Positions 1 to 47,712 of a stretch of DNA of 47,712 nt are shown in pieces. This DNA is from Candidatus Azobacteroides sp. GTDB taxonomy: Bacteria > Bacteroidota > Bacteroidia > Bacteroidales > Azobacteroidaceae. The DNA is taken from assembly GCA_009778655.1 (NCBI GenBank), contig WRFZ01000173.1, positions 1-47,712 on the forward strand, in the 5' to 3' direction. The position numbers were made by a program, and so were the translations under genes. How positions within the stretch are numbered: position 1 is the first letter of the stretch; each line of letters starts with the position of its first letter. The notes below the pieces were generated by a model, which saw only the letters and a program-made list of their open reading frames with translations, searched no databases and had not been told where the DNA came from.

Positions 1-269
1 CCGGGCAATTTCGGAGCCGGATCGCCGTAGCCGGAGTTATAAGGCATTCCTCCAAACATCGCATCCGACCAAGCGCTGAATTCTCCCGGTTTAGCCGTTT
101 CCTCAAACGCTTTTGCTTGGCTGGTTCCCATTCCGACTACATGAATCATATCCGATTGTTGGATGGTTTTTCCTTGAAACACCGCAGGTGCGAAATAAAT
201 AACGGTTAATCCTAAAAACAGAAGGATAGCAAGGAGATGCTCGCTTGTTTTTCTTATTATTTCTTGCAT
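1..269 (-). CDS. YfhO family membrane protein, N-terminal fragment
   Basis: This is the first 89 codons of a gene that runs off the left edge. It begins MQEIIRKTSEHLLAILLFLG, with a first membrane segment at about residues 12-28. A periplasmic stretch follows that contains IQQSDMIHVVGMG and SDAMFGGMPY. The Q-S-D-M/I and MFGGMP motifs are what I recognise from Bacteroidetes YfhO proteins, large multi-spanning membrane proteins of the GT-C-like group linked to glycan or lipid decoration. The exact substrate is unknown. The gene lies 59 bases downstream of a glycosyltransferase on the same strand and has its own candidate -7 box at 289-296. Family assignment rests only on the N-terminus. Confidence 0.75.
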   Translation of the reverse strand, partial: MQEIIRKTSEHLLAILLFLGLTVIYFAPAVFQGKTIQQSDMIHVVGMGTSQAKAFEETAKPGEFSAWSDAMFGGMPYNSGYGDPAPKLP

Positions 270-288
270 ATTATTCTAATATTTCCGA

Positions 289-296
289 CAAAAATA
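289..296 (-). promoter_or_regulatory. Candidate -7 promoter box for the YfhO gene
   Basis: On the minus strand this reads TATTTTTG, a match to the Bacteroidetes -7 consensus TAnnTTTG. A start site about 7 bases downstream would leave a leader of roughly 13 bases before the ATG at 269. In AT-rich sequence such matches also occur by chance. Confidence 0.35.
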
Positions 297-328
297 CGCT
301 TTTTTTGAATATGTTCAAATTCATTTTT

Positions 329-1078
329 TTAAGATACCGTTTTCTTTGTCCATTTAGCGATATAAAAACGGACGGCAAACCAAACATGACGGATCTGCGT
401 AGGTATTTTACCGTAATTTTCGCACATAATTCGGTAGCGTTCTTTTAAAGATTTTTTCCGATTGGCAGCGCTCAGGCCCGCTTCCAAAAATCGAGACAAA
501 ATAAGTCGGGTATTAAATAGGGTCTTTGCTTTTTTCATGCAGCGAATGCACCATTCATAATCGGCGGCAAACCGATATTGCAAATCGTAGGATTCCGCTA
601 CTGCTCGCTTGACAAGAAACGATTGGTGGCAAACCAACATCCCCATACGAAAACTTTTCCATGTTAATTTTTCGGGAGCTTTCAGACGACGCATAGCCAC
701 TGAATTGCCTTGTTCGTCAACTATTTGGGTTTCACCATAGATAATGTCCGGCAGATTTCTGCTGCCAAGTGTATTTACTATTTCTTGAACCGTATTATCG
801 GAGTAAATCGTATCGCCGGCATTAAGAAACCAGACATAATCGCCGGAAGCCGATTTCAATCCTTTATTCATTGCATCATACAACCCTTTATCCGGTTCGC
901 TGACAAAATAAGCAATTGACGATTGGTATTTTTTTATGATTTCCGGCGTTCCGTCGGTGGAATTTCCGTCAATAATAATGTATTCAATGTGAGAATACGA
1001 CTGGGAAATAACGCTTTGAATGGTTCGTTCGATCCATCGGGAAGCATTGTAAGTAACGGTAATAATAGAGAAAAGCAT
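329..1078 (-). CDS. Family 2 glycosyltransferase (WcaA-like)
   Basis: This 249-residue protein has a GT-A fold glycosyltransferase layout. Residues 1-10 (MLFSIITVTY) form the first strand, IIIDGNSTDGT at 34-44 binds the nucleotide sugar, SEPDKGLYDAMNKG follows at 60-73, and LNAGD at 85-89 takes the place of the DxD metal motif. The C-terminal half carries MLVCHQSFLVKR and FAADYEWCIR, typical of single-domain GT2 enzymes that extend surface glycans. No membrane segment is visible, so it is probably cytoplasmic or peripheral. Its ATG lies one base after the stop of the RhuM-like gene, so the two are probably co-transcribed. Donor and acceptor cannot be read from the sequence. Confidence 0.85.
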   Translation of the reverse strand: MLFSIITVTYNASRWIERTIQSVISQSYSHIEYIIIDGNSTDGTPEIIKKYQSSIAYFVSEPDKGLYDAMNKGLKSASGDYVWFLNAGDTIYSDNTVQEIVNTLGSRNLPDIIYGETQIVDEQGNSVAMRRLKAPEKLTWKSFRMGMLVCHQSFLVKRAVAESYDLQYRFAADYEWCIRCMKKAKTLFNTRLILSRFLEAGLSAANRKKSLKERYRIMCENYGKIPTQIRHVWFAVRFYIAKWTKKTVS

Positions 1079-1079
1079 A

Positions 1080-1940
1080 TTATTTTTTGTTTTTTAGTAT
1101 TTCATCGGCTCTCAGTTCCATTTTGGAAAATGCAAACCATTTCTTTCCCAAGTCTTTCAATGAAGCTCCGATATGATAAGTTTCATTGTCTATGAAAAGA
1201 AAACGGTCGTGCGAACGATTGAATGATTGAATTACAACAGGTGAATATTGCGTATTATGTTTTTGCAAATCCAATTTCAGTTGAGGCGAATAGTTTTGCG
1301 TATAAACGATTGCCGATATTCCTTTTTCTCGTTTGGATAAAAGAAGTAAAACACTTTCGTCAATATAATTATCAATTAAGATAATATTTTTTTTTGCTGA
1401 TTTTATCAAGTCTGAAACAAAAGAATAAGCGTCAAAAATTTGTCCGTCATAAAAAATTCCTTCTACGGGAGGCAAGGCTGTTTTCACGAAAAAATCAATT
1501 TTTCGTTCGGTTTCCGTAACTCGCTGCTCTATTCGCTCGAATCGTTGATAGACGGAACCCTTCAATAAATAGTCTCTTAAAGTACGGGTTGCCCACTGGC
1601 GAAACGAGATGCCGCGTTTGGATTTGACACGATAACCGACAGAAATAATTACATCCAAGTTATAAAAACTTGCGGGCCGATCGGAATTTGCAATATGCAA
1701 ATTTTGCATATTGCTTTTTTCATCTAATTCTCCTTCTTTAAAAATATTATTAATGTGACGGGATATAACCGATTGGTTTCTTTCAAAAAGCATAACCATC
1801 TGAGCTTGCGTCAGCCAAACCGTTTCATTTTCCACTCTCACTTCCAATTGCGTAGTATTATCACGTTGATACAAAACAATTTTATCTTTTTGATTCATAG
1901 CGTCGGCTTTGTTTAGGGTAAAATTCTGTATATTATCCAT
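1080..1940 (-). CDS. RhuM-family N-terminal domain fused to a PLD-like C-terminal domain
   Basis: The N-terminal half (about residues 15-150) matches the RhuM family: EVRVENETVWLTQAQMVMLF, then NIFKEGEL, ASFYNLDVIISVGYRVKS and FRQWATRTLRDYL. RhuM proteins are presumed DNA-binding and occur in genomic islands; their role is unclear. The C-terminal half carries KKNIILIDNYID and SHDRFLFIDNETYHIGASL, which resembles one half of a phospholipase D-like active site with HxR in place of the usual HxK. I chose the ATG at 1940. A weak -7 box (TACCTTTA, 1952-1959) would put the transcript start near 1945, so the in-frame ATG at 1952 is unlikely, while the ATG at 1898 is also possible. The neighbours are surface-glycan genes and hisC, so nothing around it fixes the role. 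Confidence 0.7.
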   Translation of the reverse strand: MDNIQNFTLNKADAMNQKDKIVLYQRDNTTQLEVRVENETVWLTQAQMVMLFERNQSVISRHINNIFKEGELDEKSNMQNLHIANSDRPASFYNLDVIISVGYRVKSKRGISFRQWATRTLRDYLLKGSVYQRFERIEQRVTETERKIDFFVKTALPPVEGIFYDGQIFDAYSFVSDLIKSAKKNIILIDNYIDESVLLLLSKREKGISAIVYTQNYSPQLKLDLQKHNTQYSPVVIQSFNRSHDRFLFIDNETYHIGASLKDLGKKWFAFSKMELRADEILKNKK

Positions 1941-2018
1941 TATACAGGGCATAAAGGTAAAGAAAAATTTTGATTTATAAATAACCGGTGAGCTATTTTT
2001 TTGTTTTGGGAAAAACCG

Positions 2019-2026
2019 TACCTTTG
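2019..2026 (+). promoter_or_regulatory. Candidate -7 promoter box for hisC
   Basis: TACCTTTG matches TAnnTTTG exactly. A start site near 2033 lies downstream of an earlier in-frame ATG at 1988 and 12 bases before the ATG at 2045, which supports 2045 as the hisC start. A TTTG at 2000-2003 is spaced 15 bases upstream, shorter than usual for a -33 element. Confidence 0.45.
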
Positions 2027-2044
2027 CCGATTATTGTAATAAAT

Positions 2045-3079
2045 ATGAATTTAGAATCAATTGTAAGAAAAAACATATTTAATTTGAAGCCTTACTCTTC
2101 TGCTCGAGATGAATTTAAGGGAGAAGCTTCCGTTTATCTCGATGCCAATGAGAGTCCGTATAATCTGCATTACAATCGTTATCCCGACCCTTTGCAAGAA
2201 CGTCTCAAAGAGCGAATTTCCCGAATAAAAAAAATAAATCCGGCTCAAATCTTCCTCGGTAACGGCAGTGATGAAGCGATTGATTTGATTTTTCGTATTT
2301 TTTGCGAACCGGCCGAAGACAACGTAGTCGCCATCGAACCAACCTATGGTATGTACAAGGTTTGCGCCGACATAAATAATGTGGGATATAAGAAAGTCTT
2401 ACTGGATGAAAATTTTCAATTGGATGCGGAGCCGATATTGGCCGCCGCCGATAAGCATACCAAAGTGATTTTTCTGTGTTCACCCAACAATCCGTCGGGA
2501 AATTTGTTGAATCGTTCGGAAATGCGGAAAGTAGTCGAACGTTTTTCTGGAATAGTAATTATTGATGAAGCGTATATTGACTTTTCGAGTGAGCCGTCGT
2601 GGTTGAATGATTTAGATAAATATGAAAATCTCATCATTTTACATACTTTTTCAAAAGCTTGGGGATTGGCTTCGTTGCGTTGCGGTATGGCTTTTGCTTC
2701 GGAAGAAATCATCGCTTTATTCAATAAAGTTAAATATCCCTACAACCTCAGCACTTTGGTTCAACAAACGGTTCTGGAACAATTAAGCGCCGGAGATACC
2801 TGTAAAACCGAATGGGTGAGTCAAATTCTGAAAGAACGCAAACCCTTGATTGCCGCTTTGAAAACGCTTCCTGTCGTGGAAAAAGTTTACCCGTCCGATG
2901 CTAATTTCTTATTAGCGAAAGTAAACGATGCTAACGGGATATATAAGAAATTAGTTGAAAACGGCGTCATTGTCCGTAATCGAAATTCCATCTCACTTTG
3001 CGGTAATTGTTTGCGGATTACCGTAGGAACGAAAGAGGAAAATGAGACATTAATTGATTCTTTAAAAATGTTAAAATAA
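2045..3079 (+). CDS. hisC: Histidinol-phosphate aminotransferase
   Basis: HisC is a PLP enzyme that transfers an amino group from glutamate to imidazole-acetol phosphate in histidine biosynthesis. From the ATG at 2045 the protein has 344 residues, the usual family length. It shows [10 protein letters not shown] near the N-terminus, [11 protein letters not shown], the SPNNPSGN loop, IIDEAYIDF, and the PLP-lysine motif [14 protein letters not shown]. The C-terminal [11 protein letters not shown] holds the substrate-binding arginine. The longer reading from 1988 would add residues with no counterpart in the family and starts upstream of the likely transcript start. hisB follows 75 bases later. 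hisG and hisD, often upstream of hisC in Bacteroidales, are not in this window. Confidence 0.95.
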
Positions 3080-3111
3080 TGCTAACTGCATAATACTGTA
3101 ACCGGAATGAT

Positions 3112-3119
3112 TATCTTTG
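3112..3119 (+). promoter_or_regulatory. Candidate -7 promoter box for hisB
   Basis: TATCTTTG in the hisC-hisB gap matches TAnnTTTG and lies 36 bases before the hisB ATG. It would give hisB its own transcript in addition to read-through from hisC. No clear -33 TTTG is visible. Confidence 0.35.
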
Positions 3120-3154
3120 TCGTGCAATTAGTATTTTAGGATATATAAATAAAG

Positions 3155-4273
3155 ATGAAACGAGTACTCTTCATTGATCGCGACGGGACATTGATTGTCG
3201 AACCACCGGAAACTTTTCAGATTGATAATTTGGAACAATTGGAATTTACTCCGGCGGTTATCCGAAATTTATATTTTATCCGGAAAAAATTAGACTTTGA
3301 ATTGGCGATTGTCAGTAATCAAGATGGTCTGGGCAGTCGGGGTTATCCTATGGAAGCGTTTGAATCGGTTCAAGATAAGATGATCAATATATTTAAGAAT
3401 GAAGAGATTACTTTCGACAAAATTTTCATTGATCCTTCCTTTCCCGACGATAATCTGCCGACTCGTAAGCCGGGTACGGCGATGCTTACGGAATATTTAA
3501 ACGGCGATTATGATTTGGAAAATTCGTTTGTGATCGGCGATCGCTTATCCGATGTGGAATTAGCGAAAAATTTGGGTTGCCGGGCAATTTTATACAATAA
3601 AAAAGAATTGTTGAATAATAAACCCGAACTTAAATCCGTTTGTAGTTTAGTTGCAACTGATTGGGATACGATTTCCGAATTTCTTTTCGCTAAGGAACGA
3701 CAGGCAACCGTTCGGCGAAAGACAAAAGAAACAGAGATTTACATCCGACTCAACTTGGACGGAACAGGCGAAACCCGGATTTCAACCGGTTTGCATTTTT
3801 TCGACCATATGTTGGAACAAATAGGAAAACATGCCGGCATTGATTTGGATATTCATGCAACTGGAGATTTGAAAGTTGATGAACATCATACGATTGAAGA
3901 TACCGGTATTGCCTTGGGTGAAGCATTGTTGCAGGCCGTTGGAGAGAAACGGGGAATGGAACGCTACGGTTTTTATTTGCCGATGGACGATTGTATTTGT
4001 TCGGTAGCGTTGGATTTCGGAGGACGTTCATGGCTGGTCTGGGATGTGGAATTTCATCGTGAAAGGGTAGGGGATGTTCCGACCGAAATGTTCTTTCATT
4101 TTTTCAAATCCTTGAGCGATGCGGCTAAAATGAACTTGAACATCCGTGCAACCGGACAAAACGAGCATCATAAAATTGAAAGTATTTTCAAAGGATTTGC
4201 CCGTGCGATTAAAATGGCAATACGCAGAGACATTTTCAATTATGAATTGCCAAGCACAAAAGGTACATTATAA
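3155..4273 (+). CDS. hisB: Bifunctional histidinol-phosphatase / imidazoleglycerol-phosphate dehydratase
   Basis: This 372-residue protein fuses two histidine-pathway steps. Residues 1-170 form a HAD phosphatase: [13 protein letters not shown] holds the nucleophile and acid/base aspartates, IVSNQDG follows, then TRKPG and [12 protein letters not shown]. Residues about 175-372 are the IGP dehydratase: [33 protein letters not shown] and [18 protein letters not shown] carry the metal-binding histidines and glutamates. The zinc-loop cysteines that precede RKP in E. coli HisB are absent here; the loop reads [11 protein letters not shown]. It follows hisC and probably shares its transcript. Confidence 0.95.
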
Positions 4274-4302
4274 TCGGGATGTTATAAAAACAAATGATAC
4301 AG

Positions 4303-4716
4303 ATGAAGAAAACATTATTTTTTGTAATTTGCAGCCTTTTATTTTTAATTTCCTGTGATAAACTTTTTATTTCTGTTTCCGGGAAAGAGGTTGATTTACA
4401 GGGAAAATGGCAAATGGATGATGCCGATACGGTCTATTATAATTTTCAGAACAGTTTATTTCAATATCAAATATATCTGAAAAAAGACGGAATGTCACAA
4501 GTATTCGGATATTATACTTTGTATGGGGATACCGCTCTTGATTTGAGATTATTAAAAGAATACGCTTCGTTTCCCTTGGATTATTTGGGATGGGATACGC
4601 TTTATTCTTCAACGGGTCAAGACACGATATTTAAGGTATTTGAAATAATAAAATTTACAAATAAAGAATTAATTTTGCATTCAAACAGCGGAAAGATGTC
4701 TTTCCATAAATTTTAA
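4303..4716 (+). CDS. Lipocalin-like lipoprotein (DUF4847-type)
   Basis: From the ATG at 4303 the protein has 137 residues. It starts with a lipoprotein signal, MKKTLFFVICSLLFLISC, with Cys18 as the expected lipidation site. An ATG nine bases upstream at 4294 is in frame but would weaken the basic n-region. The body reads LQGKWQMDDADTVYYNFQNS, with alternating polar and aromatic residues that suggest a small beta-barrel. It resembles Bacteroidales lipocalin-like DUF4847 proteins, an assignment from memory of the pattern. It follows hisB by 29 bases and precedes the SPOR lipoprotein by 29, so it is probably in the same transcript. Function unknown. Confidence 0.65.
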   Translation: MKKTLFFVICSLLFLISCDKLFISVSGKEVDLQGKWQMDDADTVYYNFQNSLFQYQIYLKKDGMSQVFGYYTLYGDTALDLRLLKEYASFPLDYLGWDTLYSSTGQDTIFKVFEIIKFTNKELILHSNSGKMSFHKF

Positions 4717-4745
4717 CGACAGTAGTATTTATAAAAAATCATCGT

Positions 4746-5210
4746 ATGAAATCAAAAATTTACTTATTATGGGGTTTAGCGCTCGCGCTCTTGTTTTCTT
4801 TCGATTCATGCAAGCCCAAAGAAAGCGCCTACAAAGCAGCTTATGAAGCGGCAAAAGCCAAAGAAGTGGACGATAGTCAAGTGGAAGAAGTAACTCCGGT
4901 TACAAAACCGACTTATAACTCGTCGAATGTTACCGTTCAGAAAGAAAAAGTGACGGTGGTTGACGGTACCGGAATCCGGCAATTCAGTGTCGTGGTCGGT
5001 AGCTTCCTAAACAAAACCAATGCGGAATCTTTGAGAGAACGGATGACAAATCAAGGATTCCAATCATTTTTAGCGCAAAATGAAAGAGGGATGTACCGGG
5101 TAATTGTTGCAACCTATAGTGACAAAGCGAGTGCGGTTTCTGAAAGAGAACGCGTCAAAGACAAGTATTATCCCGAATTTCAAGATGCTTGGATTTTGGA
5201 TAATCAATAA
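4746..5210 (+). CDS. SPOR-domain lipoprotein
   Basis: This 154-residue protein has a lipoprotein signal ending at FSFDSC, with lipidation expected at Cys22. A linker rich in Lys, Glu and Ala follows (residues 23-75), then a SPOR domain at about 78-154: RQFSVVVGSFLNKTNAESLR, GFQSFLAQNERGMYRVIVAT, then SDKASAVSERERVKDKY. SPOR domains bind peptidoglycan stripped of stem peptides and are common in division and cell-wall proteins. The mature protein is probably anchored to a membrane and touches the wall. It is the last gene of the hisC-hisB run and is followed by two hairpin terminators. Confidence 0.88.
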   Translation: MKSKIYLLWGLALALLFSFDSCKPKESAYKAAYEAAKAKEVDDSQVEEVTPVTKPTYNSSNVTVQKEKVTVVDGTGIRQFSVVVGSFLNKTNAESLRERMTNQGFQSFLAQNERGMYRVIVATYSDKASAVSERERVKDKYYPEFQDAWILDNQ

Positions 5211-5240
5211 ACCGTATTAATTTATTCAAGTATCCCCTGT

Positions 5241-5278
5241 CTTGTTTTTATTCGTAAAAACAAGTAAGATTTTTTTAT
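5241..5278 (+). terminator. Rho-independent terminator after the SPOR gene
   Basis: A perfect 10-bp stem (CTTGTTTTTA at 5241-5250 against TAAAAACAAG at 5255-5264) with a TTCG tetraloop is followed by TAAGATTTTTTTAT. It lies 30 bases after the stop of the SPOR lipoprotein. Confidence 0.75.
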
Positions 5279-5281
5279 GAT

Positions 5282-5325
5282 AAAGCGTTTGTTAATTTCT
5301 TATTAACAAGCGCTTTTCTTTGTAT
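5282..5325 (+). terminator. Second hairpin terminator in tandem
   Basis: A 14-bp stem with a single G-U pair (5282-5295 against 5303-5316) and a 7-base loop is followed by TTTCTTTGT. It sits 17 bases after the first hairpin and probably backs it up. Confidence 0.6.
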
Positions 5326-5548
5326 AAATCCGAGTTTTGTCGTGAATTTTAAACCTAATCTTTTTCATTTAATGTAAAAATATTTGAAATGTTCAAAACA
5401 AAAATATTGAAAGTTTTGTTATACTTCTGTTGTATGTTACAAATAAATACACAGCGGTTAAAAAAGATGAAAAATATAGAACAGTTGGTTTATAATGAAT
5501 CATTATCGGTGTTTTAAATTATGGACATGTCAAAAATTGTTGAGCCAA

Positions 5549-5564
5549 ATCCGAATATTCGGAT
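5549..5564. promoter_or_regulatory. 16-bp perfect palindrome upstream of the rubrerythrin gene
   Basis: The half-site ATCCGAAT is followed directly by its inverse ATTCGGAT. It ends 78 bases before the start codon at 5643. Position and symmetry fit a dimeric repressor or activator site, but no regulator is assigned. Confidence 0.35.
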
Positions 5565-5642
5565 ATTTTCTCGCTGCCGAGCTTAGCGTATCGGTGTGCT
5601 TTTATTAAATCAGTAAAGTATTAAGCATTAAAATTTAGGTTT

Positions 5643-8405
5643 ATGGAAAAATTTAACAAAATTGGATTTGTGATGATTTGCCTGCTTGCCTTTTTGAAAG
5701 GACAGGCTTTTGAATCCGCAACAACGACAATAACGTCGTTCCCTATTCTGAAATCCTCTGAAGTCGCTACTTATTCGAATCTTGATACCGCGATTCAGAG
5801 AGAGATTAACGCCAATGCAATGTACAAGGCTTTTGCGGATAAGGCGAAAGAAGAAGGTTACCCGATTATAGCTCGTTTGTTCTCTGTAACGGCGGATGCG
5901 AAAGCCGGACACGCCGAGGCCGAGTGGGCGATTTTACAAAGCATGGGCGCTACCGAAAGACCTGTAGCGGAAATACCGGAAGTAGGAACAACCGAAGAAA
6001 ACCTGCAAGCGGCATTTGCCGGCGAAACGTATGACTACGAAGAAATGTATCCCGAATTTCTGAAAACAGCAGAAGAAGAGGGAATTACGGAAGCTGCGCA
6101 CCTGTTTGACCTGATAATGCAAGCAGGAAAAGTGAATGCGGCAAATTATGATGATGTATTGCAAAATTCGGATAACATAGATTACATTAATGGCAAATAT
6201 GCCGTATTGTATCGCTGTTTAATCTGCGGAGAAATAGTTACCGAACGTCCCGACCAATGTTCGATTTGCAAAGCTCCGGGTAAAACTTTTGCAATGTACA
6301 ACGAGACCTACTATAATCTCTATGCCGCGGTTCAAGGCGAAGTTAACGCTAACGCAATGTACAGAGCCTTTGCCGCTAAAGCTCAAGACGAAGGCTATTC
6401 GGTTACCGCTCATCTTTTCTTGGCAACAGCGGATGCGGAAGCCAAGCATGCCGATGATGAATGGGCGATTCTGCAAAGCATGGGCGCTACGGAAAGGCCC
6501 GAAGCGCAACAACCGAAAGTCGGAACAACCGAGGAAAACCTCAGAGCATCATTTGAGCGTGAAAATTATGAATACACGACTATGTATCGCAATTTCGTGG
6601 AGGTTGCGAAAGCGGAAGGAATGGATGAAGCGGCGCGTCTGCTTACTCTGATAATGCACGCGGAACAAGTGCATTCAAGTAACTACGGCGATATAATATC
6701 AAAGATAGATAATATAAATTATATTAAAACCAAGTACGCAATATTGTTCCGTTGTTTAACTTGCGGGGAAATAGTTACTACACTCCCTAAGCAATGTCCG
6801 ATTTGCGACGCTTCGGGTGAAACTTTTATGATATACAGTGCGACCTACGGAAATCTGTACATTGCAGTTCAAGGCGAAATCAACACGCACGCAATGTACA
6901 AAGCCTTTGCAGCTAAAGCTTTTGAAGAAGGTTATCCGATTATTGCCCGTTTATTTTTGGCAACGGCGGATGCGGAAGCCAAGCATGGCGAAGACGAATG
7001 GGTGATTCTGCAAAGATTGGGCGCTACGGAAAAACCCGTAGCGGAAATACCGGAAGTCGGAACAACAGCCGAGAATCTGAAGAAAGCGTTTGACGGTGAG
7101 AACTATGAATACACGAAAATGTATCGGGATTTCTACCAAATTGCGCATGAAGAAGGAATATCAGATGCGGCATACATATTCAATTTGGCAATGCAGGCGG
7201 AACAGGTACATGCGAGTAATTTCGGCGATGTATTGTTGAATCTGAGTGATATAGATTATATTAACGCCAAGTATGCCGTGTTGCATCGTTGCGTGAAATG
7301 CGGAGAAGTCGTTACGAAAGTTATCAATCGGTGGTGTCCGATTTGCGGCACCGCGACCGAAAGATTCGTGACATACAGCGATACCTACTATAATCTTTAT
7401 ACTGCGCTTCAAATCGAGATCAACGACAACGCCATGTACAAAGCTTTTGCGGATAAAGCGAAAGAAGATGGATATCTTTTTATAGCACAACTGTTTAACG
7501 CAACAGCGGATGCGGATGCCAAACATGCCGATGACGAATGGGAAATTTTGAAAGAGTTGGGCGCAACCGAAAGTCCTGTAGCGGAAATACCGCAAGTCGG
7601 AACAACAGCCGAAAATCTGAAGAAAGCATTTTACGATGAGAGTTATGAATACTCGGAAATGTATCCCGGTTTCTTAATCGTAGCGAAAGCCGAAGAGATA
7701 GCGGATGCGGAACGCATATTCGGTTTTGTGATAAAGGCGGAACAAATACATGCGAGCAACTATGGCGATGCATTGGCAAATCTGAATAATACAGATTACA
7801 TCAGTTCCAAGTATGCGACGTTATACCGTTGTCCCGTTTGTGGAGAGGTCTTCACGACACGTCCCGACCAATGTTCGTGCGGTACTCCGAGTGAAAATTT
7901 CGTGCGATACTGTATTCTTCCGATAATAACGACAGATTTTTTGTGTGACGGGAAAGTGGATGAGGATTACAGCGAAACGCTTGAAGCTATCAGCGATTCG
8001 CCGGTTACTTGGGAAATAAAAAACGGCGCTTTACCCGAAGGACTTGTACTTAATGCGAATACAGGCGTTATTTCCGGTACGCCGACCGAAGCGGGAGATT
8101 TCTGCATTATCGTAACCGCTACGAATAGCGTTGCCTCCGAAGACAGGGAGCTTAACTTTTCGATTGAAATAAGAGGAACCGGAATAGAAAATATTCAACA
8201 GACGGTAACGTTGAATGCACACATACATGGAGGGACATTACGTATCAACGGACTGATCCCCGATGATTTATGGAGTGTTTATACCATATACGGCGACCTT
8301 GTATATCGGAACGTCGCTCATAGCAAACAGGCTGATATAACTTTGCCTGCTCGCGGCGTGTATATTGTTCGATCCGGCAGTAGAACAATAAAAGTGGTGT
8401 ATTAA
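5643..8405 (+). CDS. Exported protein with four tandem rubrerythrin units, Ig-like domain and T9SS-like tail
   Basis: This 920-residue protein starts with a signal peptide (MEKFNKIGFVMICLLAFLKG). Four rubrerythrin units follow, starting near residues 46, 225, 404 and 584 with a period of 179-180. Each has a ferritin-like diiron half (GE..., ExxH, GENYEY, AEQVH motifs) and a rubredoxin-like CxxC...CxxC end. Units 2 and 3 keep all ligand positions: E233, E266, H269, E307, E310, E341, H344 and E412, E445, H448, E486, E489, E520, H523. Unit 1 has K87, G162 and N165 at ligand positions. Unit 4 has D625 and a C744-S-C746 pair lacking a residue. Residues about 757-843 are a He_PIG-type Ig-like domain (LPEGLVLNANTGVISGTP) and 851-920 a T9SS-like tail. 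Rubrerythrins are normally cytoplasmic single-unit peroxide reductases; export and four copies are unusual. Electron donor unknown. Confidence 0.88.
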   Translation: MEKFNKIGFVMICLLAFLKGQAFESATTTITSFPILKSSEVATYSNLDTAIQREINANAMYKAFADKAKEEGYPIIARLFSVTADAKAGHAEAEWAILQSMGATERPVAEIPEVGTTEENLQAAFAGETYDYEEMYPEFLKTAEEEGITEAAHLFDLIMQAGKVNAANYDDVLQNSDNIDYINGKYAVLYRCLICGEIVTERPDQCSICKAPGKTFAMYNETYYNLYAAVQGEVNANAMYRAFAAKAQDEGYSVTAHLFLATADAEAKHADDEWAILQSMGATERPEAQQPKVGTTEENLRASFERENYEYTTMYRNFVEVAKAEGMDEAARLLTLIMHAEQVHSSNYGDIISKIDNINYIKTKYAILFRCLTCGEIVTTLPKQCPICDASGETFMIYSATYGNLYIAVQGEINTHAMYKAFAAKAFEEGYPIIARLFLATADAEAKHGEDEWVILQRLGATEKPVAEIPEVGTTAENLKKAFDGENYEYTKMYRDFYQIAHEEGISDAAYIFNLAMQAEQVHASNFGDVLLNLSDIDYINAKYAVLHRCVKCGEVVTKVINRWCPICGTATERFVTYSDTYYNLYTALQIEINDNAMYKAFADKAKEDGYLFIAQLFNATADADAKHADDEWEILKELGATESPVAEIPQVGTTAENLKKAFYDESYEYSEMYPGFLIVAKAEEIADAERIFGFVIKAEQIHASNYGDALANLNNTDYISSKYATLYRCPVCGEVFTTRPDQCSCGTPSENFVRYCILPIITTDFLCDGKVDEDYSETLEAISDSPVTWEIKNGALPEGLVLNANTGVISGTPTEAGDFCIIVTATNSVASEDRELNFSIEIRGTGIENIQQTVTLNAHIHGGTLRINGLIPDDLWSVYTIYGDLVYRNVAHSKQADITLPARGVYIVRSGSRTIKVVY
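5778..7922 (+). repeat. Four in-gene tandem repeats of about 537-540 bp
   Basis: Repeat units begin near 5778, 6315, 6852 and 7392, one per rubrerythrin module. Long stretches are nearly identical at the DNA level, for example around GCGGATGCGGAAGCCAAGCA in units 2 and 3. This indicates internal duplication that is recent enough to keep codon-level similarity. Confidence 0.85.
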
Positions 8406-8417
8406 TGTGAGTTATGA

Positions 8418-8455
8418 TAAGAGTCGAGAGCTGATTTTTCAGCTCTCGACTCTTA
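8418..8455. terminator. Bidirectional terminator between convergent genes
   Basis: A perfect 17-bp stem (8418-8434 against 8439-8455) encloses a TTTT loop. The plus-strand rubrerythrin gene ends at 8405 and the minus-strand gene ends at 8439, so the hairpin can serve both. Its right arm encodes the last five residues and stop codon of the minus-strand gene. Confidence 0.75.
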
Positions 8456-8900
8456 ACTTTTTATATTCCGGAATCTCATTTACAAAAACATATTCTTTCT
8501 TTTCTTGGTCTATTCGGCAGCAAAAATGTTGAATCCCGTTACTCACGATTAACCATGACACGTGTAACGCAAAATTATAAAAAGTAATCTGATCAAACGT
8601 TTTTTGATTGATCACGGTAGAAGGCGATTTGTATTCGATAATCATCATCGGGTGCAAAAAATCGTCGTATAAAACCGTATCGCATCGTTTTTTTACGTTT
8701 CCCAACGTAATTTCGACTTCATTGGCCATCCGGCCCGAAGGATAACCTTTATATTCAATCAGAAAAGATATGAATTGCTGGCGAACAAATTCTTCCGGCG
8801 TTAAGCGAACAAATTGCTTTCGCAAATGGTCAAAGACATAATCTTTCCCGTTTTGTTTTTTTATTCGTAATTCGGCAACTGGAAGATTCAAATGCTCCAT
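8439..8900 (-). CDS. HsdR N-terminal-like PD-(D/E)XK fold protein
   Basis: This 153-residue protein matches the type I restriction enzyme R N-terminal (HSDR_N) family found as stand-alone proteins in Bacteroidales. It shows LRKQFVRLTPEEFVRQQFI, then a nuclease-fold core with D74 (KRCDTVLYD), E89 and K91 (MMIIEYKSP), followed by TFDQITFYNFAL. The D...ExK set suggests a metal-dependent nuclease fold, but no methylase or specificity subunit is nearby, so this is not a complete restriction system. Its last codons lie inside the bidirectional terminator. A -7 box (TAATTTTG, 8932-8939) precedes it. Confidence 0.8.
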   Translation of the reverse strand: MEHLNLPVAELRIKKQNGKDYVFDHLRKQFVRLTPEEFVRQQFISFLIEYKGYPSGRMANEVEITLGNVKKRCDTVLYDDFLHPMMIIEYKSPSTVINQKTFDQITFYNFALHVSWLIVSNGIQHFCCRIDQEKKEYVFVNEIPEYKKLRVES

Positions 8901-8923
8901 TTTTTTTGTATTCCTTTTTTTAT

Positions 8924-8931
8924 TACTTTTG
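8924..8931 (+). promoter_or_regulatory. Candidate -7 box for AMP nucleosidase
   Basis: TACTTTTG matches TAnnTTTG. A start near 8938 supports the ATG at 8947 over the in-frame ATG at 8929. It directly abuts an opposite-facing box at 8932-8939. Confidence 0.5.
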
Positions 8932-8939
8932 CAAAATTA
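8932..8939 (-). promoter_or_regulatory. Candidate -7 box for the HsdR_N-like gene
   Basis: On the minus strand this reads TAATTTTG. It would start transcription near 8925, 25 bases before the ATG at 8900. It shares its border with the plus-strand box at 8924-8931. Confidence 0.4.
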
Positions 8940-8946
8940 CATAAAT

Positions 8947-9723
8947 ATGAAGACAAAACAAGAAATAGTCGAAAATTGGTTGCCGCGTTATACCAAAAGA
9001 GCAATCAGTGATTTTGCTTCTTATATATTATTGACTAATTTCAATAAATACGTAGAGATTTTTGCCGATTATTATAAAGTTCCGATTCTCGGACAAGACG
9101 CCAATATGCCGAATGCTTCAGCTGATGGAATAACAATCGTCAATTTCGGAATGGGTTCTGCCAATGCGGCTACCATCATGGATTTATTAATGGCGGTCAA
9201 ACCCAAAGCCGCTTTGTTTTTGGGAAAATGCGGCGGACTGAAAAAGAAAAACGCTTTAGGCGATTATATTCTGCCCATTGCCGCCATCCGCGGAGAAGGT
9301 ACGTCGAACGATTATTTTCCGGAGGAGGTGCCTTCATTACCGGCTTTCAGTTTGTTGCGAGCCGTTTCTTCGATTGTTCGCAATTACGGCAAAGACTATT
9401 GGACGGGAACGATTTATACCACCAACCGGCGGGTGTGGGAATACGATGAAAATTTCAAGGATTATCTTCGAAAAATCCGTGCAATCGGAGTGGATATGGA
9501 AACGGCTACTTTACTCACGGTGGGATTTGCCAATCAGATTCCGACCGGAGCCTTGCTGTTGGTAAGCGATCAACCCATGATTTCGGAAGGAATCAAAACC
9601 GAAAAGAGCGATTTACAGGTGACAAAAGACTTTGCGGAAGAGCATGTTAGAATCGGCATCGAATCATTGAAAACGATCATAGAGAATAAAGAAACCGTTA
9701 AACACCTTCGCTTTGAATGGTAA
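8947..9723 (+). CDS. amn: AMP nucleosidase
   Basis: From the ATG at 8947 this 258-residue protein matches the short AMP nucleosidase form of Bacteroidetes, which splits AMP into adenine and ribose 5-phosphate. It begins MKTKQEIVENWLPRYTKRAI and shows the nucleoside phosphorylase-type signatures NFGMGSANAATIMDLL, ALFLGKCGGLKKK, and IGVDMETATLLTVG followed by LLVSDQPM. The catalytic aspartate is expected in the SDQP segment. The start was chosen because the -7 box at 8924-8931 places the transcript start after the ATG at 8929. It is a single gene, divergent from the HsdR_N-like gene. Confidence 0.9.
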   Translation: MKTKQEIVENWLPRYTKRAISDFASYILLTNFNKYVEIFADYYKVPILGQDANMPNASADGITIVNFGMGSANAATIMDLLMAVKPKAALFLGKCGGLKKKNALGDYILPIAAIRGEGTSNDYFPEEVPSLPAFSLLRAVSSIVRNYGKDYWTGTIYTTNRRVWEYDENFKDYLRKIRAIGVDMETATLLTVGFANQIPTGALLLVSDQPMISEGIKTEKSDLQVTKDFAEEHVRIGIESLKTIIENKETVKHLRFEW

Positions 9724-9750
9724 AACGCCGCGTAGAAAAAAGACAAATAT

Positions 9751-10416
9751 CTATTGAATCAATCTGTATCCTTTATTCTTGACTGTTTCAATCGTTAAAC
9801 CCTTGTTCTCTAATTTTTTACGTAATGAACTGATTACATTCCGCAGCGATTCTTCCATGAAAGTATTGTGCCAAACCGCTTGTAAAATATCTGATAAAGA
9901 AACTATTTCAGTAAAATAATCTGACAAAATCCGTAGTACGGCGGCTTCTTTATCAGATAAATATTCTTTTTTCCCTTCAAACAAAATGACTTTATCTTCG
10001 AAGAGAAAAGAACATTTTTCAAATTTATAGGTTGAATTAGAAGGTTTCATTTTCAAAGCGGCATTTACATGGATATCTATTTCTTCAATTGTGATCGGTT
10101 TTTTCAGAAAGTAAATACATCCTATCTCGAAACCTTCTACTACATCCGCAGGCGATTTATTTTCTCCGCTCATGAATATAATCGGAACATATTTATTTAA
10201 TGTGCGTATTTTGCGAGCAACTTCTTTACCATTGATCTCATCATCTAAATGTATATCTAACAAAACAATGTCCGGCTGGTTTTTTACAAAAAGTTCTATT
10301 GTTTCTTCTCCCGATGTGGAGAGATATACTTGAAACCCTTTTTGTTCAAAATGCCATTGAATAACGTATGAAAAATCTTGATTATTTTCGGCTATTAGTA
10401 TTTTCGTTGCACTCAT
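9751..10416 (-). CDS. OmpR-family response regulator
   Basis: This 221-residue protein has a receiver domain at residues 4-120 with the phospho-acceptor D54 (IVLLDIHLDDE), switch residue S83 and K106 in FLKKP. The acidic pocket reads E10-N11, so one of the usual acidic residues is replaced. The C-terminal part (about 130-221) is a winged-helix DNA-binding domain: LSDKEAAVLRILSDYF and SLRNVISSLRKKLENKGLTI, then TVKNKGYRLI. It lies 11 bases downstream of its partner kinase. The nearest likely target is the outer-membrane receptor transcribed away from the kinase. The layout resembles the RprXY type of Bacteroides, but orthology is not shown. Confidence 0.9.
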   Translation of the reverse strand: MSATKILIAENNQDFSYVIQWHFEQKGFQVYLSTSGEETIELFVKNQPDIVLLDIHLDDEINGKEVARKIRTLNKYVPIIFMSGENKSPADVVEGFEIGCIYFLKKPITIEEIDIHVNAALKMKPSNSTYKFEKCSFLFEDKVILFEGKKEYLSDKEAAVLRILSDYFTEIVSLSDILQAVWHNTFMEESLRNVISSLRKKLENKGLTIETVKNKGYRLIQ

Positions 10417-10427
10417 TTTTAGTAAAA

Positions 10428-11759
10428 TTAAGAGTTAAACAATGGAATTATTAACTTGAAATCGGAACCTTCTCCGACTTTGCTTGTAACGGTTACTTGT
10501 CCGTCGTGAATTTCGCAAACCCATTTTACATAACTCAACCCAAGACCAAATCCGTCATTTTTCTTGTTTGAATTGCCTTTATAAAATTTTTGAAAAATAT
10601 TTGGTAAATCTTCATCCCGAATTCCTATTCCATTGTCTTTAACCTCCACTTCAAGCATTTTATCTTTTATATAAGCATTTATTTCTATCGTCACTTCTTC
10701 ATTAGAATACTTGATAGAATTTTCGATTAAATTTTTTATTGCATTTGGAAAATGGATTGGATCAAACCAACAATGAGAAACATCGCCGGAATAATGAGTT
10801 GTAAAATGTATTAGTTTTGTATTTGAAATGGAACAAGTTGCGATAATTTCATCAATACGGTTTTTCAAATTGCCTTGTTGCCGGTTAGCCGTTGTTTGTA
10901 ATTTTTCGGCAAACGATTGGATAACAAGTGAATGAAGTAATGTCTCTAAACTTTGGAGATTGGTTTTAAGTCTTCCTATAATATTTTTTCTCAAAGAATT
11001 ATCTTCTAAAATTTTATCGTTAGTAAGAATTTCTGAAAGAGATAAAGCGCCTTGCAAAGGATGTCGAAGTTCGTGGGTCATACTATCTACAAAATCTTGT
11101 CGAATTGTTTCTATCTTTTTTTGTTTGGAAATAATCAGAGATTGATAAATAAGAGCTATAACGATTACAACAAGCATTATAAACGAGAACACAAAAGAAA
11201 ACAACATTTCCTTCAATATCAAGCTAACAGGATTTGAAAAATAAACTTGTACATCCCGCTCGCTATCCAATTCTTTTCGAGAAGTATAAAATTTGTATTT
11301 TATTTTATTTTGCGTACCGGTTTGTTCCAATACACTATCCGTTTTATGCTTAAATGCAACAATACAAAATTTTGTTTCTATCTCTTTTTCATGTAAAATT
11401 GAAGTATAAATACTGTCTAATTGATATAATTCAAAAGGCGTAGAAGCAATAAGAACGCCATTTATTTGATACATTAATTCATCTATTGTTATGTTTTTGG
11501 GAGTATTTTTTTCCGTATTATTTAAATTTGTTAATTCTAATGAAATAGTATCGCTGACAAACATTTTATCAAAGCGATAGGAACGATATGAATTAATTGC
11601 AGTATTTAACGATTCATTATAAGAAGTAAATACAATTTTGGACAAATAAGTGTATTGAGAATACAATGAATACCCCAAAAGAACTAATACGAGTATTATT
11701 GAAATAATAATAATTGGTAAAAGTCTATTTTTTTTATATATTATTTCATGGCGCCACAT
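10428..11759 (-). CDS. Membrane sensor histidine kinase
   Basis: This 443-residue kinase has two membrane segments (about 13-35 and 187-209) framing a periplasmic sensor of about 150 residues with no recognised fold. The dimerisation and phospho-transfer domain contains H229 in MTHELRHPLQGALS. The ATPase domain shows the N box IKNLIENSIKYSNE (N347), G1 box VKDNGIGI and G2 box DGFGLGLSYVKW. The gene is AT-rich compared with its neighbours; one 60-base stretch at 11521 has only 15 G or C. It leads a two-gene operon with the response regulator and has a consensus -7 box at 11786-11793. The signal sensed is unknown. Confidence 0.9.
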   Translation of the reverse strand: MWRHEIIYKKNRLLPIIIISIILVLVLLGYSLYSQYTYLSKIVFTSYNESLNTAINSYRSYRFDKMFVSDTISLELTNLNNTEKNTPKNITIDELMYQINGVLIASTPFELYQLDSIYTSILHEKEIETKFCIVAFKHKTDSVLEQTGTQNKIKYKFYTSRKELDSERDVQVYFSNPVSLILKEMLFSFVFSFIMLVVIVIALIYQSLIISKQKKIETIRQDFVDSMTHELRHPLQGALSLSEILTNDKILEDNSLRKNIIGRLKTNLQSLETLLHSLVIQSFAEKLQTTANRQQGNLKNRIDEIIATCSISNTKLIHFTTHYSGDVSHCWFDPIHFPNAIKNLIENSIKYSNEEVTIEINAYIKDKMLEVEVKDNGIGIRDEDLPNIFQKFYKGNSNKKNDGFGLGLSYVKWVCEIHDGQVTVTSKVGEGSDFKLIIPLFNS

Positions 11760-11785
11760 AATTAAAAAAATAATTATTTAATATG

Positions 11786-11793
11786 CAAAGATA
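11786..11793 (-). promoter_or_regulatory. -7 promoter box for the kinase-regulator operon
   Basis: The minus strand reads TATCTTTG, an exact TAnnTTTG match. It would give a leader of about 20 bases to the ATG at 11759. Confidence 0.5.
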
Positions 11794-11991
11794 ACGATTT
11801 AATTAGCTTAGGGAAAAAATTGGCGTAAGGAATCACAAATCTATTAAGGAAAAAGTGTAATCTAATGAAATAATATATTGCTGTTATCTAAGCATTATAT
11901 ACCGGTCATAAAAAAATTTCCACTTTTGTATCGTCAAAATAAAGAAAGTAGCGCTAAAGACTTTAGGATACAATTAACATTATTATTCGAT

Positions 11992-14334
11992 ATGAAACAC
12001 AAAATATTTTTTGCTTTATTTATGCTATTCCAAATTCACCTGCCGGCACAAGTAAAGGAATATACTATTTCCGGTAATGTCTCAGATAAAACAAATATTC
12101 CGATTTCTTATGCAAATGTGATGATGAAATCTACAAATGACACTATCATTTATGGAGACATAACTGATGAACACGGAAATTTCAATATACAACATTTGCC
12201 TAAAGGTAAATATTTGCTCACAGTTTCATTTGTCGGGTATCAACCCTATCAACAAGAAATTGAGTTAAATGAAAATATCACATTGCAAATACAGTTGCAG
12301 GAGGGTATTGATTTAGGAGAAGTGATTATATCTGCTCAAAGAAAATTAGTGACTTATGATAACGGTAAAATCAATCTTACCGTGGAAAATTCAAAATTAG
12401 CTAATTTGCCGACAACGAACGACGTCCTGTCGTTTGTACCGGGAATCATAGTACAAGGTAATGATATTTCAGTTATTGGAAGAGACAAAACCTTGATACT
12501 AATCAATGGAAAAGAAGTTAAATCCAACAGTCAAATAGAGAGTTTACAGCCGGAAATGATAAAAAATATCGTTTTGGATAGAAATCCTTCGGCAAAATAC
12601 GACGCTTCCTATAATAGTGTAATTCATATTACAACCAAGCGTAATTTAGGAAAAGATTTTTCTGCACAATATATTCAAGGAGCAGCTGCAAACCGAAACT
12701 TTAATCACAGTGAAACGCTCAATTTGAATCATACAAGCGGAAAGCTCAATAATTTTTTATCCTACAAGTTTAAAAATTCAAAAAATACAGAATCGGCAAA
12801 TACTTACCAAAATATTTTACTTAACGACGACATTCAGAGTAACAGTTATGATGCAACAATGAAAGACAATAATGACAACCATTCGCTGGCGTTGGGTTCT
12901 AACATTGAGTTAAACCGGAATAATAAGGTAGATATTCAATATTTTTTTAATAGCGGAAATCAAAAAGCTAAAATTACCGGTTGGGAACAAATGGAAGGGA
13001 TTACAAACAATAAATTAAATGTGAATAGACTCGGCAATTCCAAAGAACAAGATCATACCGTAAATTTTAGTTATTCACTAACGATTGACTCGATTCGTTC
13101 TTTACAATTCTTTAGCGATTATACTCATTTGAAGAATGCTTCTATCGAGCATATTACATCAGAAGAACAAGAAACCGGCAAAACAGGTAAAGATACGCTT
13201 GATAATTATTCAACCTTTAATACTTATTCCTTCAGGGCAGAATATAATACGAAACTGTTTTCCGACTATGATTGGATGTTGGGAATAAGATATTCCGTTA
13301 TAAAAAGCAATTCCGAATCCGGCATGTCAGGCGATAATGCCGAAATCTTTTTCAATGAACATTCTGCTTTGACTGAAACGAATGCAGCAGCCTATACAAC
13401 TTTGTCCCGAAAATTCAATTCTTTTTATACGGAATTAGGATTACGGGCAGAATTTACTCAAGATAAATACAAAAAGAATGAAATGTCTGTATTTGATAAG
13501 CCGCGTAATTCTCTGTATTTATTTCCGTCATTCTTATTTAACTATGACTTCTCGGAAAATTTGCAACTGAATTTGAATTATACGAGTAAAATACAAAGAC
13601 CTTCTTTTTACGACCTTGACCCAACTCTCTCTTATTTAAGTTCGGTTTTATATTCGCAAGGTAATCCTGAATTGAGGCCGATGGTTGTGCACAATATTGA
13701 ATTAAGCAGTGTCATTGAACGAAAATTCAATGTAAGCATAGCTTATGCATTACAAAAAAACTTTCCGGTTTCCGTGATTGAGCCGAGTTTTGAAAATGCA
13801 AATATTTTATTAAGTAAACCAATCAATATTTCAAAGTCTTCTTTGCTTGATTTCACAGCGACTTATATCTTTTTTTCCGGTTCATTTACTTCTAATTTGA
13901 TTGGAAATCTTTCAATTCCTTTTGTTGAATATCCCTATATGGGTAAAATAGAAAAAAGCGCTATTCCTCTTTATCAAATTGTTACCATGAATCAATATTC
14001 AATCAGCCCAAAAATCTTTTTATTTTGCAATTTTGGTTTTAAAAGTAAATACAGTTCAATAAATACGGTTTTTTCCCCGACTTACCGATTAACAATAGGC
14101 GCTAATTGGATATTAATGAGAGGAAAAATGATTTTGACTTTGTTTGGAAATGATTTGCTCCATAAATCTGAACCTACGGTCATATCAAAATATGAGATGG
14201 TAGATTTCGGACAAAGTTCAAGTCCCGATACCCGAATGGTTGGTATAACTCTGAAGTATAATTTCAACGGCTTCAAAAATATTTTTAAGAAAAGCGATAG
14301 CAATCAACAGGATATAGATAGGATAACAAAATGA
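11992..14334 (+). CDS. TonB-dependent receptor-like outer membrane beta-barrel protein
   Basis: From the ATG at 11992 this 780-residue protein has a signal peptide (MKHKIFFALFMLFQIHLPAQ). A carboxypeptidase-regulatory-like domain follows (YTISGNVSDKTNIPISYANV to about residue 100), then a plug-like region (LPTTNDVLSFVPGIIVQGND, then LILINGKEV) and a long barrel. The pattern fits the OMP_b-brl_3 outer-membrane family common in Bacteroidetes. It has no SusD partner beside it. It is divergent from a two-component operon, which probably controls it. The in-frame ORF extends 38 codons upstream but that part has no signal sequence. A strong hairpin with a T-tract follows at 14375-14412. Confidence 0.85.
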   Translation: MKHKIFFALFMLFQIHLPAQVKEYTISGNVSDKTNIPISYANVMMKSTNDTIIYGDITDEHGNFNIQHLPKGKYLLTVSFVGYQPYQQEIELNENITLQIQLQEGIDLGEVIISAQRKLVTYDNGKINLTVENSKLANLPTTNDVLSFVPGIIVQGNDISVIGRDKTLILINGKEVKSNSQIESLQPEMIKNIVLDRNPSAKYDASYNSVIHITTKRNLGKDFSAQYIQGAAANRNFNHSETLNLNHTSGKLNNFLSYKFKNSKNTESANTYQNILLNDDIQSNSYDATMKDNNDNHSLALGSNIELNRNNKVDIQYFFNSGNQKAKITGWEQMEGITNNKLNVNRLGNSKEQDHTVNFSYSLTIDSIRSLQFFSDYTHLKNASIEHITSEEQETGKTGKDTLDNYSTFNTYSFRAEYNTKLFSDYDWMLGIRYSVIKSNSESGMSGDNAEIFFNEHSALTETNAAAYTTLSRKFNSFYTELGLRAEFTQDKYKKNEMSVFDKPRNSLYLFPSFLFNYDFSENLQLNLNYTSKIQRPSFYDLDPTLSYLSSVLYSQGNPELRPMVVHNIELSSVIERKFNVSIAYALQKNFPVSVIEPSFENANILLSKPINISKSSLLDFTATYIFFSGSFTSNLIGNLSIPFVEYPYMGKIEKSAIPLYQIVTMNQYSISPKIFLFCNFGFKSKYSSINTVFSPTYRLTIGANWILMRGKMILTLFGNDLLHKSEPTVISKYEMVDFGQSSSPDTRMVGITLKYNFNGFKNIFKKSDSNQQDIDRITK

Positions 14335-14374
14335 AAAAGTTCCCTTCAGTCCTAAGTGTTGTTTTTTGCAAAGA

Positions 14375-14412
14375 TAAGTACTTATTTTAGTACTTACAAT
14401 TTTTTTTTTTAA
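14375..14412 (+). terminator. Rho-independent terminator after the receptor gene
   Basis: An 8-bp stem (TAAGTACT at 14375-14382 against AGTACTTA at 14389-14396) with a 6-base loop is followed within three bases by a run of twelve or more T. It ends the receptor transcript on the plus strand. Confidence 0.75.
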
Positions 14413-14471
14413 CAAATAATAAAGATTGACGTCAGTAATATGAATATACTAAATGTTTTGGGTGGAAAACG

Positions 14472-15938
14472 CTATTTTTGAAAACCGATTTTTTCTTTTC
14501 GGATTAACAAAGATAAACCGACGAAGGTAAACAAGGCGTTAAGTATCAATCGTTCGTGACTGAATTCATAACCATTGAACCAGATTTTGGAATTGAGGTC
14601 TAATAGCAGACATAAAAGCGGGGAAGCGATGACAACCAACGGCGTCCGGCGGTCGCGAATTTTCCATTTGGTAAAAATGCCGAATGCAAACATACCCAAC
14701 AAAGGCCCGTAAGTATAACTCGCTAATTTGTAAACCGTATCAATGACAGAGGTATTGTTTAGCAAGTTAATGACATAGATGACAGCTCCCATTACGATTG
14801 CCATGCCTATATGTACTATTTTCCGGGTCGCAGCCGTTTCTTTTTCCGTTTTCTTTTTTGTACTTTTAAGAATATCAATAGTAAAAGAGGTGGTCAACGC
14901 CGTGAGCGCCGAACCGGCGGCGGCAAAAGCGGCGGAAATAAGTCCGATAATGAACAACAGACTTACAATGAACGGAAAATATCCTTGAGTAGCAAGGAAA
15001 GGAAATACTTCGTCGCCTTTTCGGGGCAAATCAATGGCATTTGCAGAGGCGTAGGAATACAGTAAAACGCCCAGCATAAGGAAAAGAAGATTGATAAATA
15101 TCTGCAAAATGCCTCCGGTGATCATATTTTTTTGAGAATCTTTGAAATTTTTGCAACTCAATGATTTTTGCATCATATCCTGATCCAATCCGGTGATGGC
15201 GATAACGGTAAATACGCCGGCGAGAAATTGCTTGAAAAAATACCGCCGATCGTTGATGTCGTCGAAAAAGAAAATTTTCGACATGTCGGAGCCGAAAATC
15301 ACGGAAAAGATATTATTTCCGCTGGTCTCCAAATTGCCGGCAATGTAATAAATACACAGTCCGACCGAAACAATCAAGCAAAATGTTTTGAATGAATCGG
15401 TCCATATCAGCGTTTTGACGCCTCCGCGAAAAGTATATATCCAAACGATTCCTACCGTAAAAATCACATTGAGGATAAAGGACAGACCGAGGGGTTTAAA
15501 AACCAAGAGTTGGAGTACTACGCAAACGATAAATAGGCGAATGGAAGCTCCCAGCATCTTGGAAACAAAGAAAAGCCAAGCTCCCGTTTGGTAAGCGGAT
15601 ACTCCGAACCGGCTATTTAAGTATTCGTAAATGGAAACCAAATTCATCCGATAGAAAAGCGGAATCAGTACAAAAGCAATGATGAGTTGTCCGACCGCAA
15701 AACCCAATACCATCTGCAAATAGGAAAAACCGCTTGCGGCAACCATTCCCGGAACGGAAACAAAGGTTACTCCCGAAATGGCCGCTCCGATGGTGGCAAA
15801 AGCAACGACATACCAAGGCGATTTCCGATTGCCGGAAAAGAATCCGGCATTATCGGCTTTCCGTCCGGTAAAATACGAAACGGTAAACAGAACGGCGAAA
15901 TAGGCAACTATCGTGATTAGAATGAGTAGGGGAGACAT
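14472..15938 (-). CDS. Sodium:solute symporter (SSS family)
   Basis: This 488-residue protein has about 13 membrane segments, beginning MSPLLILITIVAYFAVLFTV. It shows SSS landmarks: GRKADNAGFFSGNRKSPWYV, the loop around TIGAAISGVTFVSVPG, RGGVKTLIWTDSFKTF, and ITGLDQDMMQKSLSC. The family couples sodium entry to uptake of sugars, amino acids or sialic acid. As the last gene of an operon with NamZ and an AmpG-like permease, and near murQ, the most likely substrate is N-acetylmuramic acid or another wall sugar. That is inference from context. A comparable transporter role has been described for MurNAc use in Tannerella. Confidence 0.88.
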   Translation of the reverse strand: MSPLLILITIVAYFAVLFTVSYFTGRKADNAGFFSGNRKSPWYVVAFATIGAAISGVTFVSVPGMVAASGFSYLQMVLGFAVGQLIIAFVLIPLFYRMNLVSIYEYLNSRFGVSAYQTGAWLFFVSKMLGASIRLFIVCVVLQLLVFKPLGLSFILNVIFTVGIVWIYTFRGGVKTLIWTDSFKTFCLIVSVGLCIYYIAGNLETSGNNIFSVIFGSDMSKIFFFDDINDRRYFFKQFLAGVFTVIAITGLDQDMMQKSLSCKNFKDSQKNMITGGILQIFINLLFLMLGVLLYSYASANAIDLPRKGDEVFPFLATQGYFPFIVSLLFIIGLISAAFAAAGSALTALTTSFTIDILKSTKKKTEKETAATRKIVHIGMAIVMGAVIYVINLLNNTSVIDTVYKLASYTYGPLLGMFAFGIFTKWKIRDRRTPLVVIASPLLCLLLDLNSKIWFNGYEFSHERLILNALFTFVGLSLLIRKEKIGFQK

Positions 15939-15944
15939 TGTGTT

Positions 15945-15979
15945 AATTATGAATTATAAATTATAAATTATGAATTATG
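15945..15979. repeat. Five 7-bp tandem repeats (AATTATG/A)
   Basis: Five consecutive copies of AATTATG or AATTATA fill the gap between the symporter and namZ. The other flank of namZ carries the same 7-mer in inverted orientation at 17191-17239. Confidence 0.8.
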
Positions 15980-16018
15980 AATTTTTGTCATTGCGGGGTT
16001 GACCTGCAATCCTTTGAT

Positions 16019-17185
16019 TTATTCTTCATAGAGTAAATAAGGTTTGCGTTGCTGCTTGAATTTTACCACATCGTCTTGCCACATCGCTTTGATTTCATCG
16101 GCGCTTTTCCCTTGTTTAATCATCTTACGAACATAATCCACGCCGATAAGGTTTTCAAAGAACGGACGGAAAAAATGATCGCCCATATTCAGATTTTGAT
16201 AAGCGTCAATCAGATAACTCAAGTCAATCCCTTTTTTCCAAACTTCTTCTTCCGAAAGGTTACTTAAATTCACTCCGTAACATAGCTTATCTTTTTGAGG
16301 AGGATTGATTGCTGCCGGCACGCTGCGGGGCGTAAAGGTAAAACGATACCCTTTCATGTTCGGATGACCGTAAACTTGAAACGGCCAATCGGTGCCGCGT
16401 CCCAAACTGACGGGTGTAGCTTCGAAATAACAAAGAGAAGGATAGAGATAAATCGAAAGCATATTCGGCAGGTTGGGAGAAGGAGGAATCGGCAGCCGGT
16501 ACATGGTTTGGTGGGTATAATTCAAGCACTTAATTACCGTTAAATCGCACGCGAGTCCGGAGGAAAGCCATTTTTCACCGTTCACCATTCCGGCAAGTTC
16601 ACCCAAAGTCATGCCGTGAACGACAGGAATCGGCAATCCGCCCACTCCCGATTTATACTTCATATCGAGTATGGGGCCGTCCACGTAATGTCCGTTGGGA
16701 TTTGGACGGTCGAGGAGAATTACCTTTTTATGATGTTCTGCACAAGTGTCCATTAATTTTACCATAGTAATATAATAGGTATAAAACCGCAAGCCCACAT
16801 CTTGTATGTCCACAATCAACAAGTCGAACTTTTCCATGGATTCATTGCTCGGCTTGCCGGCATTTCCATCATAGAGCGATAAAACAGGTACGCCTGTTTT
16901 CGAGTCTATCGAATTGGCAACGTGATCGCCGGCCCCCGCATCGCCACGGAAACCATGTTCCGGAGAAAAAACGGCAACTACATTGAACCGATTTTCCGCC
17001 AAAACATCCAACAGATGTTTGTCTTTCATCATTCCCGTATGGTTGGAAAATAGAGCGATACGTTTCCCTTTCAGCAGAGGAAAATAAGCTTCCGTTTGCT
17101 CCGCTCCGACCACGACGGAAGTCGCTTGCGCTTGCATGGAAAGAATACAAGCCAAACAACTTACAATAACAATCCAAACTTTCAT
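16019..17185 (-). CDS. namZ: Exo-beta-N-acetylmuramidase NamZ (DUF1343)
   Basis: From the ATG at 17185 the protein has 388 residues and a signal peptide, MKVWIVIVSCLACILSMQAQ. It matches DUF1343: GKRIALFSNHTGMMKDKHLL, VVAVFSPEHGFRGDAGAG, IVDIQDVGLRFYTY, ILLDRPNPNGHYVDGP and GMTLGELAGM. Characterised NamZ enzymes release single MurNAc from the non-reducing end of peptidoglycan chains; the SPEHGFRG segment is a conserved part of the active site. The product would be used by the symporter and by MurQ after phosphorylation. An earlier in-frame ATG at 17200 lies inside a 7-bp repeat tract and is an unlikely start. Confidence 0.88.
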   Translation of the reverse strand: MKVWIVIVSCLACILSMQAQATSVVVGAEQTEAYFPLLKGKRIALFSNHTGMMKDKHLLDVLAENRFNVVAVFSPEHGFRGDAGAGDHVANSIDSKTGVPVLSLYDGNAGKPSNESMEKFDLLIVDIQDVGLRFYTYYITMVKLMDTCAEHHKKVILLDRPNPNGHYVDGPILDMKYKSGVGGLPIPVVHGMTLGELAGMVNGEKWLSSGLACDLTVIKCLNYTHQTMYRLPIPPSPNLPNMLSIYLYPSLCYFEATPVSLGRGTDWPFQVYGHPNMKGYRFTFTPRSVPAAINPPQKDKLCYGVNLSNLSEEEVWKKGIDLSYLIDAYQNLNMGDHFFRPFFENLIGVDYVRKMIKQGKSADEIKAMWQDDVVKFKQQRKPYLLYEE

Positions 17186-17190
17186 ATATT

Positions 17191-17239
17191 CATAATTCAT
17201 AATTCATAATTCATAATTTATAATTCATAATTCATAATT
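17191..17239. repeat. Seven 7-bp tandem repeats (CATAATT)
   Basis: Seven consecutive copies of CATAATT, one with a C-to-T change, occupy the gap between the AmpG-like gene and namZ and overlap the permease stop codon. They are inverted relative to the tract at 15945-15979. Confidence 0.85.
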
Positions 17240-19094
17240 ACTTCGTTTTCTTCCCGTATTTCGGGTTAACTTTCAGCAATGAAACGGCAATAATCGGAAT
17301 GACGCTGCAAATCATTACCCAAATAAAGAAATGATTATAGCCTAACATTTCCTGCATCCAGCCGGCGAACATACCGGGCAACATCATTCCGAGCGCCATA
17401 AGACCGGTGCAAATAGCATAATGAGCAGTCTTATGCGTTCCTTCGGAATAATACATCAAGTACAGTATATAAGCCGTGAAACCGAATCCGTATCCGAATT
17501 GTTCGATAAAGACGCATCCATTGATTATCCAAAGATTTCCGGTTTGGGAAAAACTCAAATAAACAAAAGTGAGACAAGTTAATATCATACTGAGAGTCAT
17601 CGGCCAGAGCCATTTTTTCAAACCGCCTTGAGCCGCAGCGATTCCTCCGATAATTCCGCCCAGCATAAGCCCGATAACCCCAATCGTACCGTAAACAACG
17701 CCGATTTGTCCGGTGGTTAATCCTAATCCGCCGACATCCTTCGGGTCAAGCAAAAAAGGATTAATCAACTTGATCAATTGCGCTTCGGCAAACCGGAAAG
17801 TAAGCATGAAAAATACAGCTTGTATCACTTGCGGTTTTTTGAAGAAAGAATAAAATGTCGCAAAAAATTCATTCAATACAAATTGGGTTGTAATACGTGC
17901 ATGCAGTTTATCGGAATCGGGTTTAGGCAGTTTAATTTTATGGTATAAACCGAATAAGATAAACAAACCGGCCAAGACAAAAAATGTAATTGACCATGCA
18001 AACGGAATATTTCCCGACAGTCCCCGATATTCCGCTTTTGTCGAACCGATCAATTTCGAGTCTATCTGAAAAATCATATAAGCCGGCTTGTTCCAATTAT
18101 TTTCATTGAAGGCCAGACGGTCGCCATAAGGCAAAGAAATGCTTTTATCGCCGGTCTTTTGACTCGTATTTAACACCATACTCTTTCCCGCTTCCGGTTT
18201 CCGGGATAAATAAACGGCCAAAACACCGATATTACCCGCTTCATCGGAAATAAGCGTTTCTTTTTTCTCGCCGAAATTGGTTTTTATCCAAAGGCCCAAA
18301 GGCTTTGAAACATGTTCCTTCCAATATCCGGAAATTGATCCGGTCGTTTCCTCTTCTTTCTCTTTTTCTTTCAATACGAAGCCGTTCTTTTCATTCCACC
18401 CGGTTATTTCATCAACAAAAGCCTTCAATGTATCTTTATGAATCTTTTGAGTTCCGATGGTAAGCGCTTTTTTATCCGTGAAAAACCGGATATCTCCCTG
18501 CTGTTCTCGTATTTCCGGCATTTGAGGAATGACCAAGGCGTTTTGCGTATATTCGGGAGAAACTTCTATTTGTATTTTAAGCGGTTCGGTGCCGGTAACG
18601 GTTTCCAGAAAACCGGCTAAAACGATAAGCGCTCCCTGCCCCGCGAGCGTAGCAATCCGGTAAAACGTGTTTCTTATGCCGACATACATGGCTTGTTGGT
18701 TGGTATCCAACGCCAGCATATAAAATCCGTCGGCAGCAATGTCGTGGGTTGCGGAATTGAATGCCAGTAACCAAAAGAAAGCCAATGTAGCCCGGAAAAA
18801 GAACGGCACGGGAATCGTGAACGCAATTCCCGCGAATCCGGCTCCGATTAACAGCTGCATGGCGACAATCCACCAGCGTTTGGTTTTAAGAAAATCAACA
18901 AAGGGGCTCCACAACGGTTTGATTACCCAAGGCAAATAGAGTAAACTGGTATATAACGCAATGTCGGCATTCGAGATACCCATTCTCTTGTACATAATAA
19001 CGGAAACCGTCATTACGGCGACATACGGTAATCCTTCCGCTAAATACAGGGATGGAATCCATGCCCAAGGCGATGTGTTTTTCCGGGTATTCAT
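17238..19094 (-). CDS. AmpG-like MFS permease with a large extracytoplasmic insert
   Basis: This 618-residue membrane protein has the AmpG-type start: SPWAWIPSLYLAEGLPYVAV, LLYLPWVIKPLWSPFVDF and the family motif ATHDIAADGF. AmpG carries anhydro-muropeptides into the cytoplasm. Five membrane segments (to about residue 162) are followed by about 200 hydrophilic residues (164-364). Membrane segments resume at AWSITFFVLAGLFILFGLY. By segment counting, the insert lies on the periplasmic side between TM5 and TM6. Ordinary AmpG proteins are about 430-560 residues without such an insert. It lies 5 bases after the glycosyltransferase and just before namZ, which supports a role in wall-fragment import. 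Confidence 0.8.
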   Translation of the reverse strand: MNTRKNTSPWAWIPSLYLAEGLPYVAVMTVSVIMYKRMGISNADIALYTSLLYLPWVIKPLWSPFVDFLKTKRWWIVAMQLLIGAGFAGIAFTIPVPFFFRATLAFFWLLAFNSATHDIAADGFYMLALDTNQQAMYVGIRNTFYRIATLAGQGALIVLAGFLETVTGTEPLKIQIEVSPEYTQNALVIPQMPEIREQQGDIRFFTDKKALTIGTQKIHKDTLKAFVDEITGWNEKNGFVLKEKEKEEETTGSISGYWKEHVSKPLGLWIKTNFGEKKETLISDEAGNIGVLAVYLSRKPEAGKSMVLNTSQKTGDKSISLPYGDRLAFNENNWNKPAYMIFQIDSKLIGSTKAEYRGLSGNIPFAWSITFFVLAGLFILFGLYHKIKLPKPDSDKLHARITTQFVLNEFFATFYSFFKKPQVIQAVFFMLTFRFAEAQLIKLINPFLLDPKDVGGLGLTTGQIGVVYGTIGVIGLMLGGIIGGIAAAQGGLKKWLWPMTLSMILTCLTFVYLSFSQTGNLWIINGCVFIEQFGYGFGFTAYILYLMYYSEGTHKTAHYAICTGLMALGMMLPGMFAGWMQEMLGYNHFFIWVMICSVIPIIAVSLLKVNPKYGKKTK

Positions 19095-19099
19095 TGATT

Positions 19100-20587
19100 T
19101 TATTTATTTTCGAGACGATTTTTATTTTTTCTCGCTTGCAATTCGATGGTACGGATACAATCTTTATACCGATTATGCGCATTCAACTTATCAATATCCG
19201 ACGACGCATCGGAATTATCCTCCCACCGGCGGCATAAATAAAGCGGTTGATAGATGCGCCCGATTCGGTAATTTCTTGAAACAGCCAAACCGACGGCATA
19301 ATCTTCTCCGTAACTCGTATTCGGGATTTTTATTTCCCGCAACACCGGCGTGTAAAATGCGCGAGGCGCTCCCAGTCCGTTGATACGAAGCGCATTATTT
19401 CTTCCGTTATCGGGCGTCCATTCTTTGTGGTCAATGATTCCGGGAGGAATTTCTTCCAATTGAAAGTTTACCATTTGATAGGTTCCGACGAGCATCGCGC
19501 AATTTTGTTCGTAAAAGGCATTGACAATCGTTTGAATAACTTGTTTATCAATATATAAATCGTCGCTGTCGAGTTGGATGACGAACTTTCCGCATTGCGG
19601 ATGCATGACGGCTTCATTCCAACAGCCGCCGATGCCTAAATCTTTTCTGTCGGGAATCAAGTGAATCAATCGCCGATCGCCGGAAGCAATTTTCTTGAGT
19701 ATTTCGGTGGTTTTATCCGTCGAGTGATTATCCGTAACAATCAAATTAAACGGGAAATCCGTTTCTTGCATCAATACGGAGCGAACGGCAGCTTCAATGG
19801 TTTTTTCCCGGTTACGTACCGGAATCACAACGGTAGCTTCGACCGGAAAAGTTTCTTCGGTAAACTCAATCGGAGTAAATACCGGCTTCAACCATGCTCC
19901 GGTGTCTTTCAAATACCGGGTACAGGCTTGTTCCATTTCGATTTGCACTTGTCGGTTTTTCGGGTCAACATAATCAAACTGCTTTTCTCCCGCCGGACGG
20001 AAATCCGTTTCCGACTCCGTATAAAGAAATTCCGGCAAATGAAATAAAGATTTGTATTTGGAGATTTTCAACCGCAAATCGTATAAGGCAGCCGCCTCAT
20101 ACTCAACATCCATTTCGCTTACGGCGTCTTTCAATACCGAAGATTGGAAAAGCAATAGCGGGCCGAAATCGAAATCGTCTCGCAAACTTCCTTCTTGATA
20201 ATCATTGGTCGGATGCGGCTGCAACAAGCCTTCCTTTAATTTATATCGGTCGGCATATAACATACCGGCGTCCATATCGGCGATGACATGCAACATTCGT
20301 TCAACGGCATAAGCGCCCAATTGCAACGGCAAGGTTTGTGTATATAATAAGGTGTAAGGTGTGTCAATGTACGAAACAATGGTTTTCCATGTCCGGGTTT
20401 GATGTAAAAAACCGACCGGTAATCCTTGACAACCGTCGGGCAGGACTACACCGGAACTTCCGGAATGAACGATGAAAATATTTTTTATTTCTTTACAACC
20501 CTTCAGTTCTTCCGCTGTTTTTGCAAGCGCTTTCAAATTGCCGAAAGGCAAGAGGCAAGTCAGTTTCTTTTCGTTAAGAAAATCCAT
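19100..20587 (-). CDS. Glycosyltransferase family 2 protein with extra N-terminal domain
   Basis: From the ATG at 20587 the protein has 495 residues. The first about 250 residues hold a divergent glycosyltransferase-like part (NIFIVHSGSSGVVLPDG and MLYADRYKLKEGLLQPHP). The C-terminal part is a clear GT2 domain: EATVVIPVRNREKTIEAAVR, LIVTDNHSTDKTTEIL, the metal motif QLDSDD, and SYGEDYAVGL. No membrane segments are seen. The ORF opens at 20638, but the weak -7 box at 20615-20622 places the transcript start after that codon. It leads the operon with the AmpG-like permease, NamZ and the symporter, and is divergent from murQ. Why a glycosyltransferase belongs with wall-sugar salvage is not clear. 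Confidence 0.82.
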   Translation of the reverse strand: MDFLNEKKLTCLLPFGNLKALAKTAEELKGCKEIKNIFIVHSGSSGVVLPDGCQGLPVGFLHQTRTWKTIVSYIDTPYTLLYTQTLPLQLGAYAVERMLHVIADMDAGMLYADRYKLKEGLLQPHPTNDYQEGSLRDDFDFGPLLLFQSSVLKDAVSEMDVEYEAAALYDLRLKISKYKSLFHLPEFLYTESETDFRPAGEKQFDYVDPKNRQVQIEMEQACTRYLKDTGAWLKPVFTPIEFTEETFPVEATVVIPVRNREKTIEAAVRSVLMQETDFPFNLIVTDNHSTDKTTEILKKIASGDRRLIHLIPDRKDLGIGGCWNEAVMHPQCGKFVIQLDSDDLYIDKQVIQTIVNAFYEQNCAMLVGTYQMVNFQLEEIPPGIIDHKEWTPDNGRNNALRINGLGAPRAFYTPVLREIKIPNTSYGEDYAVGLAVSRNYRIGRIYQPLYLCRRWEDNSDASSDIDKLNAHNRYKDCIRTIELQARKNKNRLENK

Positions 20588-20614
20588 ACTTATTCGATTA
20601 ATTAAAAAACGCCT

Positions 20615-20622
20615 TAAAGGTA
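20615..20622 (-). promoter_or_regulatory. Weak -7 box for the salvage operon
   Basis: The minus strand reads TACCTTTA, one base from TAnnTTTG. It would start the transcript near 20608, 21 bases before the ATG at 20587. Confidence 0.3.
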
Positions 20623-20747
20623 AAAAAGAATTTTCCAATAAACAAAAAATAGTTATACGTCTTATATAGACATGATGTTTTTATTTTCGAAAATAGCGTC
20701 GGATTCGTAATAAAGCAGTAATTTTACGACTTAATAAATTGTTTTAA

Positions 20748-20767
20748 TATAAGAAACGTTTCTTATA
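20748..20767. promoter_or_regulatory. 20-bp perfect palindrome between murQ and the salvage operon
   Basis: The half-site TATAAGAAAC is followed by its exact inverse, centred on a CG step (AAACGTTT core). The symmetry and central CG resemble LacI-type operators. It ends 20 bases before the murQ start and is in the shared divergent region, so it could control both directions. Confidence 0.5.
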
Positions 20768-20787
20768 CTACTGTCATGATTTAAAAT

Positions 20788-21588
20788 ATGATAAGCATCA
20801 CAGAATCTCCGTCGCAATTTCGGCATTTGGATAGAATGTCGGTACATGAAATTTTAACCGGCATCAACCGGGAAGATACTGAAATTCCTATGGTCATTGA
20901 GAAAATAATTCCGAAAATCGAAGCGCTTATTGACCGGATATTGGAACGGATACCGTTGGGCGGAAGGGTTTTTTATTTAGGCGCGGGGACAAGCGGTCGT
21001 CTGGGAGTGTTGGATGCTTCCGAAATTCCTCCCACTTTCGGGGTTTCGGGTATCATTATCGGATTGATTGCCGGCGGCGACACCGCTTTGAGAAACGCGG
21101 TGGAAGCGGCGGAAGATAATCCCGATAAGGCTTGGGAAGAACTGCAAGCTTTTCGAATCAATCCTTCGGATACCGTCATCGGAATTGCGGCTTCCGGAAC
21201 GACTCCGTATGTCGTCGGCGGAGTGCAAAAAGCGCGAGAAAACGGTTTACTGACCGGATGTATTACCTGTAATCCCGATTCTCCGTTGGCTCGGGTTTCG
21301 GAATATCCGATTGAGGCGGTGGTCGGTCCGGAGTTTGTTACCGGCAGTACCCGCATGAAAGCCGGGACGGCGCAGAAATTGATTTTAAATATGCTTTCCA
21401 CTACATTGATGATTAAAATGGGACGGGTGAAAGGCAATAAAATGGTGAATATGCAATTGACCAACAAAAAATTAATTGAACGCGGAACCCGAATGATTGC
21501 AGATGAAATACATATTCCCGAAGAAAAAGCCAAAGAATTACTTCTTCAATACGGTTCGGTGAAAAAAGTGTTGGATACTTTTAAATGA
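20788..21588 (+). CDS. murQ: N-acetylmuramic acid 6-phosphate etherase
   Basis: MurQ cleaves the lactyl ether of MurNAc 6-phosphate to GlcNAc 6-phosphate and D-lactate. The 266-residue protein begins ITESPSQFRHLDRMSVHEIL and has a SIS domain with YLGAGTSGRLGVLDASEIPP, which includes the conserved glutamate. GLIAGGDTALRNAVEAAED, IGIAASGTTPYVVGG and GSTRMKAGTAQKLILNML follow. It is slightly shorter at the C-terminus than the roughly 300-residue E. coli enzyme. No MurNAc kinase is seen nearby, so phosphorylated substrate must come from an enzyme encoded elsewhere. It is divergent from the NamZ operon across a 200-base region with a 20-bp palindrome. Confidence 0.93.
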   Translation: MISITESPSQFRHLDRMSVHEILTGINREDTEIPMVIEKIIPKIEALIDRILERIPLGGRVFYLGAGTSGRLGVLDASEIPPTFGVSGIIIGLIAGGDTALRNAVEAAEDNPDKAWEELQAFRINPSDTVIGIAASGTTPYVVGGVQKARENGLLTGCITCNPDSPLARVSEYPIEAVVGPEFVTGSTRMKAGTAQKLILNMLSTTLMIKMGRVKGNKMVNMQLTNKKLIERGTRMIADEIHIPEEKAKELLLQYGSVKKVLDTFK

Positions 21589-21598
21589 AATCGGTTGC

Positions 21599-22477
21599 TT
21601 ATTTATCCCACTTAAACGTTTTTTTCCCGATCAAATTACCATCGGCAAAAATATCAACGCGATACATGCCGGGAGAAAGATATTCTTCAATATTCCAATA
21701 AATAGTCACCGGAAGTTCCTCTCCTTCATACTCGATGGTTCGCTTCACGGAGTAATTGATTTCTTTTCCTTCATAAGTGAAAACGTTGCCCAAACTTTTA
21801 ATCAGTACGTCATCGTCGGGTTTCATGATGCGAATATAAATGATTTTTTCGCCGGGTGGCGCTGTAATATTTTTGTTAATAATAAATCGAACTTCAATTT
21901 TCACCATTTTTTTAATCTGATCCGTGGCTTTATTTTTATCATTCAACCCGTTTACCGTAATATTGCTCGCATCTAATTTAGAAGCTAATTGAACGGTTTC
22001 CTTCAGTTGCTCTTTTTCTTTGGCTAATTGGGAAGCGGTTTGTGACGCCTGTTGGTATTTAGCGGTAACTTGCCGATTCTCGCTTGTGAGTTGTTCATTG
22101 ATTCGATTCAACGAATCAATTTGTTGGACATAATTTCTCAGAATTGCCCGCAAGGTTTCCAATTCTTTTTTCAACTCATTGATACGCTTGGTGTCCGTTG
22201 CTTTGACCGTTCGAAGTTCGTCCTGTAAGCGTTGTACTTTCATTTGCTCGGTTTCCAATTTAGCGACCAGCGAATCATTGCTGACTTTCATCCGAAATCC
22301 TTCATAGTCAATAATTAAATCGTTATATTCATCGGAAAGCTCTTCTTTGACTAATTCGGATTGCTGTTGCAAATCTTTCATTTGACCTTGTTGCCGATAA
22401 ATATAAAAACCGGCGGCTGCCACGATTATTACTAAAACAACGACAAAAATAATCCACAGAAATTGTTTGTTCTTCAT
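21599..22477 (-). CDS. Membrane-anchored coiled-coil protein
   Basis: From the ATG at 22477 the protein has 292 residues. One N-terminal membrane segment (about 6-27, FLWIIFVVVLVIIVAAAGFY) is followed by a long coiled coil (about 29-170) rich in Gln, Glu, Lys and Leu. A compact C-terminal beta-rich domain (about 190-292) contains VKIEVRFIINKNITAPPGEK and WNIEEYLSPGMYRVDIFADG. I recognise it only as a conserved Bacteroidetes protein of unknown function. The start at 22504 is rejected because the -7 box at 22502-22509 overlaps it. It converges with murQ, with ten bases between the stops. Confidence 0.7.
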   Translation of the reverse strand: MKNKQFLWIIFVVVLVIIVAAAGFYIYRQQGQMKDLQQQSELVKEELSDEYNDLIIDYEGFRMKVSNDSLVAKLETEQMKVQRLQDELRTVKATDTKRINELKKELETLRAILRNYVQQIDSLNRINEQLTSENRQVTAKYQQASQTASQLAKEKEQLKETVQLASKLDASNITVNGLNDKNKATDQIKKMVKIEVRFIINKNITAPPGEKIIYIRIMKPDDDVLIKSLGNVFTYEGKEINYSVKRTIEYEGEELPVTIYWNIEEYLSPGMYRVDIFADGNLIGKKTFKWDK

Positions 22478-22501
22478 AACAAAAATTATAATATCCGATT
22501 G

Positions 22502-22509
22502 CAAAAATA
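22502..22509 (-). promoter_or_regulatory. -7 promoter box for the coiled-coil gene
   Basis: The minus strand reads TATTTTTG, an exact TAnnTTTG match, about 25 bases before the ATG at 22477. Confidence 0.4.
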
Positions 22510-22647
22510 CGATATAAATAATGACAATACAAAAGTATAAAAGATAATTAATATTTTTTCACAAATCAGTCGCTTTGATATATCTCAAAAAACGTTAAAA
22601 AAACGAACAAATCATCACAAAAATTACTTAAATTCAACTTTTTTGAT

Positions 22648-22655
22648 TATCTTTG
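22648..22655 (+). promoter_or_regulatory. -7 promoter box for PEP carboxykinase
   Basis: TATCTTTG matches TAnnTTTG exactly. It predicts a leader of about 78 bases before the ATG at 22740. Confidence 0.5.
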
Positions 22656-22739
22656 CGGTTAATTTACGTAACATTCAGACAGAAAAGACAATTAGAAAAA
22701 TTATTATACTAATAATTTCATTATTAATTAAATTACAAG

Positions 22740-24530
22740 ATGATAAACAATCTGAAATTAAAAAAATGGGTACAGGAATGGGCCGATTGGTTCCAGCCTG
22801 AAAGCGTGTATTGGTGCAACGGCTCGGAAGCCGAAAACCAACGTCTCTTGGATGAAATGGTAGCTTGTGGGATGGGCGTGAAGCTGAATGAAGCCAAACG
22901 TCCCAATTCATACTATTTCCAATCAGACCCCAGCGATGTAGCCCGCGTGGAAGATCGTACTTTTATTTGTTCAAAGACAAAAGAAGGAGCCGGTCCCACC
23001 AATAACTGGGCTGATCCTGCCGAAATGAAACAAACGATGCGCGAACTGTATAAAGGTTGTATGAAAGGCCGTACCATGTACGTAATTCCTTTCAGCATGG
23101 GTCCGCTCGGTTCGAACATTGCTCACATCGGCGTAGAAATCACCGACTCTCCTTATGTGGTCGCCAACATGCGCATTATGACTCGCATGGGAGATAAAGT
23201 ACTGGATATACTGGGTGAAACCGGTGATTTTGTACCTTGCGTACACTCGATAGGCGCTCCCTTGGCTCCGGGACAAAAAGATGTCAAATGGCCTTGCGCC
23301 CCTATCGAAAAGAAATATATTACGCACTTCCCGGAAACCCACGAAATTTGGTCGTACGGTTCGGGTTACGGCGGAAACGCCCTGTTGGGTAAGAAATGTC
23401 TTGCATTGCGCATCGCTTCGATAATGGCCAAAGAACAAGGCTGGATGGCTGAACACATGCTGATTATGGGCCTCACCAATCCGAAAGGCGAAAAGAAATA
23501 CATTGCCGCCGCTTTCCCCAGCGCTTGCGGAAAAACCAATCTCGCCATGTTGATTCCGACCCTTCCGGGTTGGAAAGTAGAATGTGTGGGCGACGACATC
23601 GCTTGGATGAAATTCGGTGCAGACGGTCAATTGTATGCCATCAATCCGGAAGCCGGATTCTTTGGCGTAGCTCCTTTCACCTCGATGGAAACCAACCCCA
23701 ATGCCATGTTGAGCTGCCGCGCTAACACGATTTTCACCAATGTGGGCTTGACCCCCGACGGAGATGTGTGGTGGGAAGGTATCGGTACCGAATGTCCTCC
23801 GGGAACCCTCAATTGGAAAAACAAAGTATACGATCCCGCATCGGGCGAACCTTGCGCTCATCCGAATGCACGTTTCACCGCTCCGGCATGCCAATGTCCT
23901 GCGATTGACAAAGATTGGGAAAACCCGGTAGGCGTGCCTATTTCGGCATTCCTCTTCGGCGGTCGCCGTCCGAATACGGTTCCCCTCGTACACGAATCCA
24001 AGAGTTGGAATCACGGCGTATTCATGGGTTCTGTTGCTGGTTCGGAAGTTACGGCTGCCGCTATCGGCTTGAAAGCCGGCGTTCGCCGCGACCCGTTCGC
24101 CATGCTTCCGTTCTGCGGTTACAACATGGGCGACTATTTCGGTCACTGGATCAATATCGGTAAACGCGCCGGGGCTAAGTTACCTAAGATTTTCTATGTT
24201 AACTGGTTCCGTAAAGACGAAAACGGAAAATTCTTGTGGCCGGGCTACGGTGAAAACAGCCGTGTATTGGCCTATATTTTCGATCGTTGCGACGGTAAAG
24301 GAGAATCGGTAGATACTCCAATCGGTAAGGTTCCTGCCGTCAAGTCAATTAACATTAAAGGTTTGGCCGGTATGGACGAAGCCAAAATGGCTAAAGTACT
24401 TGCAGTCTCGAACGACGAATGGAAAGCGGAAGTGGCATTGATCGAAGAACATTATGCTCGCTTCGGCAGCCATCTCCCGAAAGAACTGAGCGCCGAACTT
24501 GCCGGACTCAAGGAGCGTCTCGGAATGTAA
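22740..24530 (+). CDS. pckG: Phosphoenolpyruvate carboxykinase, GTP type
   Basis: PckG interconverts oxaloacetate and PEP using GTP/GDP. In fermentative Bacteroidales it probably runs toward CO2 fixation. The 596-residue length matches the GTP family rather than the roughly 540-residue ATP family. Signatures include [20 protein letters not shown], the PEPCK P-loop [14 protein letters not shown] (about 257-270), [10 protein letters not shown] with the metal and kinase-2 aspartates, and [17 protein letters not shown]. Its codons are richer in G and C than its neighbours (31 of 60 bases at 23761), as expected for a highly expressed gene. It has its own promoter box and terminator, so it is probably a single-gene unit. 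Confidence 0.95.
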
Positions 24531-24547
24531 TTCCAAACGCAATAAAT

Positions 24548-24588
24548 AAAAAAGAGGGTGTGTCAAAAGCGGCGCACCCTCTTTTTTT
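24548..24588. terminator. Bidirectional terminator between pckG and the catalase gene
   Basis: AAAAAAGAGGGTG (24548-24560) pairs with CACCCTCTTTTTT (24575-24587), with further pairing inside. The run of A on one side and T on the other gives a U-tract to both converging transcripts. Confidence 0.85.
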
Positions 24589-24603
24589 ACAGTTCAAAAC
24601 GCA

Positions 24604-26070
24604 TCAACAAGTTGATGAAAGCGCATCTTTCAACGAAATACCCAACGCTTTAGCGACACCTTCGCCGTAAGCGGGATCGGCTTTGTAGCAATTCTTCGTA
24701 TGACGTTGTTTGACGAACAATTCGGAATCACCCATTGCACGGGCCGTATTTTCGAAGAGTACCTGTTGTTGCTTCGGCGACATCAGACGGAACAAGTCGC
24801 CCGGCTGGCTGTAGTAATTTTCGTCGTACTCCCGTTCGTTATAATTGTATGCCTCTCCATGCAATTTCAGCGGCGGTTCTTTAGTTTCGGGCGAGTCCTG
24901 CCATTCTCCGTAACTGTTGGGTTCATACCCCAAAGTCGAACCGTTGTTCCCGTCCGCACGCATCATTCCGTCGCGGTGATAAGCATGAACCGGACAACGC
25001 GGACTGTTTACGGGAATATGCATGTGGTTTACGCCCAGACGATATCGCTGAGCATCTCCGTAAGAAAACAATCGTCCCTGTAACATCTTATCGGGCGAAA
25101 AGCCGATACCGTCAACTATATTCATCGGATCGAAAGCCGCTTGTTCCACTTCCGCAAAATAATTTTCGGGATTCTTGTTGAGTTCCAAAATTCCCACGTC
25201 AATCAACGGAAATTCTTTATGCGACCAGACTTTGGTCAAATCAAACGGATTGATTCGGTAGTTGTTTGCCTGTTCCTCGGTCATCAATTGTATTTTAAAT
25301 TCCCAGCGGGGAAAATCACCTTTTTCAATGGAATTGTACAAATCCCGTTGATGAGATTCCCTGTCTTTGGCAATGATGGCTTCCGCTTCTTGGTCGGTAA
25401 GATTTTTTATTCCTTGTAAGGTTACCAGATGAAATTTCACCCATGTTCTGACATTGTCTTTATTGATGAAACTATACGTGTGGCTCCCGAATCCGTGCAT
25501 GTGACGGTAGGAATAAGGAATACCCCGATCGCTCATCGTAATGGTCACTTGATGCAAAGCTTCCGGCAAAAGCGTCCAGAAATCCCAGTTACTGTTTGCA
25601 CTGTGGAGATTGGTTCGCGGATCGCGTTTAACGACATGATTCAAATCGGGAAACTTGAGCGGATCACGCAGAAAGAACACAGGCGTGTTGTTGCCAACCA
25701 AATCCCAATTACCCGCATCGGTATAAAACTTGATGGCAAAACCTCGAATATCACGTTCCGCATCGGCGGCGCCGCGTTCGCCGGCTACCGTTGAAAAGCG
25801 GACAAAACAATCGGTTTTTTTACCGACTTTTGCAAAAATAGAGGCACGAGTATATTTTGTTATATCGTGTGTTATGGTAAACGTTCCGTATGCGCCGGAA
25901 CCTTTGGCATGCATACGCCGTTCGGGGATTACTTCTCTGTCGAAGTGAGCCAGCTTTTCCAAAAACCAAGGGTCTTGTAAAAGCATCGGGCCGGGTTGCC
26001 CCGCTGTTTGCACATTCTGGTTATCCGAAACCGGACGACCGGAAGCTGTTGTCATTTTTTTCTTTTCCAT
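24604..26070 (-). CDS. katA: Monofunctional haem catalase
   Basis: From the ATG at 26070 the protein has 488 residues, the size of small-subunit catalases. It shows the distal-side motif [20 protein letters not shown] with the catalytic histidine, [19 protein letters not shown], then [12 protein letters not shown]. The haem-ligand motif [14 protein letters not shown] carries the tyrosine ligand. No signal peptide is visible once the start is set at MEKKKMT; a longer ORF from 26139 adds unmatched residues. It disproportionates hydrogen peroxide in the cytoplasm. A short inverted repeat at 26105-26123 upstream could be a redox-regulator site. Confidence 0.95.
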
Positions 26071-26104
26071 CGCTAATTCATTTTTTATTGTTAACTGTAA
26101 TTTG

Positions 26105-26123
26105 TATCGAAATTTTTTCGATA
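26105..26123. promoter_or_regulatory. Inverted repeat upstream of the catalase gene
   Basis: TATCGAAA and its exact inverse TTTCGATA are separated by TTT, 35-53 bases upstream of the catalase start. Place and symmetry fit an oxidative-stress regulator site, but the spacing is not an obvious OxyR match. Confidence 0.35.
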
Positions 26124-26189
26124 GCGTCTGAGTATTCAAATGATTTGTCTTTCAAAACCATGTTATAAAATTTATTCGTTGCAAGAAGG

Positions 26190-27983
26190 TCAGAAAATTA
26201 CCTTTACCGTTCCTTGCTCTGTCCATACGATATACATACCCTGCGGCATATTTAGTTCAGCTGTTGTTATGCCGCTCGCAGCGATGCCTTGATGCACGAG
26301 TATGCCTGTTGCGGTATATACCCGCCACGGTTTGCCTTCGGCGATGCCCGTAATGTGCAGCCCGGTACCGTCTATCCACGCTTTCAGCGAGTTGTCGGAC
26401 TGTATTTTTGGAATGGATGTAAATCCGTTTTTCCCTTCAATTCCACCAAATGCTCGGTCAACGTAAAAGTTTACCAACAGGTCGGGCATCTCTACATAAA
26501 GAAGCAAATTTGTCGCATCGGCGGGAATCGTGTAACCGGAGTTTAAAAGTTCTGTCCATTCTCCTTTTACAGCCGGAGCTTCCGCTACTCCTGCGTAGTA
26601 AGTTGCAGTTCCGACATTATATTGCAGCGTAAGTTTAAAATCGCCTTCTGCGGCGCCATCCGGATACATCGCCATCACACCAAAGCTGTAACTGTTACCC
26701 GGAATAAACGCTTTGCTATTTAATGCGAGCGCCGTACCGTTCCAGTTCGCTGTACGTCCGCTGACAAAAATTGATTTTGTCCCCTCATAAGCATAATCAG
26801 AGGTATTGACAACGTTTGTATTACCCCTGCTTGTCCAAGACTGCGTCGTTCCGTCTTCAAATGTATTGTAATAATAATATCCGTTCGCATCCGGCTCTAC
26901 TTCGGGCGGCGGCGGAGGATAAATTCCGCTTGCAAGAAAGTAAAGCTCGTCATAAGCGGGTTTTCTGTCGCCGTTTGAATCAAAAAGAACCGGATATCTA
27001 TCGCTGCGCCAAGACTGATTGTCTTGAATACCCCATACAACGAAAGCCGTAACGTTATCTTTGTATTCCAGAACTTTCTCCATAATATCTCTGTATTTCT
27101 GTCCTTGAGCGACAAAATCACCCGTACTTGTGGTGATGTCCATTTCCGTAATTTGAATCTCAAGTCCGGTAGATGCGAACCTTGCTACTGCCTGTCCATA
27201 AAGATTAGCGTCGGGATACCCCATGTCTAAATGAGATTGCATACCTATTCCGTCAATAAGGTTTTCTGCTTTGAGTTTCATTGCCAAATTATATATATCG
27301 TTAGTTTTATCTGGCATATACTCATTGTAGTCATTATAAAAAAGTTTACATCCGGTAGGAGCGTACTTTCTTGCATACGTGAATGCGTTTACAATAAATT
27401 GGTCATCGCCGTAAATTAGCGTCCATGGGGATTGTCCGGAAGCGGTACCGGCTTCGCGCAAGCCGCCGCCGTTATTTTTAAAAGCTTCATTAACGACATC
27501 ATAAGCATAAAGCTTTAAATTCGGAAAATCGTTTTTGATGAGGGCGAACATATTCTTTATATAACTTTCCATGCGTTTGTTCATCGTTGGCACATCAACT
27601 AAATCGCCGCCGTCGTTTCTGAAAAACCATGCCGGCGTTTGATTGTGCCACACTAAAGTATGACCGCGCAACGGAATGTTGTTGTCTTCGCAGAATTGGA
27701 GAATCCGTCTCGCTCCCGCGCTTAACTGAACCTTGATATCTTCATCGGAAGAGCCGCTTTGAACCATCGTTTGATCGGGTTTAAGTTCATTTTCAGGGGT
27801 AATGCTGTTAAACTCCCTGAGTACTAAATCCTTCATCTTTTGGTCATTTGAAGTACTACTGTTCAGAATATTGCCGAATTTAAAATCCGTATAAACATCC
27901 TTGAGTCCCTGCACTTCGTCTTGAGCGAAAGCAGGCATAATGCCTACAACCGAGGCTATCAAAAAAAGTTTGTATATTTTCAT
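26190..27983 (-). CDS. GH10 endo-1,4-beta-xylanase with CBM and T9SS-like tail
   Basis: This 597-residue secreted protein has a signal peptide (MKIYKLFLIASVVGIMPAFA). A GH10 barrel spans about 25-355: NSITPENELKPD, LRGHTLVWHNQTP, DVVNEAF with acid/base E166, and IQITEMDI with nucleophile E280, then FVVWGIQDNQSW. After a PPPPPEVEP linker, residues about 370-513 (YYNTFEDGTTQSWTSRG onward) look like a CBM4/9/22-type carbohydrate-binding module. Residues 530-597 form a T9SS-like tail (VYTATGILVHQG, MPQGMYIVWTEQGTVKVIF). It hydrolyses xylan outside the cell or at its surface. It is not in a Sus-type locus and has its own promoter box at 28059-28066. Confidence 0.93.
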   Translation of the reverse strand: MKIYKLFLIASVVGIMPAFAQDEVQGLKDVYTDFKFGNILNSSTSNDQKMKDLVLREFNSITPENELKPDQTMVQSGSSDEDIKVQLSAGARRILQFCEDNNIPLRGHTLVWHNQTPAWFFRNDGGDLVDVPTMNKRMESYIKNMFALIKNDFPNLKLYAYDVVNEAFKNNGGGLREAGTASGQSPWTLIYGDDQFIVNAFTYARKYAPTGCKLFYNDYNEYMPDKTNDIYNLAMKLKAENLIDGIGMQSHLDMGYPDANLYGQAVARFASTGLEIQITEMDITTSTGDFVAQGQKYRDIMEKVLEYKDNVTAFVVWGIQDNQSWRSDRYPVLFDSNGDRKPAYDELYFLASGIYPPPPPEVEPDANGYYYYNTFEDGTTQSWTSRGNTNVVNTSDYAYEGTKSIFVSGRTANWNGTALALNSKAFIPGNSYSFGVMAMYPDGAAEGDFKLTLQYNVGTATYYAGVAEAPAVKGEWTELLNSGYTIPADATNLLLYVEMPDLLVNFYVDRAFGGIEGKNGFTSIPKIQSDNSLKAWIDGTGLHITGIAEGKPWRVYTATGILVHQGIAASGITTAELNMPQGMYIVWTEQGTVKVIF

Positions 27984-28058
27984 AATTTAACTATTTAATA
28001 AATAAAGGGTATTCCAGTATAAAATTAAGTAAATTCATATAATTAAATAACTTTATGG

Positions 28059-28066
28059 CAAAGATA
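28059..28066 (-). promoter_or_regulatory. -7 promoter box for the xylanase gene
   Basis: The minus strand reads TATCTTTG, an exact TAnnTTTG match, with a leader of about 70 bases to the ATG at 27983. Confidence 0.5.
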
Positions 28067-28142
28067 ATCATTTTAGATGAAATATACGATAATCATAAAA
28101 TCAAAAATATTCTTACGCAAAGTTAACGCTAATAATTTCTAT

Positions 28143-29408
28143 TTACAACTCGACGTCCCAAATCCCGCAGGCACGTTCCAACTCAATCAACGAAACCATG
28201 CTGTTATACAAGGTTTCGCAATAATTCCGATAAATGTCGTTATACGTTCGTCGGGCATTTAACACATCGAGTAAAGTCGTTTCGCCGCGTTGATAGCCGT
28301 ATGTTTTGTTTCTCAAAATCGTTTCCGCATCCGATAACAGTTTTGCCCGAAACTGCTCTACTTGAAGACATGCCGACACATAATTGTGGTAGGCTTGTAT
28401 TACTTCTTTGCTGATTTGCATTTCTACCGCATCATAAACGACTTCGCTCTGTTTAACGGCATATTGCGCTGCCTTTATCTCTCCCTTGTTGGAATTGGAA
28501 AATTTCAAAGGGATGGATATTCCGGCAGTTACTCCCGTGAACGCAGGAGCCGGAGCTATTTCATTTTTAACTATCGTGTTATGTGTTGCTCCGATGGTAA
28601 GTCCCAAGTCTATTGCCCGATTGGCGCGCGCCAATTGAAGTGTTTTAGCCGAAACATCTTTCGACAATAAAGCGGCTTGTAAATCGGCACGGTTATTTTG
28701 AGCCTCAATTATCAGCGACGACAAGTTATACTCATGCTTGGAATAGGTCAATTCTCCGGAAACGGAATCAATATCGGTAAAATTCTTATCCCCTTGATAC
28801 ACGGATAACTCGACCATTGCATTTTTGTAATCGGCACGATTTTGTTCCAATTCATTCCACATACTGTTTGCTTCCAGTTTCGATTGCATGGCATCCGTTT
28901 CCGTAATCTCTCCCAATTTAAACCGAATACTGTCGGCGTCGGCCAAGCGTTTCATCTGGTAATAGGAAGAAGCGGAAATATCAAGCAATTGCTTTTGTTT
29001 CAATACATCCGAATATTGAATCACGGCATCTGCCCGAAGATTCCGAAAGAAATCTTCGAGTTGAGCGTCGGCCAGCGCTTTTTGACTTTGAGCCAATCGG
29101 ATTCGCGCTTTTCGTTTACCTCCCAGCTCCAACGTATAATCCAAAGCGGCATCGAAACTATACCCCATTTTCAATGTCTCTTGTTGGTTGTCGGTAGCAG
29201 AGAGCGAGAGTTCGGGATCGGGGAAAACCTTCGCCGCCTGAATATCGGCATCGGCTATATCCACATTGTATTTTTCGACCAAATACCGGATATTATTATT
29301 TTTAACATTGTTAAGATACTCCCGGAAAGTGATCGTTTGCGAATATCCCGAAAGGCAACATGCAAATGCAAAAAGCAGAAGGGAATATTGAAAGATTGAC
29401 TTTTTCAT
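28143..29408 (-). CDS. CusC/CzcC-type outer membrane efflux protein
   Basis: This 421-residue TolC-family protein has a signal peptide (MKKSIFQYSLLLFAFACCLS) and two repeated helical halves typical of outer-membrane efflux ducts. Landmarks are AAKVFPDPELSLSATDN, LDYTLELGGKRKARI and GISIPLKFSNSNKGEIK, then KTYGYQRGETTLLDVLNARR near the end. The ELGGKR and GEIxxAQ features are typical of the heavy-metal CzcC/CusC branch. It is the last gene of a four-gene metal efflux operon, 14 bases downstream of the RND pump, and would form its outer channel. Confidence 0.9.
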   Translation of the reverse strand: MKKSIFQYSLLLFAFACCLSGYSQTITFREYLNNVKNNNIRYLVEKYNVDIADADIQAAKVFPDPELSLSATDNQQETLKMGYSFDAALDYTLELGGKRKARIRLAQSQKALADAQLEDFFRNLRADAVIQYSDVLKQKQLLDISASSYYQMKRLADADSIRFKLGEITETDAMQSKLEANSMWNELEQNRADYKNAMVELSVYQGDKNFTDIDSVSGELTYSKHEYNLSSLIIEAQNNRADLQAALLSKDVSAKTLQLARANRAIDLGLTIGATHNTIVKNEIAPAPAFTGVTAGISIPLKFSNSNKGEIKAAQYAVKQSEVVYDAVEMQISKEVIQAYHNYVSACLQVEQFRAKLLSDAETILRNKTYGYQRGETTLLDVLNARRTYNDIYRNYCETLYNSMVSLIELERACGIWDVEL

Positions 29409-29422
29409 TGTATTTCTGTTTT

Positions 29423-32400
29423 TTATTTTTCAAATCGTTTTTCCATCATATAATAGAGCGCCGGAAGCACATACAGGGTGATAATTGTCGCAAATAAAAG
29501 TCCATAGACAATTACGGTCGCTAACGGACGCTGTACGTCCGAACCGATTCCGGTAGAAACAGATGCAGGCAATAATCCCAAAACAGCTACCGATGCCGTC
29601 ATTAATACCGGACGCAAACGATGGCTTGCCCCGGCGACTACAGCATCTTTTAGCGCATTTCCCCGTTCACGCAAATTATTGATATGAGTAATCATAATTA
29701 CGCCATTCTGAATGATTAATCCGAATAAAGCGATAAACCCGACGGCAGACGACACATTGAAAGTCATTCCCCGTAAGTATAATGCCAACACGCCTCCAAG
29801 CAGAGCAAAAGGTAAGAGAGCAATCAACAAACCGGCTTGACGGAATTTTCCGAAAGCAAAAAACAGAAAGAGAAACATCGCTGCCAATACGATGGGAACT
29901 ACCACTGCAAGACGCTTGTAGGCTCGTTGTTGATTCTCAAACTGTCCTTCCCATTGAATTTGATAATTGGTATGATCGTATTTTACTTGCGCGTTTATCT
30001 TCTTTTTAACTTCCGTAAGAAATGAGCTTAAATCGCGCCCGCGTAAATTCACGCGCACGGTCATGTGCCGCCTGTTCATTTCCCGCGTAATGGTGCTGGC
30101 TCCCAAATCGGTTTTTATTTCCGTTACAGCTGACAAGGGTATTTTTGCTCCCGAACCGGAAGTAAGCATCAACATCCCTATCTTTTCGGGCGTATCGCGC
30201 GATTCTTCGTTGTAACGGCAAGTTACATCGTAAGATTTATTGCCGATAAACACTTGTGAAACCGCTTTTCCTCCGATGGCTACCTCAATCAGTTCCGCCA
30301 CGTCAGATACATTCAATCCGTATTGCGCAATTTTGTCCCGGTCGGCAATAACTTGTAATTGCGGGAGGGGCGGCTCTTGATCAATAGTCACATCGGCAGA
30401 ACCTTGGGTACTTTGGATGATGCTTTCCACCTGCTCCGCAATGCGGCGCGCTTCGTGCATATCTTCTCCGAAAATTTTGACCGCCAAATCGCTGTGCGCT
30501 CCGGAAATCTGGTCCATCACCATATCTATAATCGGTTGTGAAAAACCGACGTCGTAACCCGGCATCTTGGCGATGGTATCCGCCATATCGTTAATCAAAT
30601 CCTTTTTCCTCCGGCCCCGTTTCCATTCGCCGTAAGGTTTCAGTCCGACAGCACATTCGATGTGAGAAGTCGAAAACGGGTCAACCCCTTCGTCGTCACG
30701 TCCGGTCTGCGTCATCACATACGTTACCTCGTCGAATTGCTTCAATTTGTCCCGAAACGTTTTACTCATTTCGGAAGCTTTATCCAAAGAGAGTCCCGGA
30801 GGCATTTGCACTTGCAACCAGATTCCACCTTCGTCCAAAACCGGCAGAAAATCTTTTCCGATAAGTATAAATAAAGTAATAACCAAAGCTAATATGCCTC
30901 CCAACGGAACAAATATTCGATGAGGCTTCGCTACAATCCGGCCCGTTTGTTCCTTATAAAGTACGGTTAATTTTTCCATCCATTTATTGCGATAAACCTT
31001 TTGCGGTTTTCGATAAAGGATAAAGGACAAGCCCGGAATTAACAGAAGCGCTACCGACAATGCTCCCAAAAGGGCATATCCGACAGTAAAAGCCATTGGA
31101 GCAAAGAGTTTTTGTTCCACTCGTTCAAAAGCGAAAAGAGGCAGATAGGCAATAATGATGATCGAGGTTCCGAAAAATACCGGTTTACCCACATCCACCA
31201 TTCGTTTGGCGATTGATTTTTCTTCCAAAGGAACTTCCGTATCCTGTTCCCGTTTCCGGAGAACCGATTCCATCATCACAATTGATCCGTCAACCAAAAT
31301 TCCGAAATCAATAGCGCCCAATGATAAAAGATTGGCCGGAATATCGGTTAAATGCATCAAAGTAAATGCAATAAGCAGCGATAGAGGAATAGAAACGGCA
31401 ACGATTAAAGCGCTGCGCCAACTTCCGAGAAAGATGATGAGAACGGTTATCACCAACAACATACCGAAAAAGAGCGTGTGGGAAACCGTGTGAAGCGTAG
31501 TATCCACTAAATTGGTTCGATCCAGAAACGGATAAATTTTTACGCCTTCGGGAAGAACATTGCTGTTCAATTCGTCAACCGTTTCATGGATTCGGTTCAA
31601 TACTTGCGACGGATTTTGATAACGAAGCATTTGCACGATTCCTTCCACTCCGTCGTCAATCGCGTTATCTTTATCCGTAAAACCGAGAATGCCTTTCCGT
31701 TCGAGCGTTCCGTATTTCAACGTTCCCAAATCGTTCAAATAGACAGGAACTCCGTTTACCGTTTTCACTACCACATTCCCCATATCGTTCAAGTCACGAA
31801 TAAGTCCCACGCCCCGAATCACATAACTCAAATCGCCGCGGGTGAGCATACTGCCGCCGGCATTGGAATTATTCCGGTCTATGGATTCGGTAACATCCGA
31901 AAGGGAAATATCATATTTATTCAATTGTTGCGGGTCTATTTCTATTTGGAATTGAGTGGTTATTCCCCCGAAATTACACACGTCGGCAATCCCGCTGATT
32001 TGTTTCAAACGGGGAATAATCACCCATTTATTCAAGTCGGTCAATTCTCGCAGGGAGTGAGTTTTACTTTCAACCACATAGCGATAAATCTCTCCGATGG
32101 GCGAGGTTAGCGGCCCGAGATCCGGTTGAGCGCCATAAGGTAACTCCACATTACTCAACCGTTCTTGAACACGCTGCCGCGCCCAATAATCGTCCGTTCC
32201 CGCTTTAAAAACAAGAATAACCGTTGAGAGTCCGAATGTATTTTTGCTGCGCATCACGGAGAGCGAGGGCAAGCCGCTCAATTCGCGTTCGATAGGAATC
32301 GTAATTTGTTGCTCGATTTCTTCGGCGGCAAGTCCGGGTACTTGGGTTACAACTTGAACGGTAACATCGGCAATATCCGGATAAGCGTCAACAGCCAATT

Positions 32401-32494
32401 GACGCCAAGAATAGATTCCTATTCCCGAAACGATAATAAAAGCAGTCGCTATTAACCAGCGACGACCTAAAAAAACAGCCATCCATTTTTCCAT
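29423..32494 (-). CDS. Heavy-metal efflux RND pump, CusA/CzcA family
   Basis: From the ATG at 32494 this protein has 1023 residues, the family norm. It begins MEKWMAVFLGRRWLIATAFI and shows DAYPDIADVTVQVVTQVPGL and ERELSGLPSLSVMRSKN. The heavy-metal RND proton-relay motif is present: AIDFGILVDGSIVMMES, with the conserved D, D and E. Twelve membrane segments and two large periplasmic loops are apparent. The open frame extends 91 codons upstream, but that part overlaps the preceding gene in another frame. The start lies two bases after the CusB stop. The metal cannot be set from motifs alone; Cu, Ag, Zn, Co or Ni are the usual choices. Confidence 0.95.
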   Translation of the reverse strand: MEKWMAVFLGRRWLIATAFIIVSGIGIYSWRQLAVDAYPDIADVTVQVVTQVPGLAAEEIEQQITIPIERELSGLPSLSVMRSKNTFGLSTVILVFKAGTDDYWARQRVQERLSNVELPYGAQPDLGPLTSPIGEIYRYVVESKTHSLRELTDLNKWVIIPRLKQISGIADVCNFGGITTQFQIEIDPQQLNKYDISLSDVTESIDRNNSNAGGSMLTRGDLSYVIRGVGLIRDLNDMGNVVVKTVNGVPVYLNDLGTLKYGTLERKGILGFTDKDNAIDDGVEGIVQMLRYQNPSQVLNRIHETVDELNSNVLPEGVKIYPFLDRTNLVDTTLHTVSHTLFFGMLLVITVLIIFLGSWRSALIVAVSIPLSLLIAFTLMHLTDIPANLLSLGAIDFGILVDGSIVMMESVLRKREQDTEVPLEEKSIAKRMVDVGKPVFFGTSIIIIAYLPLFAFERVEQKLFAPMAFTVGYALLGALSVALLLIPGLSFILYRKPQKVYRNKWMEKLTVLYKEQTGRIVAKPHRIFVPLGGILALVITLFILIGKDFLPVLDEGGIWLQVQMPPGLSLDKASEMSKTFRDKLKQFDEVTYVMTQTGRDDEGVDPFSTSHIECAVGLKPYGEWKRGRRKKDLINDMADTIAKMPGYDVGFSQPIIDMVMDQISGAHSDLAVKIFGEDMHEARRIAEQVESIIQSTQGSADVTIDQEPPLPQLQVIADRDKIAQYGLNVSDVAELIEVAIGGKAVSQVFIGNKSYDVTCRYNEESRDTPEKIGMLMLTSGSGAKIPLSAVTEIKTDLGASTITREMNRRHMTVRVNLRGRDLSSFLTEVKKKINAQVKYDHTNYQIQWEGQFENQQRAYKRLAVVVPIVLAAMFLFLFFAFGKFRQAGLLIALLPFALLGGVLALYLRGMTFNVSSAVGFIALFGLIIQNGVIMITHINNLRERGNALKDAVVAGASHRLRPVLMTASVAVLGLLPASVSTGIGSDVQRPLATVIVYGLLFATIITLYVLPALYYMMEKRFEK

Positions 32495-32496
32495 AA

Positions 32497-33603
32497 CTAC
32501 CGACTGATTAAATAGATTCCTCCTTGTACAACAATGGTTTCGCCGGCTGTCAAACCGGCTGTGACAAGCGATAATCCGCCGCCGATGCTTTGGCTCTCGA
32601 TTTTCTGTTTTCGATATTCGTTCTTCGCGGTTTGAACAAATACGGTATTGCCTTGATCGAATTGAAAAATAGCCGTATCGGGAATTATTACCGATTCTTG
32701 AGAAGTATCCCGGAAGTGAACTCCGGCAAACATTCCGGGTTTCAGTAACCGATCGCTGTTGTTGCATTCAATCAATACTCGCACGGAACGTGTCGCTTCA
32801 TCCAACATTTCTTCAATGTGGTATATTTTTCCCGGAATCATTGTACCGGGCGTCGCATCGGTGTAAACTTCCACCGTATCATTTTCTTTGATAGAGCGGA
32901 TATATTTTTCTTTTACCAAAGCAACCACCCATACCTTATTCAAATCGGCAACAATAAGCGCCGGCCCGGCATCTTCCTTCAGATATTGACCGATGACCAT
33001 GTTACTGCGAACCACTTCGCCGGCGATGGGAGAGAAAACCGTTAACGGTTGCCCCATGGTTATATTCGCCGGATTGACGCCGAATATATTCAGATTGGCA
33101 GCCTTGTTTTCATAATCTTTGCGGGCGTTTTCGCAGGTGCTTTCGGCCTCTTCAAGATCTTTTTGTGAACCTACTCCGTTGGCAACCAAATCTTTTTGCC
33201 GTTTATAGTTTATTTCTGTCGTATTTTTGTTTTGAAACGCTTGAAAATATTCTTTGGTAGCTTCATAAAATTCGGTTGAACTTAATTCAAAAAGGGGTGT
33301 TCCTTTGGAAACTTTTTGTCCTAATTTCACAAACGACTTGGTGATACGTCCCGAAAAGGGTGGGGCGATTTCTGCCATTTGTCCGGATATAGCCTCTACC
33401 GTACCCGTCGTTTTCAAGTCGGCGCTATACGGTTGCAACACGACTGTTTGAAGCTCGATTTTAGAATTGATCGTACCGTTTGCGTTAACAATCACGGTAT
33501 TGCCTTTCATTACAAAATCCGCTTCATTGTCTTGTTGTTTATGAGACCGGCAGGCTGCTATTGACAGGCCCGTAATAATAAGAACTCCGATTATTTTTTT
33601 CAT
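32497..33603 (-). CDS. CusB-type periplasmic adaptor lipoprotein
   Basis: This 368-residue membrane fusion protein has a lipoprotein signal, MKKIIGVLIITGLSIAACRS, with Cys18 lipidated. It shows SGRITKSFVKLGQKVSKGTP (first lipoyl half), a coiled-coil hairpin with KRQKDLVANGVGSQKDLEEA, FSPIAGEVVRSNMVIGQYLK (second lipoyl half), and a beta-barrel with ARSVRVLIECNN-like sequence. It would bridge the RND pump and the CusC channel. It precedes cusA by two bases and follows the His-rich gene by 185 bases. That gap has no box matching TAnnTTTG on this strand. Confidence 0.92.
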   Translation of the reverse strand: MKKIIGVLIITGLSIAACRSHKQQDNEADFVMKGNTVIVNANGTINSKIELQTVVLQPYSADLKTTGTVEAISGQMAEIAPPFSGRITKSFVKLGQKVSKGTPLFELSSTEFYEATKEYFQAFQNKNTTEINYKRQKDLVANGVGSQKDLEEAESTCENARKDYENKAANLNIFGVNPANITMGQPLTVFSPIAGEVVRSNMVIGQYLKEDAGPALIVADLNKVWVVALVKEKYIRSIKENDTVEVYTDATPGTMIPGKIYHIEEMLDEATRSVRVLIECNNSDRLLKPGMFAGVHFRDTSQESVIIPDTAIFQFDQGNTVFVQTAKNEYRKQKIESQSIGGGLSLVTAGLTAGETIVVQGGIYLISR

Positions 33604-33788
33604 ACTCTGTTTATTGATTCGGATTAATAAATAGATATTGTTGCAGACTTGCTTCGCAATCCCTCAACCCCGAAATTCCATAGAAGGAACTTTACCGCAA
33701 TAAGTTGAACAAATCCACTCCTCAAACCCCCCTTTTAGGGGACTTCGGGTCAGCGGATTCAACGTTAAGTGCGGGATAATAAAGAGGT

Positions 33789-34175
33789 TTAACGGGATAA
33801 CAAAAAGGTTCCCTCAGCGGGAGGAGCGCGAAGAAAGAAAAAATCGTGAAAGCCTTTTGAAAATTGATTGTGACCGGAAACAAGGACAATGCCGCAAAAT
33901 ACAAGAAAAAGCCGAATATCAATGGAAGTCAGAACATCTCCGAATGTTTGAAACAAGGAGTTATCCGCAAAAAAGGTAATCTCTGTTGTCGTATGTCCTC
34001 CGGTAGGCGTTTTTTCGTGATTGCTACCGTGAAAATGAGAGTGAACAACGGTAACTCCATTGATAATATGCGTATGTTGAAACAGAGCAATATCTGCATA
34101 ATACAATACAAACAATACAACCAAGAGTGTGGATATTATTTGTCTTACGCGATATTTTTTTCGTTCTCGTTCCAT
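33789..34175 (-). CDS. Histidine-rich membrane protein leading the metal efflux operon
   Basis: From the ATG at 34175 this protein has 128 residues. A basic N-terminus (MERERKKYRVRQ) is followed by a membrane segment (STLLVVLFVLYYADIALF). A His-rich stretch comes next (HTHIINGVTVVHSHFHGSNH, more His after it), then a second hydrophobic segment (DIRLFLVFCGIVLVSG). The eight histidines within about 30 residues suggest metal binding on the periplasmic side. Small His-rich proteins of this kind precede metal efflux operons in Bacteroidales; their role is unproven. The ATG at 34187 is excluded because it falls inside the -7 box at 34185-34192. Confidence 0.75.
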   Translation of the reverse strand: MERERKKYRVRQIISTLLVVLFVLYYADIALFQHTHIINGVTVVHSHFHGSNHEKTPTGGHTTTEITFFADNSLFQTFGDVLTSIDIRLFLVFCGIVLVSGHNQFSKGFHDFFFLRAPPAEGTFLLSR

Positions 34176-34184
34176 AATCGGATA

Positions 34185-34192
34185 CAAAGGTA
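34185..34192 (-). promoter_or_regulatory. -7 promoter box for the metal efflux operon
   Basis: The minus strand reads TACCTTTG, an exact TAnnTTTG match. A start about 7 bases downstream (near 34178) leaves only about three bases before the ATG at 34175, so the message may be nearly leaderless. Confidence 0.5.
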
Positions 34193-34344
34193 ATGTTATC
34201 TGTAATATAAAGCAAATACTTTCATTAAAGAATACTGAGATTAAAGATAATTTGTAAAATTTTCATAAAAATAAAAATCTTTTTGCCTACCCGATTAAAC
34301 CTTTTTGATTTTTCATAGTCTATGTCAAATAAAATATTATTGAA

Positions 34345-35652
34345 ATGAGACAACTCTTTATCTGCCTCTTGTTTTTATCTTCGTTTAATTATATTGTAGC
34401 ACAAGACACTACGGAAGCAGACTATCGTTTTTCCCTTGAAGACTGTATTACTTTCGCGTTCGCAAACAGCTATATGCGGCAATCAATGAAATTGTCCGAA
34501 CAATCTACACAAGAGGTTGCTGATTTAGCCAAGTATCAACGCTACCCCAATTTATCCGCTTCATTGAACGAAGGATTTAATCACAGTAACGGAACGTCTT
34601 CTTCTTCGAATTGGAACGGATCGTATGGATTAAGCAGTAATGTAACGCTTTATCAAGGAGGAGCGATTACTCACTCGATCGAACAAAGCAAATTGCAAGC
34701 CGGTCAAGCGGTCTTGCAAACCCGGCAATACGACCAGAATTTAGTGGTACAAATTCTTCAAGCATTTCTATCGGTACTCGGTAATCAAGAATTATTGAAA
34801 TATCAGGAAGCGGTCGTTATCACCAGTGATGAACAATTGAAACAGGGAGAATCCAAATGGAAAGTAGGCTCTATTTTGGAAAGCGATTATCTTTTATTGA
34901 ATGCGCAAGATGCCACCGCCAAAAGCAATGTGGTAAATACGAAAATTGCCATTGTCAACAGCTTGATTACGCTGAAAAATTTACTTTCCATGGATCCTAT
35001 GGTTAATTTGGATATTCTTTATCCGGCCGACAGTGGATTAGACGCTTTAGCTCTCCTTCCTTCCCAAGAAATCGCTTTGCAAAAATGCCTTGCGACTTCT
35101 CCTACGTTAAAATTAAGTGAAAACAATATTGATATTGCAACTAACAGCCTTCAATTGGCAAAATCGGGATATTATCCGACTTTAAGTTTGGGCGGCAGTG
35201 TGGGAACCGGTCATTCGATCAATTATTCCGATTTCGGCTCGCAACTCTCCGATAATTTCAATCAACACATCGGGTTAACATTGAGTATTCCCATCTTTGA
35301 TAATTTCAGAACAAAATCGCAAGTCGCTCAAAATAAAGCGGCATTGATACAAGCCGAACTAAGCAGGAAAGATCAACAACTCTCCACCTCGCAAATGTTA
35401 ATACAAGAATATCAGAATGTAATTTCCTTTTACAGTCAATACAAAGCAAATGATATAAGCCAAGACGCTTATTTTAAAACTTATATGGCTTATAAAGCGA
35501 AATTCGATGCCGGCGCGGCTACGGTGGTTGACTTGTTGCAACAGCAAAACAATTATTTGAATGCATTAAATAGTTTTATCCAAAGTAAATACGGATTCTT
35601 ACTCAACCGCAAAATTTTAGATGTGTACATGGGAGAAGAAATCAAACTCTAA
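34345..35652 (+). CDS. TolC-family outer membrane channel of the MacAB system
   Basis: This 435-residue protein has a signal peptide (MRQLFICLLFLSSFNYIVAQ) and the TolC double-repeat form: FSLEDCITFAFANSYMRQS, YPNLSASLNEGF, VTLYQGGAITHSIEQ, then YYPTLSLGGSVGTG, LSIPIFDNFRTKSQV and AGAATVVDLLQQQNNYL. The TLYQGG and IPIFDNF pairs mark the equatorial regions of the duct. It starts a four-gene plus-strand operon with a MacA-like adaptor and split MacB, 58 bases ahead of the adaptor. It is divergent from the metal efflux operon across 170 bases. Confidence 0.9.
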   Translation: MRQLFICLLFLSSFNYIVAQDTTEADYRFSLEDCITFAFANSYMRQSMKLSEQSTQEVADLAKYQRYPNLSASLNEGFNHSNGTSSSSNWNGSYGLSSNVTLYQGGAITHSIEQSKLQAGQAVLQTRQYDQNLVVQILQAFLSVLGNQELLKYQEAVVITSDEQLKQGESKWKVGSILESDYLLLNAQDATAKSNVVNTKIAIVNSLITLKNLLSMDPMVNLDILYPADSGLDALALLPSQEIALQKCLATSPTLKLSENNIDIATNSLQLAKSGYYPTLSLGGSVGTGHSINYSDFGSQLSDNFNQHIGLTLSIPIFDNFRTKSQVAQNKAALIQAELSRKDQQLSTSQMLIQEYQNVISFYSQYKANDISQDAYFKTYMAYKAKFDAGAATVVDLLQQQNNYLNALNSFIQSKYGFLLNRKILDVYMGEEIKL

Positions 35653-35710
35653 GCAGTAAAAATCGGGTAAAGGTGCGGAGTGCCGCGTCTCTACTTTCAA
35701 TCAAAATAAT

Positions 35711-37000
35711 ATGAACAAAAAAAGAATAATAGTAATTAGCATTATCGTAATTGTCATAGCGGCAATTGTAGCTTTAGCGCTTTTGAAAGGGAAAAAAGAG
35801 GTTATAGTAAAAACTGGTACCGTAGAAAACGGCACTATTCGTATTGTCGTGACATCTACCGGATATGTACAGCCGGTGCAGCAAGTGTCGGTGGGTACAC
35901 AGGTGTCGGGGGTGATAGAGAATATTTATGTTGACTTCAATAGCGTGGTCAAGAAAGGGGAATTACTGGCTACATTGGATATGTCGGTACTTAACGAGAG
36001 GCTTGATCAAGCAAATGCAGCTTTGACGGCGAGTAAAAGCGCATTGGTATTGGCGCAACAAACCTATGACCGCACCAAATCATTATATGATCAGAAAGCA
36101 GAGACTCAAACCAATATGGAAGCGGCAACCAATGGCCTGTCGCAAGCAAAAACGAGTGTGGAAAATGCGCAATCGAATGTAAAGCAAGCAAATATCAATT
36201 TGTCTTATGCCAAAATATACTCTCCCATTGACGGCGTTGTTTTGAACCGGGCGGTTGATGAAGGACAAACGGTAGCGGCTTCTTTCAACACGCCTACCCT
36301 CTTTCTTATTGCCAACGATTTAACAAAAATGCAAGTACAAGCGAATATGGATGAGGCCGATGTGGGGGGACTTCTTGAAGGACAGAAGGTTACGTTTACC
36401 GTTGATGCCTATCCTGATTTAACCTTTGACGGAACGGTGGAACAGATTCGATTGAATGCGGTTACGACCAATAATGTCGTAACCTATACGGTTATTATTG
36501 ACGCACCGAATCCCGACAAAAAACTTTTTCCGGGTATGACGGCAAATATTACGGTTATTATTAAGGAAGAAGAGGGACTTATTATTCCTTTGGAAGCCTT
36601 AAATTTCACTCCTTCCGAAGAAGTCGCCAAAAAATTGCATATCCAACAACCATCCGCACCTTCTCAAGGAACGGAACATAAAAAAGATCAGAGCGCCGAA
36701 CACTCCAAAGAGCAAGGGAGCGAACACAAAGGAGGACAAGCGTCCAAGCATCAGAAAGGAGAGGGCGTATGGGTTCAAAATACAGATGGAACCATTAAAT
36801 ATCAACGGGTTGAAATCGGACTCAGCGACGGGGTTGACGCTATTGTAAAAAACGGAGTGCAACAAGGAGACGCGATCATTTTATCCGCTTCGATAGGACC
36901 TAAGTCAAAGAAAAATGAAGCGGTTTCCAATCCGTTACTGCCTCGACGTCCGGGAGGAAATCAAAGACCAACATCAGGCGGCGGCGGAAGACCCGCTTAA
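35711..37000 (+). CDS. MacA-like periplasmic adaptor with a His-repeat insert
   Basis: This 429-residue adaptor has an N-terminal membrane anchor (IIVISIIVIVIAAIVALALL). Lipoyl halves are at about 40-92 (VSVGTQVSGVIENIYVDFNS) and 168-200 (YSPIDGVVLNRAVDEGQTVA), with a coiled-coil hairpin between them and a beta-barrel from about 205. Inside the membrane-proximal domain, residues 320-351 carry four 8-residue repeats (GTEHKKDQ, SAEHSKEQ, GSEHKGGQ, ASKHQKGE), each with a histidine at position 4. I do not know this insert from other MacA proteins. The C-terminus is Gly/Pro-rich. It would link the MacB permease to the TolC channel encoded just upstream. Confidence 0.88.
   Translation: MNKKRIIVISIIVIVIAAIVALALLKGKKEVIVKTGTVENGTIRIVVTSTGYVQPVQQVSVGTQVSGVIENIYVDFNSVVKKGELLATLDMSVLNERLDQANAALTASKSALVLAQQTYDRTKSLYDQKAETQTNMEAATNGLSQAKTSVENAQSNVKQANINLSYAKIYSPIDGVVLNRAVDEGQTVAASFNTPTLFLIANDLTKMQVQANMDEADVGGLLEGQKVTFTVDAYPDLTFDGTVEQIRLNAVTTNNVVTYTVIIDAPNPDKKLFPGMTANITVIIKEEEGLIIPLEALNFTPSEEVAKKLHIQQPSAPSQGTEHKKDQSAEHSKEQGSEHKGGQASKHQKGEGVWVQNTDGTIKYQRVEIGLSDGVDAIVKNGVQQGDAIILSASIGPKSKKNEAVSNPLLPRRPGGNQRPTSGGGGRPA
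36668..36763 (+). repeat. Four 24-bp in-frame repeats coding for His-containing octapeptides
   Basis: Four diverged 24-base units encode octapeptides with the pattern xxEHKxxQ. They sit between two conserved strands of the adaptor's membrane-proximal domain. Confidence 0.7.
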
Positions 37001-37022
37001 TAAAAGATTAAAATCAATTCAG

Positions 37023-37766
37023 ATGCCGGATATTATCTTAAAAATAGAAAACCTTCAGCGAATCTTTGAGGTCGGAAGCGAAAAGGTACACGCATTACGG
37101 GGCATTTCATTCGTCGTCAACAAAGGTGAATTTGTCAGTATTATGGGCGCCAGCGGCAGCGGTAAATCCACGTTGTTGAATATCTTGGGATGTTTAGACA
37201 GACCAACGGCGGGCGAGTACTATATTGACGGCAATCCCATCAGCAAGTGCTCCAAAGACGAGTTGTCCACCTTGCGTAACCGAAAAATAGGCTTTGTTTT
37301 TCAATCCTACAACCTGTTGGCGCGTACCTCCGCTTTAGAAAATGTAGAATTGCCTTTGTTGTATAATAATGCGATTTCAAGTAAAGAACGAAAAGAAAAA
37401 GCCGTTTACGCTTTAGAACAGGTAGGTTTGCAAGGCCGGATGGACCACATGCCGAACCAATTATCCGGCGGGCAGCAACAACGGGTGGCCATTGCAAGAG
37501 CATTAATCAACGATCCCGTTATTCTTTTGGCTGATGAAGCGACCGGAAATCTCGATACCCGTACCTCCTACGAAATTATGACCCTCTTCCAGAAACTTAA
37601 CGATGAAGGGAAAACTATTGCATTTGTCACACACGAGCCGGATATTGCACAGCTTACGCAACGTACCATTGCTCTCCGTGACGGACATATTATTAGCGAT
37701 CAGAATATTGAACAAAAATCGGCCAAGGAAGCTTTGGATGCGCTTCCTCCATCCGATACAGAATAA
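37023..37766 (+). CDS. MacB-type ABC transporter ATPase subunit
   Basis: From the ATG at 37023 the protein has 247 residues. It has the Walker A motif [10 protein letters not shown]-loop [20 protein letters not shown], signature [15 protein letters not shown], Walker [14 protein letters not shown] and H-loop FVTHEPDI. This set, with the MacB/LolD-like spacing, identifies the ATPase half of a MacB exporter, here separate from the permease. The in-frame ORF extends back into the adaptor gene but has no homologous sequence there. It follows the adaptor stop by 22 bases and precedes the permease by 6. Confidence 0.93.
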
Positions 37767-37772
37767 GGATGT

Positions 37773-38993
37773 ATGAATATTTACAATCTACTGAAAATAG
37801 CCTATAAAGCTTTAGTTCGTAATAAAACGCGAGCGGGACTGACCATGTTGGGTATTATCATCGGTATTGCGTCGGTTATTGCCATGGTCAGTTTGGGACA
37901 AAGCTCGTCGTTAAGCATCAATGAACAGATTTCTCAAACGGGAACGAATATGGTCATGGTACTGCGTTCGTTTCAAGTGCAAGGAGGAGTCAACATCGGT
38001 TCGGGGAGCATTCAGACCTTAGTGGTCAAAGATGCGGAAGCGATCAAAGAACGGGTTCCTCATGTAGAATTTGTTTCTCCCGTCGTTCAATCATCCGGAC
38101 AGTTGGTGTATGGAGCGAATAACTGGCCGGGGAGCATTCAAGGCGGCGATGTTCCTTACTTTACTATTCGGAAATATGAAGTGGATCGCGGTACTCCATA
38201 CACGGAAGAAGATGTACGCACGGCGGCAAAAGTATGTTTACTCGGTCAAACGGTGATAGATAACCTGTTCCCCAATGGAGAGGAACCGCTCGGAAAGACA
38301 GTCCGTTTCGGGAATATTCCTTTCAAAGTCATCGGAACGTTAGTCGCTAAAGGACAAAACGCTATGGGGCAGGATCAAGATGATATTATTCTTGCGCCTT
38401 ACACCACGGTTCAAAAAAGGATACTCGCCATTACCTTCATCCATTCGATCATTATTTCAGCCGACGACGAAAGTAATGTACAAAACGTTATGGACAATGT
38501 GACCACTTTGATGCGAAGTCAACACAAAATAAGAGAAGGTAATCAAGACGATTTCAACGTGCGGTCGCAACAACAGATGTTGCAAATGATGGATTCCATT
38601 ACCGGCTTTTTAACGATACTGTTAGCGGCCATTGCTTCGATTTCGCTGATTGTAGGCGGTATCGGAATTATGAATATTATGTACGTAACCGTTACGGAAC
38701 GTACCAAAGAAATCGGTTTACGAATGGCCATCGGCGCTAAAAATCGGGATATTCTTCTTCAGTTTCTGACCGAAAGCACGATATTAAGTCTGATCGGTGG
38801 AATTATCGGAATTTTGTTAGGGTTATGTCTGTCGTTCCTCGCTTCGAATTTGCTGCACTGGCCTTTTATAATCAGCATTCCGGCGGTTGGAGGTTCGTTC
38901 TTTGTTTGTGCTGCGACGGGTATTTTCTTCGGATGGTATCCAGCAAAAAAGGCGGCTTCTTTGGATCCTATTAATGCGTTACGGTATGAATAA
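37773..38993 (+). CDS. MacB-type ABC transporter permease
   Basis: This 406-residue protein has the MacB/FtsX four-helix layout. An N-terminal segment (RAGLTMLGIIIGIASVIAMV) is followed by a long periplasmic domain (about 45-275) containing YTEEDVRTAAKVCLLGQTV. Three C-terminal segments follow (LTILLAAIASISLIVGGIG, FLTESTILSLIGGIIGILLG, and one near IISIPAVGGSFFVCAATGIF). The FtsX motif VTERTKEIGLRMAIGAKNRD and the ending PAKKAASLDPINALRYE are classic for MacB. The system moves substrates such as macrolides, peptides or lipids from the periplasm through the TolC duct. The true substrate is unknown. Confidence 0.93.
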   Translation: MNIYNLLKIAYKALVRNKTRAGLTMLGIIIGIASVIAMVSLGQSSSLSINEQISQTGTNMVMVLRSFQVQGGVNIGSGSIQTLVVKDAEAIKERVPHVEFVSPVVQSSGQLVYGANNWPGSIQGGDVPYFTIRKYEVDRGTPYTEEDVRTAAKVCLLGQTVIDNLFPNGEEPLGKTVRFGNIPFKVIGTLVAKGQNAMGQDQDDIILAPYTTVQKRILAITFIHSIIISADDESNVQNVMDNVTTLMRSQHKIREGNQDDFNVRSQQQMLQMMDSITGFLTILLAAIASISLIVGGIGIMNIMYVTVTERTKEIGLRMAIGAKNRDILLQFLTESTILSLIGGIIGILLGLCLSFLASNLLHWPFIISIPAVGGSFFVCAATGIFFGWYPAKKAASLDPINALRYE

Positions 38994-39220
38994 AGTAAGC
39001 GGTTTAATTTTAAAAAGAATCTAAAACTAACTATTTGCATACTAAACACTTTGCAAAGTTTTTGAGGTCCGGAGATAATAATTTGGTAACGGTGTTTATT
39101 TCAGCGTTTTGCATTGTATTAATTATACTGCCAAATAACTCGCCGCAAGTTTAAGCATTATCTTTCGATATTGCTTTGTGTTCAGAAAAATAAAAGTCGT
39201 ATTATTTTTATTTTTACAAT

Positions 39221-39811
39221 TTACCACAATTTATTTTCGGGATGTTCCTTAATTATTTCAAAAATTTCCTCTTTTGTCATTCTTGACGGTTCTTCGCTTT
39301 GCTTGAATCCTTTTATACGATAATTTCCTGTTACTGTTTTAGAAATCTCATCGACATCGCTATACACATTTGTTGTAAAGATTTTATTGGGAGCGTCTAA
39401 GAAAGCTATGTTTATAAACATTCCTCCTCCAATGAATGGGCAAGCATCTATAACAACAAATTTCCCATTCAATAGCGATTTGTAGGGTTCTAAATCGCTA
39501 TCCTTTATTTCTCCCTTATAATATGAATCAAAATATTTCCGCAGGAAGCGAAAATAATCGTTGTCATACCAATCTTTTTCAGTCCAATTGCTAAATCGAA
39601 TATCATTTAGCGATTTACCATTCGAACTATTTGCGATAGAATCAAGTGCAGCTGCAATTTCAGCGTCTGTCATTTCTTGATTTTTGGCGATTTCTGACTG
39701 CGAAAATACAGTCGTTGTATCTGTATTGGCTTCTACTTGCTTCGTTTTACTCCGGCTGCATGAGCTTAAGTTGACGCAGAGCAAGAAAATAAAAATGATT
39801 TTTGTGTTCAT
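39221..39811 (-). CDS. Lipoprotein of unknown function
   Basis: This 196-residue protein has a lipoprotein signal, MNTKIIFIFLLCVNLSSC, with Cys18 as the lipid site. The mature part is acidic with no membrane segment. A low-complexity linker (residues 20-60) precedes NWTEKDWYDNDYFRFLRKYF, then a compact domain with LLNGKFVVIDACPFIGGGMF and APNKIFTTNVYSDVDEISKT. I do not recognise the family. It is the last gene of the small-protein cluster, six bases after the 95-residue gene, and is probably the only cluster product at the outer membrane or periplasmic face. Confidence 0.65.
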   Translation of the reverse strand: MNTKIIFIFLLCVNLSSCSRSKTKQVEANTDTTTVFSQSEIAKNQEMTDAEIAAALDSIANSSNGKSLNDIRFSNWTEKDWYDNDYFRFLRKYFDSYYKGEIKDSDLEPYKSLLNGKFVVIDACPFIGGGMFINIAFLDAPNKIFTTNVYSDVDEISKTVTGNYRIKGFKQSEEPSRMTKEEIFEIIKEHPENKLW

Positions 39812-39817
39812 TATAAG

Positions 39818-40105
39818 TTATCTGATAATTAATTTATTTTTAATGATTATATCACTCTTGATTTTTTCAAACATTAAATCTTGAGACATGTCTTTATCAA
39901 ATTTCCATTCCAATTTAAGATTTCCAAACATAATACTACTGACAGTGTATTGTACGGATAAAGTCTTAAAAGTCTGAATCAATCTAAATTTAGTTTCACC
40001 ATCCATATTACGCTTGCCTATGGTAATGGAACTTGCTCTCTCAGACAAGATAGAACCTTGCCCCGCTTTTAAATACTCAATTAACTTTGAATACTTGATT
40101 CTCAT
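39818..40105 (-). CDS. Small protein of unknown function in the small-protein cluster
   Basis: The 95-residue product, MRIKYSKLIEYLKAGQGSIL onward, has no signal peptide or membrane segment and is rich in beta-prone residues (FRLIQTFKTLSVQYTVSS, NLKLEWKFDKD). I do not recognise it. Its first codons overlap by 29 bases, in another frame, the end of a 46-residue membrane peptide gene. AGGAGG lies one base ahead of the ATG, closer than a normal ribosome-binding site. Six bases separate it from the lipoprotein gene. Confidence 0.55.
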   Translation of the reverse strand: MRIKYSKLIEYLKAGQGSILSERASSITIGKRNMDGETKFRLIQTFKTLSVQYTVSSIMFGNLKLEWKFDKDMSQDLMFEKIKSDIIIKNKLIIR

Positions 40106-40217
40106 TCCTCCTTCGTAGAGAGTTGCATTGTTCTGTTTTTTTTACCTCAATTGTAAATCGAACAATGATGACAAGTATAATCACAAGGAAGATAATAATT
40201 ATCCACATAATCATCAT
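40077..40217 (-). CDS. 46-residue single-span membrane peptide
   Basis: The product starts MMIMWIIIIFLVIILVIIVR, one hydrophobic span followed by a basic, polar tail ending in FKVN. The stop codon of the upstream 62-residue gene overlaps this ATG as ATGA, the arrangement expected for translational coupling. That overlap is the main reason for calling such a short frame. The tail overlaps the start of the 95-residue gene. Function unknown. Confidence 0.5.
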   Translation of the reverse strand: MMIMWIIIIFLVIILVIIVRFTIEVKKTEQCNSLRRRNENQVFKVN

Positions 40218-40402
40218 TTAAAAATTTTGTACACCAACCATCTGCCTATAAACCATCCTCCTATTCCACCGCCAATCGCCCCAACAGCAACGAATGCACT
40301 TGGTTCTTCTATGGCAGCGCCAAGCATACATCCGATTCCTCCCACGGCTACGGTACAAAAGCCGATAATAACCATTCCTGCAATAAATTTTAAAAAATCC
40401 AT
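40214..40402 (-). CDS. 62-residue glycine-rich membrane protein
   Basis: Two hydrophobic spans are visible, FIAGMVIIGFCTVAVGGIGC and AFVAVGAIGGGIGGWFIGRW. The GxxxG-like spacing in both favours tight helix packing and oligomer formation. The short loop CMLGAAIEEPS holds the only acidic residues of the middle part. Nothing identifies a family. It ends in an ATGA overlap with the 46-residue peptide gene and follows the 74-residue gene by 20 bases. Confidence 0.6.
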   Translation of the reverse strand: MDFLKFIAGMVIIGFCTVAVGGIGCMLGAAIEEPSAFVAVGAIGGGIGGWFIGRWLVYKIFK

Positions 40403-40422
40403 AATATTACTTCAATTAATGT

Positions 40423-40647
40423 TTACTTAGAAAATCCATCCGTTACCACTAATGATATTATAAATGAGACAAGCAATATTCCAAATATTACATTAAATCT
40501 TTTTTTATCACTTTGTTTAGGAGTTATAGCTATACCCAAAAGTATTCCGGTAAACGTAGCAATAAAAGCTGCCCCTCGAAACGCTAAAAACAGTTGCAAT
40601 ATCGAAAGGACTATAATAGTTATCATTCTCTTTTTGCTCATTGTCAA
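40423..40647 (-). CDS. 74-residue membrane protein
   Basis: A basic N-terminus (MTMSKKR) is followed by two hydrophobic spans, ITIIVLSILQLFLAFRGAAF running into IATFTGILLGIAI, and FNVIFGILLVSFIISLVV. The loop between them is polar and basic (TPKQSDKKR). No family is recognised. The in-frame ATG at 40641 is an equally good start. It is part of the minus-strand run of small membrane-protein genes, with 113 bases between it and the upstream 64-residue gene. Confidence 0.55.
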   Translation of the reverse strand: MTMSKKRMITIIVLSILQLFLAFRGAAFIATFTGILLGIAITPKQSDKKRFNVIFGILLVSFIISLVVTDGFSK

Positions 40648-40760
40648 ATTATTTGTAGCTTGTAAATCTATATTGAATAATGCTCTCCTATTGTAATTAA
40701 TAGGCTGTTAGTAAATCATTTAAATTAAAAACGAAAGGGAATTCAGCGACACATTTATGT

Positions 40761-40955
40761 CTATTCATTTTTAGGTTTCTCTTGCTCCCACTTCTTTTTC
40801 TTTTCTTCTTTTTCTTTCCTACTAGCAGCTACAATAACTAACATAAATCCGATAATGATCAAAGCTATCCCTCCTGCACTTAAATCTCCTCTATTCATGC
40901 TGCCTAATATAGCAAGCCCTCCAAGTACCAATAGTACAATTCCTGTTTTTTTCAT
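40761..40955 (-). CDS. 64-residue membrane protein with charged tail
   Basis: Two hydrophobic spans, TGIVLLVLGGLAILGSM and GGIALIIIGFMLVIVAA, are followed by a highly charged tail (SRKEKEEKKKKWEQEKPKNE). The tail is probably cytoplasmic and would suit interaction with a nucleic acid, lipid head groups or a chaperone. The fold resembles many small Bacteroidetes membrane proteins, and no specific family can be named. It follows the 61-residue gene by 14 bases. Confidence 0.6.
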   Translation of the reverse strand: MKKTGIVLLVLGGLAILGSMNRGDLSAGGIALIIIGFMLVIVAASRKEKEEKKKKWEQEKPKNE

Positions 40956-40969
40956 TTTTAAAAATATTA

Positions 40970-41155
40970 TTATTTGTTATCATTTTTATTCATATCAACA
41001 AAATCAACTTTTTTTTTAGAAAGAAGAATAATTATCAGTCCAATAATTGGGGAGAGAAACAAACATAAGACTAAACTCCAACCATAACCGATTTCGCGAT
41101 TTTCGCCAAGCAAGGCAACAAGCGCCGAAATAATTACCCAAATAATTACTATCAT
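40970..41155 (-). CDS. 61-residue membrane protein
   Basis: Two spans, MIVIIWVIISALVALL and WSLVLCLFLSPIIGLIIILL, are joined by GENREIGYG and end in a charged tail (SKKKVDFVDMNKNDNK). The motif REIGYGWSLVLCLFLSPIIG recurs, in my recollection, in short Bacteroidetes membrane proteins, some fused to other domains. No function is known. It lies 18 bases after the J-domain-like gene. Confidence 0.6.
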   Translation of the reverse strand: MIVIIWVIISALVALLGENREIGYGWSLVLCLFLSPIIGLIIILLSKKKVDFVDMNKNDNK

Positions 41156-41173
41156 TTCTTTTATATTTGTTTA

Positions 41174-41599
41174 TTAAAAGTTAATATTGAGTTTTTGAGC
41201 AGCTTCTTCTTTTAGTTCAAGCAGTCGCTTTATATTATTTTTATTTTTCGTTATCTCTTGAAATAGATTTTCTGCTATTATGCTCTTCTCCTTATCTGTC
41301 GGGAAAAGGTCCGGATGACATTTTACCTTTAACTCGTCATAAAGTTGAGCAGAATGAAACGAACTATTGATAATATTGTTAAAATCAATATCCTGTTTTA
41401 ACGATTCATTTTTGAAATGTTGCCTTGCTGATTCTCTCGGCTTTAGTCTCTCTTTAAGTATCAGAAAGGCAATAAAACCAAATTCAGCTATTGCGAGCCA
41501 CATCCACCAATTTGTCGGCTCTCTTGTTTCTGTGGATTTTGTGACAGCCTGTACTGCTGCTTTGAGGCTGTCGTGAATTAATGTATCATTCATTTTCAT
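41174..41599 (-). CDS. Membrane-tethered J-domain-like protein
   Basis: This 141-residue protein has one membrane span (about 31-49, WWMWLAIAEFGFIAFLILK). The C-terminal 60 residues look like a divergent J domain: LYDELKVKCHPDLFPTDKEK with the invariant HPD at 95-97, then IIAENLFQEITKNKNNIKRL. J domains recruit DnaK/Hsp70 and stimulate its ATPase through HPD. Tethering would bring the chaperone to the inner membrane. The assignment is by motif and spacing; the first helix of a normal J domain is weak here. It sits between the 129-residue gene, which ends one base upstream of its ATG, and the small membrane genes. Confidence 0.65.
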   Translation of the reverse strand: MKMNDTLIHDSLKAAVQAVTKSTETREPTNWWMWLAIAEFGFIAFLILKERLKPRESARQHFKNESLKQDIDFNNIINSSFHSAQLYDELKVKCHPDLFPTDKEKSIIAENLFQEITKNKNNIKRLLELKEEAAQKLNINF

Positions 41600-41600
41600 T

Positions 41601-41990
41601 TCATTTTGGAAGTGGTATATAATCTTTCAGTTGCCACCGACAACCGAATAATCCCGCATCTCCGTGTATTTCTAAGGTATCCCAACCCAAAACGATAAGC
41701 CTACGGACTAAAACACTATCATCAAGAATTACTTTACCTATATGAGTCAATTCTTCTTTTGACAAAACTCTTCCCGTGAAAGCTTGAATCCTGAAGCCCG
41801 TATTCAACCAATCCGAGAATTGATGTTTATATCTCTTTTCTCCTTTTGAAATGCTTGACTTCAAAAGGGTTGGTGCGACACCTGAAACAAAAGCATTTTT
41901 TGCGGAATCATTGAAACTCCTTACAAGTTTTGCTCTTTCGCTCCTGTCTCGAAACCATTCAATAATATTATTCCAAGTATTTATGAACAT
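41601..41990 (-). CDS. 129-residue protein of unknown function heading the small-protein cluster
   Basis: The product begins MFINTWNNIIEWFRDRSERA and is soluble in appearance. Conserved-looking stretches are LVRSFNDSAKNAFVSGVAPT, YKHQFSDWLNTGFRIQAFTG, VILDDSVLVRRLIVLGWDTL and GDAGLFGCRWQLKDY. I recall similar proteins next to J-domain-like genes in other Bacteroidales, but cannot name a family. It is the first gene of the minus-strand cluster and follows the 475-base structured region, so it would be translated from whatever transcript starts there. Confidence 0.6.
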   Translation of the reverse strand: MFINTWNNIIEWFRDRSERAKLVRSFNDSAKNAFVSGVAPTLLKSSISKGEKRYKHQFSDWLNTGFRIQAFTGRVLSKEELTHIGKVILDDSVLVRRLIVLGWDTLEIHGDAGLFGCRWQLKDYIPLPK

Positions 41991-42109
41991 ATTTTAGATT
42001 ATTTATAATTAATTGCTTACATTTAAATTTGCATTTCCTGTCTTTCAAATAATGAATTTTTCTTGTTGAGTTTTTTACCAATAAAGAAGGCATGATACTT
42101 ATCCTTCTT

Positions 42110-42231
42110 GCATTTAGAGGTACACCACATACCCACACTCACAAATAAGATGAAGCCCATGCCTTAAACATGAACATTCACTTTTATTACTTTGGTTGTG
42201 AGTGTTTAAAAAAGTGGTGTTTTCTAAATGC
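42110..42231. repeat. Long imperfect inverted repeat with 51-base loop
   Basis: Three paired blocks are in register: GCATTTAGA (42110-42118) with TCTAAATGC (42223-42231), ACACCAC (42122-42128) with GTGGTGT (42214-42220), and ACACTCACAA (42135-42144) with TTGTGAGTGT (42196-42205). Small internal loops separate them. Confidence 0.8.
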
Positions 42232-42383
42232 ACATCAGTAATAAAGCAAACGCTTTATAATATTGTCTTAACTTTTATTTTTCCATACGCAAATCATTTG
42301 GATTTATTTCACAAAAGTAATTAACTTTTTTGAAATACCTTCATTTGCTTGAAAAAATAAATTACAATATTCGGCATGGGCTT
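42153..42383. repeat. 11-bp inverted pair AAGCCCATGCC / GGCATGGGCTT
   Basis: AAGCCCATGCC at 42153-42163, in the loop of the long inverted repeat, is the exact inverse of GGCATGGGCTT at 42373-42383. In a single transcript the two could pair as a long-range pseudoknot. Confidence 0.7.
42312..42319 (-). promoter_or_regulatory. Candidate -7 box for the small-protein cluster
   Basis: The minus strand reads TACTTTTG. It would give a leader of about 315 bases ahead of the ATG at 41990. A second match, TAATTTTG, lies at 42406-42413. Neither has a clear -33 element. Confidence 0.3.
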
Positions 42384-42426
42384 ATGATGTCTGATTTTGT
42401 GAAAGCAAAATTACGGAATTAACCAA

Positions 42427-42454
42427 TGCAAGCCGGAGTTCTGCAAGGCTTGCA
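42427..42454 (-). terminator. Hairpin directly after the 372-residue gene
   Basis: TGCAAGCC (42427-42434) pairs with GGCTTGCA (42447-42454) across a 12-base loop, starting 11 bases after the stop codon. There is no T-tract in the minus-strand direction, so termination may be partial or the hairpin may serve RNA processing. Confidence 0.4.
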
Positions 42455-42465
42455 ATTGTGTTAAA

Positions 42466-43584
42466 TTATATTTTTCCGGCTATTAACACTAAACTTCTAT
42501 CCAAAGTTATTCTCTTTGGAGCAGCTCTTTCGCCTGTAATAAAATAGTTTTGGGCAATTGACTCATCAAATTCTTTGATGAAAGCCTCCCTGATTCTTGC
42601 ACATTTTTCATTAATAGCATTCTTGGTAGGGTCAATTAAATCGTCAATACTTTTATTCAAATCCGCTATATCTCCTTTTGTAGCTACGGTTTTATAAATT
42701 TCAATCAATTCTTTTCGATGATCCGACAAATGCTTGAACAGGATACCTTCGGGATGTTTCAAAAACAGAATGAAAATCGCTTTGGGCAGCGGATGCATAA
42801 CTATTTCTTTATTATAATCCGGTAAGTGTATCCGATAATCGCTTGTAATGATAAGCCGGCTTAACTTTATCTTCGGCTTAAAAGGAAATAATGACTTTAA
42901 CACCATTTCATTAATGCCTATTTGTTTCAGCGCATCAACACGCTCCTTGATCTCTTTTATCAGCTGTTCCGCTTGAAGATTAAAATGATAGTCTGCATAA
43001 TCTTCTATATCATAATCATCAGCGTATATATTTATTTCTTCTGAGTTGAATACGGCGTCGGAGTCATCCTTTTCAGGCAGATAAGCGTTAATTTGTTCCC
43101 GAATCTTTGATTCTTTTAAATCGGTAAATTCATAATACGAAAATACAAAACGATCACCGTAATCTTCGGTAAATTTCAGCAATCCACCGGTAAGATATAT
43201 TCCCATATAGGGGAATGGTCGGGGTATCGCGTAATAGGGGGAGAATAGTTGGGGTATCCCGTCTCTTCCTATACGATGTTCTTCATTTTTTCTATATAAT
43301 AAAAGTTCATCAATAATTGTTTGAGCATCTGTCTTATTTAAAATAATATCTTCTTTGTTAAGAAAAGGATACAGATAACGAATAGTATCATAATTCGTAT
43401 TTTCGATTATTTTAGGAAGATAAATAAAAGTAAGTCCAATATCTTTAAACAATTTGCAAACCTCATCATAATTTGCTGTTATAAATCTATTTAATTCCTT
43501 ATTAAAATAACTTTCAATGTATATTACCTGATCAAGGTCAGGCGTAAAGGGTAAATTTTTGTATGTTGTAATTTCTGTAAACAT
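42466..43584 (-). CDS. 372-residue protein of unknown function
   Basis: No signal peptide or membrane segment is seen. The N-terminal two thirds are acidic and irregular, with DDSDAVFNSEEINIYADDYD near residue 180. The C-terminal about 130 residues form a more conserved-looking module: SRLIITSDYRIHLPDYNKEI, MHPLPKAIFILFLKHPEGIL, FKHLSDHRKELIEIYKTV, NAINEKCARIREAFIKEF and NYFITGERAAPKRITLDRSL. I recall this module in several Bacteroidales proteins of unknown function. The helical pattern could be a winged-helix type DNA-binding unit, which is a guess. It lies upstream of the small-protein cluster on the same strand. Confidence 0.6.
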   Translation of the reverse strand: MFTEITTYKNLPFTPDLDQVIYIESYFNKELNRFITANYDEVCKLFKDIGLTFIYLPKIIENTNYDTIRYLYPFLNKEDIILNKTDAQTIIDELLLYRKNEEHRIGRDGIPQLFSPYYAIPRPFPYMGIYLTGGLLKFTEDYGDRFVFSYYEFTDLKESKIREQINAYLPEKDDSDAVFNSEEINIYADDYDIEDYADYHFNLQAEQLIKEIKERVDALKQIGINEMVLKSLFPFKPKIKLSRLIITSDYRIHLPDYNKEIVMHPLPKAIFILFLKHPEGILFKHLSDHRKELIEIYKTVATKGDIADLNKSIDDLIDPTKNAINEKCARIREAFIKEFDESIAQNYFITGERAAPKRITLDRSLVLIAGKI

Positions 43585-43738
43585 TTTTCTGTTATTTTAA
43601 ATGGCTAATAACCGTAAAAATTGGCTTTTCTCTGTCCGCCGATGTCTTCCGACCACAAGAAAGGCATGGCATAATTCGCACAGTTACAGCTAATTCTCTA
43701 CATTCTTCTCAATTCTGTTTTTTGGTTCGTCTTTTAAT

Positions 43739-44215
43739 TTATAATATTCCTTTTATAAAGTAAAAGGTCAGTACGCCGCATATAATCAACTTCATAAATG
43801 TACCCGCCAAAAATCCGGCGAAGGCGCCTACGGCCGACCGAAAGGCGGTACGTATATTCTGCCTGTTCAGAATTTCTCCCAAGAAAGCACCCAAAAGCGG
43901 CCCTATCAGGATTCCTATCGGAGATAAAAACAGGCCCACGAATAAGCCTATGGTTGCTCCCCATGTTCCGCCTTTGGTTCCTCCGAACCGTTTGGTTCCC
44001 CAAATAGGGATATAATAATCCAACAACGTTATAATCAGTACAACAATACCCCAAATAAGAAGAAAATTAAAGGTAAAAGGATGAAACCGGGTAAATTGCA
44101 ATAAAATCAAGCTGACATAAGCTGAAGGCGGCCCCGGCAGAAAAGGAACGATACATCCGACGATTCCGCCGATCAATAAAATGATTCCGATAATAATTAA
44201 TAGGGTATCCGTCAC
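43739..44215 (-). CDS. DUF456 family membrane protein
   Basis: This 158-residue protein has three or four glycine-rich hydrophobic spans: LLIIIGIILLIGGIVGCIVP, FLLIWGIVVLIITLLDY, GLFVGLFLSPIGILIGPLLG and a last one near the C-terminus. The PFLPGPPSAY and KRFGGTKGGTWGATIG motifs are characteristic of DUF456, whose function is unknown. The gene begins 6 bases after the TolC-family gene, so it is probably the last member of the EmrAB-TolC operon. Confidence 0.88.
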   Translation of the reverse strand: MTDTLLIIIGIILLIGGIVGCIVPFLPGPPSAYVSLILLQFTRFHPFTFNFLLIWGIVVLIITLLDYYIPIWGTKRFGGTKGGTWGATIGLFVGLFLSPIGILIGPLLGAFLGEILNRQNIRTAFRSAVGAFAGFLAGTFMKLIICGVLTFYFIKGIL

Positions 44216-44221
44216 TGCTTA

Positions 44222-45535
44222 TCAATAAATGTGTTCTCCGGTGGCAATTTTCAATTTCAATAAATTGACGGTATAATCAATTTCGCTTTTCATCAAAGCT
44301 AAACGACTTTCAGCCAGCGCTGTTTCGCTGTCGAGCAGGTCGAGGTTGGTAATGGTCCCTGCCAGAAAACTGGTCTTTGCCAAGTCGAATGCCTCTTGAG
44401 CCTGCTTGAGTTGCAGTTCCTGCTGCATAATTTTCTTCAAAGCCGCATCCACATTCGCCCGGTTCTCAATGACTTCATTCGCAATGCCGCGACCGGTTAA
44501 TTCCGTATCTTGTTCTGCGCTTTTTATTTCTGATTGAGCTTGTTGCCGATTATATTTTACTTTGTTTCCGTCAAAAATCTGGAATTTAAGACTGACGCCG
44601 GCCACATAATTGGCTCTCAGTTGGTTTAAATCCGAAATATAGCCGTTCTTATAACCGCCGGAAGCAAACAAATTAAATTCCGGATAATTGGCAATACCGG
44701 CTAAGCGATAGCGGGTAGAAGCGATTTCCGACTGTTGACGCGTTAATTTCAATTCTTCCCTCTGTTGATAAGCGTTGTTGATTAATTTTTCATTGTTTTC
44801 CAGCGCGGTCGGTTGCAACAACTCCTTTCTCACGGTCAACGGTTGTTCTTGAGGATTTCCCAAAAAAGAGTTTAATTGCGCTTGATATACTTGAAGGGAA
44901 GTTTGCAAATCAATTTTCTGATTTTCCGTAGTGGAAATGCGCACTTGGGTTGATAAAATGGCATATTGCGTCGAACTTCCCGTTTCTTCCTGTTTTTTCA
45001 CAAAAGTCAGATGTTCGCCTAAATTCGCCAATTCCTCGTCTTTAATCGTGATGGCTTCTTGCAAATAGAGAATGGAATAGTATTGATTTAACAAGGAAAG
45101 CGAAAGTTGTTGCTTCAGCTGTTCCATGGAAAGTTGCGATAATAACTTGTTTTGTTTCTCCAAATCCACTTTTCCGGAGGTCTTCCCGAAATCATAGATT
45201 ACTTGATTGTAATTCAATCCCATATCATAATTATCCGCCGGATCCATCGTAAAAGTTCCCAAAGTAGGGATGGTCAGTGACGTTACCGGTCCCAAACGCG
45301 TATAAGATGCCGATACGCTGATTGACGGATAGTAAGCCGATTTGGCCAATCCGATACGGGCATTGGCCGCTGCAATATCTTGTTCAGCTTTTAGTATGGA
45401 GGGATAATTATTGATCACTTGTTGAATGACTGCCGTCAAGCCCAAAGAGTCGCCGGAAAGATTGCTTTGCGCGCGACTCAAAGGAATATACGACAGCAGT
45501 AAAAAAAACGATACTATATAACGTAATCTGTACAT
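44222..45535 (-). CDS. TolC-family outer membrane channel of the EmrAB system
   Basis: This 437-residue protein has a signal peptide (MYRLRYIVSFFLLLSYIPLS) and TolC double repeats: LTAVIQQVINNYPSILKAEQ, SAYYPSISVSASYTRLGPVT, NQVIYDFGKTSGKVDLEKQ, then NYPEFNLFASGGYKNG and LKFQIFDGNKVKYNRQQAQ. The end reads LAGTITNLDLLDSETALAES. It follows the MFS pump by 43 bases and would form the outer channel for it. It is the third TolC-family protein in the window, and its sequence differs clearly from the other two. Confidence 0.9.
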   Translation of the reverse strand: MYRLRYIVSFFLLLSYIPLSRAQSNLSGDSLGLTAVIQQVINNYPSILKAEQDIAAANARIGLAKSAYYPSISVSASYTRLGPVTSLTIPTLGTFTMDPADNYDMGLNYNQVIYDFGKTSGKVDLEKQNKLLSQLSMEQLKQQLSLSLLNQYYSILYLQEAITIKDEELANLGEHLTFVKKQEETGSSTQYAILSTQVRISTTENQKIDLQTSLQVYQAQLNSFLGNPQEQPLTVRKELLQPTALENNEKLINNAYQQREELKLTRQQSEIASTRYRLAGIANYPEFNLFASGGYKNGYISDLNQLRANYVAGVSLKFQIFDGNKVKYNRQQAQSEIKSAEQDTELTGRGIANEVIENRANVDAALKKIMQQELQLKQAQEAFDLAKTSFLAGTITNLDLLDSETALAESRLALMKSEIDYTVNLLKLKIATGEHIY

Positions 45536-45578
45536 GATATAAATAGTTACTAATGTTTTTATAATTTATTTTTTCCGA

Positions 45579-47204
45579 TTAAACCTTTTTGGATCCGTTA
45601 TTTTTGGCAAGAACTTTTTTCCTCGAATACATCAGCAAAGCGGGAATCAAACCCAAAATGGTTATATAACAGGCAATTCGAAAATCATCGTTTATACCGT
45701 CAATAAATGCCTGCGTATTCACATGCGACGAAATGATCATGCGGCTTTGCCGCATAGCCGTAGCCAAAGAACTTCCTCCATGTTCCTGTATGAAATACGA
45801 CATATTCCGGGTTACGCCTGCGAGCGTTTCCGATTGTGAATTAATGGCTGCCCCATAGATCTGACTGTGAAAATTAGTACGAGCCGTCAGCAGTGTTGTA
45901 AAAACAGCAATTCCAAAACTTCCTCCGATCTGCCGCATGGTATTGATAAGGCTGGAGGCTTGAGCCATTTTTGCAGGAGGAAGAGTCAGTAAAGCCAAAG
46001 AGCTTAATGGCGTGAATATCATTCCCATACCGAATCCCCGCAAATACAATGATACCATAATATAATGATGCTCGGACATAAATGAGAAGTGGGTGTTGGC
46101 AAGAAAACTCAGCGATAAAAGACTGATTCCCATAATAATCGGTATTTTGGGATTGGCTTTATCGGAGGTAATTCCCACAAGCGGAGCAATAAATCCCTGG
46201 ATGATACCTACCGGCAAAAAGACGGCTCCCGATTGTAAAGCCGTATAATCCATTGAGTTTTGCAAATAAAGCGGAAGCAGAAACGTACTTCCGAACATTC
46301 CCATTCCGAATATCAACATGAATAGGTTTGCTAAACCAAAATTATGATTCTTCAATAATCGCAGGTCAATCAACGGTTGAGTAGTCGTCAGTTCCCGGGC
46401 AATGAAGGTAATCAATGCAAAACCGGAAATGGCAAAGCAAAGCAGGATATAAGGCGCGCCCCATCCTTCGGCATTAGCCGCCGCATTTCCTTCCGTCAGC
46501 GCATACAGCAATACCGGTAAAAAGGTACTTACGGAAATGAATCCGAGCAGGTCGAATTTTCGCATATTCGGATTCTTCACTTCCCGTTGAATAATCATGG
46601 TGAAGAATAGGGCAAAAATACCGACAGGCACATTCACTTCGAAAATCAATTGCCATCCGAAATTATCAACCAAATAACCGCCGATCAGCGGGCCGAACGA
46701 AACGGAAGCCGCCGATGCAATGGACCAGAAACCGAGCGCAACTCCCCGTTGACTCGGAGGAAATTCGCGTACGATAATAGCCATACCGAGCGTCTGTACA
46801 ATACCGCCACCCAAGCCTTGAAGAATGCGGGAGCTGATCAACGAAAGCTCACTGTGAGACATGGCGCAACACAACGAGCCGATGGTAAACAAAAGTAATC
46901 CCAAGAAATAGACCTTCTTATAGCCGAATTTGTCGGCAAGCCATCCCGAAGTGGGTAACATGGCAGCCACGGCAAGCATATAGGCCGTTATCACCCATTG
47001 AATGGTATCCAGACTAACGCCGAGCGACGCCATGATTTTAGGCAATCCCACATTGACAATCGTACCGTCAAGTACAGCCATAAATGTTCCCAACATTACG
47101 TTGGCAAGAACGAACCATTTATAATACGGACTTCTCGGATGGTAGAACGAGTCACGATTGCGGAAATTACGACGAATACGATGCCAAACCGAAACCTGTC
47201 TCAT
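45579..47204 (-). CDS. DHA2-family (EmrB/QacA-type) MFS drug exporter
   Basis: This 541-residue protein shows about 14 membrane segments. It has the DHA2 motif MAVLDGTIVNVGLPKIM, motif A GWLADKFGYKKVYFLGLLL, and SSRILQGLGGGIVQTLGMAI, then GPLIGGYLVDNFGWQLIFEV. EmrB-type pumps use proton exchange to expel hydrophobic compounds through an EmrA adaptor and a TolC channel. The start overlaps the adaptor stop as ATGA, showing translational coupling. The cytoplasmic N-terminus is long and basic (RQVSVWHRIRRNFRNRDSFY). Confidence 0.92.
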   Translation of the reverse strand: MRQVSVWHRIRRNFRNRDSFYHPRSPYYKWFVLANVMLGTFMAVLDGTIVNVGLPKIMASLGVSLDTIQWVITAYMLAVAAMLPTSGWLADKFGYKKVYFLGLLLFTIGSLCCAMSHSELSLISSRILQGLGGGIVQTLGMAIIVREFPPSQRGVALGFWSIASAASVSFGPLIGGYLVDNFGWQLIFEVNVPVGIFALFFTMIIQREVKNPNMRKFDLLGFISVSTFLPVLLYALTEGNAAANAEGWGAPYILLCFAISGFALITFIARELTTTQPLIDLRLLKNHNFGLANLFMLIFGMGMFGSTFLLPLYLQNSMDYTALQSGAVFLPVGIIQGFIAPLVGITSDKANPKIPIIMGISLLSLSFLANTHFSFMSEHHYIMVSLYLRGFGMGMIFTPLSSLALLTLPPAKMAQASSLINTMRQIGGSFGIAVFTTLLTARTNFHSQIYGAAINSQSETLAGVTRNMSYFIQEHGGSSLATAMRQSRMIISSHVNTQAFIDGINDDFRIACYITILGLIPALLMYSRKKVLAKNNGSKKV

Positions 47205-47712
47205 GATTTTTTGATAATTTTAATCACTGCCGACATTCCCGTTCTGAATTGAAAAGAAGAAAGGTCTTTCTCTTTTCCGGCAGCGTCAATCGAAACTTTT
47301 ATCGGAACACGTTGCGTTACTTTAGTAAAATTACCCGATGCATTATTGGGTGGAATCAACGAAAATTGCGATGCCGTTGACGGACTTACCATAAATACTT
47401 TTCCCGTAAATTCAACGCCGGGATAGGTATCAATTGTGAACTTCACTTTTTGCCCCAGATGTACGGTTTCCATTTTTGTTTCTTCCAAATAGACTAAAAC
47501 CCAAAATTTTCGGGTATCATCTACGGAATAAATGGATTGTCCGGGTTGCACAACATCGCCCGGCAATAACCATCGTTTTGCCACAATACCTGTTGCCGGA
47601 GCATACAAACGTGTGTTATTCAATTGAGTATCTATTACGCCGATTTGCGTTCCCGCTTCGACAATAGTAGCTTCGGCGGTATGAATTTGCGCTTTTGAAA
47701 CCAAGAGTTGCG
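47201..47712 (-). CDS. EmrA/HlyD-type adaptor, C-terminal fragment
   Basis: The right edge cuts this gene; 169 complete codons remain. The fragment begins in the coiled-coil end and shows the second lipoyl half (LNNTRLYAPATGIVAKRWLL, PGDVVQPGQSIYSV), FWVLVYLEETKM and a beta-barrel with KVKFTIDTYPGVEFTGKV. It ends RTGMSAVIKIIKKS. This is the EmrA/HlyD layout. It is the first gene seen of the efflux operon and its TGA overlaps the MFS pump's ATG. An apparent start at 47704 is only an internal TTG codon. Confidence 0.88.
   Translation of the reverse strand, partial: QLLVSKAQIHTAEATIVEAGTQIGVIDTQLNNTRLYAPATGIVAKRWLLPGDVVQPGQSIYSVDDTRKFWVLVYLEETKMETVHLGQKVKFTIDTYPGVEFTGKVFMVSPSTASQFSLIPPNNASGNFTKVTQRVPIKVSIDAAGKEKDLSSFQFRTGMSAVIKIIKKS

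Follow-up and report, generated by a model that had tools for sequence, protein, structure and literature searches.

The array gene and its neighborhood

The window analyzed here, the whole of a 47,712-nucleotide stretch from a Candidatus Azobacteroides contig (WRFZ01000173.1, positions 1 to 47,712), holds a forward-strand gene for a protein of 920 residues. Pfam searches of this protein returned four stretches each of Rubrerythrin (PF02915, 1.2e-81) and RUBY_RBDX (1.7e-15), and the modules that they mark, whose first residues are 46, 225, 404 and 584, span 179, 179, 180 and 180 residues when the end of module 4 (residue 763) is set by hand. A preliminary description of this DNA had proposed an exported four-module array with a He_PIG Ig-like domain, and the profile searches bear out both the array and the domain. 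The features of the locus are as follows.

5282..5316, + strand: terminator-like hairpin of 15 pairs between the SPOR-domain gene and the array gene (pattern match)
5643..8405, + strand: CDS of the exported four-module rubrerythrin array, 920 aa, ATG start (ORF, Pfam, module comparison)
5643..5708, + strand: signal peptide, residues 1 to about 22, cleavage GQA/FES placed by eye (hydrophobicity)
5778..6314, + strand: module 1, residues 46-224, ferritin-like bundle with E53K, E97D, E127G and H130N, Cys4 intact (alignment)
6315..6851, + strand: module 2, residues 225-403, diiron ligands and Cys4 complete (alignment, AF2 pair model)
6852..7391, + strand: module 3, residues 404-583, diiron ligands and Cys4 complete (alignment, AF2 model, fold match)
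7392..7931, + strand: module 4, residues 584-763, E53D, second Cys pair C-x-C (CSC), one residue shorter (alignment)
7959..8162, + strand: He_PIG Ig-like domain, residues 773-840 (PF05345, 1.6e-9)
8178..8402, + strand: T9SS type-A-like sorting tail at the C-terminus, residues 846-920 (TIGR04183, 16.8 bits against a cut-off of 23; tail-only matches in the genus)
8418..8455, + strand: terminator-like hairpin just past the stop codon, 17 pairs, 8 of them G-C (pattern match)

Hairpins of this kind number four in the region against 3.7 expected in shuffles, and are thus not above the shuffled level. The neighboring genes include histidine-biosynthesis, lipocalin-like, SPOR, HSDR_N, AMP nucleosidase and two-component genes; profile searches recognized no electron-donor or redox-partner gene among them, in keeping with the earlier remark that the array has no obvious donor. 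Rfam gave no match in the window. The array gene has a GC content of 44.7%, against 40.2% for the window. A foreign, misbinned contig was considered as a source and rejected, since the tail of the protein is common to other genomes of the genus and an OMP_b-brl_3 protein lies among the neighbors.

The array was found in one of 38 genomes of the genus, several of which are incomplete, and is thus accessory. Matches at E <= 1e-22 occur in 3 of 45 genomes of the taxonomic family, the other two in frames of about 200 residues, and matches at E <= 1e-25 in at least 5 of 393 genomes of the order (four in frames of 211-226 residues), where up to two candidates per genome were scored and further members are possible. 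One other genome of the genus, G002, contains two replicons, each with 4 kb of sequence identical to plasmids of Candidatus Azobacteroides pseudotrichonymphae, a species that the available text of PMC5478533 places in the termite gut as the symbiont of a protist. This identity makes the window genome congeneric with a termite symbiont, from which we infer a termite origin for the window genome itself.

Modules and metal sites

The four modules share 53.4-61.5% identity in protein and 67.9-72.0% in DNA, a likeness far above chance. Between them dS is 0.81-1.99, dN 0.24-0.33 and dN/dS 0.12-0.34, which indicates that the modules are maintained by purifying selection. A repeat-assembly artefact is ruled out by the same dN/dS values and by the 28-32% difference between modules in DNA. 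As judged from these sequences, the duplications that gave rise to the array are old. Across its four matched stretches the whole protein scores 362.3 bits with the NCBIfam nigerythrin equivalog NF045783, for which the curated cut-off is 340. An AF2 model of two adjacent modules (pLDDT 95, pTM 0.88) has a fold that matches nigerythrin, and 174 residues of module 3 superpose on nigerythrin at 1.5 A with 35% identity. An alignment-free AF2 model of the four-module stretch was discarded at a pLDDT of 40.9.

Ligand positions were transferred through an alignment of module 2 with Desulfovibrio vulgaris rubrerythrin, in whose numbering we take the diiron ligands to be E20, E53, H56, E94, E97, E127 and H130. 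Modules 2 and 3 keep all seven positions and the four cysteines. Module 4 has E53D and a cysteine pattern of CxxC...CxC, against CxxC...CxxC in modules 1-3, while module 1 has lost four of the seven diiron positions and retains its Cys4. The preliminary description was right that four units are present, but overlooked this loss of ligands. The end branch of module 1 in the module tree is 0.41, against 0.41-0.55, and a module that is overall no more diverged has lost its diiron site while the remainder was kept. With the diiron site of module 1 lost and the rubredoxin of module 4 altered, the array cannot be catalytic in all of its modules. In the 20 modules of alignment A4 that come from outside the window, all seven diiron positions are kept in every case and Cys4 is complete in 19, the remaining one being cut by a contig end.

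Export and the sorting-like tail

Residues 7-18 form the most hydrophobic 12-mer in the whole array protein (Kyte-Doolittle 3.0), compared with N-terminal values that do not exceed 0.91 in any of the 16 cytosolic rubrerythrin controls, and the signal peptide that had been proposed is thereby upheld. The claim of a T9SS-like tail fares less evenly. Searched alone, the tail scores 16.8 bits with TIGR04183 (T9SS type A), under the curated cut-off of 23, and its only Pfam match, to DUF6383, is likewise under the cut-off (15.1 against 23.7 bits). On the other side, the tail recurs within the genus: by our own count, tail-only matches (query start >=835, end >=918) occur in 32 places in 13 of the 38 genomes, that of the window included. 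C-terminal placement is established for one of these, a GH10 xylanase at 26190-27983 of the same window, in which the tail extends to the stop codon. The two T9SS components looked for in the window genome, SprA (2681 bits) and PorV (419 bits), were both found. Since the tail recurs in the genus and SprA and PorV are present, T9SS surface display of the array protein is likely.

A wider family of exported modules

To place the array among other genomes, two exact peptide patterns drawn from the four-module alignment were scanned against 84,980 species genomes, a search that diverged relatives, from other habitats too, would escape. Of 12 loci found, 11 belong to one module family and come from Bacillota, Coriobacteriia and archaea: ten are 44-61% identical across most of a module, and one is a partial locus (L047) of about 55-56 residues at 75% identity. 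The remaining locus (L048, Gallionellales, 34%) lies outside the family and encodes a distant rubrerythrin. The preliminary description took a single protein as its subject; the array itself stands, but the family was missed, with its ten further loci, one partial locus and several arrays bearing other anchors. We regard the exported array and its family as near certain.

An N-terminal hydrophobic segment (Kyte-Doolittle 2.46-3.81) is found in all 14 family proteins examined, six of which have two or more modules: the window protein with four, L037 with two, L040 with four, two L046 proteins with two and five, and L078 with two. L042 and L047 are truncated by contig ends. The parts joined to the modules differ. 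L040 carries Dockerin_1 and, under cut-off, a cohesin; L078 has three SLH domains (1.5e-31) and shares InlB-like repeats with L047; L046 ends in a sortase-like TPKTG motif (14.5 bits, cut-off 20); and L041 carries Cu_amine_oxidN1. In the archaeal proteins L038 and L044, the C-terminal portion matches no family above cut-off. A single Clostridiales genome (G436, isolate Nt197P3bin103) encodes up to four family proteins, L040, L078, L047 and a further protein that is cut off, L081.

Nine of the 11 loci, in eight bins, carry the termite-gut MAG sample codes of PMC7024585, and the other two carry the codes Cus372 and Jx357. One of the latter two bears the name Bathycorpusculum termitum. The available text of PMC7024585 assigns the nine codes to Neocapritermes taracua, Termes hospes and Embiratermes neotenicus, all humus feeders. 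Humus feeders are also the source of 302 of its 589 MAGs, for which reason a link of the family to humus-feeding termites is suggestive only.

Surveys around the relatives, with A4 as query at E <= 1e-45 (a threshold that hides intermediates), were positive in 2 of 35 genomes in the order of G436, at least 3 of 256 in the class of G439 (up to 13 candidates scored), at least 2 of 396 in the class of G442 (up to eight scored) and at least 1 of 394 in the order of G438 (up to eight scored). All of these positives were already among the peptide-scan loci, and no new member appeared. One scan of viral contigs returned no relative, and a second returned 13 loci at 28-34% identity. Among the best 15 of 34 and the best 15 of 42 matches in tblastn searches of plasmids and phages, respectively, there were short stretches, some 0.3-0.7 kb long, that resemble rubrerythrin at 29-37% identity, or matches to He_PIG alone. 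Roseburia and Paraclostridium records from these matches hold CDSs of 393 and 686 aa.

Probable separate growth and transfer of the arrays

The module tree was built without cytosolic rows, with L048 (a long branch) and the exported Bacteroidales rubrerythrins as outsiders; the 55-residue L047 was omitted from both tree and alignment, L048 from A4, and the L078 modules and L081 are in neither. The four window modules form one clade (support 98/97), as do the four of L040 (99/96) and the two of L037 (96/94), whereas the modules of L046 show no resolved grouping. The window clade joins L042 with a support of 50/39. Because each of these arrays forms its own clade, at least three (window, L040 and L037) probably grew separately. 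Gene conversion, by making the modules of one chain alike, could give the same pattern, and it could likewise mimic the separate clades that disfavor a four-module ancestor shared by the window protein and L040. In the samples, members of the family are few and spread over distantly related taxa, which indicates that its module most likely moved by gene transfer, in a direction beyond the resolution of the tree.

Exported single-module rubrerythrins

The preliminary description held that known rubrerythrins are cytoplasmic, which proved wrong. Exported single-module forms, which are among the closest relatives within the order, occur in three Bacteroidales, two with a lipobox assigned by eye (L030, L031) and one with a signal peptide (L033), and, by eye, on the Chondrocystis plasmid AP018282 (L099). 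At all three Bacteroidales loci the gene sits directly downstream of one for a DUF2231 membrane protein. Inspection by eye shows that the exported rubrerythrin of the Chondrocystis plasmid adjoins an exported Rieske protein as well as another relative with a hydrophobic N-terminus. DUF2231 and Rieske neighbors are candidate electron donors in the single-module systems. DUF2231 has no match in the window genome, which is 89.6% complete, and a search for DUF2231 together with rubrerythrin gave no match in the literature covered, which excluded most subscription papers and the whole of bioRxiv.

Possible functions of the array

Rubrerythrin is a standard intracellular defense in anaerobes. For the array, peroxide or oxygen reduction appears to be the likeliest function, a view held with only moderate confidence: the reduction of H2O2, and perhaps O2, outside the cytoplasm is favored by what is known of the family's chemistry, by the fold shared with nigerythrin and by the conservation of the diiron and Cys4 sites. 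We see about an even chance for a fuller proposal, in which the protein is a surface-held, T9SS-exported array of paired nigerythrin-type modules that reduces H2O2 or O2 and belongs to a transferred family. The protein would cross the inner membrane by way of its signal peptide and the outer membrane through the T9SS, with the tail holding it on the surface. Adjacent modules would pair within the chain like the two subunits of a rubrerythrin dimer, an arrangement that the two-module model supports, and because of this pairing electrons may pass from the rubredoxin center of one module to the partner's diiron site. In modules 2 and 3, and perhaps also in module 4, the diiron sites would then reduce H2O2, and perhaps O2 as well, to water, drawing on a putative extracellular or envelope reductant. 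This donor is the weak step of the reductase reading: no redox partner was recognized among the neighbors searched, terminator-like hairpins flank the gene, and the genome gave no DUF2231 match. The lost diiron site of module 1, the altered rubredoxin of module 4, the sub-threshold tail and the occurrence of the array in one of 38 genomes of the genus also count against the proposal. The family, which has so far come from three bacterial phyla and from archaea, nearly always in termite guts, would owe its arrays to multiplication and anchoring of the module that took place independently in several lineages. Strong variation in pH and oxygen pressure, which the available text of PMC7024585 describes for the termite gut, is compatible with a surface defense.

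A more speculative extension, which we offer tentatively and consider doubtful, is a surface redox system bound to this habitat. Termite-gut microbes of three bacterial phyla and the archaea would have exchanged one module, multiplied it independently and used their own anchors. The arrays would then be rechargeable iron redox shields, charged in anoxic zones by reduced gut compounds (humic quinols, thiols or Fe(II)) and discharged on O2 or H2O2 close to the oxygenated wall, with the rubredoxin of module n serving the diiron site of module n+1. Such a register would leave without partners the diiron site of the first module and the rubredoxin of the last, which in the window protein, a single case, are the two centers with the most damage. 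Unused ends as a general rule were rejected, as other A4 arrays are intact at both ends, and the notion remains an idea about one protein.

Other functions can be weighed against surface peroxide reduction. It is unlikely that the modules serve surface iron capture or as ferroxidases, binding or oxidizing extracellular Fe(II) for supply or against Fenton chemistry rather than acting as donor-fed reductases: nearly all modules retain the rubredoxin-like Cys4, for which storage would have no use, and no iron-uptake gene was recognized among the neighboring genes. A structural or adhesive role, in which metal-stabilized helical modules act as surface spacers or binding domains in the manner of Ig repeats and catalysis is vestigial, would account for a first module that lost its ligands without diverging further as a whole, and fusions with He_PIG, InlB-like repeats, SLH and dockerin are usual among surface proteins. 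A spacer would, however, not need the seven ligand positions that every A4 module outside the window keeps, and we consider this role quite improbable. We find it equally hard to credit that the array is a periplasmic envelope peroxidase fed by the quinone pool, as the exported single-module relatives may be, with a tail that does not work as a sorting signal. The sub-threshold TIGR04183 score, the DUF2231 neighbor at the three Bacteroidales loci and the cyanobacterial exported rubrerythrin beside an exported Rieske protein all lean that way; against it stand the recurrence of the tail across the genus (once as the C-terminus of a xylanase), the SprA and PorV of the genome, the other surface anchors borne by some relatives in other phyla, and the missing DUF2231 match.

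The main new result is a family of exported, chained rubrerythrin modules. The array had been put forward as the best candidate for an undescribed system, and among papers on exported, periplasmic, T9SS-linked and termite rubrerythrins, including PMC12288474 and PMC6616624, no title or abstract opening among the matches listed describes such arrays, in a search that excluded most subscription papers and the whole of bioRxiv. The word rubrerythrin is absent from the termite archaea papers searched. If the proposal of surface-held peroxide reduction is right, rubrerythrin also exists in a form displayed on the cell surface, one that emerged in parallel in different phyla within a single animal gut habitat and passed between bacteria and archaea. 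This opens the question of where extracytoplasmic rubrerythrins obtain their electrons, for which the DUF2231 and Rieske neighbors are concrete candidates, and the question of whether termite-gut anaerobes defend the cell exterior, besides the interior, against oxygen entering the gut.

Comparison with known systems

The other exported arrays of the family are among the nearest known systems. L037, L040 and L046 share the module subfamily of the window array and are 45-60% identical to its module 2, and L078 is also exported and of the same subfamily. These four come from Bacillota and Coriobacteriia with termite-gut MAG codes, and differ from the window array in bearing other anchors of dockerin, SLH or sortase-like type. 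Of the exported single-module proteins, the Bacteroidales L030, L031 and L033 combine a signal peptide or lipobox with one ferritin-like domain and keep a rubredoxin-like Cys4, which falls under the Pfam cut-off, but they are 32-35% identical to window module 2 and form a separate clade. The Chondrocystis L099 resembles the window protein in having a signal peptide or lipobox and a ferritin-like domain. Unlike the window array, all four have a single module, no surface-sorting tail and a candidate membrane or Rieske partner adjacent.

Among characterized proteins, the nigerythrin and rubrerythrin of D. vulgaris (PDB 1yux, 1yuz, 1b71) share with the window modules the ferritin-like diiron bundle and C-terminal rubredoxin-like Cys4, but have one module per chain, whereas the window protein has four and is exported with an Ig-like domain and a sorting-like tail. 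Among cytosolic multidomain rubrerythrin fusions, the [FeFe] hydrogenase-rubrerythrin of Clostridium perfringens, for which H2O2 reduction has been demonstrated (PMC11926857), resembles the array in placing rubrerythrin within a larger chain. It differs in that the fused hydrogenase is its electron source, and the available text of PMC11926857 reports no repeat array, export or surface tail.

Annotation and surroundings of the rubrerythrin array

The whole array protein passes the cut-off of the NCBIfam nigerythrin equivalog with four matched stretches (window:5643-8402), and automatic annotation might therefore label it a nigerythrin, masking the array. The array gene is convergent with a gene on the reverse strand (window 8439-8900) for a 153-residue protein consisting of a stand-alone HSDR_N domain. 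Further along the window (24604-27983), a GH10 xylanase with a CBM is adjoined by a catalase; the xylanase and the array have the sorting-like tail in common. Genome G007 contains two short open frames that are almost wholly sorting-like tail:

G007:C109:7759-7968, 78 residues, 49% identical to the window tail
G007:C17:10599-10796, 67 residues, 52% identical to the window tail

Gene neighborhoods in other genomes

In the Clostridiales locus L040 (679-7128), the four-module array is adjoined by an S15 X-Pro peptidase that carries cohesin and dockerin, and the two proteins share one type of C-terminus; they are possibly a scaffold-bound set in this termite-gut Clostridiales organism. A protein of collagen-like Gly-X-Y repeats (L040:7235-8644) also adjoins this array.

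At all three Bacteroidales loci examined that have exported single-module rubrerythrins, representing three families, a DUF2231 membrane protein gene lies directly upstream of the rubrerythrin gene:

L030:845-2046, DUF2231 and exported rubrerythrin pair
L031:691-1898, DUF2231 and exported rubrerythrin pair
L033:886-2064, DUF2231 and exported rubrerythrin pair

None of the papers covered by our literature search mentions DUF2231 together with rubrerythrin; the DUF2231 protein is a candidate membrane electron donor for the exported single-module rubrerythrin.

A cyanobacterial plasmid carries three consecutive genes. One encodes an exported rubrerythrin that resembles a lipoprotein, another a Rieske protein that is also exported, and the remaining one a further rubrerythrin-like protein whose N-terminus is hydrophobic (export judged by eye):

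L099:2414-4465 (AP018282.1), rubrerythrin, Rieske and rubrerythrin-like gene row
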